Program-made: the position numbers and the translations under genes
Shown here: one piece after another, positions 1 through 64,000 of the stretch
Position numbering within the stretch: position 1 is the stretch's first letter
Layout of the letters: every line of letters starts with the position of its first letter
Source of the DNA: Acrocarpospora phusangensis
Lineage (GTDB): Bacteria; Actinomycetota; Actinomycetes; Streptosporangiales; Streptosporangiaceae
Reading direction: 5' to 3'
DNA length: 64,000 bases
NCBI RefSeq assembly: GCF_016862995.1
Contig: NZ_BOOA01000008.1
Location: 1-64,000, forward strand
Notes under the pieces: generated by a model
What the model was told of the DNA's origin: nothing
Seen by the model: only the letters and a program-made list of their open reading frames with translations
Database searches by the model: none

Positions 1-11
1 ACGTGCCGGGG

Positions 12-299
12 TCAGTCGGCGTCGCTGAGGCCGATGGAGAAGGCGGAGTCCAGATCGTGGCGGGAGTAGGCGCGGAAGGCGATGTGGGTCTCGGTGTGCA
101 GCACGCCGGGGACCTTGTTCAGCCGCCCCGGGATCACCTCGGCGATCTCCTCGTAGCCCTTCACCCGGACCATGGCCATCAGGTCGTACTCCCCGGTGAT
201 CGAGTAGACCTCGCTGACGCCGTCGAGATCGGCGATGGCCTGCGCGACCTCGGGGATCCGAGCGACATCCGCGTTGATGTGCACGATCGCGGTGATCAT
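12..299 (-). CDS. Stand-alone Lrp/AsnC ligand-binding (RAM) domain protein
   Basis: A 95-residue protein consisting only of the RAM (ACT-like) ligand-binding and oligomerisation domain of Lrp/AsnC regulators. The sequence begins MITAIVHINADVARIPEVAQ and includes the typical VxGxYDLMAMVRV strand and a VPGVLHTETHIAF segment. The N-terminal helix-turn-helix of full-length Lrp is absent, which is common for this single-domain actinobacterial family and not a sign of truncation. Such proteins are thought to bind small ligands such as amino acids and may pair with full-length Lrp proteins; the ligand here is unknown. The ATG start is preceded on the minus strand by a purine-rich AGAGATC stretch. 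The next gene on the same strand lies 36 bp upstream of it in the other orientation sense, so co-transcription with the exonuclease gene (336-2057) is likely. Confidence 0.88.
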   Translation of the reverse strand: MITAIVHINADVARIPEVAQAIADLDGVSEVYSITGEYDLMAMVRVKGYEEIAEVIPGRLNKVPGVLHTETHIAFRAYSRHDLDSAFSIGLSDAD

Positions 300-335
300 G
301 TGATCTCTCCCGTTTCTGGCTGACGTGAGATCAAC

Positions 336-2057
336 CTATCGCAGCGGCCTGCCCTCCCTCGGGCGGTGCTCCCGCAGGCTCTCGTAGGCGCGGTCGATCC
401 GCCCCTTCAGGCGGCCCGCGCCGTACGCCGGGAGGCTCCAGGTGCCGCCTTCGACGCGGACCAGGCGGACGCCGGGGGTGTCCAGCCAGCGCAGGATGGT
501 CTCGGTCTCCTCGGCGCTGGCCGCCGGGGTGGGGCCGGGGCCGGGGATGACCGTCTCCGCGGTGGCGACCAGGGCCTCCACGTACGGCACCGGGTGGGCG
601 CCGCGGGGCATCACGCCGGCGGCGGTCAGGCGGCCGTGGCGGATGACGTGGATGTCCCAGTCGCCGTCGAAGGCGGGGCTGGCGGCGACCATCTGCTCGA
701 TGCGGGTGAGCGAGAGCAGGCGCTGCATGCGGGCGGCCGTCCGCACGTACGCGGCGAGGCGGTCGCGGTCGACGGCGGCCTCCTCGTAGCGCTGTTCGGC
801 GGAGAGCCGGTCCATCCGGGCCTCCACGGCGGAGAAGACGAGGCCGGCGTCGTGCTCCATGGCGTGGCGGGCCTGGGCGACGTGCACGCCGTACGCCGCC
901 TGGGACTGCCTGCCGTCGCAGGGGGCGCCGCATTTGCCCAGCTCGGCCAGGGTGCAGGCACTGCGGAAGACCGTGGCTGATAATCGTTCGCCGCACTGCC
1001 GGAGCGGGAGCGCCTCGTGCATGGCGGTGCGCGCGTCGTCGGCGGTACGGCTGCTGCCGAACGGGCCGAGGTAGGTGGCGCCGTCGTCCTTGAGGTCGCG
1101 GACGATACTGAGCCGGGGGAACGGCTCGTTGGTCAGTTTCAGCCAGACGACCCGCTCGGGGAAGCGGGAGCGCCGGTTGTAGCGCGGTTTGGTGGCTCCG
1201 ATCATGCGCAGTTCGCGGATCTCGGCCTCCAGGCCGGTGGCGCAGACGATGGTCCTGACCCGTTCGGCGATGCCGATCATCTCGCGGACGCGGGGCCTGG
1301 TCTCGCTGGCGGTGAAGTAGCTGCGGACCCGGTTGCGCAGGTTGGAGCTCTTGCCGACGTAGAGGGCCTCGCCCGCGGCGTCCTCGAAGATGTAGACGCC
1401 CGGGCGGCTGGGCACGCCCTCGGAGAGGTGGCGTTTGCGCTGCTGCTCGGGGGTGGGCATGCGGACGAAGCCCCGCAGGTCCTCCAGCGTGTGCACGCCC
1501 AGGGAGCCCACGCGGCCGATCAGCCCGTGCAGCACGTCGACGGTGGCGCGGGCGTCGGCCAGGGCCCGGTGGCAGGGCTCGGTGCCGCTCCGGAAGAAGC
1601 GTGCCAGCGTGCCGAGCTTGCAGTTGGGCGTCTCGTCGCGGTTGAGCACCCGCCGGGCGAGGTCGGCGGTGTCCACCACCGGGTTCACCGGCGGGGGGTA
1701 GCCCTGGGCCGCGCAGGCGGCCTTGATGAAGCCCAGGTCGAAGGGCGCGTTGTGGGCCACCAGCGTGCAGCCCCGGATGAACTCCAGGAAGCTGGGCAGG
1801 ACCTCGGTCATGCGCGGGGCGGCCACCACCATCGCGTCGGTGATCCCGGTCAGCACCGAGATGAACGGGGGGATCGGGCCGCCCGGGTCCACCAGCGTGG
1901 CGAACTCGCCGAGCATCTCGCCGCCGCGCACCTTGACGGCCCCGATCTCGGTGATGCCGTGCTCGGCCGCGGAGGTGCCGGTGGTCTCCAGGTCGAAGAC
2001 GACGAACGTCACGCCGGCCAGCGGAGTCCCGAGATCATCTAGAGTGCCCTGTTCCAC
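336..2057 (-). CDS. DEDDh exonuclease fused to UvrC-like GIY-YIG domain
   Basis: A 573-residue fusion. Residues about 15-180 form a DnaQ/epsilon-type 3'-5' exonuclease: VFDLETTGT (Exo I, Asp/Glu), HNAPFDLGF (Exo II) and HRALADARATVDV (Exo III with the DEDDh histidine). Residues about 215-300 form a GIY-YIG nuclease domain as in UvrC/Cho (RPGVYIF ... ALYVGKSSNLRNRV), followed by a UvrC-like cysteine segment and a UvrB-binding-like stretch (LSAEQRYEEAAVDRDRL). The C-terminal RNase H-like and helix-hairpin-helix domains of UvrC are absent. This architecture matches the actinobacterial family that includes mycobacterial Rv2191. It probably acts in DNA repair, making a Cho-like incision combined with exonuclease trimming; the substrate is inferred. 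It sits beside an NlpC/P60 gene as in mycobacteria. Confidence 0.9.
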   Translation of the reverse strand: MEQGTLDDLGTPLAGVTFVVFDLETTGTSAAEHGITEIGAVKVRGGEMLGEFATLVDPGGPIPPFISVLTGITDAMVVAAPRMTEVLPSFLEFIRGCTLVAHNAPFDLGFIKAACAAQGYPPPVNPVVDTADLARRVLNRDETPNCKLGTLARFFRSGTEPCHRALADARATVDVLHGLIGRVGSLGVHTLEDLRGFVRMPTPEQQRKRHLSEGVPSRPGVYIFEDAAGEALYVGKSSNLRNRVRSYFTASETRPRVREMIGIAERVRTIVCATGLEAEIRELRMIGATKPRYNRRSRFPERVVWLKLTNEPFPRLSIVRDLKDDGATYLGPFGSSRTADDARTAMHEALPLRQCGERLSATVFRSACTLAELGKCGAPCDGRQSQAAYGVHVAQARHAMEHDAGLVFSAVEARMDRLSAEQRYEEAAVDRDRLAAYVRTAARMQRLLSLTRIEQMVAASPAFDGDWDIHVIRHGRLTAAGVMPRGAHPVPYVEALVATAETVIPGPGPTPAASAEETETILRWLDTPGVRLVRVEGGTWSLPAYGAGRLKGRIDRAYESLREHRPREGRPLR

Positions 2058-2120
2058 GCCCTAGACCATAGAGACGCGGACCGACACTTCCCGGGATTGC
2101 CGCCGCCCCGCGTGTCGTGT

Positions 2121-2681
2121 CTATACGAGTTCGTCCCATTCGCGACGCAGCATCGCGTAGATGATCTCGTCGGTCCACTCGTCCTTGACCATCTCGTTCT
2201 CGACCAGATGCGCCTCCTTGCGCATGCCGAGTCGCGCCATGACCTTCGTGGAGGCGGTGTTGCGACCGTCGCAGCGGGCGGCGATGCGGTGGAGTCCCAG
2301 TCCCTCGAAGCCCAGCCTGAGCATCTCCCTGGTCGCCTCGGTGGCGTAGCCCTTGCCGTGGAACGCCGGATGGAGGATGTAGCCGATCTCGCCCTGCCGG
2401 TGCTCGCGGCTGTGCCAGAACAGCAGGCACTCGCCCGCCAGCGCGCCGCCCTCCCGCTCGCAGACGGCCAGCGCGAGCGCCTGCCCCTCGTCGGTGAGCT
2501 CCGTGACCTGGATCTTCTTCTCCAGGGACTCCCGCACCTCGGCCAGGTCACGCGGACCCCAGTAGAGATACCTGGTCACCTCGGGCAGCGACTGGAAGGC
2601 GTGTACGGCGTGCAGGTCGCCGGCCTCGTAAGGCCGCAGGATCAGGCGGGGCGTCTCGATGGGGTACGCGGGCTTGAGCAT
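2121..2681 (-). CDS. GNAT family N-acetyltransferase (RimJ/RimL type)
   Basis: A 186-residue acetyltransferase of the Acetyltransf_3 type. It opens with TPRLILRPYEAGDLHAV, the usual RimJ-like start, and holds the acetyl-CoA loop in HPAFHGKGYATEATREML, followed by LGLHRIAARCDGRNTASTKVMARLGM, the signature helix of the family. These enzymes acetylate ribosomal protein N-termini, antibiotics or small amines; nothing here fixes the substrate. The gene is divergent from the NYN-domain gene at 2993 and is followed by the exonuclease gene after a 63-bp gap. Confidence 0.85.
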   Translation of the reverse strand: MLKPAYPIETPRLILRPYEAGDLHAVHAFQSLPEVTRYLYWGPRDLAEVRESLEKKIQVTELTDEGQALALAVCEREGGALAGECLLFWHSREHRQGEIGYILHPAFHGKGYATEATREMLRLGFEGLGLHRIAARCDGRNTASTKVMARLGMRKEAHLVENEMVKDEWTDEIIYAMLRREWDELV

Positions 2682-2992
2682 CCGACCAGACTAAATCACC
2701 TGATTCCGCCCAAGCGGCCGTGCGATGGCGGTGCGGTGGCCGTGCGGTGGCCGTGTGCCGGCCGGGTGGCGGGCCTCCGCCGTGGCCGCAGCTGCGCACG
2801 ACGGAGGCCCTATCTGCACGGTATGTGATAGATCGTCCCTGGTTGCCGGTGGGGTGGTGGTTAAGTAGTGGGGCGGTAGCTGGTGAAATCCACTGATTCG
2901 GGCAGTGGAGGCGGGCAAGTCGCGGAAAGTGATGTGGGGGCCCCGCTGAGCCGTACCCTTGAATGAAAGACCAGGACGAGGAGCGACCAGGG
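2682..2992. other. Divergent intergenic region with inverted repeat
   Basis: A 311-bp gene-free stretch between the divergent GNAT and NYN genes. It holds several GCGGTGGCCGTG-like short direct repeats at about 2725-2757, and an inverted repeat with 13-nt arms (2771-2783 and 2798-2810, one mismatch, 14-nt loop). The hairpin is not at the 3' end of any gene seen here, so it is either in a 5' leader or belongs to an unannotated transcript. Promoters for both flanking genes should lie here but no clear -35/-10 pair stands out. Confidence 0.5.
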
Positions 2993-4309
2993 ATGAGTTC
3001 AGCCGGAGAGGGCCTGTCTCGTCCCCTGCCCGAGCAGGTTCGGGCTCACGTCGTCGAACTGGCGGCGCAGGTGCTCGGCGCGATGCCCGCGGGGACGGTT
3101 CCGCCGCCGCTGCGCGGCATCGCCAAGTTCGACCCCAGGAAGCGGGCCCGGCTTGGGAGCGCGCCCATCGCGGCGCAGCTGGAGAACGACAAGGAGTTCC
3201 GGGAGCTCGTCGCGGAGGCACTGACCGCCGCGTGGCCCGAGCTGGTGGCCGCGCTGGCCGAGGAGACCGTGCCGCCCGCCGCCGAACCCGTGCTGGTGGC
3301 CGCGGCGGCGTACCTGACCAGGCCGCCCGGCTGGCCCGAGCTGGTGGAGCGGGCGCGCGAGGACATCGACCGGCAGGCGGCGCTGGGCAGCCAGCGCGAG
3401 CAGGCCGAGAGCAAGCTGCGCGAGCAGCTCGCGGCCCAGCGCACGGCGGCCAAGGAGGAGGTCGACCGGGTCAGGGAGCAGCTGCGGGGCGCGCGGGCCG
3501 AGAACGCCGAGCTGCGGCGCAAGCTGCACGACGCCAGGGAGCGGGCCAAGGCCGCCGAGCTGCGCGCCCAGGAGCTGGACGCCGCCACCGCCGACGCCCG
3601 CAACCGGGTGGCGGGCGCGGGCGCCGCCGCCGAGGCGGAGATCCGCAAGCTGAAGGAGCGGCTGGCCGAGGCGGAGCGCCACCTGGAGGCCAGCCGCCGG
3701 GCGGCCCGCGAGGGGCGCAGCGTCGAGGACGCGCGCATCCGGGTGCTCATGGACGCGCTGGAGGACGCCGCGAAGGGGCTGCGCAAGGAGCTGTCGCTGC
3801 CGACGTCCATCAGCAGGCCGGCCGACTACGTGACCGCGGTGACGCCGGGGCCGCCGAGCGTGCGGGCGGTGCCCGCGCGGGCGCTGGCCGACGACGACCC
3901 GCAGCTGCTCGACCAGCTGCTGGCCATCCCCAACCTGCACCTGGTGGTAGACGGCTACAACGTCACGAAGACGGGATACGGCTCGCTGACCCTGGTGGAC
4001 CAGCGCAGCCGGCTGCTGACCGGCCTGGGCGGGCTGGCCGTGCAGGTCAAGGTGGAGATCACCTGCGTGTTCGACGGGGCCGAGCTGGACGGTCCCGTCC
4101 AGGTCTCCGCGCCGCGCGGGGTGCGGGTGGCCTTCAGCGCCCCCGGGCAGATCGCGGACGACCTGATCCGGCAGCTGGTCAGGATCGAGCCGCCCGGCCG
4201 GGCCATCGCGGTGGTCTCCTCCGACCGGGAGGTGGCCGAGTCGGTACGCCGGATGGGCGCCAGGCCGGTGCCGTCCACCCTGCTGCTCAGGCGCCTTGGC
4301 CGTTCGTGA
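2993..4309 (+). CDS. NYN domain (PIN-like RNase) protein with coiled coil
   Basis: A 438-residue protein. An N-terminal alpha-helical region (about 1-110) is followed by a long charged coiled coil (about 120-260, rich in Glu, Arg and Ala) and a C-terminal NYN/YacP-like domain beginning at NLHLVVDGYNVTKTGYG and continuing through ITCVFDGAEL and AIAVVSSDREVAESVRRMGA. NYN domains have a PIN-like fold with acidic metal-binding residues; here the Asp of VVDGYN, the Asp of FDGAE and the Asp of SSDREV fit. It is a predicted ribonuclease in tRNA/rRNA or mRNA processing (inferred). The start is placed at ATG 2993 behind GAGGAG; an in-frame ATG at 2963 would add ten residues but has no clear ribosome binding site. 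Confidence 0.82.
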   Translation: MSSAGEGLSRPLPEQVRAHVVELAAQVLGAMPAGTVPPPLRGIAKFDPRKRARLGSAPIAAQLENDKEFRELVAEALTAAWPELVAALAEETVPPAAEPVLVAAAAYLTRPPGWPELVERAREDIDRQAALGSQREQAESKLREQLAAQRTAAKEEVDRVREQLRGARAENAELRRKLHDARERAKAAELRAQELDAATADARNRVAGAGAAAEAEIRKLKERLAEAERHLEASRRAAREGRSVEDARIRVLMDALEDAAKGLRKELSLPTSISRPADYVTAVTPGPPSVRAVPARALADDDPQLLDQLLAIPNLHLVVDGYNVTKTGYGSLTLVDQRSRLLTGLGGLAVQVKVEITCVFDGAELDGPVQVSAPRGVRVAFSAPGQIADDLIRQLVRIEPPGRAIAVVSSDREVAESVRRMGARPVPSTLLLRRLGRS

Positions 4310-4420
4310 TCGAGTGATCACGATAGGTGATGAGCAGGGCAAATAGCCCGAATCGGTTGAGCGAGCAAGATCGCTTCACTAGAGTTCCCGACCAGGTCTG
4401 TCCGTCTGGAAGGGGTCCTT

Positions 4421-5383
4421 GTGCGTGGGCGAGTCTCGGTCGCGGCGGGTATGGCCGCAGCCGTCATCCTCCTCCCGGTAGTCGGCGCGCAGGCCGACCC
4501 GAAGCCCACGATCGCCGAGGCGCAGGCCAAACTCCGGAAGCTGAACAAGCAGATGGACGACATCGTCGACGACTACAACGGCGCCAACGAGAAGTGGAAG
4601 AAGGCGAAGAAGCAGTACGACAAGGTCAACCTCGCCTTCAAGGACAAGGACCGGCAGGTCCAGGCGTTACGGGCGGGCGTCGTCGGCGTCGCGGTGAGCA
4701 ACTACCAGACGGGCGACTTCCGGACCCTGAGCGGGCTGTTCACCGCCGACAACCCGGACGCCATGCTCAACACGCTGGCGCTGATGGACCAGCTGGCCGT
4801 CGGCCGCTCCAAGTCGCTGGCCACGTTCGAGGACGCGATCAAGGGCCTGCGCGACCAGCGGGAAGCCAGGAAGAAGACGTACGAGGACGCGTCCAAGATC
4901 AAGGACGAGCTGGTCAAGAAGAAGAAAAAGGCCGACCGGATGGTCGAGGAGCAGGTGAAGCTGCTCCGGGAGCTCGGGGCGTACAACCCGGGCAACACCA
5001 ACAGCGCCGGGCAGGTCTACACCGGGCCCGCGTCGGGCAACGCGCTGGCGGCCCTTGAGTTCGCGTACGCGCAGATCGGGAAGCCGTACCGGTATGGGGG
5101 CACGGGTCCGGGGTCGTGGGACTGTTCTGGGCTCGTACAGGCGGCCTGGCGCAAGGGTGGCGTGAGCCTGCCGCGGACCAGTTACGAGATGTGGGCCTGG
5201 GGGGCCAACCGGCGGGTGTCGGTGAGCTCGCTGGAGCCGGGGGACCTGGTGTGGCACAGCGGGTTCGGGCACGTGGGCATCTACGCCGGCGACGGCAAGG
5301 TCGTGCACTCGCCGCAGACGGGTGACGTGGTCAAGGTCACGCCTCTCAGCCAGTACAACCCCGACAAGGCTGTACGTCCCTAA
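4421..5383 (+). CDS. Secreted NlpC/P60 peptidoglycan endopeptidase (C40)
   Basis: A 320-residue cell-wall hydrolase. A signal peptide (VAAGMAAAVILLPVVGAQA) is followed by a long coiled coil (about 30-190, starting PTIAEAQAKLRKLNKQMDDI) and the NlpC/P60 domain (about 205-320). The catalytic residues are visible: Cys235 in WDCSGLV, His284 in GHVGIY and His296 in VVHSP. It probably cleaves D-Glu-mDAP bonds in peptide stems, as RipA-like enzymes do; the coiled coil may act as an autoinhibitory or FtsX-docking segment (inference from the family). GTG start behind AAGGGG. The position next to the Rv2191-like gene matches mycobacterial Rv2190c. Confidence 0.92.
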   Translation: MRGRVSVAAGMAAAVILLPVVGAQADPKPTIAEAQAKLRKLNKQMDDIVDDYNGANEKWKKAKKQYDKVNLAFKDKDRQVQALRAGVVGVAVSNYQTGDFRTLSGLFTADNPDAMLNTLALMDQLAVGRSKSLATFEDAIKGLRDQREARKKTYEDASKIKDELVKKKKKADRMVEEQVKLLRELGAYNPGNTNSAGQVYTGPASGNALAALEFAYAQIGKPYRYGGTGPGSWDCSGLVQAAWRKGGVSLPRTSYEMWAWGANRRVSVSSLEPGDLVWHSGFGHVGIYAGDGKVVHSPQTGDVVKVTPLSQYNPDKAVRP

Positions 5384-5520
5384 CCATCCTGGGCGTAGAG
5401 CCCGAAATCCCGAAATATCGGTGCTTGGGTAAGCGCTTGCCGTCCGGCGTTGGAACGATCTTGCGTACCCGTGGGGCCGGTGGGGCCCGTGGGACGGCAT
5501 TCAGCCTCTGATTCCCGATG

Positions 5521-5536
5521 TGTGACCAGAGTCACA
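5521..5536. promoter_or_regulatory. CRP-type operator (TGTGA-N6-TCACA)
   Basis: TGTGACCAGAGTCACA is an exact match to the cAMP-receptor-protein consensus TGTGA-N6-TCACA, with flanking GATG/CATC that extend the symmetry. It lies about 385 bp upstream of the second NlpC/P60 start and upstream of the riboswitch. A weaker copy (TGTGT-N6-TCACA) lies at 5720-5735. Binding is predicted, not shown. Confidence 0.6.
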
Positions 5537-5735
5537 TTCATCGGCGAAATACCAGTGTAAGCAGGGGTTTTCTCGCACATTCCGAGTTATCTGATCTTTA
5601 TCTTTTGGAGAAAGCTTTGCCGAATCAAGGGAAAGCTCGGTAGTTTCTGGCCCGCGACGTGCAAGCCATGCCGTCGCGTCCCTGTCAGCCAAATGTGCTG
5701 ATGTCTCCATAAAGATCCATGTGTCGCATGTCACA

Positions 5736-5885
5736 AATGCGGCCGGCCGAGTCCATGCAGTCAGGAGGCATGGAGCCGGGGACCCAATAGGCCCTGTACG
5801 CAGGCGCTCAGGGGTGAATCGGTGGCAATTCCACCGTAGGGCGACTTCCCCGCCCGAATCCGTCAGCTAACCCGGTAGGCGCAAG
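5736..5885 (+). promoter_or_regulatory. ydaO/yuaA-type c-di-AMP riboswitch
   Basis: The stretch carries hallmark ydaO-yuaA core elements: GAGCCGGGGACCCAATAGG (about 5773-5791), GGGGTGAATCGGTGG (about 5811-5825), and the 3' block CCCGAATCCGTCAGCTAACC followed by CGGTAGGC (about 5853-5880). It sits directly upstream of an NlpC/P60 gene, the classical actinobacterial context of this c-di-AMP sensor. In known members c-di-AMP binding lowers expression. The 5' boundary is approximate. Confidence 0.88.
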
Positions 5886-5906
5886 AGGAAGATCATAGGA
5901 GCGATC

Positions 5907-6545
5907 CTGTCCACCACCCCCGCATGCCTGTCCCGTCTTGCCCGTCTCTCCCTGAGCGGCGTCGCTCTCACGGCCTCGGTCGGAGTCTTCGCGGCGCAGC
6001 CGGTGGCGGCTGAAACGGCGGCAGTCACCCTCACGAAGATCGGCTCCACCGACCCGGCCATTGCCGGGAACGTTCCCATCAGCGGCGTTCCCGCGCTGGA
6101 CCTCCCCGCCGGCCACCCCCAGGCCGGCGCCGCGAAGGTCCCGGCGAAGAAGCGCGCCACCGTCACGAAGGCCGCACGCCAGCGGTCCAAGGCCCAGCGG
6201 GCCGTCGCGGTGGCCAAGGCGCAGATCGGCGACCCGTACCGGTGGGGAGCCACCGGTCCCGGCTCGTTCGACTGCTCCGGCCTGGTCGTGTACGCCTGGC
6301 GCAAAGCAGGCGTGAAGCTTCCGCGAACCACCTACTCCCAGCGCAGGGCGGTGAAGAAGAAGGTGTCCTGGCGCAACCTGCGCCCCGGCGACCTGATCTT
6401 CACCAGCGGCGGCGGGCACGTGGGCATCTATGTCGGAAAGGGCAGGATGGTCCACTCCCCACACAGCGGCGCCCGGGTTCGCATCGACAAGCTGAACACC
6501 TACCGCAAGCGCACCTTCGTCGGCGCGGTACGACCCGGTCTCTGA
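5907..6545 (+). CDS. Secreted NlpC/P60 hydrolase under riboswitch control
   Basis: A small C40 peptidase. Catalytic residues, numbered from the chosen start, are Cys123 (FDCSGLVVYAW), His171 (GGGHVGIYVG) and His183 (MVHSPHSG). The first ATG/GTG in frame (GTG 6003) would remove any export signal. Upstream in the same open frame is a good signal peptide with an h-region around LSLSGVALTASVGVFAA and an AA cleavage region near PVAAE. The only plausible start for it is CTG 5907, five bases after AGGAG (5897-5901), with ATC 5904 as an alternative. So I annotate 5907 as a non-canonical start, giving 212 residues. Transcription ends at a strong terminator at 6564. Expression is predicted to respond to c-di-AMP and perhaps cAMP-CRP. 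Confidence 0.85.
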   Translation: MSTTPACLSRLARLSLSGVALTASVGVFAAQPVAAETAAVTLTKIGSTDPAIAGNVPISGVPALDLPAGHPQAGAAKVPAKKRATVTKAARQRSKAQRAVAVAKAQIGDPYRWGATGPGSFDCSGLVVYAWRKAGVKLPRTTYSQRRAVKKKVSWRNLRPGDLIFTSGGGHVGIYVGKGRMVHSPHSGARVRIDKLNTYRKRTFVGAVRPGL

Positions 6546-6563
6546 CCGTGATCTAGATCCATC

Positions 6564-6615
6564 CCTCATCGGTGCTCCGCCTGGTCCCTGGGCGGAGCAC
6601 CGATGAGGTCTTTTC
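6564..6615 (+). terminator. Strong intrinsic terminator after NlpC/P60 gene
   Basis: Perfect 18-bp stem (arms 6564-6581 and 6591-6608), 9-nt loop, followed by TCTTTTCG. It overlaps the last codon of the convergent MMPL gene and can stop both transcripts, with the T-run favouring the plus strand. Confidence 0.85.
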
Positions 6616-8722
6616 GTCCCCCGCGTTCCCCGACCAGCAGGAGGCGCACGAGCGGCCGGGGCAGCCACCAGTTCCCGCGGCCGAACAGCACCACCAGGGC
6701 GGGCACGAGCAGGGCCCGGACCACGGTCGCGTCCAGCAGGATGCCCAGCCCGAGCGCCGTCGCGAAGATCTTCACCTCGGTGCCGGGCGTGGCGGCCAGG
6801 GACACGAACGCCAGGAACAGGATCAGCGCGGCGCTGGTCACCAGCCGCCCGGTGCGCGCCACCCCGCGGACCGCCGCCTCGGCGGTGGAGCCGGTCGCGT
6901 CGTACTCCTCCCGGATGCGGGCCAGGATGAAGACCTCGTAGTCCATGGACAGGCCGAACAGGAACGCGAACACCATCACCGGCACCCATTCGGTGAGGGC
7001 GCCGGTGGCCTCGATGCCCCAGAGCGCCTCCGACAGGAGACCCTGCTGCCAGGCCAGCACGACCAGGCCGAAGGTGGCGGCGACGCTGAGCGCGTTGAGC
7101 ACGACCGCCTTGACCGCCAGCAGGAGCGAGCGGAAGGCGCGGACCAGCAGGACCAGGGTGACCAGGAGGATCATGGCGAGGGGGAGCGGGGCGACGCCGT
7201 ACACGGCCTCGACGAAGTCGCGCCCCTGAGCGGCGGCTCCGCCGACGCGCGCGCCTGGCACCTCGGCGAGGGCCGCGCGCAGACGCTCGCGGGTTTCGCC
7301 CGCCGCGGCCGGTTCGTCCACGAGAACGGCGACGAGGCTCGTCCCCGCCCGTCGCCAGGCGGGGTCGGCCAGGACGGCCCGCACTCCGGGAACTTCTCGC
7401 GCCGTCTGTACGGCCCGGGCCGGGTCGCCGCCTTCGACCAGGACGTACTCGGGGCTCAGCACCCCCTGGCCGAAGCCCGCGCGGCCGAGATCGTCCAGCG
7501 TGGCCCGGGCCGTACCGGACGAGGCCATGGACGCGGGGACGGGCGCGCCCAGCCGCAGGTCCCCGACGGGCAGGATCAGCGCCCCGAGCGCGACGGCCGC
7601 GAGCAGCGCGGCCGCCACCGGCCGCCGGACCACCGCCGCCGCCCACGCCGTCCACCGCCGCGCGGGCCGCGACGGCCGCCGGTTCCGGTACGGCCAGTCC
7701 AGCCGCGTCCCGAGGCTCGCCAGCAGGACCGGCAGCAGAGTGACCGTGACGAGCACGCTGAACAGGGGGATCAGCAGTCCGCCGACGCCCATGGCGCGCA
7801 GGAACGGCACCGGGAGGACGATCATGGCCGCGAGGGCGACGGCCACGGTGACCCCGCTCAGCACCACGGCCGACCCCGCCGTGGCCATGGCGCGTTCGAC
7901 GGCGGCCTCGTTCCCGGCTCCCGCGGCGCGCTCCTCCCGCCAGCGGGTGGTGATCAGCAGCGAGTAGTCGATGGCGACGCCGAGCCCGATCAGCCCGACC
8001 AGGAACTGCACGACGAAGGACACCTCCATCACCCCGGTCAGCCCCCACACGGCCAGGAACGTCACCAGCACCGCCATGGCGGCCATGACGAGCGGCAGCA
8101 CCGCCAGCACCGAGCCGAACACGACCGCCAGCACGACCAGGGCCCCGACCCCGGCGATCAGCGTCTCCGCCAGCAGCCCGGGCCCGCTCGCCTCGCTGGA
8201 CTGGATGAACAGGGCGTCGGTGCCGGTCACCCGGACCGGCGCGCCGGCCACCCGGACGCCGGCCAGGGCCCGCTCCATGCGCGGGATCGCCGCCGCGTAC
8301 GGCGGGAACTGCGCGCTCGCCGGGGGATAGACCAGGGCGAACGTGGTACGGCCGTCGGCGGAGACCAGGCCCCGGTCGCCGGTGGCGGCGTACGAGACGG
8401 CCCGCACCTCGCCGACCGCGCGTTCGACCAGGCCGAGGGCGCGGCCGAGGTCGGCTCCCGCCGCCGGGGTGTCCACCCGGACGCCGGGCGGCGCGGTCAC
8501 CACCAGCAGGACGGGATCCGCCGCGCCGCCGTTGCCGTAGTCGCGCAGGACGCGCTGGTTGGTCTCGTAGCCCGGCCGTCCCGGCAGGGCCCCGAAGTCG
8601 GGGGTCATGGCCTCGGTGGCGGGTGTCACGGCGATCGCTCCGGCGACGGTCAGCAGGAGCCAGGTGAGCGTCACCAGCCGGCGATGCCGGAGGACCCAGC
8701 GGGTCAGGGCGCGAAGGATCAC
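6566..8722 (-). CDS. MMPL family RND-type exporter
   Basis: A 718-residue membrane protein with the duplicated MMPL layout: one N-terminal TM segment, a periplasmic-type loop, a block of about five TMs, a second loop and a second TM block. The paired TM motifs GVAIDYSLLITTRWREE and GLSMDYEVFILARIREEYD carry the conserved Asp-Tyr pairs that relay protons. Family members export lipids, lipoglycans or drugs using the proton gradient. The cargo is unknown here. The GTG start faces the divergent marR gene at 8783 across a 60-bp gap that holds an operator-like palindrome, so MarR-controlled drug or lipid export is likely. Confidence 0.9.
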   Translation of the reverse strand: MILRALTRWVLRHRRLVTLTWLLLTVAGAIAVTPATEAMTPDFGALPGRPGYETNQRVLRDYGNGGAADPVLLVVTAPPGVRVDTPAAGADLGRALGLVERAVGEVRAVSYAATGDRGLVSADGRTTFALVYPPASAQFPPYAAAIPRMERALAGVRVAGAPVRVTGTDALFIQSSEASGPGLLAETLIAGVGALVVLAVVFGSVLAVLPLVMAAMAVLVTFLAVWGLTGVMEVSFVVQFLVGLIGLGVAIDYSLLITTRWREERAAGAGNEAAVERAMATAGSAVVLSGVTVAVALAAMIVLPVPFLRAMGVGGLLIPLFSVLVTVTLLPVLLASLGTRLDWPYRNRRPSRPARRWTAWAAAVVRRPVAAALLAAVALGALILPVGDLRLGAPVPASMASSGTARATLDDLGRAGFGQGVLSPEYVLVEGGDPARAVQTAREVPGVRAVLADPAWRRAGTSLVAVLVDEPAAAGETRERLRAALAEVPGARVGGAAAQGRDFVEAVYGVAPLPLAMILLVTLVLLVRAFRSLLLAVKAVVLNALSVAATFGLVVLAWQQGLLSEALWGIEATGALTEWVPVMVFAFLFGLSMDYEVFILARIREEYDATGSTAEAAVRGVARTGRLVTSAALILFLAFVSLAATPGTEVKIFATALGLGILLDATVVRALLVPALVVLFGRGNWWLPRPLVRLLLVGERGGRKDLIGAPPRDQAEHR

Positions 8723-8758
8723 GGTGCCTTCCCTGGTAAAATTAGTAAGACCGTAAAA

Positions 8759-8773
8759 TATCTCGACGATCTA
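8759..8773. promoter_or_regulatory. Candidate MarR operator between mmpL and marR
   Basis: TATCTCGACGATCTA is an imperfect 15-bp palindrome (5 of 7 pairs around a central A) in the short AT-richer gap between the divergent genes. Size and position suit a MarR dimer that represses both promoters. Low-information site, so tentative. Confidence 0.4.
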
Positions 8774-8782
8774 AAGGTTAGA

Positions 8783-9277
8783 GTGTCAAGAGAATATTCG
8801 GAACCCCCCGGCGTACGGGACAGTTCGCCCGCGCACCGGGCGCTGGTGTTCGCCACGCTCGACCTGGCCGCCGACGTCGACACCGTCGGCCAGGCCGCCG
8901 CGGCGCGGATCGGCATCAACCAGACCGATCTGATCTGCCTGAACGCGCTGTTCCGCGACGGCCCGATGACGGCCGGGCAGCTGGCGGCGGCCATCGGCCT
9001 GACCTCGGGCGCCACCACCACCGCCGTCGACCGCCTGGTCCGCGCCGGGTACGTCACCCGCGAAGGCGACCCCGCCGACCGCCGCCGAGTTCTGGTGGTG
9101 GCCTCGGAGGAAGGCGCCCGCCACGCGTTCGCCCTCTTCGACGGGCTGCTGGAGGCGGTCGCCCGGCTGGCGACCACCTACACCGACGAGCAGCTCGACC
9201 TGCTGCGGAACCTGATCCACGACTTCCGGACGCTCGTCGCCGACTACACGGCCACCCTGCGCGAGAAGCCCGACTGA
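8783..9277 (+). CDS. MarR family transcriptional regulator
   Basis: A 164-residue winged-helix regulator. The MarR fold is recognisable: helix INQTDLICLNALFRDG, recognition region MTAGQLAAAIGLTSGATTTAVDRL, wing VRAGYVTREGDPADRRRVLV, then the C-terminal dimerisation helix LDLLRNLIHDFRTLV. GTG 8783 is the first start codon after an in-frame region that is antisense to the exporter gene, and the gene diverges from it. MarR proteins usually repress the adjacent exporter until a small phenolic or lipophilic ligand binds; that role is inferred. Confidence 0.88.
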   Translation: MSREYSEPPGVRDSSPAHRALVFATLDLAADVDTVGQAAAARIGINQTDLICLNALFRDGPMTAGQLAAAIGLTSGATTTAVDRLVRAGYVTREGDPADRRRVLVVASEEGARHAFALFDGLLEAVARLATTYTDEQLDLLRNLIHDFRTLVADYTATLREKPD

Positions 9278-9282
9278 CCGCC

Positions 9283-9440
9283 GGTTGATATGACGCCCTT
9301 GCGGCGAGAGCGCGATGCGAGCCGGCCGGCCGTTCCCCTCGGCCCGTGCCGTGACGCTCTTGTGGTGAGAGCGCTGCCCTCTGCCGAGAGCGCCAGGCGA
9401 GCCGGCCGGCCGTTCCGCTCGCCCGGGCCTCGCCCGCGCC
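9283..9440. repeat. Intergenic direct repeats (GAGAGCGC...GCCGGCCGGCCGTTCC)
   Basis: Two diverged copies of a block starting GAGAGCGC and running through GCGAGCCGGCCGGCCGTTCC occur at about 9307-9340 and 9386-9420, with a partial third copy (GACGCTCTTGTGGTGAGAGCGC) between. They lie between marR and the metalloprotease gene. They contain inverted GCCGGCCGGC cores. Function unknown; REP-like noise or a degraded element. Confidence 0.5.
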
Positions 9441-9489
9441 ATGCCGGAACGCGGCGGTCCCACGCCGCCGTCGCGCATACGATCCCTCC

Positions 9490-10389
9490 ATGCGCCCACG
9501 GCTGACCGCCGCCCTCCTGGCGGCCGTGCTGATGGCGTCCGCGTCCGCTCCCGTGGACGACCTGCTGGCCCGCGCGCGTGTGACGGCCCGCGAGCACCCC
9601 GGGATCTGGACGGGCGCGACGACGGTCCGGGACGGTGGGTCGCTCCTGCTGATCGCCCCGAGCGCATCGGTCGCCGCGATCGTTCCCGGGACGGCCACGA
9701 CCGCCTCCGATCAAGAGGGCGGTGCGGAAGCGGGGACCGGGGACGACCTCGCCGTCGCGTTCGCGCGGGAGGTGGAGGCCGCTCGGCGGCACGTGAACCG
9801 GGTGTGGCCGATCGCCGGGGTCGTGGTGCTGGTGCCGGGGTCGACCGAGGAGGCGGCGGTGCTGGCGATGCCCGCCGGGGTGCACGGGATGGCGGCCCTG
9901 GCGGACGTGGATCACGTGATCGTGGAGCCCGCGGGGTTCGCGCGGCTGTCCGAGGTCGGGCGGCGGGTCGTGCTGGCGCACGAGCTGACGCACGTGGCCA
10001 CCGGAGCCGCGGTGAGCCCGGACATGCCGATGTGGCTGGTGGAGGGTTTCGCCGACTATGTCGGATACCTCGGCAGCGGGCTCACCGACCGTCGAGTGGC
10101 GGCCGAGCTGGCGGCGGAGGTGCGCGCGGGGGTCCTGCCGCGGGAACTGCCCGGCAGGGCGGCGTTCAAGGCCGGGGCCGCCCGGCTGGCGCACGCGTAC
10201 GAGGAGGCGTGGCTGGCCTGCCGGTACGTCGCCGAGCGGTACGGCCAGGAGCGGCTGATCGCGCTCTACCGGGAGGCGCGGGACGGCGACCCGGAGGAGG
10301 CGATGGCGCACGTCCTCGGCCTGAGCACGGCGGAGTTCACCGAGGCGTGGCGGGACTATATGCGGCGGCGGCTTGTCGGGCCGGTGTGA
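9490..10389 (+). CDS. Secreted gluzincin-type metalloprotease, HExxH
   Basis: A 299-residue protein with a short N-terminal signal or anchor (LTAALLAAVLMASASA). The zinc site is clear: His164-Glu165-x-x-His168 in LAHELTHVATG and the third ligand Glu185 in WLVEGFADY, the peptidase MA (gluzincin) arrangement. The region RVAAELAAEVRAG to AWRDYMRRR is the helical C-terminal half common to actinobacterial members. Substrate unknown. The gene is 35 bp upstream of another metalloprotease gene and probably in one operon with it. Confidence 0.8.
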   Translation: MRPRLTAALLAAVLMASASAPVDDLLARARVTAREHPGIWTGATTVRDGGSLLLIAPSASVAAIVPGTATTASDQEGGAEAGTGDDLAVAFAREVEAARRHVNRVWPIAGVVVLVPGSTEEAAVLAMPAGVHGMAALADVDHVIVEPAGFARLSEVGRRVVLAHELTHVATGAAVSPDMPMWLVEGFADYVGYLGSGLTDRRVAAELAAEVRAGVLPRELPGRAAFKAGAARLAHAYEEAWLACRYVAERYGQERLIALYREARDGDPEEAMAHVLGLSTAEFTEAWRDYMRRRLVGPV

Positions 10390-10424
10390 TACGAAGGGCA
10401 GCGGGTTTCTGGGGGAGGTGACCG

Positions 10425-11678
10425 GTGGAACGGTCGGGGACACGGGGGGCCGCGATCGCGCTGGCCGGCCTCGGCGTGCTGTTCATCGCCGTGGTCGCGG
10501 TGACGACGCCCTGGCGGGAGGCGGTGGGAGCGCCGGCGGCGGAACCGGATCCGGCGCGGGACTTCAGCGCCCGGGAGATCGCCCGCGCCCAGGCGTTCGA
10601 CACGGCGACCAGCACGCCGGCCTACCTGTCGCTGGGCGTCACCCTGCTGGTGGCGGGCGTCCTGGTGGCCACGCCGCTCGGCGCCGGGCTGCTGGCCCGG
10701 CTGCGCGGTCCCTGGTGGGCGCGCACCCTGCTCGGCGTGCTCGCCGTCTACGCCGTCTCGCTGGTGCTCCGCTGGCCGCTCGGCATGTGGCAGGAGACCG
10801 TCTTCCGGGAGTACGGGCTGTCCACCCAGACGTGGGCCACCTGGACGGGCGACCGCCTCAAGAACTTCGCCCTCCAGGTCGCCCTGTCCGCGATCATGAT
10901 CCTGGTGATCGTCGCCCTGGCCAGGAAGTGGCCGGCCCGGTGGTGGATCCCCGCGTCGGCGGGGGCCTTCGTGCTCACCGTCGGGCTGTCGTTCGCCTAC
11001 CCGGTGCTGGTCGAGCCGGTGTTCAACGACTTCAGGCCGCTCCAGGCCGGGCAGCTCAGGAACGACCTGCTCGCCATGGCGGAGCGGGACGGCGTGCCGG
11101 TCGAGGACGTGCTCGTCGCCGACGCCTCCCGGCGCACGACGGCGCTCAACGCGTACGTGTCGGGGTTCGGGGCCACGCGCCGGATCGTCGTGTACGACAA
11201 CCTGCTCAAGGAGCCCCCGAAGGAGACCGAGCTGATCGTGGCGCACGAGCTCGGCCACGCCAAGAACGACGACGTGCTGCACGGCACCCTGGTGGGCGCG
11301 CTCGGCGCCGCCGCCGGCACCTGCCTGCTGTTCCTGGCGGCCCAGGTCCTGCGCCGCCGGGCGGGCGTGCCCGCCCTGGGGGATCCGCGCGCGGCCGGCC
11401 TGCTGGTCGGGCTCGTCTCCCTCGGCACGCTCCTGTCCAGCCCCGCGCAGAACCTGGTGAGCAGGCAGATCGAGGCCCGCGCCGACCTGCACGCCCTGGA
11501 GCTCACCCGCGACCCGGCCACCTTCACCGCCATGCAGCGCCGCCTGGCCACCCGCAACATCTCCGACCTGTCTCCGGACACCTTCGAATACGTCCTCTAC
11601 GTATCCCACCCGACGGCTCCGCAGCGCATCGCCATGGCCCGCTCCTGGGCCGTCGCGAACAGCGTGGCGGAGCCGTGA
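10425..11678 (+). CDS. M48 family membrane metalloprotease (Ste24-like)
   Basis: A 417-residue multi-spanning protease of the CAAX-prenyl protease/Ste24 type. The N-terminal Peptidase_M48_N region has several TM segments. The catalytic core has His274-Glu275-x-x-His278 in IVAHELGHAKNDD and the third zinc ligand Glu350 in QIEARADLHALELT. The C-terminus shows the typical SHPTAPQRIAMA. Bacterial members degrade or process membrane proteins in quality control; prenylated substrates are not expected. GTG start behind GGGGGAGGTG. Downstream is the PimB-like gene on the same strand after 45 bp. Confidence 0.92.
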   Translation: MERSGTRGAAIALAGLGVLFIAVVAVTTPWREAVGAPAAEPDPARDFSAREIARAQAFDTATSTPAYLSLGVTLLVAGVLVATPLGAGLLARLRGPWWARTLLGVLAVYAVSLVLRWPLGMWQETVFREYGLSTQTWATWTGDRLKNFALQVALSAIMILVIVALARKWPARWWIPASAGAFVLTVGLSFAYPVLVEPVFNDFRPLQAGQLRNDLLAMAERDGVPVEDVLVADASRRTTALNAYVSGFGATRRIVVYDNLLKEPPKETELIVAHELGHAKNDDVLHGTLVGALGAAAGTCLLFLAAQVLRRRAGVPALGDPRAAGLLVGLVSLGTLLSSPAQNLVSRQIEARADLHALELTRDPATFTAMQRRLATRNISDLSPDTFEYVLYVSHPTAPQRIAMARSWAVANSVAEP

Positions 11679-12840
11679 CCGGGGCGCCGTGACCGGGCGG
11701 GGCGGCGCCGGACGGAGGTCCTCATGGGGCGCACGCTGATCGTCACCAACGACTTCCCGCCCAGGCCCGGCGGCATCCAGTCGTTCGTGCACTCCCTCGC
11801 GTCCCGCCGTCCGCCGGGTTCGGTGGTGGTGTACGCGCCGTGCTGGCCGGGGGACGGGGAGTTCGACGCGCGGCAGCCGTACCGGGTGGTCCGGCATCCG
11901 GGGAAGCTGATGCTGCCGACCAGGGACGTGGCGCGGCGGGCGGTCCGGCTGGTGGAGCCGGGCGACACGGTGGTGTTCGGGGCCGCCGCCCCGCTCGGGC
12001 TGCTCGCCCCGGCGCTGCGGGACGCCGGAGCCGACCGGGTGATCATGCTGACGCACGGCCACGAGGCCTCCTGGGCCCGCCTGCCCGTCGCCCGCGACCT
12101 GCTCCGCCGCATCGGGGAGCACGCCGACCTGGTCACCTACCTGGGCGCGTACACGCATGCCCGGCTTAGCACCCGCATCCCGGAGGACAAGCTGGCCCGG
12201 CTCGCGCCGGGCGTCGACACCGCGCTCTTCCGTCCCGGCGCGGGCGGCGACCGGGTCAGGGCGGCGCTGGGGCTGACCGGCCGTCCCGTCGTCGTCTGCG
12301 TCTCCCGCCTGGTGCCGCGCAAGGGCCAGGACATGCTGATCAAAGCCTGGCCGCGGGTGCTCGCGGAGGTGCCGGACGCGTGCCTGCTGCTCGTCGGCGG
12401 GGGTCCGTCCCGCAGGTCGCTGGAGCGCGCCGCCGCCGGGCACCGCGACAGCGTGGTCATCACCGGCCCGGTCCCGTGGTCGGAGCTGCCCGCGCACTAC
12501 GACGCCGGTGACGTGTTCGCCATGCCGTGCCGTACGCGCCTGGCCGGAATCGACGTGGAGGGGCTCGGCATCGTCTATCTGGAGGCCGCGGCCACCGGGC
12601 TGCCCGTCGTGGCGGGCAGTTCAGGCGGCGCGCCCGACGCCGTCCGCCACGGCGACACCGGCCTCGTCGTGGACGGCGGTTCCGCCGCCGCCGTCGCCGA
12701 GGCCGTCACCGCCCTGCTCGGGGACCGGGACGCGGCCCGCGCCATGGGCGAGCGCGGGCGCGCCTGGATCGAGGCCGAGTGGACCTGGGACCGGGTCGCC
12801 GCCCGCTTCGCCGGCCTCCTCGACCATCCGGGGACGGCCG

Positions 12841-14601
<1,761 letters not shown>

Positions 14602-14789
14602 TCCTTCGTGGCACGGCTGGGTAAGTTTGCACCGGACGCTACCGCGAGAAGTTACGCGTTGGTAGATCCGTCACCCAGGCGTTATCCGGGCAATTTCACG
14701 CTATCAGCCAGCATGTGGATCAAGGGTCCGCCGCGCTGAGGGCCCAGGCAGGCGCGGGACGGCCGGTAAACGGCACGTAATATGACGGT

Positions 14790-15557
14790 ATGCGGGTGAA
14801 TGTCGTCAGCGACGTCCACGGGCGGGCCGACGCGCTCGCCCGCGCCGGCGAAGACGCGGACGCCGTGATCTGCCTGGGCGATCTGATCCTCTTCGTCGAC
14901 TACGCCGACCACTCGCAGGGCATCTTCCCCGACCTGTTCGGCGCGGAGCGGGCCAAGGAGTTCATCGACCTGCGCACGGCCGGGCGGTTCACCGAGGCCC
15001 GCGCCATGTCGGCCGACCTGTGGGCCGCGCTCGGCGGCGACCCGCGCGAGCACATCGACAGGGCCGTCCGCGCCCAGTACGCGCAGATCTTCGCCGCCAT
15101 GCCCACGCCCGCCTACCTCACCTACGGCAACGTGGACCTGCCCGCGCTCTGGCCCGACTACGCCCGCCCCGGCCACCACATCCTGGACGGGCAGACGATC
15201 GAGATCGGCGGGCTGACCTTCGGGTTCGTGGGCGGCGGGCTGCGGACGGCCTACCGCACGCCGTACGAGATAGACGACGAGGAGTACGCGCGCAAGGTCG
15301 AGGCGCTCGGCCACGTGGACGTGCTGTGCAGCCACATCCCGCCGGCCGTCCCCGACCTGCTGTACGACACCGTGGCCCGGCGGTTCGAGCGGGGGAGCGA
15401 GGCCACGCTGGCGGCGATCCGCCGTACCCAGCCGAGGTACGCGCTGTTCGGGCACGTGCACCAGCCGCTGGTGGCCAGGACCAGAATCGGCCGGACCGAA
15501 TGCATAAATGTCGGCCATTTCAGGGGTCGTGGGACGCCGTTCGCTCTCGAATGGTGA
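14790..15557 (+). CDS. Metallophosphoesterase
   Basis: A 255-residue calcineurin-like phosphoesterase. The metal-binding motifs are VVSDVHG, VICLGDLI, YGNVD (in place of the usual GNHD), LCSHIPP and LFGHVHQP. The substrate cannot be read from the sequence; relatives act on cyclic nucleotides, phosphodiesters or phosphoproteins. It is the first gene of a plus-strand run (14790-20486) with short gaps or overlaps. A 188-bp gap upstream separates it from the divergent acyl-CoA synthetase gene and must contain both promoters. Confidence 0.87.
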   Translation: MRVNVVSDVHGRADALARAGEDADAVICLGDLILFVDYADHSQGIFPDLFGAERAKEFIDLRTAGRFTEARAMSADLWAALGGDPREHIDRAVRAQYAQIFAAMPTPAYLTYGNVDLPALWPDYARPGHHILDGQTIEIGGLTFGFVGGGLRTAYRTPYEIDDEEYARKVEALGHVDVLCSHIPPAVPDLLYDTVARRFERGSEATLAAIRRTQPRYALFGHVHQPLVARTRIGRTECINVGHFRGRGTPFALEW

Positions 15558-15571
15558 AGTACGGTTAGCCC

Positions 15572-16006
15572 ATGGCTGATCGCACCACGTCGAGCATCAT
15601 GATCGGGGCCGACGGGCCGACCATCATGTCCGTGATTGCCGACTTCCCGGCGTACCCGGAATGGGCCGGCCAGGTGAAGTCGGCGCGCATCCTGACCGAG
15701 GACGCGGAGGGCCGCCCGGCCACCGTCCGCTTCGTCCTGGACGCTGGCGTGATCAGCGATGAGTACACGCTGGCCTACGACTGGGACGACGCCGCCGTGA
15801 GCTGGCACATCGTCGACAGCGGGCGGATGGTCTCCGGGCTCACCGGCAGCTACCGCCTCGCCCGGCGCGGCGACGGCACCGAGGTGACCTACGAGCTGGC
15901 GGTGGACCTCAAGGTCCCGATGATCGGCATGATCAAGCGCAAGGCCGAGAAGGTCATCATCGACACGGCCCTCAAGGGGCTGCGCAAACGCGCCGAGAGC
16001 CCATGA
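15572..16006 (+). CDS. SRPBCC (START-like) family protein
   Basis: A 144-residue helix-grip protein (polyketide cyclase/dehydrase-like). Recognisable segments are IMSVIADFPAYPEWAGQVKSA at the start of the fold, WHIVDSGRMVSGLTGSYRL, and the C-terminal helix KVIIDTALKGLRKRAES. It probably binds a hydrophobic ligand. Its stop overlaps the ATG of the ArsA-like gene (ATGA), so the two are translationally coupled. The pair corresponds to Rv2185c-Rv2184c of mycobacteria. Confidence 0.85.
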   Translation: MADRTTSSIMIGADGPTIMSVIADFPAYPEWAGQVKSARILTEDAEGRPATVRFVLDAGVISDEYTLAYDWDDAAVSWHIVDSGRMVSGLTGSYRLARRGDGTEVTYELAVDLKVPMIGMIKRKAEKVIIDTALKGLRKRAESP

Positions 16007-17151
16007 GGGTCCTGCTCTTCACCGGCAAGGGCGGCGTCGGCAAGACGACGGCGGCCGCCGCCACCGCCACGCTCGCGGCCAGGCGCGGCCTGAAGACCCT
16101 CGTGGTCTCCACCGACACCGCGCACTCCCTCGCCGACGCGCTGGACGTGGCCGCCGCGCAGGACCCGGTCGAGGCCGCCCCCGGCCTCTACCTCCAGCAG
16201 GTCGACACCCAGCGCTCCCTCGAACGGCACTGGGGCGAACTGCGCGACTACGCCAGGGCGGCCTTCCGCGAACTCGGCCTGGACGAGATCACCTCCGAGG
16301 AGGTGACCGTGCTGCCCGGCGCCGAGGAGGTCATCGCCCTGCTCGAACTGCGCGAGCAGGCCCGTACCGGCCGGTGGGACGTGATCGTGGTGGACTGCGC
16401 GCCCACCGCGGAGACGCTCCGGCTGCTGGCCCTGCCGGAGGCGCTGGACTGGCACGTCAACCGCCTGCTCCCCATCGGCAGGCGGCTGCTGAAGGCGTTC
16501 GGCCCGCTGGTCCGGCAGGTCGCCAAGGTCAGCGCCCCCGAGGACAAGGTCATCTCGGCGGGGGAGCGCCTGCACCGCGGCCTGATGGCCGTCCGCGAAC
16601 TCCTCACCGGCGACAACGCCTCCGTCCGCCTGGTGCTCACCCCCGAGGCCGTCGTCGTCGCCGAGGCCCGCCGCACCCTCACCTCCCTCAGCCTGTACGG
16701 CTACCGCGTGGACGCCGTCGTCGCCAACCGCGTCTTCCCCGCCGACGGCGCCGACGAGTGGCGCTCCCGCTGGGTCGAGGCGCAGGCCAGGCAATTGGCC
16801 GAGGTGCACGGGTCCTTCGCGCCGCTGCCGATCCTGACCGTGCCGTACCTGCCGGCCGAACCCGTCGGCGTGGACGCCCTGGCCGAGGTCGGCGAGGTCC
16901 TGTACGCCGGCCACGACCCCTTCGCCCCGCCGGCCGCCGAACCCCCGATGCGGATCGGCGCCGACGAGCTGACCCTGTGGCTGCCGCTGGCCGACCGGTC
17001 CGAGGTGGATCTGGCCCGCAAGGGCGAGGAGCTGATCGTCACCGCCGGCTCCTACCGGCGGATCATCGCGCTGCCCGCGGGGCTGGCCCGCCGTACGGTC
17101 GCCTCGGCGGCGCTCCAGGACGGCCACCTCCGGGTAACGTTCGAGATATGA
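16003..17151 (+). CDS. ArsA/Get3-like ATPase, single domain
   Basis: A 382-residue ATPase with a deviant Walker A, GKGGVGKTTAAAATA, switch I DTAHSLADAL and switch II region VIVVDCAPTAETLRLL. There is one ATPase domain, unlike the duplicated ArsA pump subunit, and no arsenite-binding Cys cluster, so arsenic resistance is unlikely. The C-terminal 80 residues (LTLWLPLADRSEVDLARKG) form the Hsp20-like ArsA_HSP20 domain. A chaperone or targeting role with the neighbouring START-like protein is inference. ATGA overlaps at both ends couple it to the genes before and after. Confidence 0.87.
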   Translation: MRVLLFTGKGGVGKTTAAAATATLAARRGLKTLVVSTDTAHSLADALDVAAAQDPVEAAPGLYLQQVDTQRSLERHWGELRDYARAAFRELGLDEITSEEVTVLPGAEEVIALLELREQARTGRWDVIVVDCAPTAETLRLLALPEALDWHVNRLLPIGRRLLKAFGPLVRQVAKVSAPEDKVISAGERLHRGLMAVRELLTGDNASVRLVLTPEAVVVAEARRTLTSLSLYGYRVDAVVANRVFPADGADEWRSRWVEAQARQLAEVHGSFAPLPILTVPYLPAEPVGVDALAEVGEVLYAGHDPFAPPAAEPPMRIGADELTLWLPLADRSEVDLARKGEELIVTAGSYRRIIALPAGLARRTVASAALQDGHLRVTFEI

Positions 17152-17570
17152 CGGAAAGCAATGATCGGCCGGATCCGCTCGGTTCCGCGGCGGAAGAGGC
17201 GATGAAGTTCCTCGACTCGCTGCAGCAGCGGGTGGGCCGGGAGATCGGCAAGGGGTTCGTGAAGGGCGCGGGCAGCGGGCTCAGCAGCGGACTCAGCGGT
17301 TTCAGCGGCAGTACGGGCCGCAACAGGCGGGAAGATGTGTGGGGGGAGGCGGTTTCCGGGCATGATCATGAGGAGTACATCTGCCGGGCCTGTCCGGTCT
17401 GCCGCGTCATCGCCGCCCGCAAGGAGTCCGGTGGCGACGTCACCGACCACCTGATCGCGGCGGGCGGCGAACTGCTGGCCGCCTTCCGGCAGGCGGTCGA
17501 CGCTCTGCAGCGCCCGGCCACGCCGCGACGGCAGGATGACTCGCGGGTAGAGCACATCGATCTGGGCTGA
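17148..17570 (+). CDS. DUF5304-like hypothetical protein
   Basis: A 140-residue protein whose start codon overlaps the stop of the ArsA-like gene. It has an amphipathic N-terminal part (AAEEAMKFLDSLQQRVGREI), a Gly/Ser-rich middle, a CxxC-x-x-C-like motif (ICRACPVCRVIAA) that could hold a metal, and a C-terminal helix DHLIAAGGELLAAFRQAVDAL characteristic of the actinobacterial DUF5304 family. It is equivalent in position to Rv2183c. Function unknown; coupling to the ATPase suggests a partner of it. Confidence 0.75.
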   Translation: MTESNDRPDPLGSAAEEAMKFLDSLQQRVGREIGKGFVKGAGSGLSSGLSGFSGSTGRNRREDVWGEAVSGHDHEEYICRACPVCRVIAARKESGGDVTDHLIAAGGELLAAFRQAVDALQRPATPRRQDDSRVEHIDLG

Positions 17571-17611
17571 GCACCCGGGCACCCCCGGGGCTCTACTGCG
17601 GGAGGGGCGGC

Positions 17612-18556
17612 ATGACGCTGACCATCGGCATCGACATCGGCGGGACGAAGGTCGCGGCCGGAGTGGTGGACGACGACGGCAAGATCGTCGAAAGCCTGCT
17701 CAGGCCCACGCCCGCCGACAACCCGGAGCTGGTGGCCGGCGTCGTGGCGGAGGCGATCAAGGAGCTGGCCTCCCGGCACGAGGTCGAGGCGGTGGGCGTC
17801 GGCGCGGCCGGGTTCGTGGACGAGACCCGCTCGGTCGTCCGGTTCGCCCCCAACCTGGCCTGGCGTGAGGAACCACTGCAGAAGAAGGTCGCCGACCTGG
17901 TCGGCCTGCCCGTGGTGGTGGAGAACGACGCCAACGCGACGGCCTGGGGCGAGTACCGGTTCGGCGCCGGCCGGGGCGAGACGCACGTCGTCTGCGTCAC
18001 CGTCGGCACCGGGATCGGCGGCGGCATCGTGCTCGGCGGCGCCCTCTACCGCGGCCGCTGGGGCATGGGCGCCGAACTCGGCCACATCCAGAGCGTGCCC
18101 GAGGGCAAGCTCTGCGGCTGCGGCAACCTCGGCTGCTGGGAGCAGTACGCGAGCGGCAACGCCCTGGTCGCCGAGGCCCGCCGCCTGGCCACCGCCGACC
18201 CGGGACGCGCCGCCCTGCTGCTGGAGATCGCCGGCGGCACGCCGGAGGAGATCGAGGGCCGCGAGGTCACCGACGCCGCCCGGCAGGGCGACCCGGTCGC
18301 CCTGGAGGCCTTCGAGTCGATGGCGGGCTGGCTGGGCCAGGGTCTCGCCGACCTCGCCGCCGTGCTGGACCCCGGCTGCTTCATCATGGGCGGGGGCGTC
18401 TCGCAGGCGGCCGACCTGTGGCTCGACCAGGTCAGGGTGGCCTTCGCCGAACGGGTGACCGGGCGCGGCCACCGCCCGCTGGCCGACATCAGGATCGCGG
18501 AGCTGGGCGCGTCGGCGGGTCTGGTGGGGGCGGCCGATCTCGCGCGCCTGCCGTGA
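17612..18556 (+). CDS. glkA: ROK family glucokinase
   Basis: A 314-residue ROK sugar kinase. The ATP-binding phosphate-1 motif is DIGGTKVAAGVVD, the catalytic region is VVENDANATAWGE, the second phosphate motif is VTVGTGIGGGIVLGG, and the zinc-binding signature is CGCGNLGCWEQYASG after GHIQ. It phosphorylates glucose with ATP in glycolysis. In Streptomyces GlkA also mediates carbon catabolite repression, and the surrounding gene set is similar to its locus. RBS GGGAGG. Confidence 0.92.
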   Translation: MTLTIGIDIGGTKVAAGVVDDDGKIVESLLRPTPADNPELVAGVVAEAIKELASRHEVEAVGVGAAGFVDETRSVVRFAPNLAWREEPLQKKVADLVGLPVVVENDANATAWGEYRFGAGRGETHVVCVTVGTGIGGGIVLGGALYRGRWGMGAELGHIQSVPEGKLCGCGNLGCWEQYASGNALVAEARRLATADPGRAALLLEIAGGTPEEIEGREVTDAARQGDPVALEAFESMAGWLGQGLADLAAVLDPGCFIMGGGVSQAADLWLDQVRVAFAERVTGRGHRPLADIRIAELGASAGLVGAADLARLP

Positions 18557-18583
18557 GCCCGCCGCGCTGGCTAGTGTGGATCG

Positions 18584-19267
18584 GTGATCAGGGTCGCGTC
18601 CTACAACGTGCGCGCGCTGTGGGATGACCGTCAGGCGCTGGCCCGGGTCATCGGCGTGCTCCGCCCCGACGTGCTGTGCGTGCAGGAGGCCCCGCGCGGG
18701 CGGCCCCGGGCGCTGCCCGGGGTCACCGGGCTGCGCCTGGCGGCGGGGGCGCGCACCAGCGGCGTCGCCGTGCTGACCGGCCCGCGCGCCGCCGTCGTGC
18801 ACGCCGAGCACCATCGGCTGCGATGGTTCCCCGGCCTGGAGCGGCGCGCGATCGCCATCGCGGTGGTGGACGTCGACGGGACGCGCCTGGCCGTCGGCTC
18901 GGTTCACCTGGACCTGCACGCCGGGGCCCGGCTGTCGCACGTCAGGGAGGTCGCCGCCCGGATCGAGGCCGCCGCCGCGGAGCATGAGGCCGTCCCGGTC
19001 GTGGCGGGCGACATCAACGAGGAGCCCGCCGGACCGGCCTGGCGGTACCTGTCCGGCCGTTTCACCGACGGGTACGCCACCGCCCCGCGCGGCGACGGCC
19101 ACACCTATAGCGCGAAAAATCCGCAGAAGCGGATCGACGGGGTTTTTGTCGGGCACGGGCTGACCGTGCACGCCTGCGGCGATTCCGACGAGGTCCCGAG
19201 CCTCGACGACCTGCGTACCGCCACCGATCACCGGCCCGTGGTGGCGGACCTATCCCGGATGGCGTGA
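18584..19267 (+). CDS. Endonuclease/exonuclease/phosphatase family protein
   Basis: A 227-residue EEP-fold enzyme. Motifs visible are VASYNVRAL (Asn), LCVQE (metal-binding Glu), VAGDINEEP (Asp-x-Asn) and ATDHRPVVADL (catalytic Asp-His). Members cleave phosphodiesters in nucleic acids or phospholipids; there is no export signal. GTG start 27 bp after the glucokinase stop, suggesting the same transcript. Confidence 0.85.
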   Translation: MIRVASYNVRALWDDRQALARVIGVLRPDVLCVQEAPRGRPRALPGVTGLRLAAGARTSGVAVLTGPRAAVVHAEHHRLRWFPGLERRAIAIAVVDVDGTRLAVGSVHLDLHAGARLSHVREVAARIEAAAAEHEAVPVVAGDINEEPAGPAWRYLSGRFTDGYATAPRGDGHTYSAKNPQKRIDGVFVGHGLTVHACGDSDEVPSLDDLRTATDHRPVVADLSRMA

Positions 19268-19355
19268 CGCCGTACGGGAAGGGGTGTCTCGGGCAATGTC
19301 ACCAGAATTGGGTCTCTCGGCACCTTGCCGGGGTTCCGGCCCGTACGATTTGGTC

Positions 19356-20486
19356 ATGGCCCGCTGCCTGATCCGGCGCGTGGTGCCGTTGTGTGGGCTT
19401 CTCGCCGGTCTCCTGACCGGCCAACTCCCCCAGGTCACAGCGGTCGCGCACGCCCAGCCACCACCGTCCCGCCCCAAGGCGGTCGCCGACGAGATCGTCC
19501 GGCAGGCGGCTTCGGCGCGCCTCGGCAACGGCAGTTCGCTCGCCGACGTGGCCGCGCTGTCCGAGAACGACGTGTGGGCGGTCGGCCAGGAGGGCATCTG
19601 GGACGTCTGGCAGAACCGGGGCGTGGTGACCCGCTGGGACGGCAGGTCCTGGACCGAGGTACGGGCCCGGGGCGACGTGACCGGCGTCGGGCCGCTGCGG
19701 TCGATCAGCGCGGTGTCGGCGAACGAGCTGTGGGTGGTCGGGGACGGGCACGACGGCGTGCCGTACATCGGCCGGGGCGGCCCGGGCGGGTTCGACCGGG
19801 TGATCGTGCCCGCGGTGCGCGGCGGTGACTGGCTGCGGTCGGTCGCGGCGCAGCCGGGCAAGGTCGTCACGGTCGGCAGCCGGGGCGGACGCAGCCTCAT
19901 CGCCACCGGCTCGGGCAGCTGGACCGCCGTGATCGGCCCGGCGGGCGCGCTGCACGGGGTCGCGCTGTCCGGCAAGGACGGCTGGGCGGTCGGCGACACC
20001 GGTTCGCGGCCGCTGGTGATGCGGCTGACCGGCAGCGGCTGGAAGTCCGTCGCCGCGCCCGCGATCAAGGGCGGGTACCTGCGGGACGTCTACATCCAGA
20101 GCGCCAAGAAGGCCGTCGCGGTGGGCGGCGTGTTCCACGGCGACGAGGGCGTCGAACCGCTGATCCTGCGCTGGGACGGCAAACGCTGGTCCCGGGAACG
20201 CCTCCCCATCGCCGAGGCCGAGCTGTACGGCGTGACCGGCGACGGCGAGGGCGGCTTCTGGGCCTCCGGCCACGACCCGGCCCGACCCGACGAGGCGTTC
20301 CTGTTCAAGTTCACCGGCCGCCGCTGGGAGCCGCTGCGCGGCGAGCCCGCCGCCGAGCCGAGGACGGTACGGCTCCAGTCCGTGACCCGCGTCGGCGACC
20401 TGACCATGGCCGTCGGGCACGCCCTGGACGACGCCAACCACTACGGCGACCTGGTCGAGACCTTCGGGCCCGTCGCCAACCGCTGA
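19356..20486 (+). CDS. Secreted beta-propeller-like hypothetical protein
   Basis: About 376 residues with a signal peptide (CLIRRVVPLCGLLAGLL ... VAHAQ). The mature part repeats a blade-like pattern: LSENDVWAVGQEG...VTRWDGRSW, ANELWVVGDGHDG, GKDGWAVGDTGS, AVAVGGVFHGDEG...LRWDGKRWSRE, FWASGHD, LTMAVGHALDD. This is the WAVG/RWDG repeat of extracellular beta-propellers common in actinomycetes. The partner or ligand is unknown. An upstream in-frame start exists at 19284, but ATG 19356 directly precedes the signal peptide. Confidence 0.75.
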   Translation: MARCLIRRVVPLCGLLAGLLTGQLPQVTAVAHAQPPPSRPKAVADEIVRQAASARLGNGSSLADVAALSENDVWAVGQEGIWDVWQNRGVVTRWDGRSWTEVRARGDVTGVGPLRSISAVSANELWVVGDGHDGVPYIGRGGPGGFDRVIVPAVRGGDWLRSVAAQPGKVVTVGSRGGRSLIATGSGSWTAVIGPAGALHGVALSGKDGWAVGDTGSRPLVMRLTGSGWKSVAAPAIKGGYLRDVYIQSAKKAVAVGGVFHGDEGVEPLILRWDGKRWSRERLPIAEAELYGVTGDGEGGFWASGHDPARPDEAFLFKFTGRRWEPLRGEPAAEPRTVRLQSVTRVGDLTMAVGHALDDANHYGDLVETFGPVANR

Positions 20487-20508
20487 GCGGGTCGGACCGT
20501 TCAGTTGT

Positions 20509-20973
20509 TCAGACGACGGCGCCGTCGTCCCAGCCCGAGTCGTTGGGCGGGCCGTCGCCCATGCGTACGACCAAGGTGACGAAGCCGCCGATGAAGGCCG
20601 CGACCGCGGCGAACACGATCCACGGGTCCATCGGCCAGCTCAGCAGGGCGGCCAGCAGCAGGTAGGCGGGGCCGCCGAACAGGGCCAGCCAGGAGGCCTT
20701 GGTGAGGGCGTCGGTCTTGGGGAGCGGGTCGGGCGGGGGCGGGACGTAGTGGTCGTTGTCTTCGTCGGTTCGGGTCTGGCCGGCGCCGTCGCCGTCGCTC
20801 TGCTCGGAGTCGTCGATCTCGGCGGGCTCGGGGTCGGCCGTCTCGGTCGCCGGAACGGCCGCGACGTTCTCCCGGTCCGGCCATGGCTGATCGGCCGAGC
20901 CGTTGTCGGGTGTCTCGTTGTAGGAGGCGACGATCTGACGCCAGACCTCGTCCTCATCACTCTGTGGCGTCAC
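20509..20973 (-). CDS. Small membrane protein with acidic N-terminus
   Basis: A 154-residue protein. The N-terminal 85 residues are acidic and low-complexity; the segment HYVPPPPDPLPKTDALTKAS precedes two TM helices (WLALFGGPAYLLLAALLSW and WIVFAAVAAFIGGFVTLVV). This Pro-rich plus two-TM arrangement recurs in an uncharacterised actinobacterial family. GTG start. It follows the alpha/beta hydrolase gene on the same strand after 12 bp, so the two are probably co-transcribed. Function not recognised. Confidence 0.7.
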   Translation of the reverse strand: MTPQSDEDEVWRQIVASYNETPDNGSADQPWPDRENVAAVPATETADPEPAEIDDSEQSDGDGAGQTRTDEDNDHYVPPPPDPLPKTDALTKASWLALFGGPAYLLLAALLSWPMDPWIVFAAVAAFIGGFVTLVVRMGDGPPNDSGWDDGAVV

Positions 20974-20985
20974 ATCGATCCCAGG

Positions 20986-21750
20986 TCAAGAGTCCTTAGT
21001 CAAGGGTACAGACGCGTAACGGCGGATGAAGTCGAGGCTCCCCGAGAAGATGGCCGGAGCGTCGTTGTCCAGGGTCGCGACGTGGTAACTGTCCACGCAC
21101 TCCCGGACCTCCAGATTTCCCCCCATTCGCGTCCGGAGTAGTTCCACGTTAGCCGGTTTCAGGACATGGTCCTCCGGGCTCCAGAAGACCAGCACCGGTT
21201 GCGTGATCTTGTCCAGCTCGGACTGGACCAGTCTCCACAGCCGGGGCAGGGTCGCGGCGGCCCGCACCGGCGTCCGGTCGTACGCGAGTTCGACGATGCC
21301 CGGCTTCTTGATGTCGCTGCCGAGCCCCGGGACGGACGGCATCACCCACTTCAGCAGCGGCGCCAGCACCAGGAGGGGATTGTCGTTGACCACGGACGGG
21401 TTGACGATCACCACGCCCCGGATGGACTGCCCGTGCACCTCGGCCAGGCGCAGCGCCATGCAGCCGCCCATGGACAGGCCCATCACGAAGACGTCGGCGC
21501 AGGTCGCCTTGAGCTCGGCGTACGCGCGGTCGAGCTCCGCGTACCAGTCCTCCCACCGGGTGCGGTTCATCTCCTGCCAGGTGGTGCCGTGGCCGGGCAG
21601 CCGGGGCAGCGACACGGTGATCCCGGCCTCGGCCAGGAACTCCCCCCATGGCCGCAGGGACTGCGGCGTCCCGGTGAAGCCATGACAGAGCAACACCCCG
21701 ATCTGTCCGCCTTCGTGGTGGTACGGCTCAGCGCCCGGCAGCAGCGGCAT
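20986..21750 (-). CDS. Alpha/beta hydrolase (carboxylesterase/monoacylglycerol lipase type)
   Basis: A 254-residue serine hydrolase. The oxyanion segment is LLCHGFTGTPQSLRPWG, the nucleophile elbow is GLSMGG, the acid is in FWSPEDHVLKP and the catalytic His in SYHVATLDND. It resembles Est30/monoglyceride-lipase-like carboxylesterases. It diverges from the PlsC-like acyltransferase gene with a 114-bp gap, suggesting a shared lipid-remodelling role (inference). ATG 21750 is preceded by GGGGAC; upstream in-frame ATGs belong to antisense sequence. Confidence 0.88.
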   Translation of the reverse strand: MPLLPGAEPYHHEGGQIGVLLCHGFTGTPQSLRPWGEFLAEAGITVSLPRLPGHGTTWQEMNRTRWEDWYAELDRAYAELKATCADVFVMGLSMGGCMALRLAEVHGQSIRGVVIVNPSVVNDNPLLVLAPLLKWVMPSVPGLGSDIKKPGIVELAYDRTPVRAAATLPRLWRLVQSELDKITQPVLVFWSPEDHVLKPANVELLRTRMGGNLEVRECVDSYHVATLDNDAPAIFSGSLDFIRRYASVPLTKDS

Positions 21751-21864
21751 GTCCCCTCCAAAATTGGAAAGATTGCCCGATAGTCGCACGTTACGCCTCA
21801 GTCGTGCGAGGGGGTCAGGCGTGCGAAGATGACTCCACTGGAAACAACCGAAGGAGAGCCCCGA

Positions 21865-22587
21865 GTGTTCTACTGGGTGGTGAAGGCCATCCTCTGGCCG
21901 TTCCTCCATTTCGTGTTCCGTCCGTGGGCGGAGGGAGTGGAGAACGTGCCGAAGGAGGGGCCGGTCATCCTGGCCGGCAACCACCTGTCCTTCGCCGACC
22001 ACTTCTTCGGTGCCCTGTTCCTGCCGCGCAAGGTGATCTCGCTCGGCAAGTCCGACTACTTCACGGGCAGCGGCATCAAGGGCCTGGTCAGCAGGGCCTT
22101 CTTCTCCGGCGTCGGCACGGTGCCGATCGACCGCTCCGGCGGCAAGGCCAGCGAGGCGGCGCTCCGCACCGGCCTGCGCGTGCTCGGCGAGGGCAGCGTC
22201 CTCGGCATCTACCCGGAGGGCACCCGCTCCCCGGACGGCCGCCTCTACAAGGGCAAGACGGGCGTCGCCCGCCTGGCCCTGGAGTCGCGCGCGCCGGTCA
22301 TCCCCTGGGCGATGATCAACACCTTCGAGATGATGCCCCCGGGCCGTCCCATCCCCAAGTTCGGCATCCGCCCCGGCGTCAAGTACGGCAAGCCCCTCGA
22401 CTTCTCCCGCTACTACGGCATGGAGAACGACTTCCTGGTCCTGCGCGCGGTCACCGACGAGATCATGTACGCGCTGATGGAACTCTCCGGCCAGGAGTAC
22501 GTCGACAAGTACGCGGCCAGCGCCAAGGTCGAAATGGTCCGCGCGGCACGCGAGGCCCGCGGCTCCTCGGCGGTATCGGGCAACTGA
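21865..22587 (+). CDS. plsC: 1-acyl-sn-glycerol-3-phosphate acyltransferase (PlsC family)
   Basis: A 240-residue acyltransferase. The catalytic HX4D box is in GNHLSFADHF and the acceptor-binding box in YPEGTRSPDG. The N-terminus VFYWVVKAILWPFLHFVF is a membrane-associating helix. It makes phosphatidic acid from lysophosphatidate. GTG 21865 is chosen because it lies eight bases after AAGGAGA; an ATG at 21829 would add twelve residues upstream of that ribosome binding site. Position corresponds to Rv2182c. Confidence 0.9.
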   Translation: MFYWVVKAILWPFLHFVFRPWAEGVENVPKEGPVILAGNHLSFADHFFGALFLPRKVISLGKSDYFTGSGIKGLVSRAFFSGVGTVPIDRSGGKASEAALRTGLRVLGEGSVLGIYPEGTRSPDGRLYKGKTGVARLALESRAPVIPWAMINTFEMMPPGRPIPKFGIRPGVKYGKPLDFSRYYGMENDFLVLRAVTDEIMYALMELSGQEYVDKYAASAKVEMVRAAREARGSSAVSGN

Positions 22588-22791
22588 CACCCGGGCAGGG
22601 AAGGCTGTGGCCGGACACCGACCTCCGGGCCGAGAAGCCTGCGGCCAGGCCCCGTCCGGAAACTGGCCCCCGGCTGGGAAGGGCGCGGCCGGGCCGTATC
22701 GGGGAACTGATTCCCGGGCTGCCACCAGGGGCGCGGTTCGGCCGGCAGGCCGTACCCGTGACCCCTGGTGCGCCTTCGTCATGATCGCAGT
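22588..22791. repeat. Convergent intergenic region: degenerate 40-45 bp repeats and hairpin
   Basis: Three to four diverged copies of a unit of about 40-45 bp (core CCCGGGC-x-GGGAA-GG-x-GCGGCC) run from about 22590 to 22720. They are followed by an inverted repeat with 9-bp arms CACCAGGGG/CCCCTGGTG (22723-22731, 22762-22770) placed between the convergent plsC and VIT/vWA genes, likely acting as a bidirectional terminator. Confidence 0.55.
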
Positions 22792-25482
22792 CTATGTGCG
22801 CTTCCAGAACGGGCGGCGGGTGCGGCCGGTTTCCGGCTCGGCGGGAGTGTCGGGAGCGCCCGCCGTGAGCCGGGCCAGCAGGTCGGTGGCCCGCTGCCAG
22901 AGCCCGGCCAGGTCCGCGTCCGGGCGCTCGGCCCTCTCCAGATCGGCCGCCAGCGCCGCCAGTTCGGCGTGTCCGCCGGCCATCTGGTCGATCACGCGCA
23001 GCCGGCTGGCCAGGTCGGCCAGGTAGCGGCGGCGTTCCTGGTCGGGACGTCCGGCCGCGGCGCGCAGCCGTACCAGCTCCTCGGTGAGGAGAGCGCGCAC
23101 GCCGTCCAGGTTGGTCTGCGGGGGCCGCTGGTCCTTGCCGGGGTGCGGCCGCATCATGTCGGGGATGTACCCCTCCGGTGTGCGGCGACGGCTCGGCGGG
23201 ACCGGCGCCGCGCTGGGCGGCAGGTTGAAGGGCGCGGCGGGCCGGGGCGCGACCGGCATGCGCGGCCCGGCGGCGGGCGGCGGCGGGGGAGGGGGCGAGC
23301 CGGGCGCACGGCCGGAGGCCTCGTCCGTCGCGAAGGAGGCCAGGGAGGCCATCCGCATCTTCGGGGCGGCCGCGACGGGCATGCCCGCCGGCATCTCCCA
23401 GCCGCTGGGCTGCTCGACCGGCTGGATCACGTGGTGCTCCGGCTCGCCGTCGGCGACCACCCGCGTGTCCACGGCGACGAACGCGGTGAACCGGCAGAGC
23501 ACGCCGAACCTGAGCGACGTCGCCACGATCCGCGGCTCCAGCTGCCGTTCGCCGATCGTGTACCGGTCCTCCAGGCGGCGCACCTCGGCCCTGGCCCAGA
23601 CCGCCCGAGCCGCGGGCGCGTCCGTCTCGCGTCCGTCGATCCTGCTCTCCCACGGCTTGCCGTCCGCGGTTCCCCGTACGGTGATCGCCGGGCGCTCGCC
23701 ACGACACCGGTACCGGCCCGACACCACCAGCGGGACGCCGCTGAAGAGCGAGCCCACGTGGGTGAGCGTGTCCTCGACCAGGTCGAGGCCGGCGGCGTCC
23801 AGGGTGAGGTCGGTGACCAGCGGGGAGCCGATGCGGCGGTGGATGTGCTCCATCGCCTCGTCCAGCCGGTCCTCCGACTCGACCAGCTCGCACCGGCCGG
23901 AGCCGAGCAGCGCCAGCCGCCCGAGGAACCCGGCGTTCACGGCCCGGTCGATGCCGACCGCGTGGATGCGGATGCCGGAGGCGGCGTCGATCCGCGCCCC
24001 GACGCGCTCGACGATCTGGTCCTCGTTGCCGACCTGCCCGTCGGTCACCAGCACCATGACACGGTCCCGGGAGGTGTCTCCGAGCAGTCCCAGCGCCTCC
24101 TCCATGGGCGCGAGAATCTCGGTGCCACCGCGGGCGTCCAGCCGGGACAGGTGCTCGACCGCCCGGTACCTGTTCCGGTCACTCGCCTCGACCAGGCCGG
24201 ACGGGAAGGCCCGCATGACGTCGTGGTCGAAGCAGAGCACGGCCAGCCGGTCGTGCGCGGTCAGCGTGTCCACGATCCGGGCGGCGGCGCGCCGGGCGGC
24301 GACCATCTTCCAGCCGCCCATGCTGCCGGAACGGTCGAGCAGCAGCACCACGTCCCGGGGGACCGGCACGGCGGCGACGTCGGCCGGAGGCGTCATGGTC
24401 AGCGTGAACGTGCCTTCCTCTCCCTCGTCGTCGGGCGTCAGCGTCAGCGACGTGGACGCGTCGAAGGCCAGGCGCAGAAGGAAGTCCCGGTCCAGCCGCT
24501 CGCCCGGCCGCAGCTCCACGATGACCGTCTCGCCGCCGCCGCCATCCGCAGCGATGCCCCCGCTGGTGTCCCCGCTGGTGTCCGCAGTGGCGTCCGCATT
24601 GGTGTCTGCGGCGGTGTCCGCGGCGGTGTCCCCGCTGGCGTCCGCAGTGGCGTCCGCATTGGCGTCCGCATTGGTGTTCACGGTGATGTCCGCGCTGGTG
24701 TCCGCGCTGGTGTCCGCGCTGGTGTCCGCGCTGGTGTCCGTGCTGGTGTCCGTGCTGGTGTCCGCGCTGGTGTCCGTGGTGGTGTTCACGGTGTGCAGGC
24801 TGGAGCGGATCTCGCGCAGGTCCAGGCCGGCGGGGTCGATGGTGGCGGACAGGGAGAGCCGTACCGGATTGGGGAAGCCGGGGAGCAGGACGGGCGGGGT
24901 GATGCGGGAGGCGTCGGGCACGGCGTCGGTGTCCTCGGCCACGCCCCCGCCCGCCGAGGCGCCTTGGAGGGGTACGCCGGGGATGTAGCGCGGGGCCACG
25001 ACCAGCGGGAACCGGAACTCGGCCGCGCCGTCCCCGTACGGCAACGGCTGGCTGAGCGTCAGCCGGACGGTGACCCGCTCGCCGGGCAGGATGTTGCCGA
25101 CCCGGATGGTGAACACGTCCGGCCGGTCCTCCTCGGCGATCGCGGCCCGGCGGCCCTGGGCCAGCGCCAGGTCGTAGTCCGCTCTGGCCTGGCCGCGCTC
25201 CTTGAGCACGCCCTCCACGACGCGGTCGTCGGCCTCCATGGTGAACGCGGTGACCGCGGCCCTGGGCGGCAGCGGGAAGACGTAGGTGGCCTCCAGGGAC
25301 ACCTCGTGCGGGTTGCGGAAGCCCTGGGCCATGCGCACACCCGCGGTCAGACCGCTGATCCGCGCGGTCACGTCCACGCTCTCCAGCGGGAGGTTGCCCT
25401 TCTCGGTCTCCAGGGCGCCGAATCCGGATTCGGGCACCGGCGCGTACTCCTCCGGGCGAAGCGGAGTGATGGGAACGGTCAT
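22792..25482 (-). CDS. VIT domain and von Willebrand factor A domain protein
   Basis: An 896-residue protein. Residues about 1-130 form a VIT domain (DVTARISGLTAGVRMAQGF ... ATYVFPLPPRAAVTAF). Residues about 190-260 are a low-complexity Thr/Ser-Ala-Asp tetrapeptide array. A vWA domain follows (about 370-540) with an intact MIDAS motif, VVLLLDRSGSMGGWK, and the downstream Thr and Asp of RGGTEI and VTDGQVGN. The C-terminal third has proline-rich runs. No signal peptide is present, so it is probably cytoplasmic. VIT-vWA proteins (inter-alpha-trypsin-inhibitor heavy chain-like) usually assemble protein complexes through Mg-dependent contacts. Its start overlaps the stop of the MerR gene (ATGA), so the two form one operon. 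Confidence 0.88.
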   Translation of the reverse strand: MTVPITPLRPEEYAPVPESGFGALETEKGNLPLESVDVTARISGLTAGVRMAQGFRNPHEVSLEATYVFPLPPRAAVTAFTMEADDRVVEGVLKERGQARADYDLALAQGRRAAIAEEDRPDVFTIRVGNILPGERVTVRLTLSQPLPYGDGAAEFRFPLVVAPRYIPGVPLQGASAGGGVAEDTDAVPDASRITPPVLLPGFPNPVRLSLSATIDPAGLDLREIRSSLHTVNTTTDTSADTSTDTSTDTSADTSADTSADTSADITVNTNADANADATADASGDTAADTAADTNADATADTSGDTSGGIAADGGGGETVIVELRPGERLDRDFLLRLAFDASTSLTLTPDDEGEEGTFTLTMTPPADVAAVPVPRDVVLLLDRSGSMGGWKMVAARRAAARIVDTLTAHDRLAVLCFDHDVMRAFPSGLVEASDRNRYRAVEHLSRLDARGGTEILAPMEEALGLLGDTSRDRVMVLVTDGQVGNEDQIVERVGARIDAASGIRIHAVGIDRAVNAGFLGRLALLGSGRCELVESEDRLDEAMEHIHRRIGSPLVTDLTLDAAGLDLVEDTLTHVGSLFSGVPLVVSGRYRCRGERPAITVRGTADGKPWESRIDGRETDAPAARAVWARAEVRRLEDRYTIGERQLEPRIVATSLRFGVLCRFTAFVAVDTRVVADGEPEHHVIQPVEQPSGWEMPAGMPVAAAPKMRMASLASFATDEASGRAPGSPPPPPPPAAGPRMPVAPRPAAPFNLPPSAAPVPPSRRRTPEGYIPDMMRPHPGKDQRPPQTNLDGVRALLTEELVRLRAAAGRPDQERRRYLADLASRLRVIDQMAGGHAELAALAADLERAERPDADLAGLWQRATDLLARLTAGAPDTPAEPETGRTRRPFWKRT
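24560..24795 (-). repeat. In-frame 12-bp tandem repeat (GTGTCCGCGCTG-like)
   Basis: About nineteen 12-bp units of the type GTGTCCGCGCTG, several diverged, encode a Ser-Ala-Asp-Thr-like tetrapeptide array between the VIT and vWA domains. Unit length keeps the frame, so copy number can change without breaking the gene. Confidence 0.85.
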
Positions 25483-26636
25483 AGCGGTGTCCCTTCGGAA
25501 TTCGTGTCAGGGCGGCCCGGGTCGGTGAGGCCAGGATCGATGTGGCTCGGATCCAAAGGGCTCGGATCCTTGTGGCTCGGGTCGATGTGACTCGGGTCGT
25601 TGTGGCTCGGATCCAAAGGGTTCGGATCCTTGTGGCTCGGGTCGTTGTGGCTCGGGTCGTTGCGGCTCGGATGGCTGGGGCTCGGAGCGATGTAGCTCGG
25701 GCCGATCAGGCCGAGGTCGGTCAGTGCGGTCAGGAGCGGGCGGGCCGCAGCCGCGAGGGCGGTCAGGTCATCGTCCGACGGTGTCCGGCTCACGCCGTCC
25801 AGCACCAGGGCCACTCCGGGAGCGATCTTCACGCCGTGCACCCGCGCGGCCGGAAGCACTGGAGCCGTTGGGGCCACTGGTGCCGCCGCGGTTATGGGGG
25901 CTGCCGGAGCTGCCGGAGTTGCAGGGATTGCGGGAGCCGTGGGGGTTGCTGGAGGCGCGGGGGTTACGGAAGGTGCCGGAACTGGCGCGGTTGTCGGAGA
26001 GGTCGGGGTTTCGGGAGCTGCCGGGGTTGCCGGGGCTGCGGGAGCTGCCGGGGTTGCCGGGGCTGCGGGAGACGACGGGGTCACGGCCTGGGCGGCCCAG
26101 AAGCGGGGGCGTGCGGGTTCAGAGGCCGGTTGCTCGAAAACCGGTGGTTCGGGGACCGGTTCGGAAGCCGGTGGCTTGGGGGCGGGTGGTGCGGGGGTCG
26201 GTGGTGTGGAGGCTGGTGGCGTGGGGACTGGTGGCGTGGGGACTGGTGGCTTGGCGACCGGTGGCTTGGGGACCGGTGGCTTGGGAGTCGGTGATGCGGG
26301 GGGCCGTGGGTCGGGGTGGGTCGGGTAGGGGGAGGTGCGGGCGATGGTCTGGAGGGCCGAGTCGGGGGCTCCGGCCAGCCGGACCTGGATCTCCGCGATC
26401 GAGTGGCCGGCCGCTTGAAGGCGTTTGACGGAGATGAGTTGCAGCAGGTGGCGTGGGCCGTACACGGCGACCCGGCCGCGCCGGGCGAGGGGCGGGTCGA
26501 GCAGCCCGATCGTCACGTACCACCGGATGAGCCGCTCGTTGGGGACCTCTCTGACCCGCCCGTTGAGGCGTCCGTCGGAGCCCAGCGCCTCCGCCGCGTG
26601 CTCGGCCAGTTCGCCGATGGTCCAGGTCTCGCTCAT
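25479..26636 (-). CDS. MerR family regulator with long repetitive C-terminal tail
   Basis: A 385-residue protein. Residues 1-90 form a MerR winged helix (TWTIGELAEHAAEAL, LIRWYVTIGLLDPP, YGPRHLLQLISVKRLQAAG, HSIAEIQVRLAG). Then come about 100 residues of Pro/Lys/Thr repeats and about 80 of Pro/Ala repeats, a conserved short segment (VHGVKIAPGVALVLDGVSRT) and a tail of about eleven DPSHxDP-type pentapeptides. The usual MerR antiparallel coiled coil is not obvious, so dimerisation may be unusual. A perfect inverted repeat lies 11 bp before the start. It is translationally coupled to the VIT/vWA gene, which is probably its target; the divergent dps gene may be another. Confidence 0.83.
   Translation of the reverse strand: MSETWTIGELAEHAAEALGSDGRLNGRVREVPNERLIRWYVTIGLLDPPLARRGRVAVYGPRHLLQLISVKRLQAAGHSIAEIQVRLAGAPDSALQTIARTSPYPTHPDPRPPASPTPKPPVPKPPVAKPPVPTPPVPTPPASTPPTPAPPAPKPPASEPVPEPPVFEQPASEPARPRFWAAQAVTPSSPAAPATPAAPAAPATPAAPETPTSPTTAPVPAPSVTPAPPATPTAPAIPATPAAPAAPITAAAPVAPTAPVLPAARVHGVKIAPGVALVLDGVSRTPSDDDLTALAAAARPLLTALTDLGLIGPSYIAPSPSHPSRNDPSHNDPSHKDPNPLDPSHNDPSHIDPSHKDPSPLDPSHIDPGLTDPGRPDTNSEGTPL
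25535..25690 (-). repeat. In-frame 15-bp tandem repeat at 3' end of merR gene
   Basis: About ten 15-bp units of the type TGTGGCTCGGGTCGT encode the DPSHK/DPSHN/DPSHI pentapeptides; two longer copies contain GGATCC. The array ends just before the stop codon. Confidence 0.85.
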
Positions 26637-26646
26637 ACCTCCACAG

Positions 26647-26671
26647 TGACACTGTCACGATGACAGTGTCA
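26647..26671. promoter_or_regulatory. Perfect inverted repeat, predicted MerR operator
   Basis: TGACACTGTCA and TGACAGTGTCA form a perfect 11-bp inverted repeat around CGA, directly upstream of the merR start and 68 bp before the dps start. Each arm is itself nearly palindromic. Position and symmetry suit binding by the MerR-type regulator. Confidence 0.7.
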
Positions 26672-26738
26672 ACTTCGGAACAGGGTCCGTCTGTTTCGGG
26701 TTGTCCGTATTAGGTCCATCTCGATGGAAGGAACAAGC

Positions 26739-27206
26739 ATGGCTCCGATTACCAGCCTTCTGACCGCCGAGAACAAGAAGATCACCGGAAATGCGCTGCA
26801 GGGCGCCCTGGTCGACCTGATCGATCTGGCGCTGATCGGCAAGCAGGCGCACTGGAACCTCACGGGGCGGTTCTTCCGCCCGATCCACCTCCAGCTCGAC
26901 GACATCGTCAAGCTGGCCAGGAAGAAGGCCGACTCCGTGGCCGAGCGCGCCGTCGCCATCGGCGTCAACCCGGACGGCCGCGCGAGCACGATCGTCCACG
27001 ACAGCCAGCTGTCCCACATGGACGCGGGGCCGATCGAGGACGGCAAGGTCATCGCCGTGATGACCGACATCCTGGAGTCGATCATCCGCAGGATGCGGGA
27101 ACGCATCGACGCGACCGAGCGTGCCGACCCGGTCAGCCAGGATCTGCTCATCGGTCTCACCAGAGACCTGGAGATGCACCACTGGATGATCCAGGCCCAG
27201 CGTTAG
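26739..27206 (+). CDS. dps: Dps family DNA-binding ferritin-like protein
   Basis: A 155-residue Dps/miniferritin. The inter-subunit ferroxidase ligands are all present with exact Dps spacing: His38, His50, Asp54, Asp65 and Glu69 (numbered from ATG 26739) within AHWNLTG, IHLQLDD and ADSVAERA. It oxidises ferrous iron with peroxide, stores iron and may coat DNA in stationary phase or oxidative stress. ATG 26739 is preferred over 26724 because GAAGGA lies between them at the correct spacing. It diverges from merR and shares the intergenic operator region. Its stop overlaps the KAP gene stop by four bases. Confidence 0.93.
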   Translation: MAPITSLLTAENKKITGNALQGALVDLIDLALIGKQAHWNLTGRFFRPIHLQLDDIVKLARKKADSVAERAVAIGVNPDGRASTIVHDSQLSHMDAGPIEDGKVIAVMTDILESIIRRMRERIDATERADPVSQDLLIGLTRDLEMHHWMIQAQR

Positions 27207-30200
27207 AGCAGGCGCCGGGCCAGCCCCGCGACCGGGGGGCCGGAGGCGAGCAGCGCCCGCAGCGGGCCGCTCGCCTCCGCCGGCACCCCGGCCATCCGCG
27301 CCGCCTCCACCCACCCTTCCGCGCGTGCCACGTCCAGCCGCCCCTTGGCCGCAGCCATGTCCGGGCAGCCATTAATCACCGTCGTGCCCCCATGGCCGTG
27401 GGCCGCTGCCGTGTCCGGGCGGCCATTGGTCACTGTCGTGTCCGCGCGGTCGTCGGCCGCTGCCTTATCCCAGTGCCCATTGGGCAACGTCGTGTCCGCG
27501 CGGCCGTCGGCCGCTGCCGTATCCCGGTGACCATTGGGCGACGTCGTGTACGTGTGATCATTGGGCAACCTCGTGCCCTCATGGCCGTCGGCCGTTGCCG
27601 AATCCACCCCGCCGACCGACCGTGCCGCGCGTTCCAGCAACTCCAGGGCCGTCTCCCCCCGCTCCGGGCAGTCCCGCGTGAGCGTCGACAGCAGTTGCGG
27701 CCAGCGCACGGTGAGCGCGGCCAGCTTGGCCACCTCGGCGTCCCCGGCCGGCGGTTCCCCGGCCAGACGCCGCCGATACGTGACGAAGGAGTAGAAGCGG
27801 AACACGTTGACGTACCGCTTCAGTTCGCGTGGATTGGTGGCCGACAGAGCGGGGAGCGCGACCTCGATGGCCCGGCAGGCGTTCTCGTCGCTGTACAGGT
27901 CGTCGAAGACCCGGTCGGCCGCGGCGCGGGTCTCCAGCCAGAGGCCGCCCAGCATGCCCGCCTCCCCGGCAGGCGCGTCGACCACACGCTGGGTGGCGCG
28001 CGCGATCGAGTCGAGCGTGTCCGCCCGCGGCCGCCGCGCGCGGATGGCCTGCTCGATCCGGGCGACGAGCTCCTGATCGAGCGGCCGGTCCGGGGGACGA
28101 TGCGCCGGAGCCTGGGTTTCGGTCATGCCTGGACTGTCCGGAAATCCCATCAGCGTACGGACGTAGCCGGGCAGGCGGGCGCCGTCGTCCAGGAGCGGCA
28201 CCGACAGCGGCAGCTGCACGATCTTCTCCAGGAACCGCCAGCCGATGCCGTGCCGGAGGCTCTCCGGCATCGAGTCGGCAAGCTCGCGGTAGGCCAGCTC
28301 CACGTGCGCGGCCACCACGTCCGGCTCCATCGCCAGCACGAAGACGCAGTTCGGGAACTCCCCGGCCAGGAACAGGTTGATCGCCTCGATCACCTGGGCC
28401 ACCGTGCCGGAGGAGCAGCGGTCCAGGTCGTCCACGAACACCAGCAGCGGGCGCTCCTCCGTCGCCACCAGGCCGAGCACGTGCCGCATGTCGGTCTGCA
28501 CCAGGTGCAGGAAGCCGGTCCGCGCGCCGTACCCGGGTTCGGCGACGAGGTCGCCCGGGTCGGGGGCGGGGGCGAACATGTCCGGAGGGCGGACCAGGCC
28601 GGCGAAGGCGGTGTCGGCGGATTCGGTGAGAAAACGCGCGAGCCGTACCCAGCCGGCGGCGACGGCGGCCAGCGCGCCCGCCGAGGAGATCGCGGCCGCG
28701 GTGCCCTCCAGGGCCGGCAGCAGCGGCGTCGCCAGCTGCGACGCGCCCGCCACCACCAGCGCCATGACCAGGCCGAGCGCAGCCGGCGCCAGCCGCAGCG
28801 CCGCCAGCCGGTACGCCCTGCGCCGCACCGCCTCCCGGTCGATCCTGGCCAGGTTGAGCCGCAGCCAGAAACGTTCCCGCTCCGCCCGGGGCAGCCGGCC
28901 GGTCACCTGCGTGATGATCTCGTGCGCGAGTCCGGCCCAGACCTGCTCGCCGTTCTGGTACATCCACGGGTTGAACCACACCGTCGGCCGCCACCCGCTC
29001 AGCCCGGCCGCCGCCTCGGGCAGCGGCTCCGGCGGCCGTTTCGCCCAGGTACGGACCTCCGCGATGGTCACCCGATCGGACCCGCCCAGCACGCCCGGCC
29101 ACATCCGCCCCGCGATCCCGAGCAGCCGGGACGGCGGCCGGGCCGGCAGCGGCCGGGGCAGCGTGATCGGCCCCGGCTCCCCGGTCGCCGCCCCCGGATC
29201 CAGCTCGTTCTGGATCATCCGCATCAGCGAGGTCTTGCCGGCGCCCCACGGGCCTTTGATCCCGATCGTCAGCGGCGGCCTGGTCTCCGGATGGCGGACG
29301 AACGCGGCGATGGCCTCCGCGTACACCCGGTGCCCCAGGTCGTCGTCGATGGTCCAGCGGTCGGGGGTGAGCCTGGCCCGCGGCGGCACGGTCCTGCGGC
29401 CGGCCCGCCAGCGGCGCAACACCCCGGGCACCTCGTCCAGTTCCGTCGCCGTGAGCCGGGCCCGGCCGGTCTCGGCCACGCTCGGATGGGCGAAGGGCGT
29501 GCCGCGACCAAGGAGGCCCCACTCCGCCAGCTCCGCGCGCCCGTCGGTCCGCCCGGCCAGCAGCTGGGCCACCTCCGGCGTCAGCTCCTCGTCGTCGGCC
29601 AGAAGCGAGGCCCGCCGCAGCAGCGTCTGCGCCTCCGCGCCGAGGTACTCGTCGTAGACCGTGCCGGCCAGCCGCTCCGCCGACGGCGCCCGGCCGCCCA
29701 GCCGCTCGTGCGCGTACGCGAGTTCGGCCGGGACGCCGGGCTCCGCGGCCGGGGCGGTGACCGCGACCGCGATGTCCAGGCCCTCGGCCGAGGTGAGCAG
29801 GTGCGGCTGGAACTCGGCGTCCGCGCCGAACACGGCCAGCGCGTGGCCGAGCAGGTCGGCGGCGGTGATCACGCCGTCCCCGTCCAGGTCGGCCGCGCCG
29901 TCGAGCAGGCCGCCGGCCACCACCTCGGTCAGCGAGAGGCTGCCGGGCCGTACCTCCTCGCCGATGGTGAGGCCGGTGGTGAGGGCGGCGGCGGCCACGC
30001 CCGGCGGGGTGAGCAGGGCGCTGACCGTGGGCTCGTCCACGGTCGCGCTGCCGATCCACCCGAAGTCGACCACCATCAGCAGCGCCGCCGCGGCGGAGTC
30101 CCCGGCCCCCGCCCCGAAGCGGCGGATCAGCGCGGTGAACTCGCCGCCGCTCCACCGGGCCGTGCGCGGCCAGCGCACCAGCAGCAGGTCGCCGGGCCGC

Positions 30201-30412
30201 CCGGAGTCCAGGAACGCGGTCAGCCGTTCGTGGTCCCGGCTGTCCAGGCTCTGCTGCGCGTCCACCTCGAAGCCGCGGGCGCGCAGCGCGCCGACCAGCC
30301 GCCGTGCCGGTTCCGGGGCACGCCGTCCGGGTTCGTCCGGATCGAGGAAGATCAGCGCCCGGCGTCGCGTGATCGTGGGCGAGCTGATCTTTTCGGAAAC
30401 TGCGCTGGTCAT
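27203..30412 (-). CDS. KAP family P-loop NTPase with N-terminal degenerate caspase-like domain
   Basis: About 1069 residues. Residues 15-220 resemble an actinobacterial caspase (C14) domain: RRALIFLDP, LTAFLDSGRPGDLLLVRW, ALLMVVDFGW and the calcium-loop-like DLDGDGVITAAD (175-186) that often ends such domains. The His-Gly and Asp-Cys catalytic motifs are not present, so it is probably inactive. The KAP NTPase follows: Walker A GPWGAGKTS (387-395), WFNPW (479-483), two TM helices at about 541-560 and 571-592 inserted in the domain as in other KAP proteins, and Walker B LLVFVDDLDRC (656-666). A repeat array occupies the C-terminal part. The start is ATG 30412 after CGGAGCACTTCG. Likely membrane-bound; the signalling or defence role is inferred. 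Confidence 0.82.
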   Translation of the reverse strand: MTSAVSEKISSPTITRRRALIFLDPDEPGRRAPEPARRLVGALRARGFEVDAQQSLDSRDHERLTAFLDSGRPGDLLLVRWPRTARWSGGEFTALIRRFGAGAGDSAAAALLMVVDFGWIGSATVDEPTVSALLTPPGVAAAALTTGLTIGEEVRPGSLSLTEVVAGGLLDGAADLDGDGVITAADLLGHALAVFGADAEFQPHLLTSAEGLDIAVAVTAPAAEPGVPAELAYAHERLGGRAPSAERLAGTVYDEYLGAEAQTLLRRASLLADDEELTPEVAQLLAGRTDGRAELAEWGLLGRGTPFAHPSVAETGRARLTATELDEVPGVLRRWRAGRRTVPPRARLTPDRWTIDDDLGHRVYAEAIAAFVRHPETRPPLTIGIKGPWGAGKTSLMRMIQNELDPGAATGEPGPITLPRPLPARPPSRLLGIAGRMWPGVLGGSDRVTIAEVRTWAKRPPEPLPEAAAGLSGWRPTVWFNPWMYQNGEQVWAGLAHEIITQVTGRLPRAERERFWLRLNLARIDREAVRRRAYRLAALRLAPAALGLVMALVVAGASQLATPLLPALEGTAAAISSAGALAAVAAGWVRLARFLTESADTAFAGLVRPPDMFAPAPDPGDLVAEPGYGARTGFLHLVQTDMRHVLGLVATEERPLLVFVDDLDRCSSGTVAQVIEAINLFLAGEFPNCVFVLAMEPDVVAAHVELAYRELADSMPESLRHGIGWRFLEKIVQLPLSVPLLDDGARLPGYVRTLMGFPDSPGMTETQAPAHRPPDRPLDQELVARIEQAIRARRPRADTLDSIARATQRVVDAPAGEAGMLGGLWLETRAAADRVFDDLYSDENACRAIEVALPALSATNPRELKRYVNVFRFYSFVTYRRRLAGEPPAGDAEVAKLAALTVRWPQLLSTLTRDCPERGETALELLERAARSVGGVDSATADGHEGTRLPNDHTYTTSPNGHRDTAAADGRADTTLPNGHWDKAAADDRADTTVTNGRPDTAAAHGHGGTTVINGCPDMAAAKGRLDVARAEGWVEAARMAGVPAEASGPLRALLASGPPVAGLARRLL
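27345..27580 (-). repeat. In-frame ~54-bp tandem repeat in KAP NTPase gene
   Basis: About four and a half diverged copies of an 18-codon unit (peptide pattern NGHxDTAAADxRADTTLP) lie near the 3' end of the KAP gene. Shared words include GGCCATTGG/GTCACTGTCGTGTCCG and CGGCCGCTGCC. The frame is preserved in all copies. Confidence 0.8.
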
Positions 30413-30588
30413 CGAAGTGCTCCGCGGGAAGGCCTGGAGTCGATCACGATAAACGGCGTTCACCTGGGAGGAGACCATGGTTTGCGCAAAGTTTGAGCGC
30501 AAGAACCGTGCGGATTCCCCGGGCGTTCACGCGGATTCGATCGACTGGCGGGACCCGCCGCGCGTAGCGTGCCCAGTGGGAGGAGAAT

Positions 30589-31773
30589 ATGTTGCGCCGC
30601 ACGTTCGTCCGTTCCGGGGCCCTGGCCGCGCTCACCGGGTCGCTCTGGCGCTCGGCCTGCGCCGCGCCCGCCGCCCCCGGTGCCTCCGGCGCCCCCAGCG
30701 TCCCGGCCTCGCCGATGCCGGCCGGCGACGCCGTCCGCGGCAAGGGGCCGTACGGCGCGCTGGGCAAACCGGACCGAAACTCGATCGCCCTGGCCGAGGG
30801 TTTCACCAGCCGGGTGGTCGGCCGCTCCGGGCAGCGGGTCGGCGGCCTGACCTGGCATCCCGCCCCCGACGGCGGCGCCTGCTTCGCCGACGGCGACGGC
30901 TGGATCTACGTCTCCAACTCCGAGGTGCCCGTGGTCGGCGGCGTCTCCGCGCTCCGCTTCGGCCCGGACGGCTCGATCAAGACGGGCTACCGCATCCTGT
31001 CCGGCACCGACCGCAACTGCGCCGGCGGCGCGACCCCCTGGAACACCTGGCTGTCCTGCGAGGAGACGGTCCGCGGCCGCGTCTTCGAATGCGACCCGTA
31101 CGGCTACCGCGCCGCGGCCCCCCGCCTCGCCATGGGCCGCTTCAAGCACGAGGCCGCCGCCTGCGACCCCGACCGCGAGGTCGTCTACCTGACCGAGGAC
31201 GAGCCGGACGGCTGCTTCTACCGGTTCCGCCCGCAGGACTGGGGCGACCTCACCACGGGCGTCCTGGAGGTCATGGTCGGCGACGGCGACGACCCTACCG
31301 GCCAAGTGCGCTGGCGGCGTATCCCGAACCCCTCCGCCACGTACGAGCCGACCCGCGACCAGGTCGAGGGCGCGATCCGCTTCAACGGCGGCGAAGGCTG
31401 CTACTACTCGGGCGGCTTCTGCTACTTCACCACCAAGGGCGACAACCGCGTCTGGGCCTACGACGCCGCCAACCGCGAACTCTCCGTCCTGTACGACGCC
31501 AACGCCCCGCTCAAGGGCGTGGACAACGTCTTCGTCTCCCGTTCCGGCGACCTGTTCGTGGCCGAGGACGGCGGCAACATGGAGATCAACATCATCACCG
31601 CCGACGGCGAGGTGGCGCCCTTCCTCCGCCTGGTCGGCCACCAGAAGTCCGAGATCACGGGCCTGGCCTTCGCCCCCGACGGGGACCGCCTCTACTTCTC
31701 CTCCCAGCGCGGCACCACCGGCTCCAACCGCTCCGGCGTCACCTACGAGGTGATGGGGCCGTTCCGCAGCTGA
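30589..31773 (+). CDS. DUF839/PhoX-family secreted phosphatase-like protein
   Basis: A 394-residue protein with a twin-arginine-type signal (RRTFVRSGALAALTG) and an Ala-x-Ala cleavage region near CAAPAAPG. The mature part matches PhoX-like DUF839 beta-propeller proteins: LTWHPAPDGGACF, CAGGATPWNTWLSCEETVRG, GRFKHEAAACDP and GLAFAPDGDRLYFSSQRG. PhoX enzymes are calcium/iron phosphatases exported folded through Tat. RBS GGGAGGAG. It is divergent from the KAP gene with a 176-bp gap. Activity on phosphate esters is inferred from the family. Confidence 0.85.
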   Translation: MLRRTFVRSGALAALTGSLWRSACAAPAAPGASGAPSVPASPMPAGDAVRGKGPYGALGKPDRNSIALAEGFTSRVVGRSGQRVGGLTWHPAPDGGACFADGDGWIYVSNSEVPVVGGVSALRFGPDGSIKTGYRILSGTDRNCAGGATPWNTWLSCEETVRGRVFECDPYGYRAAAPRLAMGRFKHEAAACDPDREVVYLTEDEPDGCFYRFRPQDWGDLTTGVLEVMVGDGDDPTGQVRWRRIPNPSATYEPTRDQVEGAIRFNGGEGCYYSGGFCYFTTKGDNRVWAYDAANRELSVLYDANAPLKGVDNVFVSRSGDLFVAEDGGNMEINIITADGEVAPFLRLVGHQKSEITGLAFAPDGDRLYFSSQRGTTGSNRSGVTYEVMGPFRS

Positions 31774-31821
31774 GCGGCAGCCCGTACCACTTCGGTGAGC
31801 CGGGAACAGGCGCACCGCCGC

Positions 31822-32721
31822 TCAGAGGGGGCGTTCCCAGAACTGTTCGTTGAAGGCGGCGGCGGGTTCCTCGGCCACGAGCTTGAAGCCGGCGGCCTCG
31901 TAGATCTTGCGGGCCGACACGAGGACGTCGCGGGTCCACAGCATGATCGTCTGGTAGCCGGAGTCCCGGGCGAAGCGCAGGCACTCCTCGACCAGCCGGG
32001 CGCCGATGCCGAGCCCGCGGGCGGACGGATCCACCAGGAGCAGGCGAAGCTGGGCGGTGGTGGCGTCCTTGCGCACGCAGAACACGCAGCCCACCCGGCG
32101 GCCGTCCACCTCGGCGATCCACCCCGCCTGCCCGGGGCTGCCCTGCGCGTCCAGGAAGTCGGCGCAGATGCGGGCCACCAGGGCCTCGAAGTCGGGTCCC
32201 CAGCCGTACTCGCGGGAGTACAGGGCGCCGTGGCGGCCGATCGCCCACCCCAGGTCCCCGGGGCGCGGCGGCCGGATCACGAAAGGCACCCGGTCGCGCT
32301 TCTCGCCCAGGACGTCCCGGATGACGCCCATGCTCGCGACCAGCCGGGACCGCTCCTCCTCCGGCAGCGCGTCCAGCAGGCCCCTGACCTCGGCGTCCGA
32401 CTGTTCGTCCAGCTTCGCGAAGGTGGCCCGGCCGTCGTCGGTGAGCCCCACCACCTGCCGCCGGCCGTCGACGGCCGACCGCTCCCGCCGGACCAGACCA
32501 TCCCCTTCGAGCCTGGCCAGAACCCGGCTGAGATAACCCGCGTCCAGCCCGAGCAGCCGCTTGACCTCCCCGACCTCCACGTCCCCCGCCGTTCGGTCGA
32601 GTTCGAACAGCACCCGCGCCTCGGTCAGCGAGTAGGGCGAGTCATGCATCCCGGCCCGGAGCATCCCGATCACCGCCGTGTAGAAGCGGTTGAAGGCCCG
32701 GACCTCTGCCACCATATCCAT
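31822..32721 (-). CDS. MarR-GNAT fusion (bifunctional regulator/acetyltransferase)
   Basis: A 299-residue fusion. The N-terminal half (about 1-145) is MarR-type: SLTEARVLFELDR, VKRLLGLDAGYLSRVLARLEGDGLV, RRERSAVDGRRQVVGLTDDG. The C-terminal half (about 150-299) is GNAT: WIAEVDGRRVGCVFCVR, LLLVDPSARGLGIGARLVEECLRFA, GYQTIMLWTRDVLVSARKIYEAAGF. Such fusions are common in actinomycetes and act as sensors, with acetyl-CoA or a small substrate as the signal. ATG 32721 lies behind GAGGAG. A near-perfect palindrome upstream is the predicted autoregulatory site. Confidence 0.9.
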   Translation of the reverse strand: MDMVAEVRAFNRFYTAVIGMLRAGMHDSPYSLTEARVLFELDRTAGDVEVGEVKRLLGLDAGYLSRVLARLEGDGLVRRERSAVDGRRQVVGLTDDGRATFAKLDEQSDAEVRGLLDALPEEERSRLVASMGVIRDVLGEKRDRVPFVIRPPRPGDLGWAIGRHGALYSREYGWGPDFEALVARICADFLDAQGSPGQAGWIAEVDGRRVGCVFCVRKDATTAQLRLLLVDPSARGLGIGARLVEECLRFARDSGYQTIMLWTRDVLVSARKIYEAAGFKLVAEEPAAAFNEQFWERPL

Positions 32722-32729
32722 TGCTCTCC

Positions 32730-32745
32730 TCAACGAATCCGTTGA
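32730..32745. promoter_or_regulatory. Predicted MarR operator upstream of MarR-GNAT gene
   Basis: TCAACGAATCCGTTGA is a 16-bp palindrome with one mismatched pair, nine bases upstream of the MarR-GNAT start and overlapping its ribosome-binding region. MarR sites with GTTGA/TCAAC half sites are common. It also lies 83 bp before the divergent lactonase gene. Confidence 0.6.
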
Positions 32746-32827
32746 CTGAGGCAACAATACTCCGCGCTGGCTTCCGGGGTGATCGAACCGTAGAGTCTGC
32801 TATCGGCCAACGGCAGGGGAGCTAAGC

Positions 32828-33799
32828 GTGGGTCTTTACGTCGGCGGCTACGAGCCGAAGGTCACCGTGGCGGACGACGCGCTGGCCGTCGTGGGGGAGA
32901 TCCCCGTGACCGCGCCCTCGTTCCTCGCCGCGCATCCGAAACTTTCAGTCCTGTACGTGGTGAGCGAGATCGACGACGGCCGCATCTCGGTCGTCCGGGA
33001 CGGCGAGGTCATCGAGTCGAGGTCCAGCGGCGGGGCCTCCCCGTGCCACGCGGCCGTGGACCCGTCCGGCGCCTGGCTGGCCGTGACCAACTACATGGAC
33101 GGCGTGCTCAGTCTGCACCGCCTCGACGCGGAAGGCCGCTTCGACGGCCCGGCGCTGGAGTTCCCGCACCGGGGCTCGGGCCCGGACCGGGACCGGCAGC
33201 TCGGCCCGCACGCCCACCAGGCGGTCTTCGACCCCGACGACATCCTGCACGTCAGCGACCTCGGCACGGACGAGATCCGCCGCTACCGGCTGGACGCCGC
33301 CGCCGAAGGGGTCGAGATCCTGCCGCCGGTGAAGCTGACCCCCGGCTCCGGCCCCCGGCACATGGACCGCAGGGACGACCGCTGGTACCTGGTGGGCGAG
33401 CTGGACGGCCTGGTCAGGGCGTACGACACGGACTGGAAGGAGCTGGCCCGCGCGGCGGCGAGCGGGACGGGCGGCCAGAACCACCCGTCGCATCTGGAGC
33501 TGCACGGGGAGCATCTCTACGTGGGCAACCGGGGGCCCGACACGATCGCGGTGTTCGACCCGGAGACGCTGGAGCTGATCGCCGAGGTGCCGAGCGGGGG
33601 AGCCTGGCCGCGGCACTTCGCGTTCGCCGGCGGGAGGCTCGCCGATGGGAGGCTCGCCGATGGGAGGCTCTACGTGGCGAACCAGAACTCCGGCGAGGTC
33701 GCCGAGTTCCGGCTGGCCGGCGGCGTGCCCGAACCGACCGGCGCGGTCCTGCGGCTCACCTCGCCGAGCTGTGTGGTGGGGTCAGGCCCAGGCGCGTGA
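32828..33799 (+). CDS. Lactonase family protein (6-phosphogluconolactonase-like beta-propeller)
   Basis: A 323-residue seven-bladed-propeller lactonase. Family signatures are LYVGGYEP at the start, PCHAAVDPSGAWLAVTNYM, LGPHAHQAVFDPDDILHVSDLGTD, SGPRHMD, HPSHLELHGEHLYVGNRGPDTIAVF and VPSGGAWPRHFAF. These residues line the lactone site in Pgl proteins, which hydrolyse 6-phosphogluconolactone in the pentose phosphate pathway. A 15-bp tandem repeat encodes RLADG twice near position 275. GTG start. The 3' end overlaps the convergent glycerol kinase gene by 18 bp. Confidence 0.87.
   Translation: MGLYVGGYEPKVTVADDALAVVGEIPVTAPSFLAAHPKLSVLYVVSEIDDGRISVVRDGEVIESRSSGGASPCHAAVDPSGAWLAVTNYMDGVLSLHRLDAEGRFDGPALEFPHRGSGPDRDRQLGPHAHQAVFDPDDILHVSDLGTDEIRRYRLDAAAEGVEILPPVKLTPGSGPRHMDRRDDRWYLVGELDGLVRAYDTDWKELARAAASGTGGQNHPSHLELHGEHLYVGNRGPDTIAVFDPETLELIAEVPSGGAWPRHFAFAGGRLADGRLADGRLYVANQNSGEVAEFRLAGGVPEPTGAVLRLTSPSCVVGSGPGA
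33632..33671 (+). repeat. 15-bp tandem repeat in lactonase gene
   Basis: The unit GGGAGGCTCGCCGAT occurs twice plus a partial third copy, in frame, adding one or two RLADG pentapeptides to a propeller loop. Confidence 0.85.
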
Positions 33800-35215
33800 G
33801 CGCTCCACGGCGCGCTGCCAGCGGTCGTAGGCCGCGCCGTCCCCCTGGCCGGGGTCGAAGCGGCGGTCCAGGTGCCAGGTCTTGCGGAGCTCCTCGACCG
33901 AGGACCAGACGCCGGTCCCCAGCCCGGCCAGGAAGGCCGCGCCCAGCGCGGTCGTCTCCTGGATCACCGGGCGTTCCACCGGGATGCCCAGCTGGTCGGC
34001 CTGCAACTGCATGAGCAGGTCGTTGGCGCTCCCGCCGCCGTCCGCCTTCAGGACGGTGACCTCCATGGTCTCCACGATGTCGCGGACCTCGAAGGCGATC
34101 GCCTCCAGGGTGGCGCGGACCAGGTGCGCCCGCGTCGTCCCCCGGGTCAGGCCGAGGATGGTGCCGCGCGCCTCCGGGTCCCAGTGCGGCGCGCCGAGGC
34201 CGGTCAGCGCGGGCACGAACACCACCCCGCCCGAGTCGGGCACCGACCGGGCCACGGCCTCGGACTCGGCCGCCGTGTCCAGGATGCCCAGCCCGTCCCT
34301 GAGCCACTGCACGGCCGCGCCGGTGACGAAGATCGCGCCCTCCAGCGCGTACGTGCGGGTGCCGGCGGGGTCCTGCCAGGCCACCGTGGTGAGCAGGCCC
34401 GCGTCCGAGCGTGTGATCTGGTCGCCGGTGTTGACCAGGATGAAGGAGCCCGTGCCGTACGTGCACTTCACGTCGCCGGGGGAGAAGCAGGTCTGGCCGA
34501 ACAGGGCCGCCTGCTGGTCGCCCGCCAGGCCGCTGATCGGCAGGTCCAGGCCGAGGAAGGCGTCCGGGTCGGTACGGCCGATCTCCCCCCAGTTGGGGAC
34601 CAGCTCCGGCAGGGCGTCCATCGGCACGCCGAACAGGTCGCACAGCTCTTCGGACCAGGTGCCGGCGACGATGTCGTACAGGAGGGTCCTGGACGCGTTG
34701 GACGGGTCGGTCACATGCCGCGCGCCCCCCGTGAGCCGGGCGACCAGGTACGAATCCACCGTCCCGATCGCCGGGTTCCCGGGCACCGGGTCGTTCTCGG
34801 CGAGCCAGGTGAGCTTGGTGCCGGTAAAGTAGGGATCGAGCCGCAGGCCCGTGAGTTCGGTCACACGCGGCTCGTGCCCCGCCTCCCGCAGGCGGGCGCA
34901 GACACCTGAAGATCGCCGGTCCTGCCAGACGACGGCCCGTCGCGGCGCGGCCAGCGAACGCCGGTCCCAGAGCACCGCGGTCTCCCGCTGGTTGGTCAGG
35001 CCGACGCACCGGGGCGGGGTGCTTGCCTGGTCAAGCGCGGTTTGGCAGGCTGCCAGGGTCGCCTGCCAGATGTCCTCGGGGGCGTGTTCCACCCACCCGG
35101 GTTCCGGGAAGTGCTGGGCGAACTCCGCGTACCCGCGGGCCTCGATCCGCCCGTCCTCGGTCACCACGAGGGCGGTGACCCCGGTCGTACCAGCGTCTAT
35201 CGCCAAAACACCCAC
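33782..35215 (-). CDS. glpK: Glycerol kinase (FGGY family)
   Basis: A 477-residue FGGY kinase. It begins VLAIDAGTTGVTALVV (phosphate-1), has GLTNQRETAVLWDR with Arg-Glu that contact glycerol in GlpK, DPYFTGTKLTWL, GDQQAALFGQ, and TGLGAPHWDPEARGTILGL. These match glycerol kinase better than other FGGY enzymes. It converts glycerol to sn-glycerol 3-phosphate. It is somewhat shorter than the usual ~500 residues. GTG start, 14 bp downstream of a DasR-type operator. No glpF or glpD is adjacent. Confidence 0.87.
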   Translation of the reverse strand: MGVLAIDAGTTGVTALVVTEDGRIEARGYAEFAQHFPEPGWVEHAPEDIWQATLAACQTALDQASTPPRCVGLTNQRETAVLWDRRSLAAPRRAVVWQDRRSSGVCARLREAGHEPRVTELTGLRLDPYFTGTKLTWLAENDPVPGNPAIGTVDSYLVARLTGGARHVTDPSNASRTLLYDIVAGTWSEELCDLFGVPMDALPELVPNWGEIGRTDPDAFLGLDLPISGLAGDQQAALFGQTCFSPGDVKCTYGTGSFILVNTGDQITRSDAGLLTTVAWQDPAGTRTYALEGAIFVTGAAVQWLRDGLGILDTAAESEAVARSVPDSGGVVFVPALTGLGAPHWDPEARGTILGLTRGTTRAHLVRATLEAIAFEVRDIVETMEVTVLKADGGGSANDLLMQLQADQLGIPVERPVIQETTALGAAFLAGLGTGVWSSVEELRKTWHLDRRFDPGQGDGAAYDRWQRAVERSRAWA

Positions 35216-35229
35216 GGAGCCTCACTTTT

Positions 35230-35241
35230 TGGTCTAGACCA
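35230..35241. promoter_or_regulatory. DasR/GntR-type operator (dre core)
   Basis: TGGTCTAGACCA, a perfect 12-bp palindrome, equals the core of the DasR-responsive element known from Streptomyces GlcNAc regulation. It lies between the divergent glpK (14 bp from its start) and pfkA (82 bp from its start). Confidence 0.72.
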
Positions 35242-35323
35242 TTGTTGTCACGAGGAGGCAGAATGCCTCCCGTCAGCGTCCCGACTCAGTCTGGCCGCGT
35301 TATCCCATATGGAGGAACCCGAC

Positions 35324-36349
35324 ATGCGTATTGGAGTGCTCACCGGTGGTGGGGACTGTCCCGGACTGAACGCGGTCATCCGCGCGGTGGTGCGGAAGGG
35401 CGCCGGCGTCTACGGCCACGAGTTCGTCGGATTCCGGGACGGCTGGAGAGGCCCCCTGGAAGGGGACACGATGCCGCTGGACGTCCAGGCGGTGCGTGGC
35501 ATCCTGCCGCGCGGTGGCACCATCCTGGGCTCGTCGCGCACCAACCCGATGAAGATCGACGGTGGCGTGGAGAGGATCAAGGAGAACCTTGAGACCCACG
35601 GTGTGGACGCGCTGATCGCGATCGGCGGTGAGGACACGCTGGGTGTCGCCAAGCAGCTGTACGACCGGGGCGTGAAGGTCGTCGGCGTGCCCAAGACCAT
35701 CGACAACGACCTCAACGCGACCGACTACACCTTCGGCTTCGACACGGCCGTCAACATCGCGATGGAGGCCATCGACCGCCTGCACACCACCGCCGAGTCC
35801 CACCACCGCGCGCTGATCTGCGAGGTCATGGGCCGGCACGCGGGCTGGATCGCGCTGCACGCCGGCATGGCCGCCGGGGCCAACGTGATCCTCATCCCGG
35901 AGAAGCCGTTCGACATCGACAAGGTCTGCGAGTACGTCGAGTCCCGCTTCAAGACCCGCTACTCCCCGATCATCGTGGTGGCCGAGGGCGCGCACCCGAT
36001 CGAGGGCCAGATGGAGGTCCAGACCGGCGAGCTGGACGCGTTCGGGCACGTCCGCCTGGGCGGCGTCGGCGAGCGCCTCGCGCAGGAGATCGAGCGCCGC
36101 ACCGGCAAGGAGGCCAGGACCACCGTGCTCGGCCACATCCAGCGCGGCGGCACCCCCACCGCGTACGACCGGGTGCTGGCCACCCGCTTCGGCCTGGCCG
36201 CGATCACCGCCGTGCACGACGGCGACTTCGGCAAGATGGTCGGCCTGCAGGGCACCGAGATCGTCCGGGTCGGCCTCGACGCGGCGACCGCCGAACTCAA
36301 AACGGTCCCGCCGTACCGTTACGAGGAGTCCGAGGTCTTCTTCGGCTAG
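35324..36349 (+). CDS. pfkA: 6-phosphofructokinase, group III, PPi-type residues
   Basis: A 341-residue phosphofructokinase: MRIGVLTGGGDCPGLNAVI at the nucleotide site, GIVDGWRG-like segment (RDGWRGPLEGD), GGEDTLG, PKTIDNDLNATDYTFGFDTA and EVMGRHAGWIA. The Asp of GGEDT and the Lys of PKTIDND are the residues that in group III enzymes go with pyrophosphate rather than ATP as phosphoryl donor, so PPi-dependence is predicted. It interconverts fructose 6-phosphate and fructose 1,6-bisphosphate. ATG behind GGAGGAACCCGAC. A strong terminator follows. Confidence 0.93.
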   Translation: MRIGVLTGGGDCPGLNAVIRAVVRKGAGVYGHEFVGFRDGWRGPLEGDTMPLDVQAVRGILPRGGTILGSSRTNPMKIDGGVERIKENLETHGVDALIAIGGEDTLGVAKQLYDRGVKVVGVPKTIDNDLNATDYTFGFDTAVNIAMEAIDRLHTTAESHHRALICEVMGRHAGWIALHAGMAAGANVILIPEKPFDIDKVCEYVESRFKTRYSPIIVVAEGAHPIEGQMEVQTGELDAFGHVRLGGVGERLAQEIERRTGKEARTTVLGHIQRGGTPTAYDRVLATRFGLAAITAVHDGDFGKMVGLQGTEIVRVGLDAATAELKTVPPYRYEESEVFFG

Positions 36350-36375
36350 ATCGAATACCTGGACCGAATACAGCG

Positions 36376-36413
36376 AGGCCTGCGCTCCGGAGAGCGCAGG
36401 CCTTTCCGTTTTT
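36376..36413 (+). terminator. Intrinsic terminator after pfkA
   Basis: Perfect 12-bp stem AGGCCTGCGCTC/GAGCGCAGGCCT, 4-nt loop CGGA, followed by TTCCGTTTTT. Placed between convergent pfkA and the MHYT gene. Confidence 0.9.
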
Positions 36414-36430
36414 CCCTGTTGGTTTGGCGG

Positions 36431-37288
36431 TTATTGGTTTCGCGGCGTGAAAAGCGAGCCGTTCTGGCTGGGCTCCGGAGCCGGGGGCGTGGGGGGCGCG
36501 ACCGGCATTCCGCCGTTCTGGCGGCGGCTCTCCAGCCGGGCCAGGATGGCGGCGTCCTCGCGCAGCTCCGCCGAGGACGGGGAGAGCAGCACCGCGAGCA
36601 GCAGGCCCACGGTCAGCAGGCTGATCCCGACCAGCAGCGGCAGCAGGAAGTCGATGGCCTCGGCCCCGGTCAGGTCCGGTCCGTCCTGGAGTTGCACGCT
36701 CATCGCGAACATGCCGGTGAAGTGCATGCCGCAGACCGCGACGCCCATCATCAGGGCGGCGCCCGTGGTGGCCAGCGCGCCCTCGACGCGGAGGGTGAAC
36801 CAGAGGGCGACGGTGGCGGCCACGATGGCGATCAGCACGGAGATGGCCACGACCACCGGGTCGTAGCTGACCTGGCCGGACATGTTCATCGCGAACATGC
36901 CGAGGTAGTGCATGCCGGCCACGCCGACGCCGGTGATCAGGCCGCCCAGCAGCAGCGGGCGGAGCTTGGCGCCGCCGCGCGAGACCACCAGCAGGCCGCA
37001 GCCGACGACGGCGACGGCGACCACGAAGGACAGGACCGTGAGCGGCACGTCGTACCGGATGAGGGTGCCGGGCACGTCGAAGCCCATCATGGCGATGAAG
37101 TGCATGACCCAGATGGCGGTCCCGCCGATGGAGAATGCGCCGCCGATGAGCCAGCGCACCCGCGCCGCGCCCTCGGCGGAACGTGCCCGCGCCGTCAGCA
37201 GGAGTCCCAGGAGTGACCCGACCACGGACATCAGGTAGGCGAGCACGGGTGTCACCCAACCATGCGCAAAGTGGTTGATGTGGGACAT
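36431..37288 (-). CDS. MHYT domain integral membrane protein
   Basis: A 285-residue protein with seven TM segments and repeated MHYT-type motifs: WVMHFIAMMGF, MHYLGMFAMNM and MHFTGMFAMSV, whose Met and His residues are proposed to bind copper or sense a diatomic gas. The C-terminal 60 residues are cytoplasmic and Pro-rich, with no GGDEF or kinase output domain. ATG 37288 after AAAGGAGCACTT is chosen over an upstream in-frame ATG at 37333. Role unknown; perhaps an oxygen/NO sensor, possibly paired with the divergent two-component system. Confidence 0.88.
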   Translation of the reverse strand: MSHINHFAHGWVTPVLAYLMSVVGSLLGLLLTARARSAEGAARVRWLIGGAFSIGGTAIWVMHFIAMMGFDVPGTLIRYDVPLTVLSFVVAVAVVGCGLLVVSRGGAKLRPLLLGGLITGVGVAGMHYLGMFAMNMSGQVSYDPVVVAISVLIAIVAATVALWFTLRVEGALATTGAALMMGVAVCGMHFTGMFAMSVQLQDGPDLTGAEAIDFLLPLLVGISLLTVGLLLAVLLSPSSAELREDAAILARLESRRQNGGMPVAPPTPPAPEPSQNGSLFTPRNQ

Positions 37289-37365
37289 AAGTGCTCCTTT
37301 TCTCGCTTGCTCTCGGGGATTATGGCAGGCCAAAGTCCTCGTTATCGCCGCGGTTGATTACGGTT

Positions 37366-37385
37366 TGTCATACTTCCGGATGACA
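37366..37385. promoter_or_regulatory. Inverted repeat between MHYT gene and sensor kinase gene
   Basis: TGTCAT-N8-ATGACA, exact 6-bp arms, in an unusually AT-rich 181-bp gap (37289-37469) between divergent genes. Candidate response-regulator site; tentative. Confidence 0.4.
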
Positions 37386-37469
37386 CGAGGTTTCCAGGTT
37401 TTATGTGATCTTTTTCGATTTGTTTGGATGATCTGTCGGAGTCGTAGATAGAGGACTGAGGGGGTGGCC

Positions 37470-38627
37470 ATGGGGATCGAGAGCCCGTTCTGGCGCGCCA
37501 TCGCGGTCTTCCGGATCGCGTCGCTGGGCTACGCGGCCGTGCTGCTGCTCCAGGCCGGCGGGTACGCCTATCCGGTGACCGGGTGGACCGTCGTCGGGGT
37601 GATGGCGGTCTGGACCGCCGCCGCGACGTACGCGTACTCGGTCGCCGCCTGGCGGGGCTGGCCGCTGCTCGCCCTCGACCTGCTGGTCAGCACCGGCTGC
37701 CTGCTGGCCACCCCCTTCGTCCAGGGTCCCCAGGCGGCGGTGGGCACCATGCCGATCACCGCGACCTGGGTGGCCGCCCCCGTCCTGGCCTGGGGCGTGT
37801 ACGGCGGGCGGCGCGCCGGTGGCGTCGCGGCCGCCGTGATGTCGGTGGCCGACCTGTGGCTGCGCGGCGTACGCGGCTTCGACCTGTCCGCCGTGCCCGT
37901 CAACGGCGCCGTGCTGCTCTTCCTGGCCGGGATCGTCATCGGCCACGTGGCCCGGCTGGCCAAGCAGGCCGAGGCGCGCATGCAGCGGGCCGTCGAGATC
38001 GAGGCCGCCGGGCGGGAGCGGGAACGGCTGGCCAGGGACATCCACGACTCCGTGCTCCAGGTTCTGGCGCTGGTCCAGCGGCGCGGCGCGGAGATCGGCG
38101 GCGAGGCGGCCGAGCTGGGCCGCCTGGCGGGGGAGCAGGAGGCGGTCCTGCGCGAACTCGTGCGCTCGGCCCCCCGCCCGGCCCGCACCCTCGGCCCCCG
38201 CCGCCGCTTCATCCCGGCCCGCCGCCCCCGCGCCGAGAGCGCCGACCTGTGCGCCTCCCTCCGCCGGTACGGCTCCGCCCAGGTCACCGTGGCCACGCCC
38301 GCCGACCCGGTGCCCCTGGCTCCCCGTACGGTGGAGGAGCTCTCGGCCGCCGTCGGCAACGCGCTGGACAACGTGCGGCGCCACTGCGGGGAGCACGCCC
38401 GCGCTTGGATCCTGGTGGAGAGCGAGTCCGGCCGTGTCATCGTGACCGTACGGGACGACGGCCCCGGCATCCCCGAGGGCCGGCTGGAGGAGGCCGCGGC
38501 CGGCGGACGGCTCGGGGTCTCGCAGTCGATCCGCGGCCGGGTGGCGGATCTGGGCGGGAAGGTCACGATCCTGTCCTCCCCGGACGGCACGGAGATCGAG
38601 ATGTCGGTGCCGACGGCGTTATCGTGA
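37470..38627 (+). CDS. Two-component sensor histidine kinase (NarX/DesK-like)
   Basis: A 385-residue membrane kinase. Five or six N-terminal TM helices (about 10-160) are followed by the HisKA_3 dimerisation helix with the phospho-accepting His in ARDIHDSVLQVLALVQRRG, and a HATPase domain with the N-box AVGNALDNVRRHCG and G-box DDGPGIPEGR. The residues after the H-box contain a Pro/Arg-rich linker. ATG 37470 is behind GAGGGGG; GTG 37464 is a second option. It pairs with the LuxR-type regulator 16 bp downstream. The signal is unknown. Confidence 0.9.
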   Translation: MGIESPFWRAIAVFRIASLGYAAVLLLQAGGYAYPVTGWTVVGVMAVWTAAATYAYSVAAWRGWPLLALDLLVSTGCLLATPFVQGPQAAVGTMPITATWVAAPVLAWGVYGGRRAGGVAAAVMSVADLWLRGVRGFDLSAVPVNGAVLLFLAGIVIGHVARLAKQAEARMQRAVEIEAAGRERERLARDIHDSVLQVLALVQRRGAEIGGEAAELGRLAGEQEAVLRELVRSAPRPARTLGPRRRFIPARRPRAESADLCASLRRYGSAQVTVATPADPVPLAPRTVEELSAAVGNALDNVRRHCGEHARAWILVESESGRVIVTVRDDGPGIPEGRLEEAAAGGRLGVSQSIRGRVADLGGKVTILSSPDGTEIEMSVPTALS

Positions 38628-38643
38628 CGGGCATGAGGGTCGC

Positions 38644-39291
38644 ATGAGGGTCATGGTGGTGGACGACCATCCGATGTGGCGCGAGGGCGTGGCGCGCGAC
38701 CTCGCCGAGGCCGGGTACGAGATCGTCGCGACGGCGGGCGAGGGGCGGCAGGCGCTGCGCATCGCGGCGGCGGTCCGGCCCGAGCTGGTGATCCTCGATC
38801 TGCAGCTGCCGGATCTGCCGGGGGTCGAGGTGGCGCGCGGGCTGGGAGCCTCCGAGAATCCGCCCCGGGTGCTGGTGCTGTCGGCCAGCGGCGAACAGGA
38901 CGACGTCCTCGAAGCCGTCAAAGCAGGCGCATCCGGATATTTGGTGAAATCGGCGAGTCGGGAGGAGTTCCTGGAGGCGGTCAAGCGGACCGCCGACGGG
39001 GACGCGGTGTTCACCCCCGGCCTGGCCGGGCTGGTGCTGGGGGAGTACCGGCGGCTCGCCGCCCAGCCCAAGGCCGCCGAGGACGACGGGCCGCGCCTCA
39101 CCGAGCGGGAGACCGAGATCCTGCGCCTGGTCGCCAAGGGCCTGTCCTACCGCCAGATCGCCGAACGCCTGGTGCTCTCCCACCGGACCGTGCAGAACCA
39201 CGTGCAGAACACGCTGAGCAAACTCCAGCTGCACAACCGGGTGGAGCTCGTCCGGTACGCGATCGAGAAGGGCTTGGCGGACCTCGACTAA
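38644..39291 (+). CDS. NarL/LuxR family response regulator
   Basis: A 215-residue regulator. The receiver domain begins VMVVDDHPMWREGV with the acidic pocket, has the phospho-accepting Asp in LVILDLQLPD, the Thr/Ser switch region LSASGEQDDVLEA and the conserved Lys in GYLVKSAS. The C-terminal GerE HTH is LTERETEILRLVAKGLSYRQ ... SHRTVQNHVQNTLSKLQL. A duplicated ATGAGGGTC at 38634 and 38644 offers two possible starts; only the second is in the long frame. Its cognate kinase is the gene upstream. Confidence 0.93.
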   Translation: MRVMVVDDHPMWREGVARDLAEAGYEIVATAGEGRQALRIAAAVRPELVILDLQLPDLPGVEVARGLGASENPPRVLVLSASGEQDDVLEAVKAGASGYLVKSASREEFLEAVKRTADGDAVFTPGLAGLVLGEYRRLAAQPKAAEDDGPRLTERETEILRLVAKGLSYRQIAERLVLSHRTVQNHVQNTLSKLQLHNRVELVRYAIEKGLADLD

Positions 39292-39327
39292 AGTAGGGAG
39301 GTCGCACCCCTCCGGAGGAACCCCGCA

Positions 39328-40524
39328 ATGACCATGACCGCCCTGGGCGAGCCCTGCGTGCTCCTCAAACTCGGCGAAATCATCCTCAAGGGCCGGAACC
39401 GTGAGGTCTTCGAGCATCGGCTGCGGGCCAACATCAAGCATGCCCTGAAAGACTTCCCGGTGGACGTGCGCCAGCGGCACGGCGTCGTCGCGCTCTACCT
39501 GCCGGAGGGCACCGCCGTCGAGATCGCCGAAGCGGTGGCGGCCCGGGTCAGCGAGGTGCCCGGCATCGTCCTGGTGCACCTGGCCTGGCGCGTCGCCAAG
39601 GACCCCTCCGTGGTCACCAAGGCCGCCCTCGAACTGGTCAGGGACACCCCCGAGGTGGCCCGCAAGGCCCGCTTCGCCGTGCGCTCCCGCCGCCGCGACA
39701 AGCGCTTCCCGCTGCGCTCCAACGAGATCGACCGCCTCGTCGGCGGCGAACTCCACGACGCGTACGGGCTGCCCGTGGACCTGCGCAACCCCGAATTGAC
39801 CGTCTCCATCGAGGTCGACAGGGACGAGGTCTTCCTCTACACCGGCGGCCGTCCCGGCCAGGGCGGCCTTCCGGTCGGCTCCAGCGGGCGCGGCCTGGTC
39901 CTCATGTCCGGCGGCATCGACTCCCCGGTCGCCGCGTACCGCATGATGCGCCGCGGCCTGCGCGTGGACTTCCTGCACTTCTCCGGCATCCCGTTCACCA
40001 CCTCCGAGTCCATCTACAAGGCGTACGCGCTGGTCCGCCGCCTCGACGCGTTCCAGGGCAAGTCCCGCCTCTGGGTGGTCCCCTTCGGCAAGGCCCAGCA
40101 GTCCATCCGCGCCTCCGGCCAGGATCGCCTCGCCGTCATCGCCCAGCGCCGCCTCATGCTCAAGACCGCCGCCGAGGTGGCCCGCCGCCACAAGGCCAGC
40201 GCCCTGGTCACCGGCGACTCCCTCGGCCAGGTCTCCTCCCAGACCATGGCCAACATCGCCGCCCAGGAGAGCGCCGTCGACCTGCCGATCCTGCGCCCCC
40301 TCATCGGCCTCGACAAATCCGAGGTGATCGCCGAGGCCCGCCGCATCGGCACCCTCGAAATCTCCGAACTCCCCGACGAGGACTGCTGCACCCTCCTCTC
40401 CTCCCGCAACCCCGAACTCGCCGCCAAGATCGAGGACCTCAAACTCATCGAACGCCGCCTCGACGCCGAGGAACTCGCCTCCCAACTCGCCGACTCCATC
40501 CAGGCCTACAAACTGGACGCCTAG
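39328..40524 (+). CDS. thiI: tRNA 4-thiouridine synthase ThiI
   Basis: A 398-residue ThiI of the two-domain kind. A ferredoxin-like/THUMP N-terminus (LLKLGEIILKGRNREVFE; FAVRSRRRDKRFPL) is followed by the PP-loop pyrophosphatase LMSGGIDSPVAAYRMM. The C-terminal rhodanese domain of E. coli ThiI is absent, as in many Gram-positives. A DEDCC motif near residue 352 may supply cysteines for sulfur relay. It thiolates U8 of tRNA and may feed sulfur to thiazole synthesis. RBS GGAGGAA. Its stop overlaps the convergent ATPase gene by four bases. Confidence 0.93.
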   Translation: MTMTALGEPCVLLKLGEIILKGRNREVFEHRLRANIKHALKDFPVDVRQRHGVVALYLPEGTAVEIAEAVAARVSEVPGIVLVHLAWRVAKDPSVVTKAALELVRDTPEVARKARFAVRSRRRDKRFPLRSNEIDRLVGGELHDAYGLPVDLRNPELTVSIEVDRDEVFLYTGGRPGQGGLPVGSSGRGLVLMSGGIDSPVAAYRMMRRGLRVDFLHFSGIPFTTSESIYKAYALVRRLDAFQGKSRLWVVPFGKAQQSIRASGQDRLAVIAQRRLMLKTAAEVARRHKASALVTGDSLGQVSSQTMANIAAQESAVDLPILRPLIGLDKSEVIAEARRIGTLEISELPDEDCCTLLSSRNPELAAKIEDLKLIERRLDAEELASQLADSIQAYKLDA

Positions 40525-42104
40525 CCCCAGCCGTACACGTCCGCCAGGTCGAGCAGGACGACCTCGTCCGATGACGCGGCCGCCTCGTGGAGGTGGTCGG
40601 AGAAGCCGTACATGGAGACGATCAGGAGCTTGGCGTCGGCGGCCTGGTGATGAGCGGCGAGCAGGGACCGGATGTGCCTGAGGCGTTCCAGGTCCTTCAG
40701 CCCGCGGGGGCGGATGGTGGCCTTCGCCTCGCCGATCACGGTGATGGTCGCCCCACGCCGACCGGTTCTCGAATCCCGGCCCAGTCCGATGAAGTCGACC
40801 TCGTGTTTCTTGCCGGATTCCCGATCGGAGACGCAGGTCCAGCCTTGGCGGGAGATGTCCACGCCTCGGCGGATGAGGATTCGGAACGCGCTCTCGGCCG
40901 CGGCCTCCTCGAAGGCCGGGCCCAACACCTGGGATCCGAAGCGAGGGGTCGCTCTCGTCCAGATCTGCTGAGGCGAGATCTCGCCCAGGCGCAGTACGTC
41001 CATGTCCGGTTCCACCACGGCATGGTGGAACCGGAGCAACGGATCCCGCAGCCGCAGCATGGGATCGCCGACCTCGAAGAGGGGGCGGCGTTCGTCGACA
41101 TAACCCATCGCGATCAGCCGGTCGACCACCGGTTCGACCGTTTTCTTGGTCTCGCCCAGAACGCCTCCGACTTGGGTGGCGGTGGTGGCTCCGTCGGCGA
41201 TCGCCTTCATCGCCTGCTGGTAGATGATTTTGCCGCCCGCGCGGGGATCCTCTCTCAGCAGGTGCCTGGCCTCGGCGGCCGTGAAGAAGTCGTCACTGGA
41301 CGTCAGCATCGTCGCCATGACCCAGGCGTCGAACTGGGCCGTGTCCTGCGGTGGGGGCAGTTCGGTGAGCTCTCCCAGCGCGTTCCGGTAGCCGGGAGAG
41401 CCGCCCAGAACCGCGTAGAGCTTCATCGCGGTCACGAGATCATCGACACCCCAGTAGCGGGCCATGTCGATGTGGTTGAACGGTGCGACCGTCAGCGTCC
41501 TGCTGATCCTCCCGAATAGCGGGCGTGATCCGTGGCCCAGCTCGTGCATGATCGACATGGCCGAGCCGCAGACGATCAGCTTGCCCTGGACCAGGCGTTT
41601 GTAGTAGCCGACCATGATCCCGGGAGGGGCGGTCTCCCCGGGCTTGAAGTGGCGGGAGTCGTAGATCGATTTGAGGATGGACTGGAGGTGGGGCGTGTCC
41701 CGCAGGAGGTAGGGGAACTCGTCCAGGACGACGGGTGGGATTCGCCCCTCGGAGCTCCTGGCGACGGTCGCGTCCATGGCGACCTGGAGCAACCGGTCCC
41801 AGCTGCCGCCCTCCCCGAGCGGAATCGCCGAGACTTCGCCCCTCCGCGCCGGGTCGTAGTCAATGATCACGTTTCGGAACCGCTCCTGGGACTGGACCAG
41901 CTCCTCCTCCAGAAAAGCCTCGAAGTAGATGCCTTCCGTCAGGGCGGTGAACCGCTCCAGGAGATGCGACTTCCCCGTCCTGCGCCGCCCGGAGAGCGCG
42001 ATGAGGGAAGCTCCGTGGTCGATGTGGCGGCGGTCGCGCACGAACATCGACAGGACGTTCCACTCGTCCTCTCGGTCGATGATGTCCGCGGGTTTGGGCA
42101 GCAC
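40521..42104 (-). CDS. Archaeal-type ATPase with C-terminal DUF234 nuclease-like domain
   Basis: A 527-residue protein. N-terminal ATPase: FVRDRRHIDHGASLIALSG then Walker A GRRRTGKSHLLERF, Walker B-like PPVVLDEFPYLL. Middle winged helix (ATTATQVGGVLGETKKTVEP). C-terminal DUF234 domain with VDFIGLG ... ITVIGEAKA, which fits a PD-(D/E)XK core (Asp, Glu-x-Lys). Members belong to the MNS/archaeal ATPase superfamily, often scattered by horizontal transfer and suspected in mobile-element or defence biology. Third codon positions look less GC-biased than in the flanking genes (by eye). Placed between thiI and aroF without obvious functional link. Confidence 0.85.
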   Translation of the reverse strand: MLPKPADIIDREDEWNVLSMFVRDRRHIDHGASLIALSGRRRTGKSHLLERFTALTEGIYFEAFLEEELVQSQERFRNVIIDYDPARRGEVSAIPLGEGGSWDRLLQVAMDATVARSSEGRIPPVVLDEFPYLLRDTPHLQSILKSIYDSRHFKPGETAPPGIMVGYYKRLVQGKLIVCGSAMSIMHELGHGSRPLFGRISRTLTVAPFNHIDMARYWGVDDLVTAMKLYAVLGGSPGYRNALGELTELPPPQDTAQFDAWVMATMLTSSDDFFTAAEARHLLREDPRAGGKIIYQQAMKAIADGATTATQVGGVLGETKKTVEPVVDRLIAMGYVDERRPLFEVGDPMLRLRDPLLRFHHAVVEPDMDVLRLGEISPQQIWTRATPRFGSQVLGPAFEEAAAESAFRILIRRGVDISRQGWTCVSDRESGKKHEVDFIGLGRDSRTGRRGATITVIGEAKATIRPRGLKDLERLRHIRSLLAAHHQAADAKLLIVSMYGFSDHLHEAAASSDEVVLLDLADVYGWG

Positions 42105-42150
42105 GACGGCAATGGTAGTTGGCAGGTCAGTGACGTGTCCGTCGAAATAT

Positions 42151-42184
42151 CCGTACGGCCGCGCCTGGCGGGGCGGCCGTACGG
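42151..42184 (-). terminator. Hairpin after aroF
   Basis: Perfect 12-bp arms CCGTACGGCCGC/GCGGCCGTACGG with a 10-nt loop, just beyond the aroF stop; on the minus strand it is followed by ATATTT. Probable terminator, limiting read-through into the ATPase gene. Confidence 0.65.
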
Positions 42185-42192
42185 AGGGGCGG

Positions 42193-43230
42193 TCAGGGGG
42201 TGGGGAGGGCGGTGGTGACCTGGGTGCGGCCGAGGAGGGGCGGGAAGAGGCGCATGATCTCGGCGAGGTCGTGGAGGTCGCCGTCCACGAGGGCCTGGGG
42301 GCCGTCGACGAGGGCCTGTTCCGGGTGCGGGTGCACGTCGATGATGACGCCGTCGGCGCCGGCCGCGATGGCCGCCCGGGTGAGCGGGAGGACCAGGTCG
42401 CGGCGTCCGCCGGAGTGGGACGGGTCGACGACGACCGGCAGGTGGGAGAGGCGCTGGGCGACCGGGACGGCGGAGACGTCGAGGGTGTTGCGGGTGGCGG
42501 ACTCGAAGGTGCGGATGCCGCGCTCGCAGAGCACGATGTCCAGGTTGCCGCGCTGGGCGATGTACTCGGCCGACATCAGCCACTCCTCGATGGTGCCGCT
42601 CATGCCGCGCTTGAGCATGACCGGCTTGCCGGCCTTGCCGACGGCCTGGAGCAGCGCGAAGTTCTGCGTGTTGCGGGTGCCGACCTGGAGCATGTCCGCG
42701 TAGGAGGCGACCAGCGGCACGTCGTGCGCGTCCATGACCTCGGTCACGATCGGCAGCCCGGTCTGCTCGCGGGCCTCCGCCAGGATGCGCAGGCCCGCCT
42801 CGCCCAGCCCCTGGAACGCGTACGGCGAGGTCCGCGGCTTGTACGCGCCGCCGCGCAGCAGGGTCGCGCCCGCCGCCTTCGCCATCTCGGCCGCCTCAAT
42901 CGTCTGCTCACGCGTCTCCACCGCGCACGGCCCGGCGATCAGCGTGACCGTGTCCGGCCCGATCGGCACCCCGCCCACCCGGATGGTCGACCGTTCCGGA
43001 TGGTTCTCCCGGCTCACCAGCTTGTACGGCGTCGACACCCGCATGACTTCCCCGACGCCGCGTTGCCCGCCCAGATTGAGCGCCGCGAACCGCTCCACGT
43101 CCCCGATGAGCCCGATGATGGTACGGCTAACGCCGCGCGACACGAACGCCTCACCCCCGGCCGTGCCGACCAGCGTGACGATCTCCTCGATGTCCTCGGC
43201 GGTGGCCGTCGGGGCCATGACGATAACCAT
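42193..43230 (-). CDS. aroF: 3-deoxy-7-phosphoheptulonate synthase (type I-beta DAHP synthase)
   Basis: A 345-residue DAHP synthase. The N-terminal ferredoxin-like regulatory domain ([20 protein letters not shown] ... [17 protein letters not shown]) is typical of the KDO8P-synthase-like class; the TIM barrel has [57 protein letters not shown] and [12 protein letters not shown]. It condenses PEP with erythrose 4-phosphate as the first step of aromatic amino acid synthesis. ATG 43230 is behind GAGGAGAG; an in-frame ATG at 43245 precedes that site. A long leader hairpin upstream suggests attenuation. Confidence 0.95.
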
Positions 43231-43250
43231 GATTTCTCTCCTCATACGCA

Positions 43251-43285
43251 GAAAGCCCCGGGTCCCATATGGACCCGGGGCTTTC
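43251..43285 (-). promoter_or_regulatory. Leader hairpin (attenuator candidate) upstream of aroF
   Basis: Perfect 15-bp inverted repeat, arms 43251-43265 and 43271-43285 with a 5-nt loop, ending 20 bp before the aroF start. Being in the 5' leader and not at a gene end, it is a likely attenuator terminator. No T-run follows, which is normal for actinomycete terminators. Confidence 0.65.
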
Positions 43286-43300
43286 GTTCGCCGTTGGCTG

Positions 43301-43333
43301 CTAGCGCACCACGCGGAGGCGAACGGTCCTCAC
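43301..43333 (-). CDS. Candidate leader peptide of aroF
   Basis: A 10-codon open frame ([10 protein letters not shown], stop TAG) starts at GTG 43333 and ends 16 bp before the attenuator hairpin. It is rich in Arg and Val, with no Phe, Tyr or Trp codons, so it does not fit simple aromatic-codon attenuation; Arg-codon or nascent-peptide control would be needed. Ribosome binding site weak. Speculative. Confidence 0.3.
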
Positions 43334-43514
43334 GGGTCCGTCGCCATACCAAAACGAGAAAGCGCCACGCATGCCACGAAATATATCGCACCGCCTCCGG
43401 CCCCGGCCACCATGTTGATCAACAACCGGTCCTTGTTCACACAACGTTCCCCGAAGCGGTGCGGCGGGATGACCCAGTGGGCCGCGGGTTTCCGCCGGAT
43501 GGCAGGATGGGCGG

Positions 43515-44126
43515 GTGCCGGAGTTTCCTGAGGAGGAGGATCGCCTGCCCCCCGGGCAGTACATCCCGCGCGGGCGGCCCGTCATCCATTACGGGAGAGT
43601 GCCGACATTCCGCCCGCAGACCTGGCGGTTCCAGGTGTTCGGGGCCACGGCCGGCGGCGAGACGTACATGTACACGTGGGAGGAGTTCTCGGCCCTGCCG
43701 CGCACCAGCGTGGTCGCCGACTTCCACTGCGTCACCAAGTTCTCGATCATGGGCAACGAGTGGGGCGGCATCCCCGCCCGCGCCCTCCTGGAAGCCGCGC
43801 CCCCCGCCGACAACGTCCGCCACGTCATGATCTGGGCCGAGTACGGCTTCAGCGCCAACCTCCGCATGAGCGACTTCGACCGCGACACCACCCTGTTCGC
43901 CACCGAACTCGACGACAAACCCCTCTCCCCGGAACGCGGCTTCCCCGTCCGCGTGGTCGTCCCCCACCTGTACGCCTGGAAGAGCGTCAAATGGGTCCGC
44001 GGCATCGAGTACCTGACCGAGGACCGCCGCGGCTTCTGGGAGGAACGCGGCTACCACAACATCGCCGACCCCTGGCGCGAACAGCGCTACTCATACCAGG
44101 AGGAGCCGGGCGAGGGCCCGCCCTGA
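43515..44126 (+). CDS. Sulfite-oxidase-like molybdopterin oxidoreductase (YuiH type)
   Basis: A 203-residue single-domain molybdoenzyme. It starts PPGQYIPRGRPVIHYGRVP and has WEEFSALPRTSVVADFHCVTKFS, where Cys is the predicted molybdenum ligand, GIPARALLEAA, and FPVRVVVPHLYAWKSVKWVRGIEYL, all typical of soluble sulfite-oxidase-like proteins. No signal peptide and no dimerisation domain. Redox partner and substrate unknown. GTG start 43515. Its stop lies one base before the next gene's start region. Confidence 0.88.
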   Translation: MPEFPEEEDRLPPGQYIPRGRPVIHYGRVPTFRPQTWRFQVFGATAGGETYMYTWEEFSALPRTSVVADFHCVTKFSIMGNEWGGIPARALLEAAPPADNVRHVMIWAEYGFSANLRMSDFDRDTTLFATELDDKPLSPERGFPVRVVVPHLYAWKSVKWVRGIEYLTEDRRGFWEERGYHNIADPWREQRYSYQEEPGEGPP

Positions 44127-44127
44127 C

Positions 44128-45255
44128 GTGCCGTCAGGCGTTACGGTGGCGCGGGTGTCCGTCACCGTGTGGTTGCTCGTGTGCGCGCTCTGTGGTCTTT
44201 CGGGGTTCTGGGTGTCGCGGCGGCGGCCGCGGACCGGGGAGCCGGCCACGTTCGCCGCGTTCCGGCTGGCCGGGCGGGCGGCGCCGGCGTTGCGTACCGG
44301 GCTGAACCGGGATTCGGCGCGGCGGAGCGTACGGCATCTGCGGTGTCTGCTGGGGACGGCGTCGCTGGTGGTGACCTCGACCGACCAGGTGCTGGCGGGG
44401 GCGGGGGACGGGCGGCCGGGGGACGCGGAGGCGCTGGCGGGGGCGCGGGCGGTGGCGGCCAGCGGGCGGCCGTACCTGGCGGACGGGGTGGTGGCGGTGC
44501 CGCTGGTGGTGGACGGGCGCGTGGTGGGGGCCCTGCTGGCCTGCGACGCCGAGGTGACCGGGGGCCTGGTGCGTACGGTGGCCGAGGTGGGGCGGTGGGT
44601 GTCGGGGCAGCTGGAGCTGGCCGAGCTGGAGGTGTCGCGGCGGCGGGCGGTGGACGCGGAGACCAGGGCGCTGCGGGCGCAGATATCACCGCATTTCGTC
44701 TACAACTCGTTGACCACGATCGCGTCGTTCGTGCGTACCGATCCGGAGCGGGCGCGGGAGCTGCTGGTGGACTTCGCCGACTTCACCCGGTACTCGCTGC
44801 GCAGGGCCCGGGATTTCACCACCCTGGCCGACGAGCTGACCTGCGTGGACCGGTATCTGCTGCTGGAGCGGGCCAGGTTCGGCGACCGGCTGCGGTTCAG
44901 CGTGCAGGTCGCGCCGGAGGTGCTGGCGGTGCCGGTGCCGTTCCTCTGCCTCCAGCCGCTGGTGGAGAACGCCATCAAGCACGGCATGCCGGGCGAGGTC
45001 CGGGTCGTGATCAGGGACGCCGGGCCGGAGGCGCACATCTCGATCGAGGACGACGGCGTCGGCATGGAGCCCGCCCGGGTGCGGGACGTGCTGGGGGACG
45101 ACCACGAGGGCGGCATCGGGCTCAGCAACGTCGACTCCCGGCTGCGCCAGATCTACGGCCAGGACTACGGGCTGGTGGTGGAGACCGCGCCCGGGAAGGG
45201 CACCCGGATCCGGCTGCGGGTGCCCAAGTACCGGCCGGAGCCTAGCCCGTTGTAG
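44128..45255 (+). CDS. LytS-type sensor histidine kinase
   Basis: A 375-residue kinase of the His_kinase (PF06580) class. One N-terminal TM (VTVWLLVCALCGLSGFWV) and a GAF-like domain (about 60-165) precede the phospho-accepting His in AQISPHFVYNSLTTIASFVR and a HATPase domain with LQPLVENAIKHG, EDDGVGM and GIGLSNVDSRLRQIYG. It lacks the multi-TM 5TM sensor of classical LytS. GTG 44128 is the annotated start, and GTG 44155 is an alternative. Partner: LytTR regulator at 45321. Context with a monocarboxylate-type symporter suggests sensing of organic acids. Confidence 0.9.
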   Translation: MPSGVTVARVSVTVWLLVCALCGLSGFWVSRRRPRTGEPATFAAFRLAGRAAPALRTGLNRDSARRSVRHLRCLLGTASLVVTSTDQVLAGAGDGRPGDAEALAGARAVAASGRPYLADGVVAVPLVVDGRVVGALLACDAEVTGGLVRTVAEVGRWVSGQLELAELEVSRRRAVDAETRALRAQISPHFVYNSLTTIASFVRTDPERARELLVDFADFTRYSLRRARDFTTLADELTCVDRYLLLERARFGDRLRFSVQVAPEVLAVPVPFLCLQPLVENAIKHGMPGEVRVVIRDAGPEAHISIEDDGVGMEPARVRDVLGDDHEGGIGLSNVDSRLRQIYGQDYGLVVETAPGKGTRIRLRVPKYRPEPSPL

Positions 45256-45320
45256 TCAAATGATTACCGAATGCTGGCGTGTCGCTTGCGGCCGGCTCGC
45301 GCGCGCGGCACGGTGTGCCC

Positions 45321-46076
45321 ATGCTGCGAGTCCTGGCCGTTGACGACGAGGCGCCGGCGCTGTCGGAGCTGTCCTACCTGCTGCGCGAGGACGCCCGGGT
45401 CGAGCACGTGGCCACCGCCCCCGACGGCGTCAAAGCCCTGCAGGACATGGTCCAGATGATCGGCGCGGGGGAGCGGCTGGACGGCGTCTTCCTCGACATC
45501 CGCATGTCCGGCCTGAACGGCCTGGACCTGGCCCGGCTGATCGGCGGATTCCCCGCGCCGCCCAAACTGGTCTTCGTGACCGCGCACGACGACTGCGCGG
45601 TGCAGGCGTTCGAGCTCGAAGCCGTCGACTACCTGCTCAAACCGGTCCGCCCCGAACGCCTCGCCGAGGCCGTACGGCGGCTGTCGACGGCCATCGCCGC
45701 GCCCGCCGACGAGGGCGGCGGCGAAAAGGACGTCATCCCGGTCGAACTGGGCGGCCGGACCCGGTTCATCCCCCAGCAGGCGGTCTGGTACGCCGAGGCC
45801 CAGGGCGACTACGTGCGCCTGCACACCGCCGACGGCGGCTTCCTGGTCCGGATGTCGCTGAGCGCGCTGGAACGCCGCTGGGCCGGCTCCGGCTTCATCC
45901 GCGCCCACCGCAGCACGCTGGTCAACGCCCGGCACGTCAGCGAACTCCGCTTCGACGCCGGCCGCGCCCTCCTCAAGGTCGCCGCCGTGACCCTCCCGGT
46001 CAGCCGCCGCCACACCCGCCAGGTCCGCGAACAGCTCGTCCACCAGTTCCGCGGCCCGGCAGAGGGCCGCCCGTGA
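45321..46076 (+). CDS. LytTR family response regulator
   Basis: A 251-residue regulator. Receiver: LRVLAVDDEAPALSELSYLL, phospho-Asp in GVFLDIRMSG, Lys in YLLKPVRPERL. DNA binding: LytTR domain with FIPQQAVWYAEAQGDYVRLH, FIRAHRSTLVNARHV and LPVSRRHTRQV. ATG 45321 opens the receiver directly; upstream in-frame starts read through non-conserved sequence. Its stop overlaps the GTG of the next gene (GTGA), so regulator and transport genes are translationally coupled. Confidence 0.92.
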   Translation: MLRVLAVDDEAPALSELSYLLREDARVEHVATAPDGVKALQDMVQMIGAGERLDGVFLDIRMSGLNGLDLARLIGGFPAPPKLVFVTAHDDCAVQAFELEAVDYLLKPVRPERLAEAVRRLSTAIAAPADEGGGEKDVIPVELGGRTRFIPQQAVWYAEAQGDYVRLHTADGGFLVRMSLSALERRWAGSGFIRAHRSTLVNARHVSELRFDAGRALLKVAAVTLPVSRRHTRQVREQLVHQFRGPAEGRP

Positions 46077-46705
46077 GCATGTCCGAGTCCGGGTACGGCC
46101 TGGCGAAGGGCATCGCCTCGGGTCAGGTCGCCTCAAGTCAGGTCGCCTCGGCTCACGTCGCTTCGGGCCAGGTCGCCTCGGGAGAACTCGCGCCCGAACG
46201 GCTCGCGCGGGGGCGTGCCGCGCTGGAAGATGCCGGGCCGGGATACGTCGCGAATGAGGACATCGGCGCGCTGACAGCCTCGATCATGCGCCGTCAGCTC
46301 CGCGAGGCCCTGCGCACGCTGGCGGTGATCGCAGCCGTCTTCGCCTGCATCCCGGCGCTGCTCACGATGATCCCGCCGGGATCGAAGGCCACCTGGGCGA
46401 TCCTCGGGCTGGGCGTGCAGCCGGTATGGGTGGCCGTAGCCGTCTGGCACGTCCGCCGGGCGGAACGCGAGGAGCGCGTCCCGAAGGGGGTTGGGCAGGA
46501 CTCGGGGCCGGGACCCGGCGCGGGAGTCAGCCGGGATCCGGTCCAGGAGGCTGCGCGGGGAGCAGGGCGGGGAATCGCGCAGGGATCGGGGCTGGCATCA
46601 GGCCAGAGACCAGGGCGGGGGGCTGCCGGCCCGGGAGCTGGGCGGGGGATCGTGCGGGAATCAAGGCGGGGGCCGGGCGAGAGCTGGTCCGGCCGGGAGG
46701 GCTGA
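46073..46705 (+). CDS. Small two-TM membrane protein with repetitive ends (DUF485-like position)
   Basis: A 210-residue protein. The N-terminus holds five pentapeptide repeats of the type GQVAS (15-bp DNA units, 46118-46190). The middle has two TM helices (LRTLAVIAAVFACIPALLTM and WAILGLGVQPVWVAVAVWHV), and the last 70 residues are a Gly/Arg-rich low-complexity tail. It lies directly before, and overlaps (TGATG), a sodium/solute symporter gene, the position usually held by DUF485 or MctB-like accessory subunits. So I infer an accessory subunit; sequence similarity to DUF485 is weak. Confidence 0.72.
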   Translation: MSMSESGYGLAKGIASGQVASSQVASAHVASGQVASGELAPERLARGRAALEDAGPGYVANEDIGALTASIMRRQLREALRTLAVIAAVFACIPALLTMIPPGSKATWAILGLGVQPVWVAVAVWHVRRAEREERVPKGVGQDSGPGPGAGVSRDPVQEAARGAGRGIAQGSGLASGQRPGRGAAGPGAGRGIVRESRRGPGESWSGREG

Positions 46706-48207
46706 TGGGGACCGCGGTGGTGGCGACGCTCGCGGGTGTGGTGTTCGTGCTGCTGGGTTCCGCGCTGGCGGGCACGTTACGGCCCCGCCGCTACTCCACC
46801 CCGGCGGACTTCTACGTCGCCGCCCGCGCGGTCCGCCCCTGGTGGAACGCCTCGGCGATCAGCTCCGAGTACACCTCGGCCGCCGCGTACTTCGGCCTGG
46901 TCGGCCTGATCGCGGCGCACGGCGCGAAGATGCTCTGGTACTCGGTCGGGGCCGCCGCGGGATTCCTCGTCCTGCTGGTCCTCGTGGTGGCGCCGCTGCG
47001 CCGCTCCGGCACGTACACGCTCTCCGACTTCGCCCAGTGGCGGCTCGGTTCCGTGGTGGTACGGCGGGTGGTGACCGTACTCGTCCTGTTCGTCGGCCTG
47101 GTCTACCTGGTCGCCCAGCTGCACGCGGCCGGGATCGTGCTGCGCCTGCTGACCGGTTTCCCGCCGTGGGCCGGCTGGCTGGCCGTGGCCTTCGTCGTGC
47201 TGGCGGTGGCCCTGGCGGGCGGCATGGGCAGCAGCACCCGCGTGCAGTCGCTCCAGTTCTGGTTCAAGCTCGCCTCCCTCGCCGCCGTGGCGGGAGTGCT
47301 GGTGGCGATCTGGTGGAGACACCCGGCGCATCCGCCGTCCGGCCCGGTGTACACGACCCAGGTCCTCGCGGGGGCCGGCGATCCGTCCACGCTCGGGGTG
47401 GTGACGGTGCTGATCGCGTCCGCGCTCGGTGTGATGGGGCTGCCGCAGATCGTGGTTCGGTTCTACACCAACCCGGACGGGCGGGCGGCCCGCCGTACGG
47501 TGGTGGCGGTGCTGGGCATGCTGAGCGTGTTCTACGTGCTCCCCGCCGTGTTCGGGCTGCTCGCCCGCTGGTACGCCCCGCCCAGGACCCCGGTCGACCA
47601 GGTGCTCCTGCTGCTGCCGTCGCTGATGGCCCCGGGGTGGCTGGGCGACGTGCTGACCGGCCTGCTGGCGGCGGGGGCGTTCGCGGCCTTCCTGGCGACC
47701 TCCTGCGGCGTGCTGGTGGCGGTCGGCGGCACGCTCTCGACCTCCCTGTTCGGGGGCGGCGTGGGCGGGTTCCGGCGCGGGGCGCTGCTGGTGGTCGCGG
47801 GCGCGCTCGCCCTGGTCTGGTCCACCCCGCCGGGCGCCTCGATCCTGCTCGTGCTGCTCGCGTTCGGGCTGTCGGCGGCCACCCTGTGCCCGCTGCTGGT
47901 CCTCGGCGTGTGGTGGCGGGGCCTGTCGGTGCCCGGCGCGGTGGCCGGGCTGGTCACCGGGGCCGGGGTGACGGCCCTCCTGGTGGGGGTGCGATTCGCG
48001 GGCGGGGGTTTCACGCCCCTCCTGCGGTACCCGGCCCTGGTCGCGGTGCCCGCCGCGTTCGCGGTCATGGTGGCGATCTCGCTGGTCACGCGGCATCGGG
48101 TGCCCCCGGGGACGGACGCGCTGCTGGCCAGGATGCACCTGCCGGAAGAGCTCACCACTCCGGAAATCGACCGCTCGTCGCTCGGCGGCAGCCGCTCGTC
48201 GTGGTGA
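46705..48207 (+). CDS. Sodium:solute symporter (SSS family, monocarboxylate type)
   Basis: A 500-residue transporter with about thirteen TM helices. SSS hallmarks are FYVAARAVRPWWNASAISSE near the start, SGTYTLSDFAQWRLGS, the long segment VYLVAQLHAAGIVLRLLTGF and LPQIVVRFYTNPDGRAARRT (the acetate-permease-like signature MGLPHI/MRFFT variant), and a late AFAAFLATSCGVLVAVGGTLS. It most resembles ActP/MctC-type acetate-pyruvate carriers. It sits in an operon with LytS/LytTR and a small membrane subunit. Confidence 0.9.
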   Translation: MGTAVVATLAGVVFVLLGSALAGTLRPRRYSTPADFYVAARAVRPWWNASAISSEYTSAAAYFGLVGLIAAHGAKMLWYSVGAAAGFLVLLVLVVAPLRRSGTYTLSDFAQWRLGSVVVRRVVTVLVLFVGLVYLVAQLHAAGIVLRLLTGFPPWAGWLAVAFVVLAVALAGGMGSSTRVQSLQFWFKLASLAAVAGVLVAIWWRHPAHPPSGPVYTTQVLAGAGDPSTLGVVTVLIASALGVMGLPQIVVRFYTNPDGRAARRTVVAVLGMLSVFYVLPAVFGLLARWYAPPRTPVDQVLLLLPSLMAPGWLGDVLTGLLAAGAFAAFLATSCGVLVAVGGTLSTSLFGGGVGGFRRGALLVVAGALALVWSTPPGASILLVLLAFGLSAATLCPLLVLGVWWRGLSVPGAVAGLVTGAGVTALLVGVRFAGGGFTPLLRYPALVAVPAAFAVMVAISLVTRHRVPPGTDALLARMHLPEELTTPEIDRSSLGGSRSSW

Positions 48208-48354
48208 CCGGACCCGCAGAGCGCGAACTACCGACCACTCGTCGGAAGCGGGTTTCACCGCTCCGATCACCCACCGTAATGTTTGGGCTCGTTCCGCTGG
48301 TGCGAGTCCGCGCCGCCGGCCCCGCTCGGGGGGGTGGGCCGGCGAGCGGCACGT

Positions 48355-48430
48355 GACGGGAGCGCCCGCGGCGGCAACCGCGATCCGGCCATACGGGGGG
48401 AGGCCGGATCCGGGCCGCGGGCCTCCCGTC
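48355..48430. terminator. Large nested inverted repeat between convergent genes
   Basis: Outer arms of about 17 bp (GACGGGAGCGCCCGCGGC and GCCGCGGGCCTCCCGTC, one bulge) enclose a second 8-bp stem (ATCCGGCC/GGCCGGAT). It lies between the symporter and the convergent nfo gene and ends 11 bp from the nfo stop. Probable bidirectional terminator. Confidence 0.75.
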
Positions 48431-48440
48431 ACCACCCGTC

Positions 48441-49274
48441 TCAGCCGCGCAGCTTCTTCAGCACCTCGATGTCCTCACGGTGTTTGTCGGCCTTGCCGGG
48501 CGTCTCGATGCACAACGGCACGCCGTCGGCGACGGGATGCCGCATCAGGTCGGCGAACGGCTGGCTGCCGATGTGACCGGCGCCGATGCTCTCGTGCCGG
48601 TCCTTCTTCGAGCCGCACACGTCCTTGCAGTCGTTGGCGTGGATCAGCTTCAACCGGCCGGGCGCGACCCGGTTCAGCTCCTCCAGCATCTTCGCCATCC
48701 CGCCGGGCGCGGCCAGATCGTGCCCGGCCGCGAACATGTGGCAGGTGTCCAGGCAGATGCACGCCCGCGGATGGAACTCCAGCGCGGTCAGGTAGGGCTC
48801 CAGGTCCTGGACGGTCGCGCACAACATCTGCCCCTGCCCGGCCATCGGCTCCAGCAGCAGGTCGGGGCCGTCGTCCGGGATCTCGTCCAGGAGCGGCAGC
48901 AGGTTCTCCCGCACCTGCCGCAGCGCGGACTCCCGCGACTGGCTGACCGCCGACCCGGTGTGCACGACCACGCCGCGCGCGCCGATCTCGGCCCCGCGCC
49001 GCAGCGTGTGCCGGACCAGCGCGATCGATCCGGTCAGCGTCGCCTCGGTCGGCGAGCCGAAGTTCACCATGTACGGCGTGTGCGCGAAGACCGGCAGCCC
49101 GGCCTCCCTGAGCTTCGCGTCCTCGGCGGGCACGCCCCCGGTCACCGCCCACGCGCGTGGATTGGTGACGAAGACCTGGACCATCTCGGCGCCGATCTCG
49201 GCCGCGTACCGCAGCCCGCCGGTGGCCAGCCCGCCCGCGACGGACACGTGCCCGCCAATGGGATTGTTGGTCAT
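48441..49274 (-). CDS. nfo: Deoxyribonuclease IV (AP endonuclease IV)
   Basis: A 277-residue TIM-barrel zinc endonuclease. It opens IGGHVSVAGGLATGGLRYAA and holds the zinc-site motifs: VFAHTPYMVNFGS, GVVVHTGS, LLLEPMAGQG (Glu), CLDTCHMFAAGHD (Asp, His), LIHANDCKDVCGSKKDRHESIG (His residues; broken up to stay short) and CIETPGKADKHREDI. It incises DNA at abasic sites in base excision repair. A GCTCCA-N6-TGGAGC inverted repeat lies 6 bp upstream of the start and may be regulatory. Confidence 0.94.
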   Translation of the reverse strand: MTNNPIGGHVSVAGGLATGGLRYAAEIGAEMVQVFVTNPRAWAVTGGVPAEDAKLREAGLPVFAHTPYMVNFGSPTEATLTGSIALVRHTLRRGAEIGARGVVVHTGSAVSQSRESALRQVRENLLPLLDEIPDDGPDLLLEPMAGQGQMLCATVQDLEPYLTALEFHPRACICLDTCHMFAAGHDLAAPGGMAKMLEELNRVAPGRLKLIHANDCKDVCGSKKDRHESIGAGHIGSQPFADLMRHPVADGVPLCIETPGKADKHREDIEVLKKLRG

Positions 49275-49386
49275 AGTGCGCTCCAGCGTAGTTGGAGCAA
49301 GCTACAAAACCGGCCAGGTGACAGGCACGCAGGATCGGAGTTCCGGTTCCTGGCACCGGCCGCCGGTCGGGTGTCTACTTGCTCAC

Positions 49387-49860
49387 ATGCGCGAACCCGG
49401 CCGTCCCGACCTGCTCGCCTGCTGCGCGTCCACCCGGTGGGCGGACGCGGTGGAGGCGCTCGCGCCGTACCCGACGCTTGGTGAGCTGACGGCGGCGGGG
49501 GAGTCGGCGCTGGCCGGGCTGGGCTGGGACGACGTCCTGGAGGCGCTGGCCGCCCACCCCCGGATCGGGGACCGCGCCGCCGGTTCGGACCGGGAGTCGT
49601 CGTGGTCCCGCGCCGAGCAGTCCGGTACGGCTCACGCCGACCCCGCCCTGCTGGAGGCGCTCCGCCAGGGCAACGAGGCGTACGAGCGGCGGTTCGGGCA
49701 TGTGTACCTGATCTGCGCGACCGGCCGTCCCGCCGGGGAGATGCTGGACCTGCTGCTGGCCCGCCTGGCCAACGACCCCGAGGTGGAACGGAAGATCGTC
49801 AGGGACGAGCTGGGCAAGATCGTCAAGCTCCGGCTGGCCAAGCTGTGGGAGGGCCGATGA
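49387..49860 (+). CDS. uraD: OHCU decarboxylase (2-oxo-4-hydroxy-4-carboxy-5-ureidoimidazoline decarboxylase)
   Basis: A 157-residue all-helical enzyme. Signatures: CCASTRWADAVEAL, LAAHPRIGDRA (the HPxIG motif with catalytic His), WSRAEQSG, GNEAYERRFGHVYLICATGR, NDPEVERKIVRDELGKIVKLRL. It makes S-allantoin from OHCU, the last step of urate ring opening. Its stop overlaps the start of uraH (ATGA), and together with uricase it forms the classical three-gene urate-to-allantoin module. It heads the purine cluster. Confidence 0.94.
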   Translation: MREPGRPDLLACCASTRWADAVEALAPYPTLGELTAAGESALAGLGWDDVLEALAAHPRIGDRAAGSDRESSWSRAEQSGTAHADPALLEALRQGNEAYERRFGHVYLICATGRPAGEMLDLLLARLANDPEVERKIVRDELGKIVKLRLAKLWEGR

Positions 49861-50198
49861 CACTCTCGACGCACGTGCTCGACACCGCGCGCGGCTGTCC
49901 CGCCGCGGACGTGTTCGTCCGGCTGTCCTGCCGGGCGGCGCACGGGTTCGTGCCGCTGGCCGAAGGCCGTACGGACAAGGACGGGCGGATCAGGGAGTGG
50001 TCGCCGCTCGGCCGGGAGTGGACCGGCAAGCTGGACGCGGCCACCTACCGGCTGGTCTTCGACACGGCCGGCTACCTCGGCGAGGACGCCTTCTTCCCCG
50101 AGGTCAGCATCGTCTTCACCGTCGGCGACGCCGGCGCCCACCACCACGTCCCGCTGCTGCTGAGCCCCTTCGGCTACTCGACATATCGGGGGAGTTAG
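49857..50198 (+). CDS. uraH: 5-hydroxyisourate hydrolase (transthyretin-like)
   Basis: A 113-residue HIU hydrolase. N-terminal LSTHVLDTARGCPA carries the active-site His, and the C-terminal HHHVPLLLSPFGYSTYRGS is the family signature with the terminal tetrapeptide YRGS. It hydrolyses the unstable uricase product 5-hydroxyisourate to OHCU. ATG start overlaps uraD; the uricase start follows three bases after its stop. Confidence 0.95.
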   Translation: MTLSTHVLDTARGCPAADVFVRLSCRAAHGFVPLAEGRTDKDGRIREWSPLGREWTGKLDAATYRLVFDTAGYLGEDAFFPEVSIVFTVGDAGAHHHVPLLLSPFGYSTYRGS

Positions 50199-50200
50199 TT

Positions 50201-51052
50201 TTGTTCGTCCTGGGCCCGAACCGGTACGGCAAGGCCGAGACCAGGGTGGTCCGCGTCACCAAGCACGGCGACGCCCACCACATCAAGGACCTCAACGTCA
50301 GCACGGCGCTCTCCGGCGACATGGCCGACGTGCACCTGTCCGGCGACAACGCGGCCGTGCTGGCCACCGACACGCAGAAGAACACCGTCTTCGCCTTCGC
50401 CAAGAAACACGGCATCGGCGCGGCCGAGGACTTCGCGCTGCTGCTGGCCCGCCACTTCGTCGACTCCCAGCCCACCATCCACCGGGCCAGGGTGGCCATC
50501 GACGAGTACGGCTGGGACCGCCGCGGCGGCCACTCCTTCGCCCGCAACGGCCGCGAGACCCGCACCTGCGTCGTGCACTACGACGGCGAGCGGTCCTGGG
50601 TGGTGTCCGGCCTGAAGGACCTGGTCCTGCTCAACACCACCGACTCCGAGTTCTGGGGTTTCGTCCGGGACGAGTACACGACGCTCAACGAGACCAGGGA
50701 CCGCGTCCTGGCCACCGCCGTGACCGCGACGTGGCGGCACGCGGGCGTCTCCGACTGGGACAAGTCCTACGAGAAGGCGCGTGAGGCGCTGCTGACCGCC
50801 TTCGCCGACACCTACAGCCTCTCCCTCCAGCAGACCCTGTACGCGATGGGCTCCCGCGTCCTCACCGACTGCCCCGAGATCGTGGAAGTCCGGCTGGCGC
50901 TGCCGAACAAGCACCACTTCCTGGTGGACCTGTCCCCGTTCGGGCTGGACAACGACGGCGAGGTGTTCTTCGCGGCCGACCGTCCGTACGGGCTGATCGA
51001 GGGCACGGTGCTGCGCGAGGGCGCGCCCGGCGCCGGACCGGCCTGGGAGTGA
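50201..51052 (+). CDS. uox: Urate oxidase (cofactor-free uricase)
   Basis: A 283-residue uricase. The family start FVLGPNRYGKAETRVVRV is followed by LATDTQKNTVFAFAKKHG, with the catalytic Thr, VAIDEYGWDRRGGHSFA, and IVEVRLALPNKHHFLVDLSP with the signature KHH. It oxidises urate to 5-hydroxyisourate. The start must be TTG 50201: it lies 3 bp after the uraH stop, is preceded by GGGGGA, and no ATG or GTG in frame would keep the conserved N-terminus. Confidence 0.94.
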   Translation: MFVLGPNRYGKAETRVVRVTKHGDAHHIKDLNVSTALSGDMADVHLSGDNAAVLATDTQKNTVFAFAKKHGIGAAEDFALLLARHFVDSQPTIHRARVAIDEYGWDRRGGHSFARNGRETRTCVVHYDGERSWVVSGLKDLVLLNTTDSEFWGFVRDEYTTLNETRDRVLATAVTATWRHAGVSDWDKSYEKAREALLTAFADTYSLSLQQTLYAMGSRVLTDCPEIVEVRLALPNKHHFLVDLSPFGLDNDGEVFFAADRPYGLIEGTVLREGAPGAGPAWE

Positions 51053-51054
51053 CG

Positions 51055-51915
51055 ATGGACTTCCTGAGACCCGCCACCTGGGCCGAGGCGCTGGCCCTCA
51101 AGGCCGAACGCCCCGAGGCCACGCCCATCCAGGGCGGCACCGACGTCATGGTCGAGATCAACCTGGACAAGGGCCGCCCGGCCGCCCTGCTCGACCTCAA
51201 CCCGGTCGCCGAACTGCGCGACTGGTCCGTCGGCGACGACGGCCGGCTGCGCGTCGGCGCCGGGGTCAGCTACACCCGGCTCATCGAGGAACTCGGCGAT
51301 CGGCTGCCGGGCCTGGCCCAGGCGTCCAGGACGGTCGGCTCGCCGCAGATCCGCAACCGGGGCACGGTCGCCGGGAACCTGGGGGCGGCCTCCCCGGCGG
51401 GGGACAGCCATCCGCCGCTGCTGGCCACCGGCGCCGTCGTCGAGGCCGCGTCGGTCCGGGGCGTACGGATGATCCCGATCGGCGAGTTCTACACGGGCGT
51501 CAAGCGGAACGCCCTCGAACCCGACGAGCTGATCCGCGCCGTACGGGTGCCCCCGGCGGACGGACCCCAGTACTTCTCCAAGATCGGCACGCGGAACGCG
51601 ATGGTCATCGCGGTCTGCTCGTTCTCGCTCGCCCTGCACCCGTCCCGGCGGGCGGTCGGCACCGGCATCGGCTCGGCCGCGCCGACCCCGCGCCGCGCGC
51701 CCGAGGCCGAGGAGTTTCTGGCCGGGGAGCTGGACTGGGACGGGCGCGCGCCCGTCTCCGAGGACACGGCACGGCGCTTCGGCGAACTGGTCGCGCGGGC
51801 CGCCGCGCCGATCGACGACGTGCGCGGCACCCGCGACTACCGGGTGCACGCGCTGGCCGTCATGGCGCGGCGCACCCTCGGCTGGGCCTGGCGGGACTAC
51901 GGGAGGGCGATCTGA
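51055..51915 (+). CDS. Xanthine dehydrogenase family FAD-binding subunit
   Basis: A 286-residue FAD subunit of a molybdenum hydroxylase. MDFLRPATWAEALALKAE opens it; the FAD-binding motifs are PIQGGTDVMVEIN and TVGSPQIRNRGTVAGNLGAASPAGDS. It transfers electrons from the 2Fe-2S subunit to NAD. GTG at 51049 is a possible earlier start that overlaps the uricase stop. Its stop overlaps the ATG of the 2Fe-2S subunit gene. Confidence 0.93.
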   Translation: MDFLRPATWAEALALKAERPEATPIQGGTDVMVEINLDKGRPAALLDLNPVAELRDWSVGDDGRLRVGAGVSYTRLIEELGDRLPGLAQASRTVGSPQIRNRGTVAGNLGAASPAGDSHPPLLATGAVVEAASVRGVRMIPIGEFYTGVKRNALEPDELIRAVRVPPADGPQYFSKIGTRNAMVIAVCSFSLALHPSRRAVGTGIGSAAPTPRRAPEAEEFLAGELDWDGRAPVSEDTARRFGELVARAAAPIDDVRGTRDYRVHALAVMARRTLGWAWRDYGRAI

Positions 51916-52388
51916 TGCGGGTGAACTTGACCGTCAACGGCGAGAAGATGTCCGCCGACGACGTCTGGGAAGGCGAGAGCCTGCTGTACGCGCTGCGCGA
52001 GCGGCTCGGCCTGCCCGGCGCGAAGAACGCCTGCGAACAGGGCGAATGCGGTTCCTGCACGGTCTACCTGGACGACGTTCCGGTGTGCGCCTGCCTGGTC
52101 GCCGTCGGCCAGGCGGAAGGCCGCTCGGTGGTCACCGTCGAAGGGCTGGCCGAGGGGGAGACCCTCGACGAGGTCCAGCAGGCCTTCGTGGAGTGCGGGG
52201 CCGTGCAGTGCGGCTTCTGCACACCGGGACTGATCGTCCAGGCCCACTCCCTGATCGCGTCCAGCCCGGGAATCCCCGAGGACGCCGAGATCCGCGAGGC
52301 CCTGGCGGGGAACCTGTGCCGGTGCACGGGCTACGAGAAGATCCTCGACGCCGTACGGCTGGCCGCCGCCAGGAAGGCCGCCTCGTGA
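51915..52388 (+). CDS. Xanthine dehydrogenase family 2Fe-2S subunit
   Basis: A 157-residue two-cluster ferredoxin subunit. N-terminal plant-type cluster: CEQGECGSCTVYLD preceded by LPGAKNA; C-terminal cluster: CGFCTPGLIV and LCRCTGYEKI. All eight Cys ligands are present. In family operons the large molybdopterin subunit normally follows, but here the next gene is a deaminase, so this subunit must pair with a large subunit encoded elsewhere. Confidence 0.94.
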   Translation: MRVNLTVNGEKMSADDVWEGESLLYALRERLGLPGAKNACEQGECGSCTVYLDDVPVCACLVAVGQAEGRSVVTVEGLAEGETLDEVQQAFVECGAVQCGFCTPGLIVQAHSLIASSPGIPEDAEIREALAGNLCRCTGYEKILDAVRLAAARKAAS

Positions 52389-53713
52389 TCGTCATCGAGA
52401 ACGTGTACGTGGCCACGGTCGCCGGGCCCGAGATCCCGTCCGGGCACCTCGCCTTCGACGGGGACCGGATCGTGGCGGTGGGCCCAGGGGCGTACGAGGG
52501 CGAGGGGGAGCGGATCGACGGGCGTGGCTGCCTGGCGACGCCCGGGCTGGTCAACACGCACCACCACCTGTACCAGTGGGCGTCCCAGGGAGTGACGCCG
52601 GACGGCACGCTGTTCGAGTGGCTGACCGCGAGCTACCGGCTGTGGGCGCGGATGGACGCCGAGGTCGTGCACGGCGCGGCGACCGCGGCGCTCGGCTGGC
52701 TGGCCAAGTCGGGCTGTACGACCGCGTCCGACCACCACTACATCTTCCCGAAGGGGCGCGGCGACCTGTTCGACGCGGAGATCCAGGCGGCCCGGGAGGT
52801 CGGGCTGCGGTTCCACCCCGGGCGGGGGTCGATGGACCGCGGGCAGTCCCAGGGCGGGCTGCCGCCGGACGAGGTCGTCGAGTCCGGCGACGAGATCCTG
52901 GCCGAGACCGAAGCCGCCGTCCGGAAATATCATGATCCGTCGTTCGGGTCGATGCTGCGGATCGCGGTCGCGCCCTGCTCGCCGTTCTCGGTGAGCGGAC
53001 GCCTGATGACCGAGTCGGCCGCCCTCGCCCGCTCACTCGGGGTACGGCTGCACACGCACGGCGCGGAGACGCTCGACGAGGACGAGCACTGCCGGGAGCA
53101 GTTCGGCATGCTGCCCGTGGAGTACCTGGAGTCGCTCGGCTGGCTCGGGCCGGACGTGTGGCTGGCCCACTGCGTGCACCTCACCGACACGGACATCCGC
53201 CGCTTCGCGGACACGGGGACGGGGACCGCGCACTGCCCCTCGTCCAACGGGCGGCTCGGCGCGGGCATCGCGCGGGTCAGCGAGCTGCTGCGGGCGGGCG
53301 CGCCCGTCGGCCTCGGCGTGGACGGCGCGGCCTCCAGCGAGATGACCCCGCTGGCCGGGGAGATCCGGATGGCCATGCTGCTCCAGCGCGCCCGGTACGG
53401 GCCGGACGCGCTGACCGCGCGGCAGGCGCTGGAGATGGCCACCATGGGCGGCGCCCGCTGCCTCGGGCGCGAGGCGGAGATCGGCTCGCTGGAACCGGGC
53501 AAACTCGCCGACATCGCGCTGTGGCGGGTGGACGGCTTCTACTCGGCGATCGACGATCCGGTGGTCGCCTTCGCCTACGGGCAGACCCCGCCGCTGGCGC
53601 GGCTGATCGTCGGGGGGCGGACCGTGGTCGAGGACGGGGAACTGCGCACCGTGACCGACCAGGCCGCCGCCGAGGGCGGGGCGATGGCGCATCGGCGATT
53701 GCGGCGAAGCTGA
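52385..53713 (+). CDS. 8-oxoguanine deaminase-type amidohydrolase
   Basis: A 442-residue amidohydrolase. Metal-binding and catalytic motifs: LVNTHHHLYQWASQG, VRLHTHGAETLDEDE, WLAHCVHLTDTD, GLGVDGAASSEM. The YQWASQGVTPDG stretch and SGCTTASDHHYIFP are typical of the 8-oxoguanine/isoxanthopterin deaminase group in purine operons. It would convert 8-oxoguanine to urate, or guanine analogues; the exact substrate is inferred. GTG start overlaps the preceding stop. A 267-bp gap follows. Confidence 0.88.
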   Translation: MIVIENVYVATVAGPEIPSGHLAFDGDRIVAVGPGAYEGEGERIDGRGCLATPGLVNTHHHLYQWASQGVTPDGTLFEWLTASYRLWARMDAEVVHGAATAALGWLAKSGCTTASDHHYIFPKGRGDLFDAEIQAAREVGLRFHPGRGSMDRGQSQGGLPPDEVVESGDEILAETEAAVRKYHDPSFGSMLRIAVAPCSPFSVSGRLMTESAALARSLGVRLHTHGAETLDEDEHCREQFGMLPVEYLESLGWLGPDVWLAHCVHLTDTDIRRFADTGTGTAHCPSSNGRLGAGIARVSELLRAGAPVGLGVDGAASSEMTPLAGEIRMAMLLQRARYGPDALTARQALEMATMGGARCLGREAEIGSLEPGKLADIALWRVDGFYSAIDDPVVAFAYGQTPPLARLIVGGRTVVEDGELRTVTDQAAAEGGAMAHRRLRRS

Positions 53714-53790
53714 TCGTGGCCGGCGGGACGGTGGATGGCCGGATGGGGCGACGGCGCGCTGACGGCGGCAGGGCCGGCAGCGCCGTGTCC

Positions 53791-53802
53791 GTGAACGTTC
53801 AC
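53791..53802. promoter_or_regulatory. Perfect palindrome in gap before glxK
   Basis: GTGAACGTTCAC is an exact 12-bp palindrome in the 267-bp gap between the deaminase and glycerate kinase genes, a candidate operator for an allantoin or purine regulator. Nearby TCGCGGTCACCGCGA (about 53862) is a second imperfect inverted repeat. Tentative. Confidence 0.4.
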
Positions 53803-53980
53803 CGGCTCGATCGTGCCGAGCGACCTCGAACCTCACGTGCCGTGAACCCCGCAGAGGTTCGCGGTCACCGCGAGAGCGGGGCCGCCGGCGGCGGGGCCGC
53901 CGCGGTGGGCTGGGTGAGGGCTTTCCCGGTGGGGGCGGGATGATGGGGGATCACCAGCCGCCGAGTCTGAGGTCGCCGTC

Positions 53981-55201
53981 ATGAGAGATCACGTCGTCAT
54001 CGCGCCGGACAAGTTCAAGGGGTCGCTGACCGCGCCGGAGGTGGCGGAGCACCTCGCCGCCGGGCTGGGGGTGCCGGCGGTGTCGCTGCCGGTCGCGGAC
54101 GGGGGCGACGGGACCGTGGACGCCGTCGTGGCGTGCGGGTTCGAGCGGGTGTCCGTCGAGGTCACCGGGCCGACGGGGGAGCGGGTCCTGGCCTCGTACG
54201 CGGTGCGGGGGGAGACGGCGGTCGTCGAGATGGCCGAGGCGTCGGGGCTGCGCCGGCTGTCCGGGGGACTGGCGGCGCTGACGGCGACGAGTTACGGGAC
54301 GGGAGAGCTGATCGCGGACGCGGTCCGGGGCGGCGCGCGGCGGATCGTGCTCGGGCTCGGGGGGAGCGCGTGCACGGACGGCGGAGCCGGACTGGCGCAG
54401 GCACTCGGCGCCCGATTCCTGGACGCTTCGGGCAACGAACTCCCCTCGGGGGGCGGGGCGCTCCGCGACCTAGCCCAAATCGACATTTCAGAATTTATGG
54501 CGGGGATTCGCGAAATTTCGGGACATGGGCATGGTCATGGGGACGGGCATCGGCATGCGAGTGACGCCGTCGCCGGGCTGGAGTTCGTGGTCGCCAGCGA
54601 TGTGGACAACCCGCTCCTCGGGCCGTACGGGGCGGCCGCCGTCTACGGGCCGCAGAAGGGCGCGGACCCGGACCAGGTGAAGACGCTGGAGGCGGGTCTG
54701 GCCAGGCTGGCGGCCGTCGCCGCGCACACGCACGGGCTCGCCGGGTCCGTGGAACACGACGGGGTCGTGCGTAGCATGGGCGTGGCCGGGCAGCCCGGGG
54801 CGGGAGCCGCCGGCGGCGTCGGGTTCGCGGCGCTCGCCTTCCTGCACGCGGAGATCCGGCCGGGCATCGAGTACCTGCTCGATCTGCTCGACTTCGACCG
54901 GCATGTCCAGGGGGCCCGGCTGGTGATCACCGGGGAGGGTTCGCTGGACGAGCAGTCCCTGCGCGGCAAGGCGCCCATCGGGGTCGCCAACGCCGCCGCC
55001 CGGCACGGCGTCCCCGTCGTCGCCGTCTGCGGCCGGCGCACCATCGGCGACGAGGAACTGCGCAAGGCCGGCATCGACGAGGCGTACGCGCTGACGGATC
55101 TCGAATCCGACGTCCAGGTGTGCATGACCGAGGCGGGCGCGCTGCTGGAGCGTCTCGCCGTACGGATAGCGGCTACCAGGCTGGGGGACGTCGGTGAGTG
55201 A
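53981..55201 (+). CDS. glxK: Glycerate kinase with His-rich insertion
   Basis: A 406-residue type-I glycerate kinase (GlxK). It begins HVVIAPDKFKGSLTAPEVAE, has LPVADGGDGTVDAVV and LGLGGSACTDGG, with GPYGAAAVYGPQKGAD, LVITGEGSLDEQSLRGKAP. An insertion of about 20 residues near 180-200 is rich in alternating His and Gly (GHGHGHGDGHRH). It phosphorylates glycerate, the product of glyoxylate assimilation, linking allantoin breakdown to central carbon metabolism. Stop overlaps the next start (GTGAGTGA). Confidence 0.93.
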   Translation: MRDHVVIAPDKFKGSLTAPEVAEHLAAGLGVPAVSLPVADGGDGTVDAVVACGFERVSVEVTGPTGERVLASYAVRGETAVVEMAEASGLRRLSGGLAALTATSYGTGELIADAVRGGARRIVLGLGGSACTDGGAGLAQALGARFLDASGNELPSGGGALRDLAQIDISEFMAGIREISGHGHGHGDGHRHASDAVAGLEFVVASDVDNPLLGPYGAAAVYGPQKGADPDQVKTLEAGLARLAAVAAHTHGLAGSVEHDGVVRSMGVAGQPGAGAAGGVGFAALAFLHAEIRPGIEYLLDLLDFDRHVQGARLVITGEGSLDEQSLRGKAPIGVANAAARHGVPVVAVCGRRTIGDEELRKAGIDEAYALTDLESDVQVCMTEAGALLERLAVRIAATRLGDVGE

Positions 55202-56516
55202 GTTCGACCTGGTCGTACGGTCGCGGCGGACGGTGGCCGAGGGCGGGGAGCGGGCGCTGGCGGTAGCCGTACGGGATGGGCGGGTCGCGGGGGTTTTCGA
55301 CTACGGCGAGACGCTGGACGCGCGGGAGAGCGTCGATCTGGGCGAGGTGGCCTTGCTGCCCGGATTGGTGGACACGCACGTGCACGTGAACGAGCCGGGG
55401 CGTACGCACTGGGAGGGGTTCGCGTCGGCGACCCGGGCGGCGGCGGCCGGGGGAGTGACCACGATCGTGGACATGCCGCTCAATTCGCTGCCGCCGACGA
55501 CCACGGTGTCCGCGCTGGAGATCAAGAAGAAGGCCGCTCTGGGGCAGTGCCACGTGGACGTCGGCTTCTGGGGCGGGGCCGTTCCCGCGAACATCGACGA
55601 CCTCGAGCCGCTCTTCGACGCCGGGGTCTTCGGGGTCAAATGCTTCCTTTCCCCCTCGGGAGTGGACGAGTTCCCCGCCCTCGACTCCGATCAGCTCATC
55701 GAGGTCATGCGCCGGTTGGCGGCCATCGACGGCCTGCTGATCGTCCACGCGGAAGACCCGGCCACCCTCACCGACCCCATTGGCCCGACATATCCGGAAT
55801 TTCTTGATTCGCGTACGCAGGATGCGGAGCTCAGGGCGGTCGAGCGGGTCATCGACGCCGCCGCGCTGACCGGTGGCCGCGCCCACATCGTGCACATCTC
55901 CGCCGGTTCCTGCGTCGAGCCGCTCCGCCGAGCCCAGGAGTCCGGCATCCGCGTCACCGCCGAGACCTGCCCCCACTACCTCACGCTCACCGCCGAAGAG
56001 GTCACCAGCCCGGCCTTCAAGTGCTGCCCGCCGATCAGGGAGTCCGCCAACCGCGACGCCCTCTGGTACGGCCTCGCCACCGGCACCCTCATGGGCATCG
56101 TCTCCGACCACAGCCCCTGCCCCGCCGACCTCAAGGGCCTGGCCGCCCACGACTACAGCTCCGCCTGGGGCGGCATCGCCTCCCTGCAACTCGGCCTCCC
56201 CGTCATCTGGACCGAGGCCCGCCGGCGCGGCCACACCCTCCCCGACGTCGCCACCTGGATGGCCTCCGGCCCCGCCGACCTCGTCGGCCTCTCCCACAAG
56301 GGCAGAATCGCCATCGGCTCCGACGCCGACCTGGTCGCCTTCGACCCCACCGCCGACTTCACCGTCACCGCCACCGACCTTCACCACAAAAACCCCATCA
56401 CGCCGTACGACGGCCGCACCCTGACCGGCGTCGTCCACACCACCTGGCTACGCGGCACCCCCATCCAGGACACTCCGCACGGCACGTTCCTCAGATCCTC
56501 GGCCGCCCGCCCGTGA
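55194..56516 (+). CDS. allB: Allantoinase
   Basis: A 440-residue dinuclear-metal amidohydrolase. Motifs: GLVDTHVHVNEPGRTHWEGF (metal His), GVKCFLSPSG (carbamylated Lys), VHAEDP, AHIVHISAGSC, CPHYLTLTAEEV and VSDHSPCPADLK (catalytic Asp). The order and FASATRAAAAGGVTTIVDMP are those of allantoinase rather than dihydropyrimidinase. It opens the hydantoin ring of allantoin to allantoate. GTG start overlaps glxK. Confidence 0.94.
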   Translation: MSEFDLVVRSRRTVAEGGERALAVAVRDGRVAGVFDYGETLDARESVDLGEVALLPGLVDTHVHVNEPGRTHWEGFASATRAAAAGGVTTIVDMPLNSLPPTTTVSALEIKKKAALGQCHVDVGFWGGAVPANIDDLEPLFDAGVFGVKCFLSPSGVDEFPALDSDQLIEVMRRLAAIDGLLIVHAEDPATLTDPIGPTYPEFLDSRTQDAELRAVERVIDAAALTGGRAHIVHISAGSCVEPLRRAQESGIRVTAETCPHYLTLTAEEVTSPAFKCCPPIRESANRDALWYGLATGTLMGIVSDHSPCPADLKGLAAHDYSSAWGGIASLQLGLPVIWTEARRRGHTLPDVATWMASGPADLVGLSHKGRIAIGSDADLVAFDPTADFTVTATDLHHKNPITPYDGRTLTGVVHTTWLRGTPIQDTPHGTFLRSSAARP

Positions 56517-56873
56517 CCAGTACCTCTGGACATGATCACGCAAACGAGGGCGATCTCGGCCAATCCGCGCGAGGGACATTGCGGCGTGTTCAACGCGTCA
56601 ACGCGATGTCCGTGACAGGCGACAAATCCGGACGTTCCGGCCGTGAGTTCGCCGGCTGTCCGTTCGCGAGGCGTGGTTCGGGTGAGTGCGGGCCGGTTCG
56701 GCGTGGGTTCATCAGGCGTGGGTTCATCAGGCGTGGGTCGGCCAGATGCAGCCGGGCGGGTGTGGCGGGCGTGCGAGCACGTGTCGTGGGCTTGTGGGAT
56801 GTGGGTTCGCCAGGCCATGTACCGCTGGGGACGGTGTCCGGTTTGGTGGGGCTGAATACGCTTGGAGGTAGCT
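56517..56873. other. Intergenic region with 15-bp direct repeats
   Basis: A 357-bp gap between allB and alc. At about 56697-56735 the unit GGTTCATCAGGCGTG is repeated (two full, one partial) next to GAGGCGTGGTTCGGG. No open frame here looks real. It must hold the promoter or run-through leader for alc. Confidence 0.5.
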
Positions 56874-57908
56874 GTGGCTGATTTCACGAAATTTCCGGAT
56901 TTGGCGTTGCGGACCCATGGGGGTGCCGTCATCGCCGCCAATGACGAGTCCTTCGCCGAGCGGGAGGCGTTGATCCGTCCGGGGTCGCCTGCCTTCCGTA
57001 CCCACACATTCGGGCCCAAAGGCCAGGTCTACGACGGCTGGGAGACCCGCCGCCGCCGCGCCCCCGGCTACGACTGGGCGATCATCCGTCTCGGCCTGCC
57101 CGGCGTGATCAGGGGAGTCGTGATCGACACCGCCTGGTTCAAGGGCAACTACCCGCCGTACGCCTCAGTGGAGGCCTGCGCGGCCGAGGGCCACCTGGCG
57201 CCCGTCGAGCTGACCGACTGGGTGGAGATCGTCCCGAAGACTCCGCTGGACGGCGACGCCGTACACGAACTGGAAGTCAGCAATCCCCGCCGCTTCACGC
57301 ACGTCCGCCTCAACATCTTCCCCGACGGCGGCGTGGCCCGCCTCCGCGTCCACGGCGAAGTCGTCCCCGACCCGCGCTTCCTCACCGGTCTCACCGTCGA
57401 CCTCGCCGCCCTCCAGAACGGCGCCTCCGTCGTCGCCTGCTCCAACGACTTCTACTCCACGCCCACCAACGTCATCGCCCCCGGCCTCTCCCGCAACCAG
57501 TCTGAAGGCTGGGAGACCGCCCGCCGCCGCGACGGCGGCAACGACTGGCTCATCGTCCGCCTCCCCGCCCCCGGCCGCGTCGCCATCGCCGAACTCGACA
57601 CCACCAACCTGCTCTTCAATGCCCCCGGCTGGGCCTCCATCAGCGCCACCGACTCCCGCGCCGAACTCCCCCCGCCCACCGCCAAGTGGTTCCCCCTCCT
57701 CCCCAAAACCCGCCTCCAGCCCGACACCCCCCACCGCTTCCGCCTCGACAGCACCCGCAAAATCACCCACGCCCGCCTCGACATCTACCCCGACGGCGGC
57801 CTCGCCCGCCTCCGCCTCCTCGGCACCCTCACCGAAAAAGCCGAACGCGACCTGACCACCCGCTACACCGCCCTAACCCGCACCCCCCAACCCCGCAATC
57901 GCCCCTGA
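56874..57908 (+). CDS. alc: Allantoicase
   Basis: A 344-residue protein with two homologous allantoicase repeats: YDGWETRRRRAPGYDWAIIRLG plus ARLRVHGEV, and SEGWETARRRDGGNDWLIVRLP plus ARLRLLGTL, each with the DIYPDGG/NIFPDGG signature. It converts allantoate to ureidoglycolate and urea. GTG 56874 lies five bases behind GGAGG; a TTG at 56862 would lie within that site. The 3' half is strikingly C-rich with many CCC codons. No ureidoglycolate lyase gene follows. Confidence 0.94.
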   Translation: MADFTKFPDLALRTHGGAVIAANDESFAEREALIRPGSPAFRTHTFGPKGQVYDGWETRRRRAPGYDWAIIRLGLPGVIRGVVIDTAWFKGNYPPYASVEACAAEGHLAPVELTDWVEIVPKTPLDGDAVHELEVSNPRRFTHVRLNIFPDGGVARLRVHGEVVPDPRFLTGLTVDLAALQNGASVVACSNDFYSTPTNVIAPGLSRNQSEGWETARRRDGGNDWLIVRLPAPGRVAIAELDTTNLLFNAPGWASISATDSRAELPPPTAKWFPLLPKTRLQPDTPHRFRLDSTRKITHARLDIYPDGGLARLRLLGTLTEKAERDLTTRYTALTRTPQPRNRP

Positions 57909-58089
57909 CGCCGGTAGCGGAAAGTTCGGTCGGACGGAGTGGCAGCGCCGAGACGCTAGTCGGCTGACGCTCCTGACGAGCCGCTCTTGGCACTGGTCGT
58001 GGCGAGTGGTGTCACCTGCGCTACCGGCCCGGCTTTCATCGTTCTGATGTTTCTCGCCCAATCGGAAGGGGTCGAAGCCAGGCGGCCGA

Positions 58090-59307
58090 GTGCGGCAGGC
58101 GCGGGAAGCGGCGGGCTTGAATCAGCGCGAGCTCGCTCGGGCGGCAGGGTTGTCCCAGCCGACCCTGGCTCGTATCGAACTCGGCACCCGGCCCCGCCTG
58201 GCCGTCGCCGAACTCGACCGCATCGCCGCCGTCCTGCAGATTCAGCTCAGCGATCTGACCACCGGCAGCCGCGTGCGCGACCGTGTCCGCGTCGCGGCCC
58301 GAATGGCCGCCCGAATGGCCGCCCGAATGGCCGCCCGAATGGCCGCCCGAATGGCCGCCCGAATGGCCGAGGGCACGGCGGACCTGTGGGAAGCCGCCCT
58401 GCAACAAGCCATCGGCATTCTGATACTCGACGACCGGCTCGACCGCCTGGTGGGAAAGCGGCTCAGCAGGACGGTCCGGCTCGTCGCGAACCCGGCATCG
58501 GACGACCCGGGAATGCCCGCCGAGGAACAGGGCCGCGCGATGGCGAACGTCGCGCGGCGAACGCTGGACCTGGGCGGCGCCCCCCTGGCGGATCCGGCCG
58601 AGGCCGCCGAGTGGCTGACCGGCGCCGACACCGCCGCTCTGGACTTTCCCAGCGGAATCGACGGCCTCACCCTGACTGATCCCGCCCGCGACGTCACCCT
58701 GATCGCGGTCGGCTCGGGCAGCGTCAGCGAACGGCAGCGCTTCACCCTCGCCCACGAACTGGGCCACCTGCTGTCCGGCGACGGCGGGCACTGCGACACC
58801 GTCGACGGCAAGCGAACCGCCGCGGAGAAGCGTTGCGATTCCTTCGCCCGCCACCTGCTCGCTCCCCAGCGCGGGATCCGGGCCTGGCTCGGCGCCGACA
58901 CCCGTCCGGACGAGCGTTCCACCGCCCTGCTCGCCCACCATTTCGGCGTCAGCCTCATGGTCATCCTCATCCAACTGGAACGCATGGGTCTCCTCACCCG
59001 AGACGAGAGCGAATCCATGCGCGGCTTGACCGGCGCCCAACTCGCGCGCCGCTACGGCTGGGGCCGCTCGTACGAACGTGAACAGGAGATCAGCCGAACC
59101 CGGCGGCCTCCCCGCTGCATTGTGGAACGGGCGACGACCGCCTATCGCGACGGCCGGCTCGGCATCGGCGTCCTGGCCGGCCTCGAAGGCCGCGACCCAG
59201 GCGAAACCGAAGCCGCCCTCGCCGACGCTGGCATCACCCCCACTCCCGTACGGCACGCCGACCTGAACCGGCTCCTCCAGCGCGCTCGGGGGGACAACCA
59301 GACGTGA
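58090..59307 (+). CDS. XRE helix-turn-helix / ImmA-IrrE metallopeptidase fusion
   Basis: A 405-residue protein. Residues 1-60: XRE HTH (RQAREAAGLNQRELARAAG, LSQPTLARIELGTRPRL). Residues about 70-95: Met-Ala-Ala-Arg repeats, likely one long helix. Residues about 190-290: COG2856/ImmA-IrrE domain with the zinc motif FTLAHELGHLLSGDGG and the later Glu in CDSFARHLLAP. The family includes ImmA, which cleaves the ICE/phage repressor ImmR, and IrrE. The GTG start cuts close to the HTH; an ATG at 58047 in another frame reads MFLAQSEGVEARR, which looks like a missing N-terminus, so a frameshift near 58085 is possible. Confidence 0.82.
   Translation: MRQAREAAGLNQRELARAAGLSQPTLARIELGTRPRLAVAELDRIAAVLQIQLSDLTTGSRVRDRVRVAARMAARMAARMAARMAARMAARMAEGTADLWEAALQQAIGILILDDRLDRLVGKRLSRTVRLVANPASDDPGMPAEEQGRAMANVARRTLDLGGAPLADPAEAAEWLTGADTAALDFPSGIDGLTLTDPARDVTLIAVGSGSVSERQRFTLAHELGHLLSGDGGHCDTVDGKRTAAEKRCDSFARHLLAPQRGIRAWLGADTRPDERSTALLAHHFGVSLMVILIQLERMGLLTRDESESMRGLTGAQLARRYGWGRSYEREQEISRTRRPPRCIVERATTAYRDGRLGIGVLAGLEGRDPGETEAALADAGITPTPVRHADLNRLLQRARGDNQT
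58299..58370 (+). repeat. In-frame 12-bp tandem repeat (CGAATGGCCGCC)
   Basis: Six nearly identical copies of CGAATGGCCGCC encode (RMAA)n between the HTH and peptidase parts of the XRE/ImmA gene. The uniformity of the copies indicates recent expansion. Confidence 0.92.
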
Positions 59308-59400
59308 ACCCTCCGCCGGCCCCCGACGACGAGATATGCGTGCTGGACGCGGTCGTCCGCGATGACGCCTGGCGCTCTCCGGCGCCCGACCTTCAGGCGC
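59304..59400 (+). pseudogene. Possible 5' remnant of partner gene of XRE/ImmA
   Basis: A GTG overlaps the XRE/ImmA stop (GTGA) and opens about 32 codons (NPPPAPDDEICVLDAVV...) before the frame enters sequence antisense to the GNAT gene. XRE/ImmA genes are often coupled to a short toxin- or PIN-like partner in just this way, so this may be the start of a truncated partner. It could equally be non-coding; the peptide is not recognisable. Confidence 0.25.
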
Positions 59401-59956
59401 GGTTGGTGGTCCAGGTGGCTTTGGTTAGGGCGTATTCGACGTCGCCGTGTTCGGAGCCTTCGATCTGGTACGGCCAGTCTTGGTGGAAGGTGCGTACGAG
59501 AGTGAGGCCGCATTTCTCCATTACGCGGCGGGAGGCGAGGTTGACCGCCATGGTCTCGGCGTAGACGCGGTCTACTTCTAGTTCGGTGAAACCTTTGTGG
59601 ATCAAGGCGTGGGAGCCTTCGGTGGCGTAGCCCTTGCCCCAGGAGGAGGCTCGCAGGCGGTAGCCGAGTTCGATGTTCTCGGGGTCGTGGTTCTCGTCTG
59701 GGCGGAAGTGGAACCAGCCGATGAAGCGGCCGGTGGGTTTCTCGAGTGCGGCCCAGAAGCCGAATCGGTCGCCGTCGGTGTAGTAGTCGAGCCAGGCCGG
59801 GAGGATGTCGTCGCGGATCTCCTCGCGGGGAGTGGGGAGGCCGCCGGTGAGGAAGCGCATCACGGCTGGGTCGCTGTCCAGTTCGACGAGGGCGTCCTCG
59901 TCGTCGGGGGTGAAACGGCGCAGCGTGAGGCGCTGTGTTTCCAGATAGATGTGCAT
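59393..59956 (-). CDS. GNAT family N-acetyltransferase
   Basis: A 187-residue RimJ/RimL-type acetyltransferase: YLETQRLTLRRFTPDDEDAL at the start, FHFRPDENHDPENIELGYRL, SSWGKGYATEGSHALI (acetyl-CoA loop) and VDRVYAETMAVNLASRRVMEK (helix signature). Substrate unknown. It is on the opposite strand to its neighbours, and its codon use (many TG-rich third positions on the plus strand) looks slightly less GC-biased than the core genes. The C-terminal end abuts the possible remnant at 59304. Confidence 0.88.
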   Translation of the reverse strand: MHIYLETQRLTLRRFTPDDEDALVELDSDPAVMRFLTGGLPTPREEIRDDILPAWLDYYTDGDRFGFWAALEKPTGRFIGWFHFRPDENHDPENIELGYRLRASSWGKGYATEGSHALIHKGFTELEVDRVYAETMAVNLASRRVMEKCGLTLVRTFHQDWPYQIEGSEHGDVEYALTKATWTTNRA

Positions 59957-60083
59957 GTGGGGTGTTCCTCGGGCGCGTGGGTGTGGTGTGGGGGACGTCA
60001 GAAGCCGACGATAGGGTAAGGAAGATCCGGCGTTATCGGTCGCAGCCTGCTCGATTCTCGATCGTCGTCGAAGGGGGCCGCAG

Positions 60084-60551
60084 GTGAAGATCTCGGAAGA
60101 CGGGTTTCATCGCATCCTGCATCAGGTGCGGAGTGGGTCGCTGTCGGGGCAGACGGCGCAGACGCACGGCATGCGGCGGCTGGAGGCGGTCTCCGGGCGT
60201 ACGGTCGGGTCGGAGAACCTGTGGATGGGGCAGACTCATGTCGCGCCCGCCACCGCCTCCGCCGATCACCATCATGGTCGCTCCGAGACCGGGATTTACG
60301 TGGTCAGCGGTCATCCGCGGTTCGTCTTCCTCGATGAGAGCGGGGACGGGGAACCACGCGAGATCGTGCTGCAGGCTGGTCCCGGCGACTACATCTACGT
60401 TCCGCCCTGGGTACCGCACCGCGAGGAGAACCCCGACCCCGACGAGGAGGCCGTGGTCGTCATCGCGCGTACCACGCAGGAGGCGATCGTCGTCAACCTG
60501 CCGGATCTGCGCTGGACCGGCGCCACCGGCACCCCGTCCTCGGAGGGTTAA
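60084..60551 (+). CDS. Cupin domain protein
   Basis: A 155-residue single-cupin protein. Motif 1 is ADHHHGRSETGIYVVSG (His residues and Glu of the metal site), motif 2 GDYIYVPPWVPHREEN with the fourth ligand His. The N-terminal 40 residues (QTHGMRRLEAVSG) are family-specific. It probably binds a metal; enzymatic or binding role unknown. RBS AGGGGGCCGCAGGTG. It is the last normal gene before an 840-bp repeat-rich gap leading to rox. Confidence 0.83.
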   Translation: MKISEDGFHRILHQVRSGSLSGQTAQTHGMRRLEAVSGRTVGSENLWMGQTHVAPATASADHHHGRSETGIYVVSGHPRFVFLDESGDGEPREIVLQAGPGDYIYVPPWVPHREENPDPDEEAVVVIARTTQEAIVVNLPDLRWTGATGTPSSEG

Positions 60552-60905
60552 GAGCGCCCAACAGAACGACCCGAGACAACCGCTTCTCGCCGTCGTCCGG
60601 CGCCGTTAACGCAGGTACCCAGTTCGCGCCGTACCGGCGCCAAGAGTGACTGGTTCTGTCCGTCAGGGGGCTACGAAGGCGCCCGCCAGAATGACCCGAG
60701 GCAGCCGCTTCTCGCGCTATTCGGTGCCGTTGACGCAGGTGGCCAGTTCGCGCCGGGTCGGTGCCAAGGAGTGACTGGATCAGTCAGTCAGGCCCCCAGC
60801 GAGCGACTATCAGGATGGGGCCAGATGCCAGGTCTCGTTCCTTTCGGCGCGGCTGACCCAGGTGGTGCCGCTCGTCGCGCCAGCCACAAGATCAGTCGGC
60901 GCATT
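60552..60905. repeat. Tandem array of ~130-bp repeats upstream of rox
   Basis: Copy A (about 60552-60675) and copy B (about 60684-60800) share long blocks such as AGCCGCTTCTCGC, GCAGGT-x-CCAGTTCGCGCC, GGTGCCAAGGAGTGACTGG and GTCAGTCAGG. A third, more diverged copy runs to about 60905 (CTCGTTCCTTTCGGCGCGGC ... AAGATCAGTCGGCG). No open reading frame fits the repeat. The 60906-61110 stretch that follows shows no gene that I can support. Confidence 0.78.
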
Positions 60906-61110
60906 CATTTCCGTTGGTGGCCCTGGAGGCATCTTCCTGGATCTCCGGGATCGGCGTTCCACCGGTACGCGGTGTGGTGGCGGCGTGCTGCCGGAACCCG
61001 ACGTGGGGTGGCGGGTAGCCGCCGGAGGCCGGCGTGGTGGGCGGGGAGCCGCCGTAGGTGGCGTGTCGGCGCGTTGTGAGGAGGGCGGTCGTCCACGCCG
61101 AACGAAAGAA

Positions 61111-61133
61111 GCAGGGAGGTCTGTGCTCCCTGC
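61111..61133 (+). terminator. Terminator-like hairpin upstream of the rox regulatory region
   Basis: GCAGGGAG/CTCCCTGC, 8-bp arms and a 7-nt loop, followed by CACTTTC. It would insulate the rox promoter from upstream transcription. Confidence 0.5.
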
Positions 61134-61149
61134 CACTTTCAACGTATAG

Positions 61150-62820
<1,671 letters not shown>

Positions 62821-63409
62821 ATGCCCAATCCGCCGAAGGGCAGCCGGACCCGGCGGGACGCCCACTCCATCGCCGCCGCCATGGCGGCCATGAGCCGCAG
62901 CCCTGCTTCCATCTCCGCCGTCAGGGTCGCCGGGACCAGCAGCCCCCGCGTCAGCGCCGTGTGGCATCTTCAACGCCACACGGCCCGGGACCAGCGCCTT
63001 TCGCGTCAGCGCCATGCGGCATCGGCTGCATCGCCGTGCCTGGTCCACCAGTCCCGCTGGCACCGTGCAGCACTCGTGGCCCCGCCACGGCCTGCGACCA
63101 GCACCCCCCGTGTCAGCGCCATGCGGCACCCGCTGCATGGCCACGCCCAGGACCAGCAGTCCCGCTGGCACCGTGCAGCACTCGTGGCCCCGCCACGGCC
63201 CGGGACTAACAGCCCCGCCGGGCGCCATGCTGCACCCGCAGGACCCCAGCACGTACCGACGCGGGATGGGATTCCAGGAGGGTGGCGGCGATCCGGTCCT
63301 CGGCGGTCTGCCCCCGGACCGTTGTGACGGGACACGCGACGTCGTGGCGGGCCAGACCGTCCTGGGCTCCGGCAGCACTCCTTGACGAGTGGCAGGCGGT
63401 GGGACGTGG
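62821..63409. repeat. Repeat-filled gap downstream of rox (107-bp tandem repeat)
   Basis: Two nearly identical 107-bp units (63005-63111, 63112-63218) share GTCAGCGCCATGCGGC and a block ending CACTCGTGGCCCCGCCACGG; a partial upstream copy begins near 62950 and a fragment follows to about 63240. Each unit has internal inverted repeats such as GTGGC/GCCAC. The remaining sequence (62821-62949, 63241-63409) holds no gene I can support; open frames there are repeat translations. Confidence 0.82.
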
Positions 63410-64000
63410 CTACCGGGTTGGTATCGGGTCGGTGGTGGTGGGGACGAAGCCGGTGCCGGCGCGGTAGTTGGGGGATTGGTGGCGGAAGTAGGTGTTGTAG
63501 ACCTGGCAGTAGCGGCCGCCACGGGCCAGGAGCGTGGTGTGGTCGCCCTCTTCGACGATCTGGCCGTGGTCCAGGACGATGATGCGGTCGACGTGTTCGA
63601 TGGTCGACAGCCGGTGGGCGATGACGATCGAGGTACGGCCCGCCAGGACCAGGTCGAGGCCTTCCTGGATCTGGGCCTCGGTCAGGGGGTCGACGCTGGC
63701 CGTGGCTTCGTCGAGGACCACGATGGCGGGGTCCTGGATGAGGAGGCGGGCGAGGGCGACGAGCTGGCGCTGGCCCATGGAGAGGGCGCGGCCGTGTTCG
63801 CCGACGTCGGTGTCCAGGCCGTGCGGGAGGGCGTCGAGCCAGTCGCCCCCGCCGACCGCCGCCGCCGCGGCGAGCACCTCGTCGTCACCGGCTTCCGGTC
63901 TCGGGTAGCGGATGTTGTCGGCGACGGTGCCGCTGAACAGGAACGGGACCTGGGGGACGGCGCCGATCTGCTTGCGGTACCCGGCGAGTTCCAGGGTGCG
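63410..64000 (-). CDS. ABC exporter ATPase domain, 3' part (5' end outside window)
   Basis: The last 196 codons of an ABC transporter. The frame is open to the window edge. Visible: Q-loop YRKQIGAVPQVPFLFSGT, GTVADNIRYPRP, signature LSMGQRQLVALARLLIQDP, Walker B AIVVLDEATASVDP, H-loop TSIVIAHRLSTIEHVDRII, and VEEGDHTTLLARGGRY. This is the exporter (ABCB/MsbA-like) NBD, likely fused to a TM domain upstream. The spectrum of substrates is unknown. Next to rox it could add drug efflux, but it is transcribed convergently from the other side. Confidence 0.88.
   Translation of the reverse strand, partial: RTLELAGYRKQIGAVPQVPFLFSGTVADNIRYPRPEAGDDEVLAAAAAVGGGDWLDALPHGLDTDVGEHGRALSMGQRQLVALARLLIQDPAIVVLDEATASVDPLTEAQIQEGLDLVLAGRTSIVIAHRLSTIEHVDRIIVLDHGQIVEEGDHTTLLARGGRYCQVYNTYFRHQSPNYRAGTGFVPTTTDPIPTR

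Follow-up and report, generated by a model that had tools for sequence, protein, structure and literature searches.

Animal cell death is regulated by dead caspases, of which c-FLIP_L is one. In bacteria, pseudo-orthocaspases have been defined as caspase p20 homologs that lack both the His-Cys dyad and p10; those published come largely from alphaproteobacteria and cyanobacteria, they commonly carry His-to-Tyr/Cys-to-Ser swaps, and pseudo-forms account for 3 of 636 actinobacterial caspase homologs (Front Plant Sci 2019, PMC6426788). In the EACC1-caspase two-gene system, an actinobacterial caspase domain is located N-terminal to swappable modules, and in the MoxR-vWA (VMAP) ternary systems ∼70% of the effector-position caspases are inactive (eLife 2020, PMC7159879). 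The KAP NTPases (PF07693), among them PifA and QatA, are P-loop ATPases with an inserted transmembrane hairpin.

The window analyzed here (the whole stretch of 64,000 nucleotides from Acrocarpospora phusangensis) contains a gene that runs from 30412 down to 27203 and encodes a protein of 1069 amino acid residues, in which a caspase-like domain is joined to a KAP ATPase. As the original prediction had supposed, no paper describing the pseudo-caspase-KAP layout was found in literature searches. The gene is present in a single copy in its own genome (self match 100% in the genome search), as well as in one copy per genome within the genus Acrocarpospora. The start codon, ATG at 30412, is conserved, and sister-species proteins align from an identical MTSA-. 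An antisense open reading frame on the plus strand (27392-30496, 1034 residues) was rejected as a high-GC artefact, because conservation and every domain match lie on the minus strand. The main parts of the gene are as follows.

27203..30412, minus strand: whole gene, pseudo-caspase / winged-helix-like linker / KAP ATPase (open reading frame and translation; ATG at 30412)
29759..30367, minus strand: pseudo-caspase domain, residues 16-218 (AlphaFold2 model, Foldseek, hhalign with shuffle null)
29393..29728, minus strand: all-helical winged-helix-like linker, residues 229-340 (AlphaFold2 pLDDT >90 over most of the linker)
27794..29326, minus strand: KAP P-loop ATPase, residues 363-873 (Pfam PF07693, KAP_NTPase, E = 8e-29; same coordinates in the genome search)

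An AlphaFold2 model of residues 1-345 (pLDDT 86) was compared with the PDB by Foldseek, and the top folds were caspases, paracaspases (MALT1) and metacaspases (E 4.4e-5, prob 1.00), with the c-FLIP_L-containing entry 3h11 at rank 49. When the pseudo-caspase profile was aligned by hhalign with the active caspases of the genus, a score of 88 (E = 4.6e-13) was obtained, the best score of 80 shuffles being 20, and both halves of the domain matched caspases separately and in the correct register. A profile of active caspases only also recovered the pseudo-caspase-KAP genes of other genomes (E 1.7e-7 to 5.4e-6). The N-terminal domain is therefore almost certainly a pseudo-caspase; the caspase-like fold, which the original prediction had assigned by eye, was matched by C14-type caspases in the PDB rather than by an unrelated fold. 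Pfam PF00656 gave no match to the protein at E up to 1, and the gene was absent among the PF00656 matches of its own genome. In published counts, bacterial pseudo-caspases come mainly from phototrophs and hardly at all from actinobacteria, which may in part reflect a failure of profile searches to detect forms such as the present one. With the full-length model, the fold search recovered the caspase part and, beyond it, only weak AAA+ matches, and PDB sequence searches (single protein and profile) gave nothing beyond generic P-loops and chance matches.

Compared with the caspase-fold peptidases (clan CD, C14, PF00656), especially the actinobacterial orthocaspases with a DxDGDG loop, the domain has the same fold and the same strand and helix order, and it shares with the latter the C-terminal block -FT..LV.GLR.G.AD.DGDG..SV.EL-. 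It differs from C14 caspases at the catalytic sites and falls below Pfam detection. Three sites define the difference and the likeness.

30167..30190, minus strand: residues 75-82 (DLLLVRWP, with DLLLVRW at 75-81), where the caspase His-Gly segment (-FSGHG-) and the positions following it have been deleted (the gap in the profile alignment comes after P82)
30056..30067, minus strand: DFGW, residues 116-119, which replaces caspase D-C-C-[FY], G118 being the catalytic Cys position (hhalign register)
29873..29890, minus strand: DxDxDG (EF-hand-like) loop, residues 175-180 (DLDGDG), common to active actinobacterial caspases (profile comparison)

The catalytic His-Cys dyad of an active C14 peptidase is thus missing, with the His-Gly segment deleted and the Cys replaced by Gly118. 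The pseudo-caspase domain of the window protein contains no Cys, nor does it have an intact dyad at another position. Across the 40 full-length family members, R80 and each residue of DFGW were invariant (40/40), and neither a conserved Cys nor an invariant His was found; the DxDxDG loop was kept in 25 of them. Judged from these alignments, the dyad is missing throughout the family and was already lost in its ancestor. The original prediction, that the His-Gly and Asp-Cys motifs are gone and that the DLDGDG loop is shared with actinobacterial caspases, agreed with these results. When caspase-bearing loci of the genus and family were checked with the KAP region, no intact caspase-KAP fusion was found among 50 loci (in 42 of which the two motifs share a reading frame). 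Together, a p20-like fold, dyad loss and conservation within a lineage resemble the bacterial pseudo-orthocaspases (PMC6426788), although the window protein carries a deletion and DFGW and is fused to KAP, which is unmentioned in the text of that paper.

The pseudo-caspase-KAP members form one clade of Streptosporangiaceae (96/97 support). Sequence divergence is faster in the pseudo-caspase (34-46% identity for most comparisons of genera) than in KAP (75-87% around Walker B), and the DxDxDG loop was lost in 15 of the 40 members, as would be expected if the domain were a dispensable spacer from an old fusion and the KAP part worked alone. Such a relic is nevertheless very improbable: R80 and DFGW are invariant over at least seven genera, the domain is under purifying selection (dN/dS 0.29-0.49, compared with ∼0.2 for KAP), and none of the recovered clade members has lost it. 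Relaxed decay is disfavored by R80 and DFGW in particular, since a new motif would not become fixed in that way. Given that a cutting site was lost and a new fixed motif gained, it is probably as a binding or switching module, and not as a protease, that the caspase fold has been retained. Weak N-domain matches in two further genomes (G031 and G021) were translations of wrong frames and hence due to chance, and one in genome G098 was not recovered by a tblastn recheck.

The identity of the KAP ATPase can hardly be doubted (PF07693 score of 101 bits vs a cut-off of 20). The Walker motifs and two transmembrane helices named in the original prediction were located as follows, the hairpin by prediction.

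29228..29254, minus strand: Walker A GPWGAGKTS, residues 387-395 (K393 and T394 invariant in 30 aligned KAPs)
28625..28837, minus strand: predicted transmembrane hairpin, residues 526-596 (hydropathy peak at 536-554; two long model helices)
28418..28435, minus strand: Walker B VDDLDR, residues 660-665 (D661, D662, L663, D664 and R665 invariant in the aligned KAPs)

The hairpin helices of the model span residues 526-560 and 568-596, and by hydropathy and model they are inserted in the P-loop domain, as in PifA and QatA, with which the protein also shares intact Walker motifs. Unlike PifA and QatA, it has an N-terminal pseudo-caspase and a winged-helix-like linker, the latter being a refinement of the layout first proposed. 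By hhalign, the linker scored 37.6 against the linkers of a mostly NB-ARC-KAP set and 78 against the STK-KAP linker (shuffled maximum 15). Most of it has been lost in two Nonomuraea members, so coupling via the linker is not indispensable. Other members of the same KAP group carry NB-ARC, protein kinase, cold shock, or trypsin and nSTAND modules at the N-terminus, and this exchange of modules resembles that in STAND switch proteins. STAND (NB-ARC/NACHT) models gave only below-cut-off P-loop matches inside KAP; with its winged-helix-like linker, the protein may work like a STAND switch without being one.

Exchangeable modules are also what an anti-phage abortive-infection switch might show, in which infection would be sensed, KAP would assemble, and growth would be halted, either through the membrane hairpin or by a recruited partner. 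KAP ATPases are present in PifA and Qat, both of which were matched by PADLOC in the KAP region only (QatA 1.6e-19, PifA 7.4e-18), and conflict systems have been predicted in which KAP may take the place of STAND ATPases (PMC8195603). The QatA equivalog, however, reached 89.4 bits vs a cut-off of 600, no qat matches were found by PADLOC among the scanned neighbors, and no defense genes were found there either. The adjacent genes are the following.

30589..31773, plus strand: divergent neighbor, PhoX-like phosphatase (Pfam PF05787; synteny)
26724..27206, plus strand: convergent neighbor, ferritin/Dps, its 3' end overlapping the end of the KAP gene by 4 bp (Pfam PF00210; synteny)

The order PhoX-KAP-Dps-MerR-VIT/VWA is conserved across genera; the PhoX-like gene adjoins the KAP gene in most relatives with flanks and is missing in several, e.g., Sphaerisporangium. 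Searches of plasmids, phages and viral contigs did not recover the pseudo-caspase-KAP gene. Conserved synteny, a single copy, the lack of defense neighbors and absence from the searched mobile elements are traits of a resident gene, the exception being a patchy distribution in Nonomuraea (5/55). It is a resident chromosomal gene of filamentous soil actinobacteria and vertically inherited, and a physiological or stress-signaling role is thus at least as likely as defense. An anti-phage switch is accordingly unlikely, and the defense role that had been raised as a possibility found no support as a mobile system. A promoter scan around the gene gave nothing above chance.

The neighbors also bear on the comparison with the EACC1-caspase system, which likewise has an actinobacterial caspase-type domain N-terminal to swappable modules. 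Judged from the orientation and Pfam identity of the neighbors, the window gene is not preceded by an EACC1 gene in the same operon; no co-directional gene lies directly upstream, the neighbors being the divergent PhoX-like and the convergent Dps genes, and the text of PMC7159879 does not name KAP as one of the modules.

c-FLIP_L and other animal pseudo-caspases are likewise dead caspase folds in signaling proteins, with no evidence of a common origin with the window protein or of caspase pairing by it. A regulator of this kind would pair with the cell's own active orthocaspases and activate or block them at the membrane, with KAP as an ATP-driven assembly platform. The genome encodes several active caspases, of which L087 belongs to the closest type; the fold search matched 3h11, and dead caspases have been proposed as regulators in bacterial conflict systems (PMC7159879). 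This pairing is doubtful, however, as no caspase gene is adjacent within the window and three genomes with pseudo-caspase-KAP (G008, G009 and G041) yielded no active caspase among the candidates scored with the genus caspase profile.

The protein may rather be a membrane-anchored STAND-like ATP switch whose dead caspase serves for docking or sensing instead of catalysis, a reading that we somewhat favor. KAP, anchored by the hairpin, would bind or hydrolyze ATP and so shift its conformation or oligomeric state; the linker could relay this change to or from the pseudo-caspase, which would dock or sense a partner protein or peptide. The binding surface may lie around R80 and DFGW, at the former active-site location. 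A non-catalytic binding or switch role for the pseudo-caspase itself seems slightly more plausible than otherwise. The switch reading is consistent with the invariant Walker residues of KAP, the homology of the linker to those of other KAP fusions and the exchangeable modules, while the faster-evolving pseudo-caspase, the two linker-poor Nonomuraea members and the low confidence in domain packing (pTM 0.56 for the full-length model) speak against it. Going further, a functional bacterial counterpart of c-FLIP or the apoptosome, in which a membrane ATPase with a permanently dead caspase gathers and controls partners via DFGW and R80 as a new interface, and which has settled into the physiology of a single actinobacterial family rather than being a mobile defense gene, is improbable.

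In pseudo-caspase-KAP, a family of vertical descent, the pseudo-caspase is joined to a putative ATPase switch, with sharply defined invariant residues, R80 and DFGW, that are open to mutation; the role of a caspase fold once cutting is lost becomes testable. KAP ATPases, in turn, are a chassis for swappable signaling modules (caspase-like, kinase, NB-ARC, cold shock and trypsin).

The C-terminal domain of the window protein contains a further, species-private element.

27365..27607, minus strand: insertion private to this species that carries the 18-residue repeats, residues 936-1016, with disorder predicted (TRF; pLDDT ∼30; absent from sister species)
27206..27364, minus strand: conserved C-terminal helices after the insertion, residues 1017-1069 (C-terminus alignment; model helices 1017-1068)

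TRF revealed a tandem repeat at 27347-27549 (54-bp period, 3.8 copies, 82% match), so the 18-residue repeat of the original prediction is real. It is an internal insertion rather than a variable tail, because ∼50 conserved residues come after it and the sister species are without it.

The pseudo-caspase–KAP protein is encoded by the only KAP gene that a genome search found in its own genome:

30412 down to 27203, minus strand, pseudo-caspase–KAP gene (1069 residues)

The KAP_NTPase match (E = 8e-29) covered residues 363-873, and each motif listed in the original prediction was found in the protein. K393, T394 and D661-R665 showed no variation across 30 aligned proteins, six of which carry other N-termini. 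Judged from its sequence, the KAP part is an ATPase bearing every motif, with a membrane hairpin predicted by the structure model (helices 526-560 and 568-596).

Since no Pfam caspase match to the protein was obtained, even at E values up to 1, the caspase assignment depended on visual inspection and had to be tested. From an alignment of 30 family members, residues 1-345 were modelled with AlphaFold2 (mean pLDDT 86.4, pTM 0.81). A PDB search with this N-terminal model placed MALT1, metacaspases and caspases in all of the top 40 ranks (best match at E 4.4e-5, probability 1.00), in agreement with the caspase-like domain that had been proposed. The TM-scores, normalised by target length, were 0.27-0.50, in keeping with a distant relative whose model includes an extra linker. 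The N-domain profile was aligned over 203 columns with a profile of seven active caspases of the same genus (97.9% probability, E = 4.6e-13), and a broader caspase set was matched at E = 1.3e-11. A rerun in Python gave scores of 88 and 78, respectively, while column-reversed profiles scored 16 to 20 and 80 column shuffles ≤20. Residues 1-158 by themselves scored 35 with the register unchanged, and residues 159-224 scored 68; the match therefore does not come from the DLDGDG block only, although that half contributes most. In the reverse search, in which whole genomes were scanned, the active-caspase profile recovered pseudo-caspase–KAP genes from four genomes (E 1.7e-7 to 5.4e-6).

According to the profile alignment, the caspase FSGHG segment corresponded to a gap of ∼15 residues immediately past DLLLVRWP (75-82), and V-D116-F117-G118-W119-I-G was aligned with the caspase L-D-C-C-[FY]-S-G. 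As DFGW lies opposite D-C-C-[FY], Gly118 holds the position of the catalytic Cys, and the dyad is absent, as had been claimed. No cysteine was found in the pseudo-caspase domain of the window. Among 40 rows with a full-length domain, L77, R80, D116, F117, G118 and W119 were identical in 40/40, no Cys column was conserved and His61 occurred in only 22. The proposed check of homologues thus indicated that inactivation is general in the family and ancestral, with a new motif fixed. The EF-hand-like DxDxDG loop, also present in the active actinobacterial caspases, was retained in 25/40. Within the genus, dN/dS was 0.29-0.49 for the pseudo-caspase domain and about 0.2 for KAP. The domain is a caspase fold without the dyad, yet constrained.

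Residues 229-340 were modelled confidently as a helical domain. The linker profile scored 37.6 against the pre-KAP linker of a mostly NB-ARC-KAP set and 78 against the protein kinase-KAP linker (shuffles at most 15). Because of these matches to other fusions it may be called winged-helix-like, a name based on where it lies, behind NB-ARC domains, and not on any fold search. In L066 (Nonomuraea endophytica) and L068 (N. typhae), the linker joining pseudo-caspase to KAP was mostly lost, but DFGW was retained. The repeat array, predicted to be disordered, lies within residues 936-1016. It was described originally as a tail and proved to be an insertion, since it is missing in sister species and occupies a variable-length loop before the conserved helical C-terminal end.

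The pseudo-caspase form was found in Acrocarpospora, Herbidospora, Streptosporangium, Sphaerisporangium, Microtetraspora, Nonomuraea, Rhizohabitans and one further relative; the host family is Streptosporangiaceae. The N-domain was matched in 50 of 299 sampled family genomes, three of these weakly. Of the weak matches, those in G021 and G031 proved to be chance, and the one in G098 was not seen again on recheck. Pseudo-caspase members formed one clade of the KAP tree (support 96/97). In Nonomuraea, a KAP gene of this group was retained in only 5/55 genomes, and N. sediminis has three KAP genes of the group. The N-termini of the related KAP proteins were as follows:

L048, N. sediminis, pseudo-caspase
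L072, N. sediminis, region unlike L048 or L079
L079, N. sediminis, protein kinase
L071 and L077, NB-ARC
L073, AAA_16 with a TIR-like start (by eye)
L080, Amycolatopsis xylanica, cold-shock domain
L142, Trypsin_2 and nSTAND5

The three different N-terminal regions of the N. sediminis paralogues point to KAP as a chassis for module swapping. In L080, a nucleic-acid-binding cold-shock domain is, unusually, combined with this type of KAP; L142 carries a trypsin-like protease, the nSTAND5 P-loop and KAP on one chain, giving two tandem NTPase domains.

The component parts are of known kinds. Pseudo-orthocaspases make up 8.6% of bacterial caspase homologues and are mostly alphaproteobacterial and cyanobacterial, with 3/636 pseudo-forms in Actinobacteria (PMC6426788). 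In MoxR-vWA ternary systems the effector is commonly an inactive caspase, and in the EACC1 system dozens of modules are found joined to caspases (PMC7159879). KAP has been noted replacing STAND ATPases (PMC8195603). No description of a pseudo-caspase–KAP protein was found in the literature, subscription journals and supplements being outside the search, so that a supplementary table may already mention one. Within the reach of these tools, the combination, the manner of dyad loss and its family-wide fixation are new.

KAP may switch in an ATP-dependent manner and relay this via the linker to the pseudo-caspase, which would dock or sense a partner through its remodelled active-site face. Because active caspases are encoded in the same genome, it is attractive to think of a c-FLIP-like pairing with them, but in three other genomes that carry the KAP gene (G008, G009, G041) none of the limited number of candidates scored matched a caspase; a caspase partner therefore does not look obligatory.

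The neighbour order (PhoX-like, KAP, Dps, MerR-like, VIT/VWA) was kept across genera, which indicates vertical descent. No relatives were found in the plasmids, phages and viral contigs searched, nor defence genes among the scanned neighbours. Family resemblance makes a defence role possible, but the genomic behaviour of the KAP gene is that of a resident gene. The following features were located around it and elsewhere in the window:

22792-25482, minus strand, VIT/VWA gene with tandem repeats (12-bp x 18.8), downstream of the Dps gene
25479-26636, minus strand, MerR-like gene with tandem repeats (15/60-bp), downstream of the Dps gene
31822-32757, minus strand, MarR-type regulator fused to a GNAT acetyltransferase domain
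58297-58369, perfect 12-bp x 6 array, unrelated to the KAP gene finding
62979-63239, 108-bp direct repeat (2.4 copies), unrelated to the KAP gene finding

Repeat arrays thus occur in several genes of the conserved block. The match of the VIT/VWA protein to TIGR03788 (sortase-target type) fell under the cut-off. The MarR-GNAT gene stays close to the KAP gene in many relatives.
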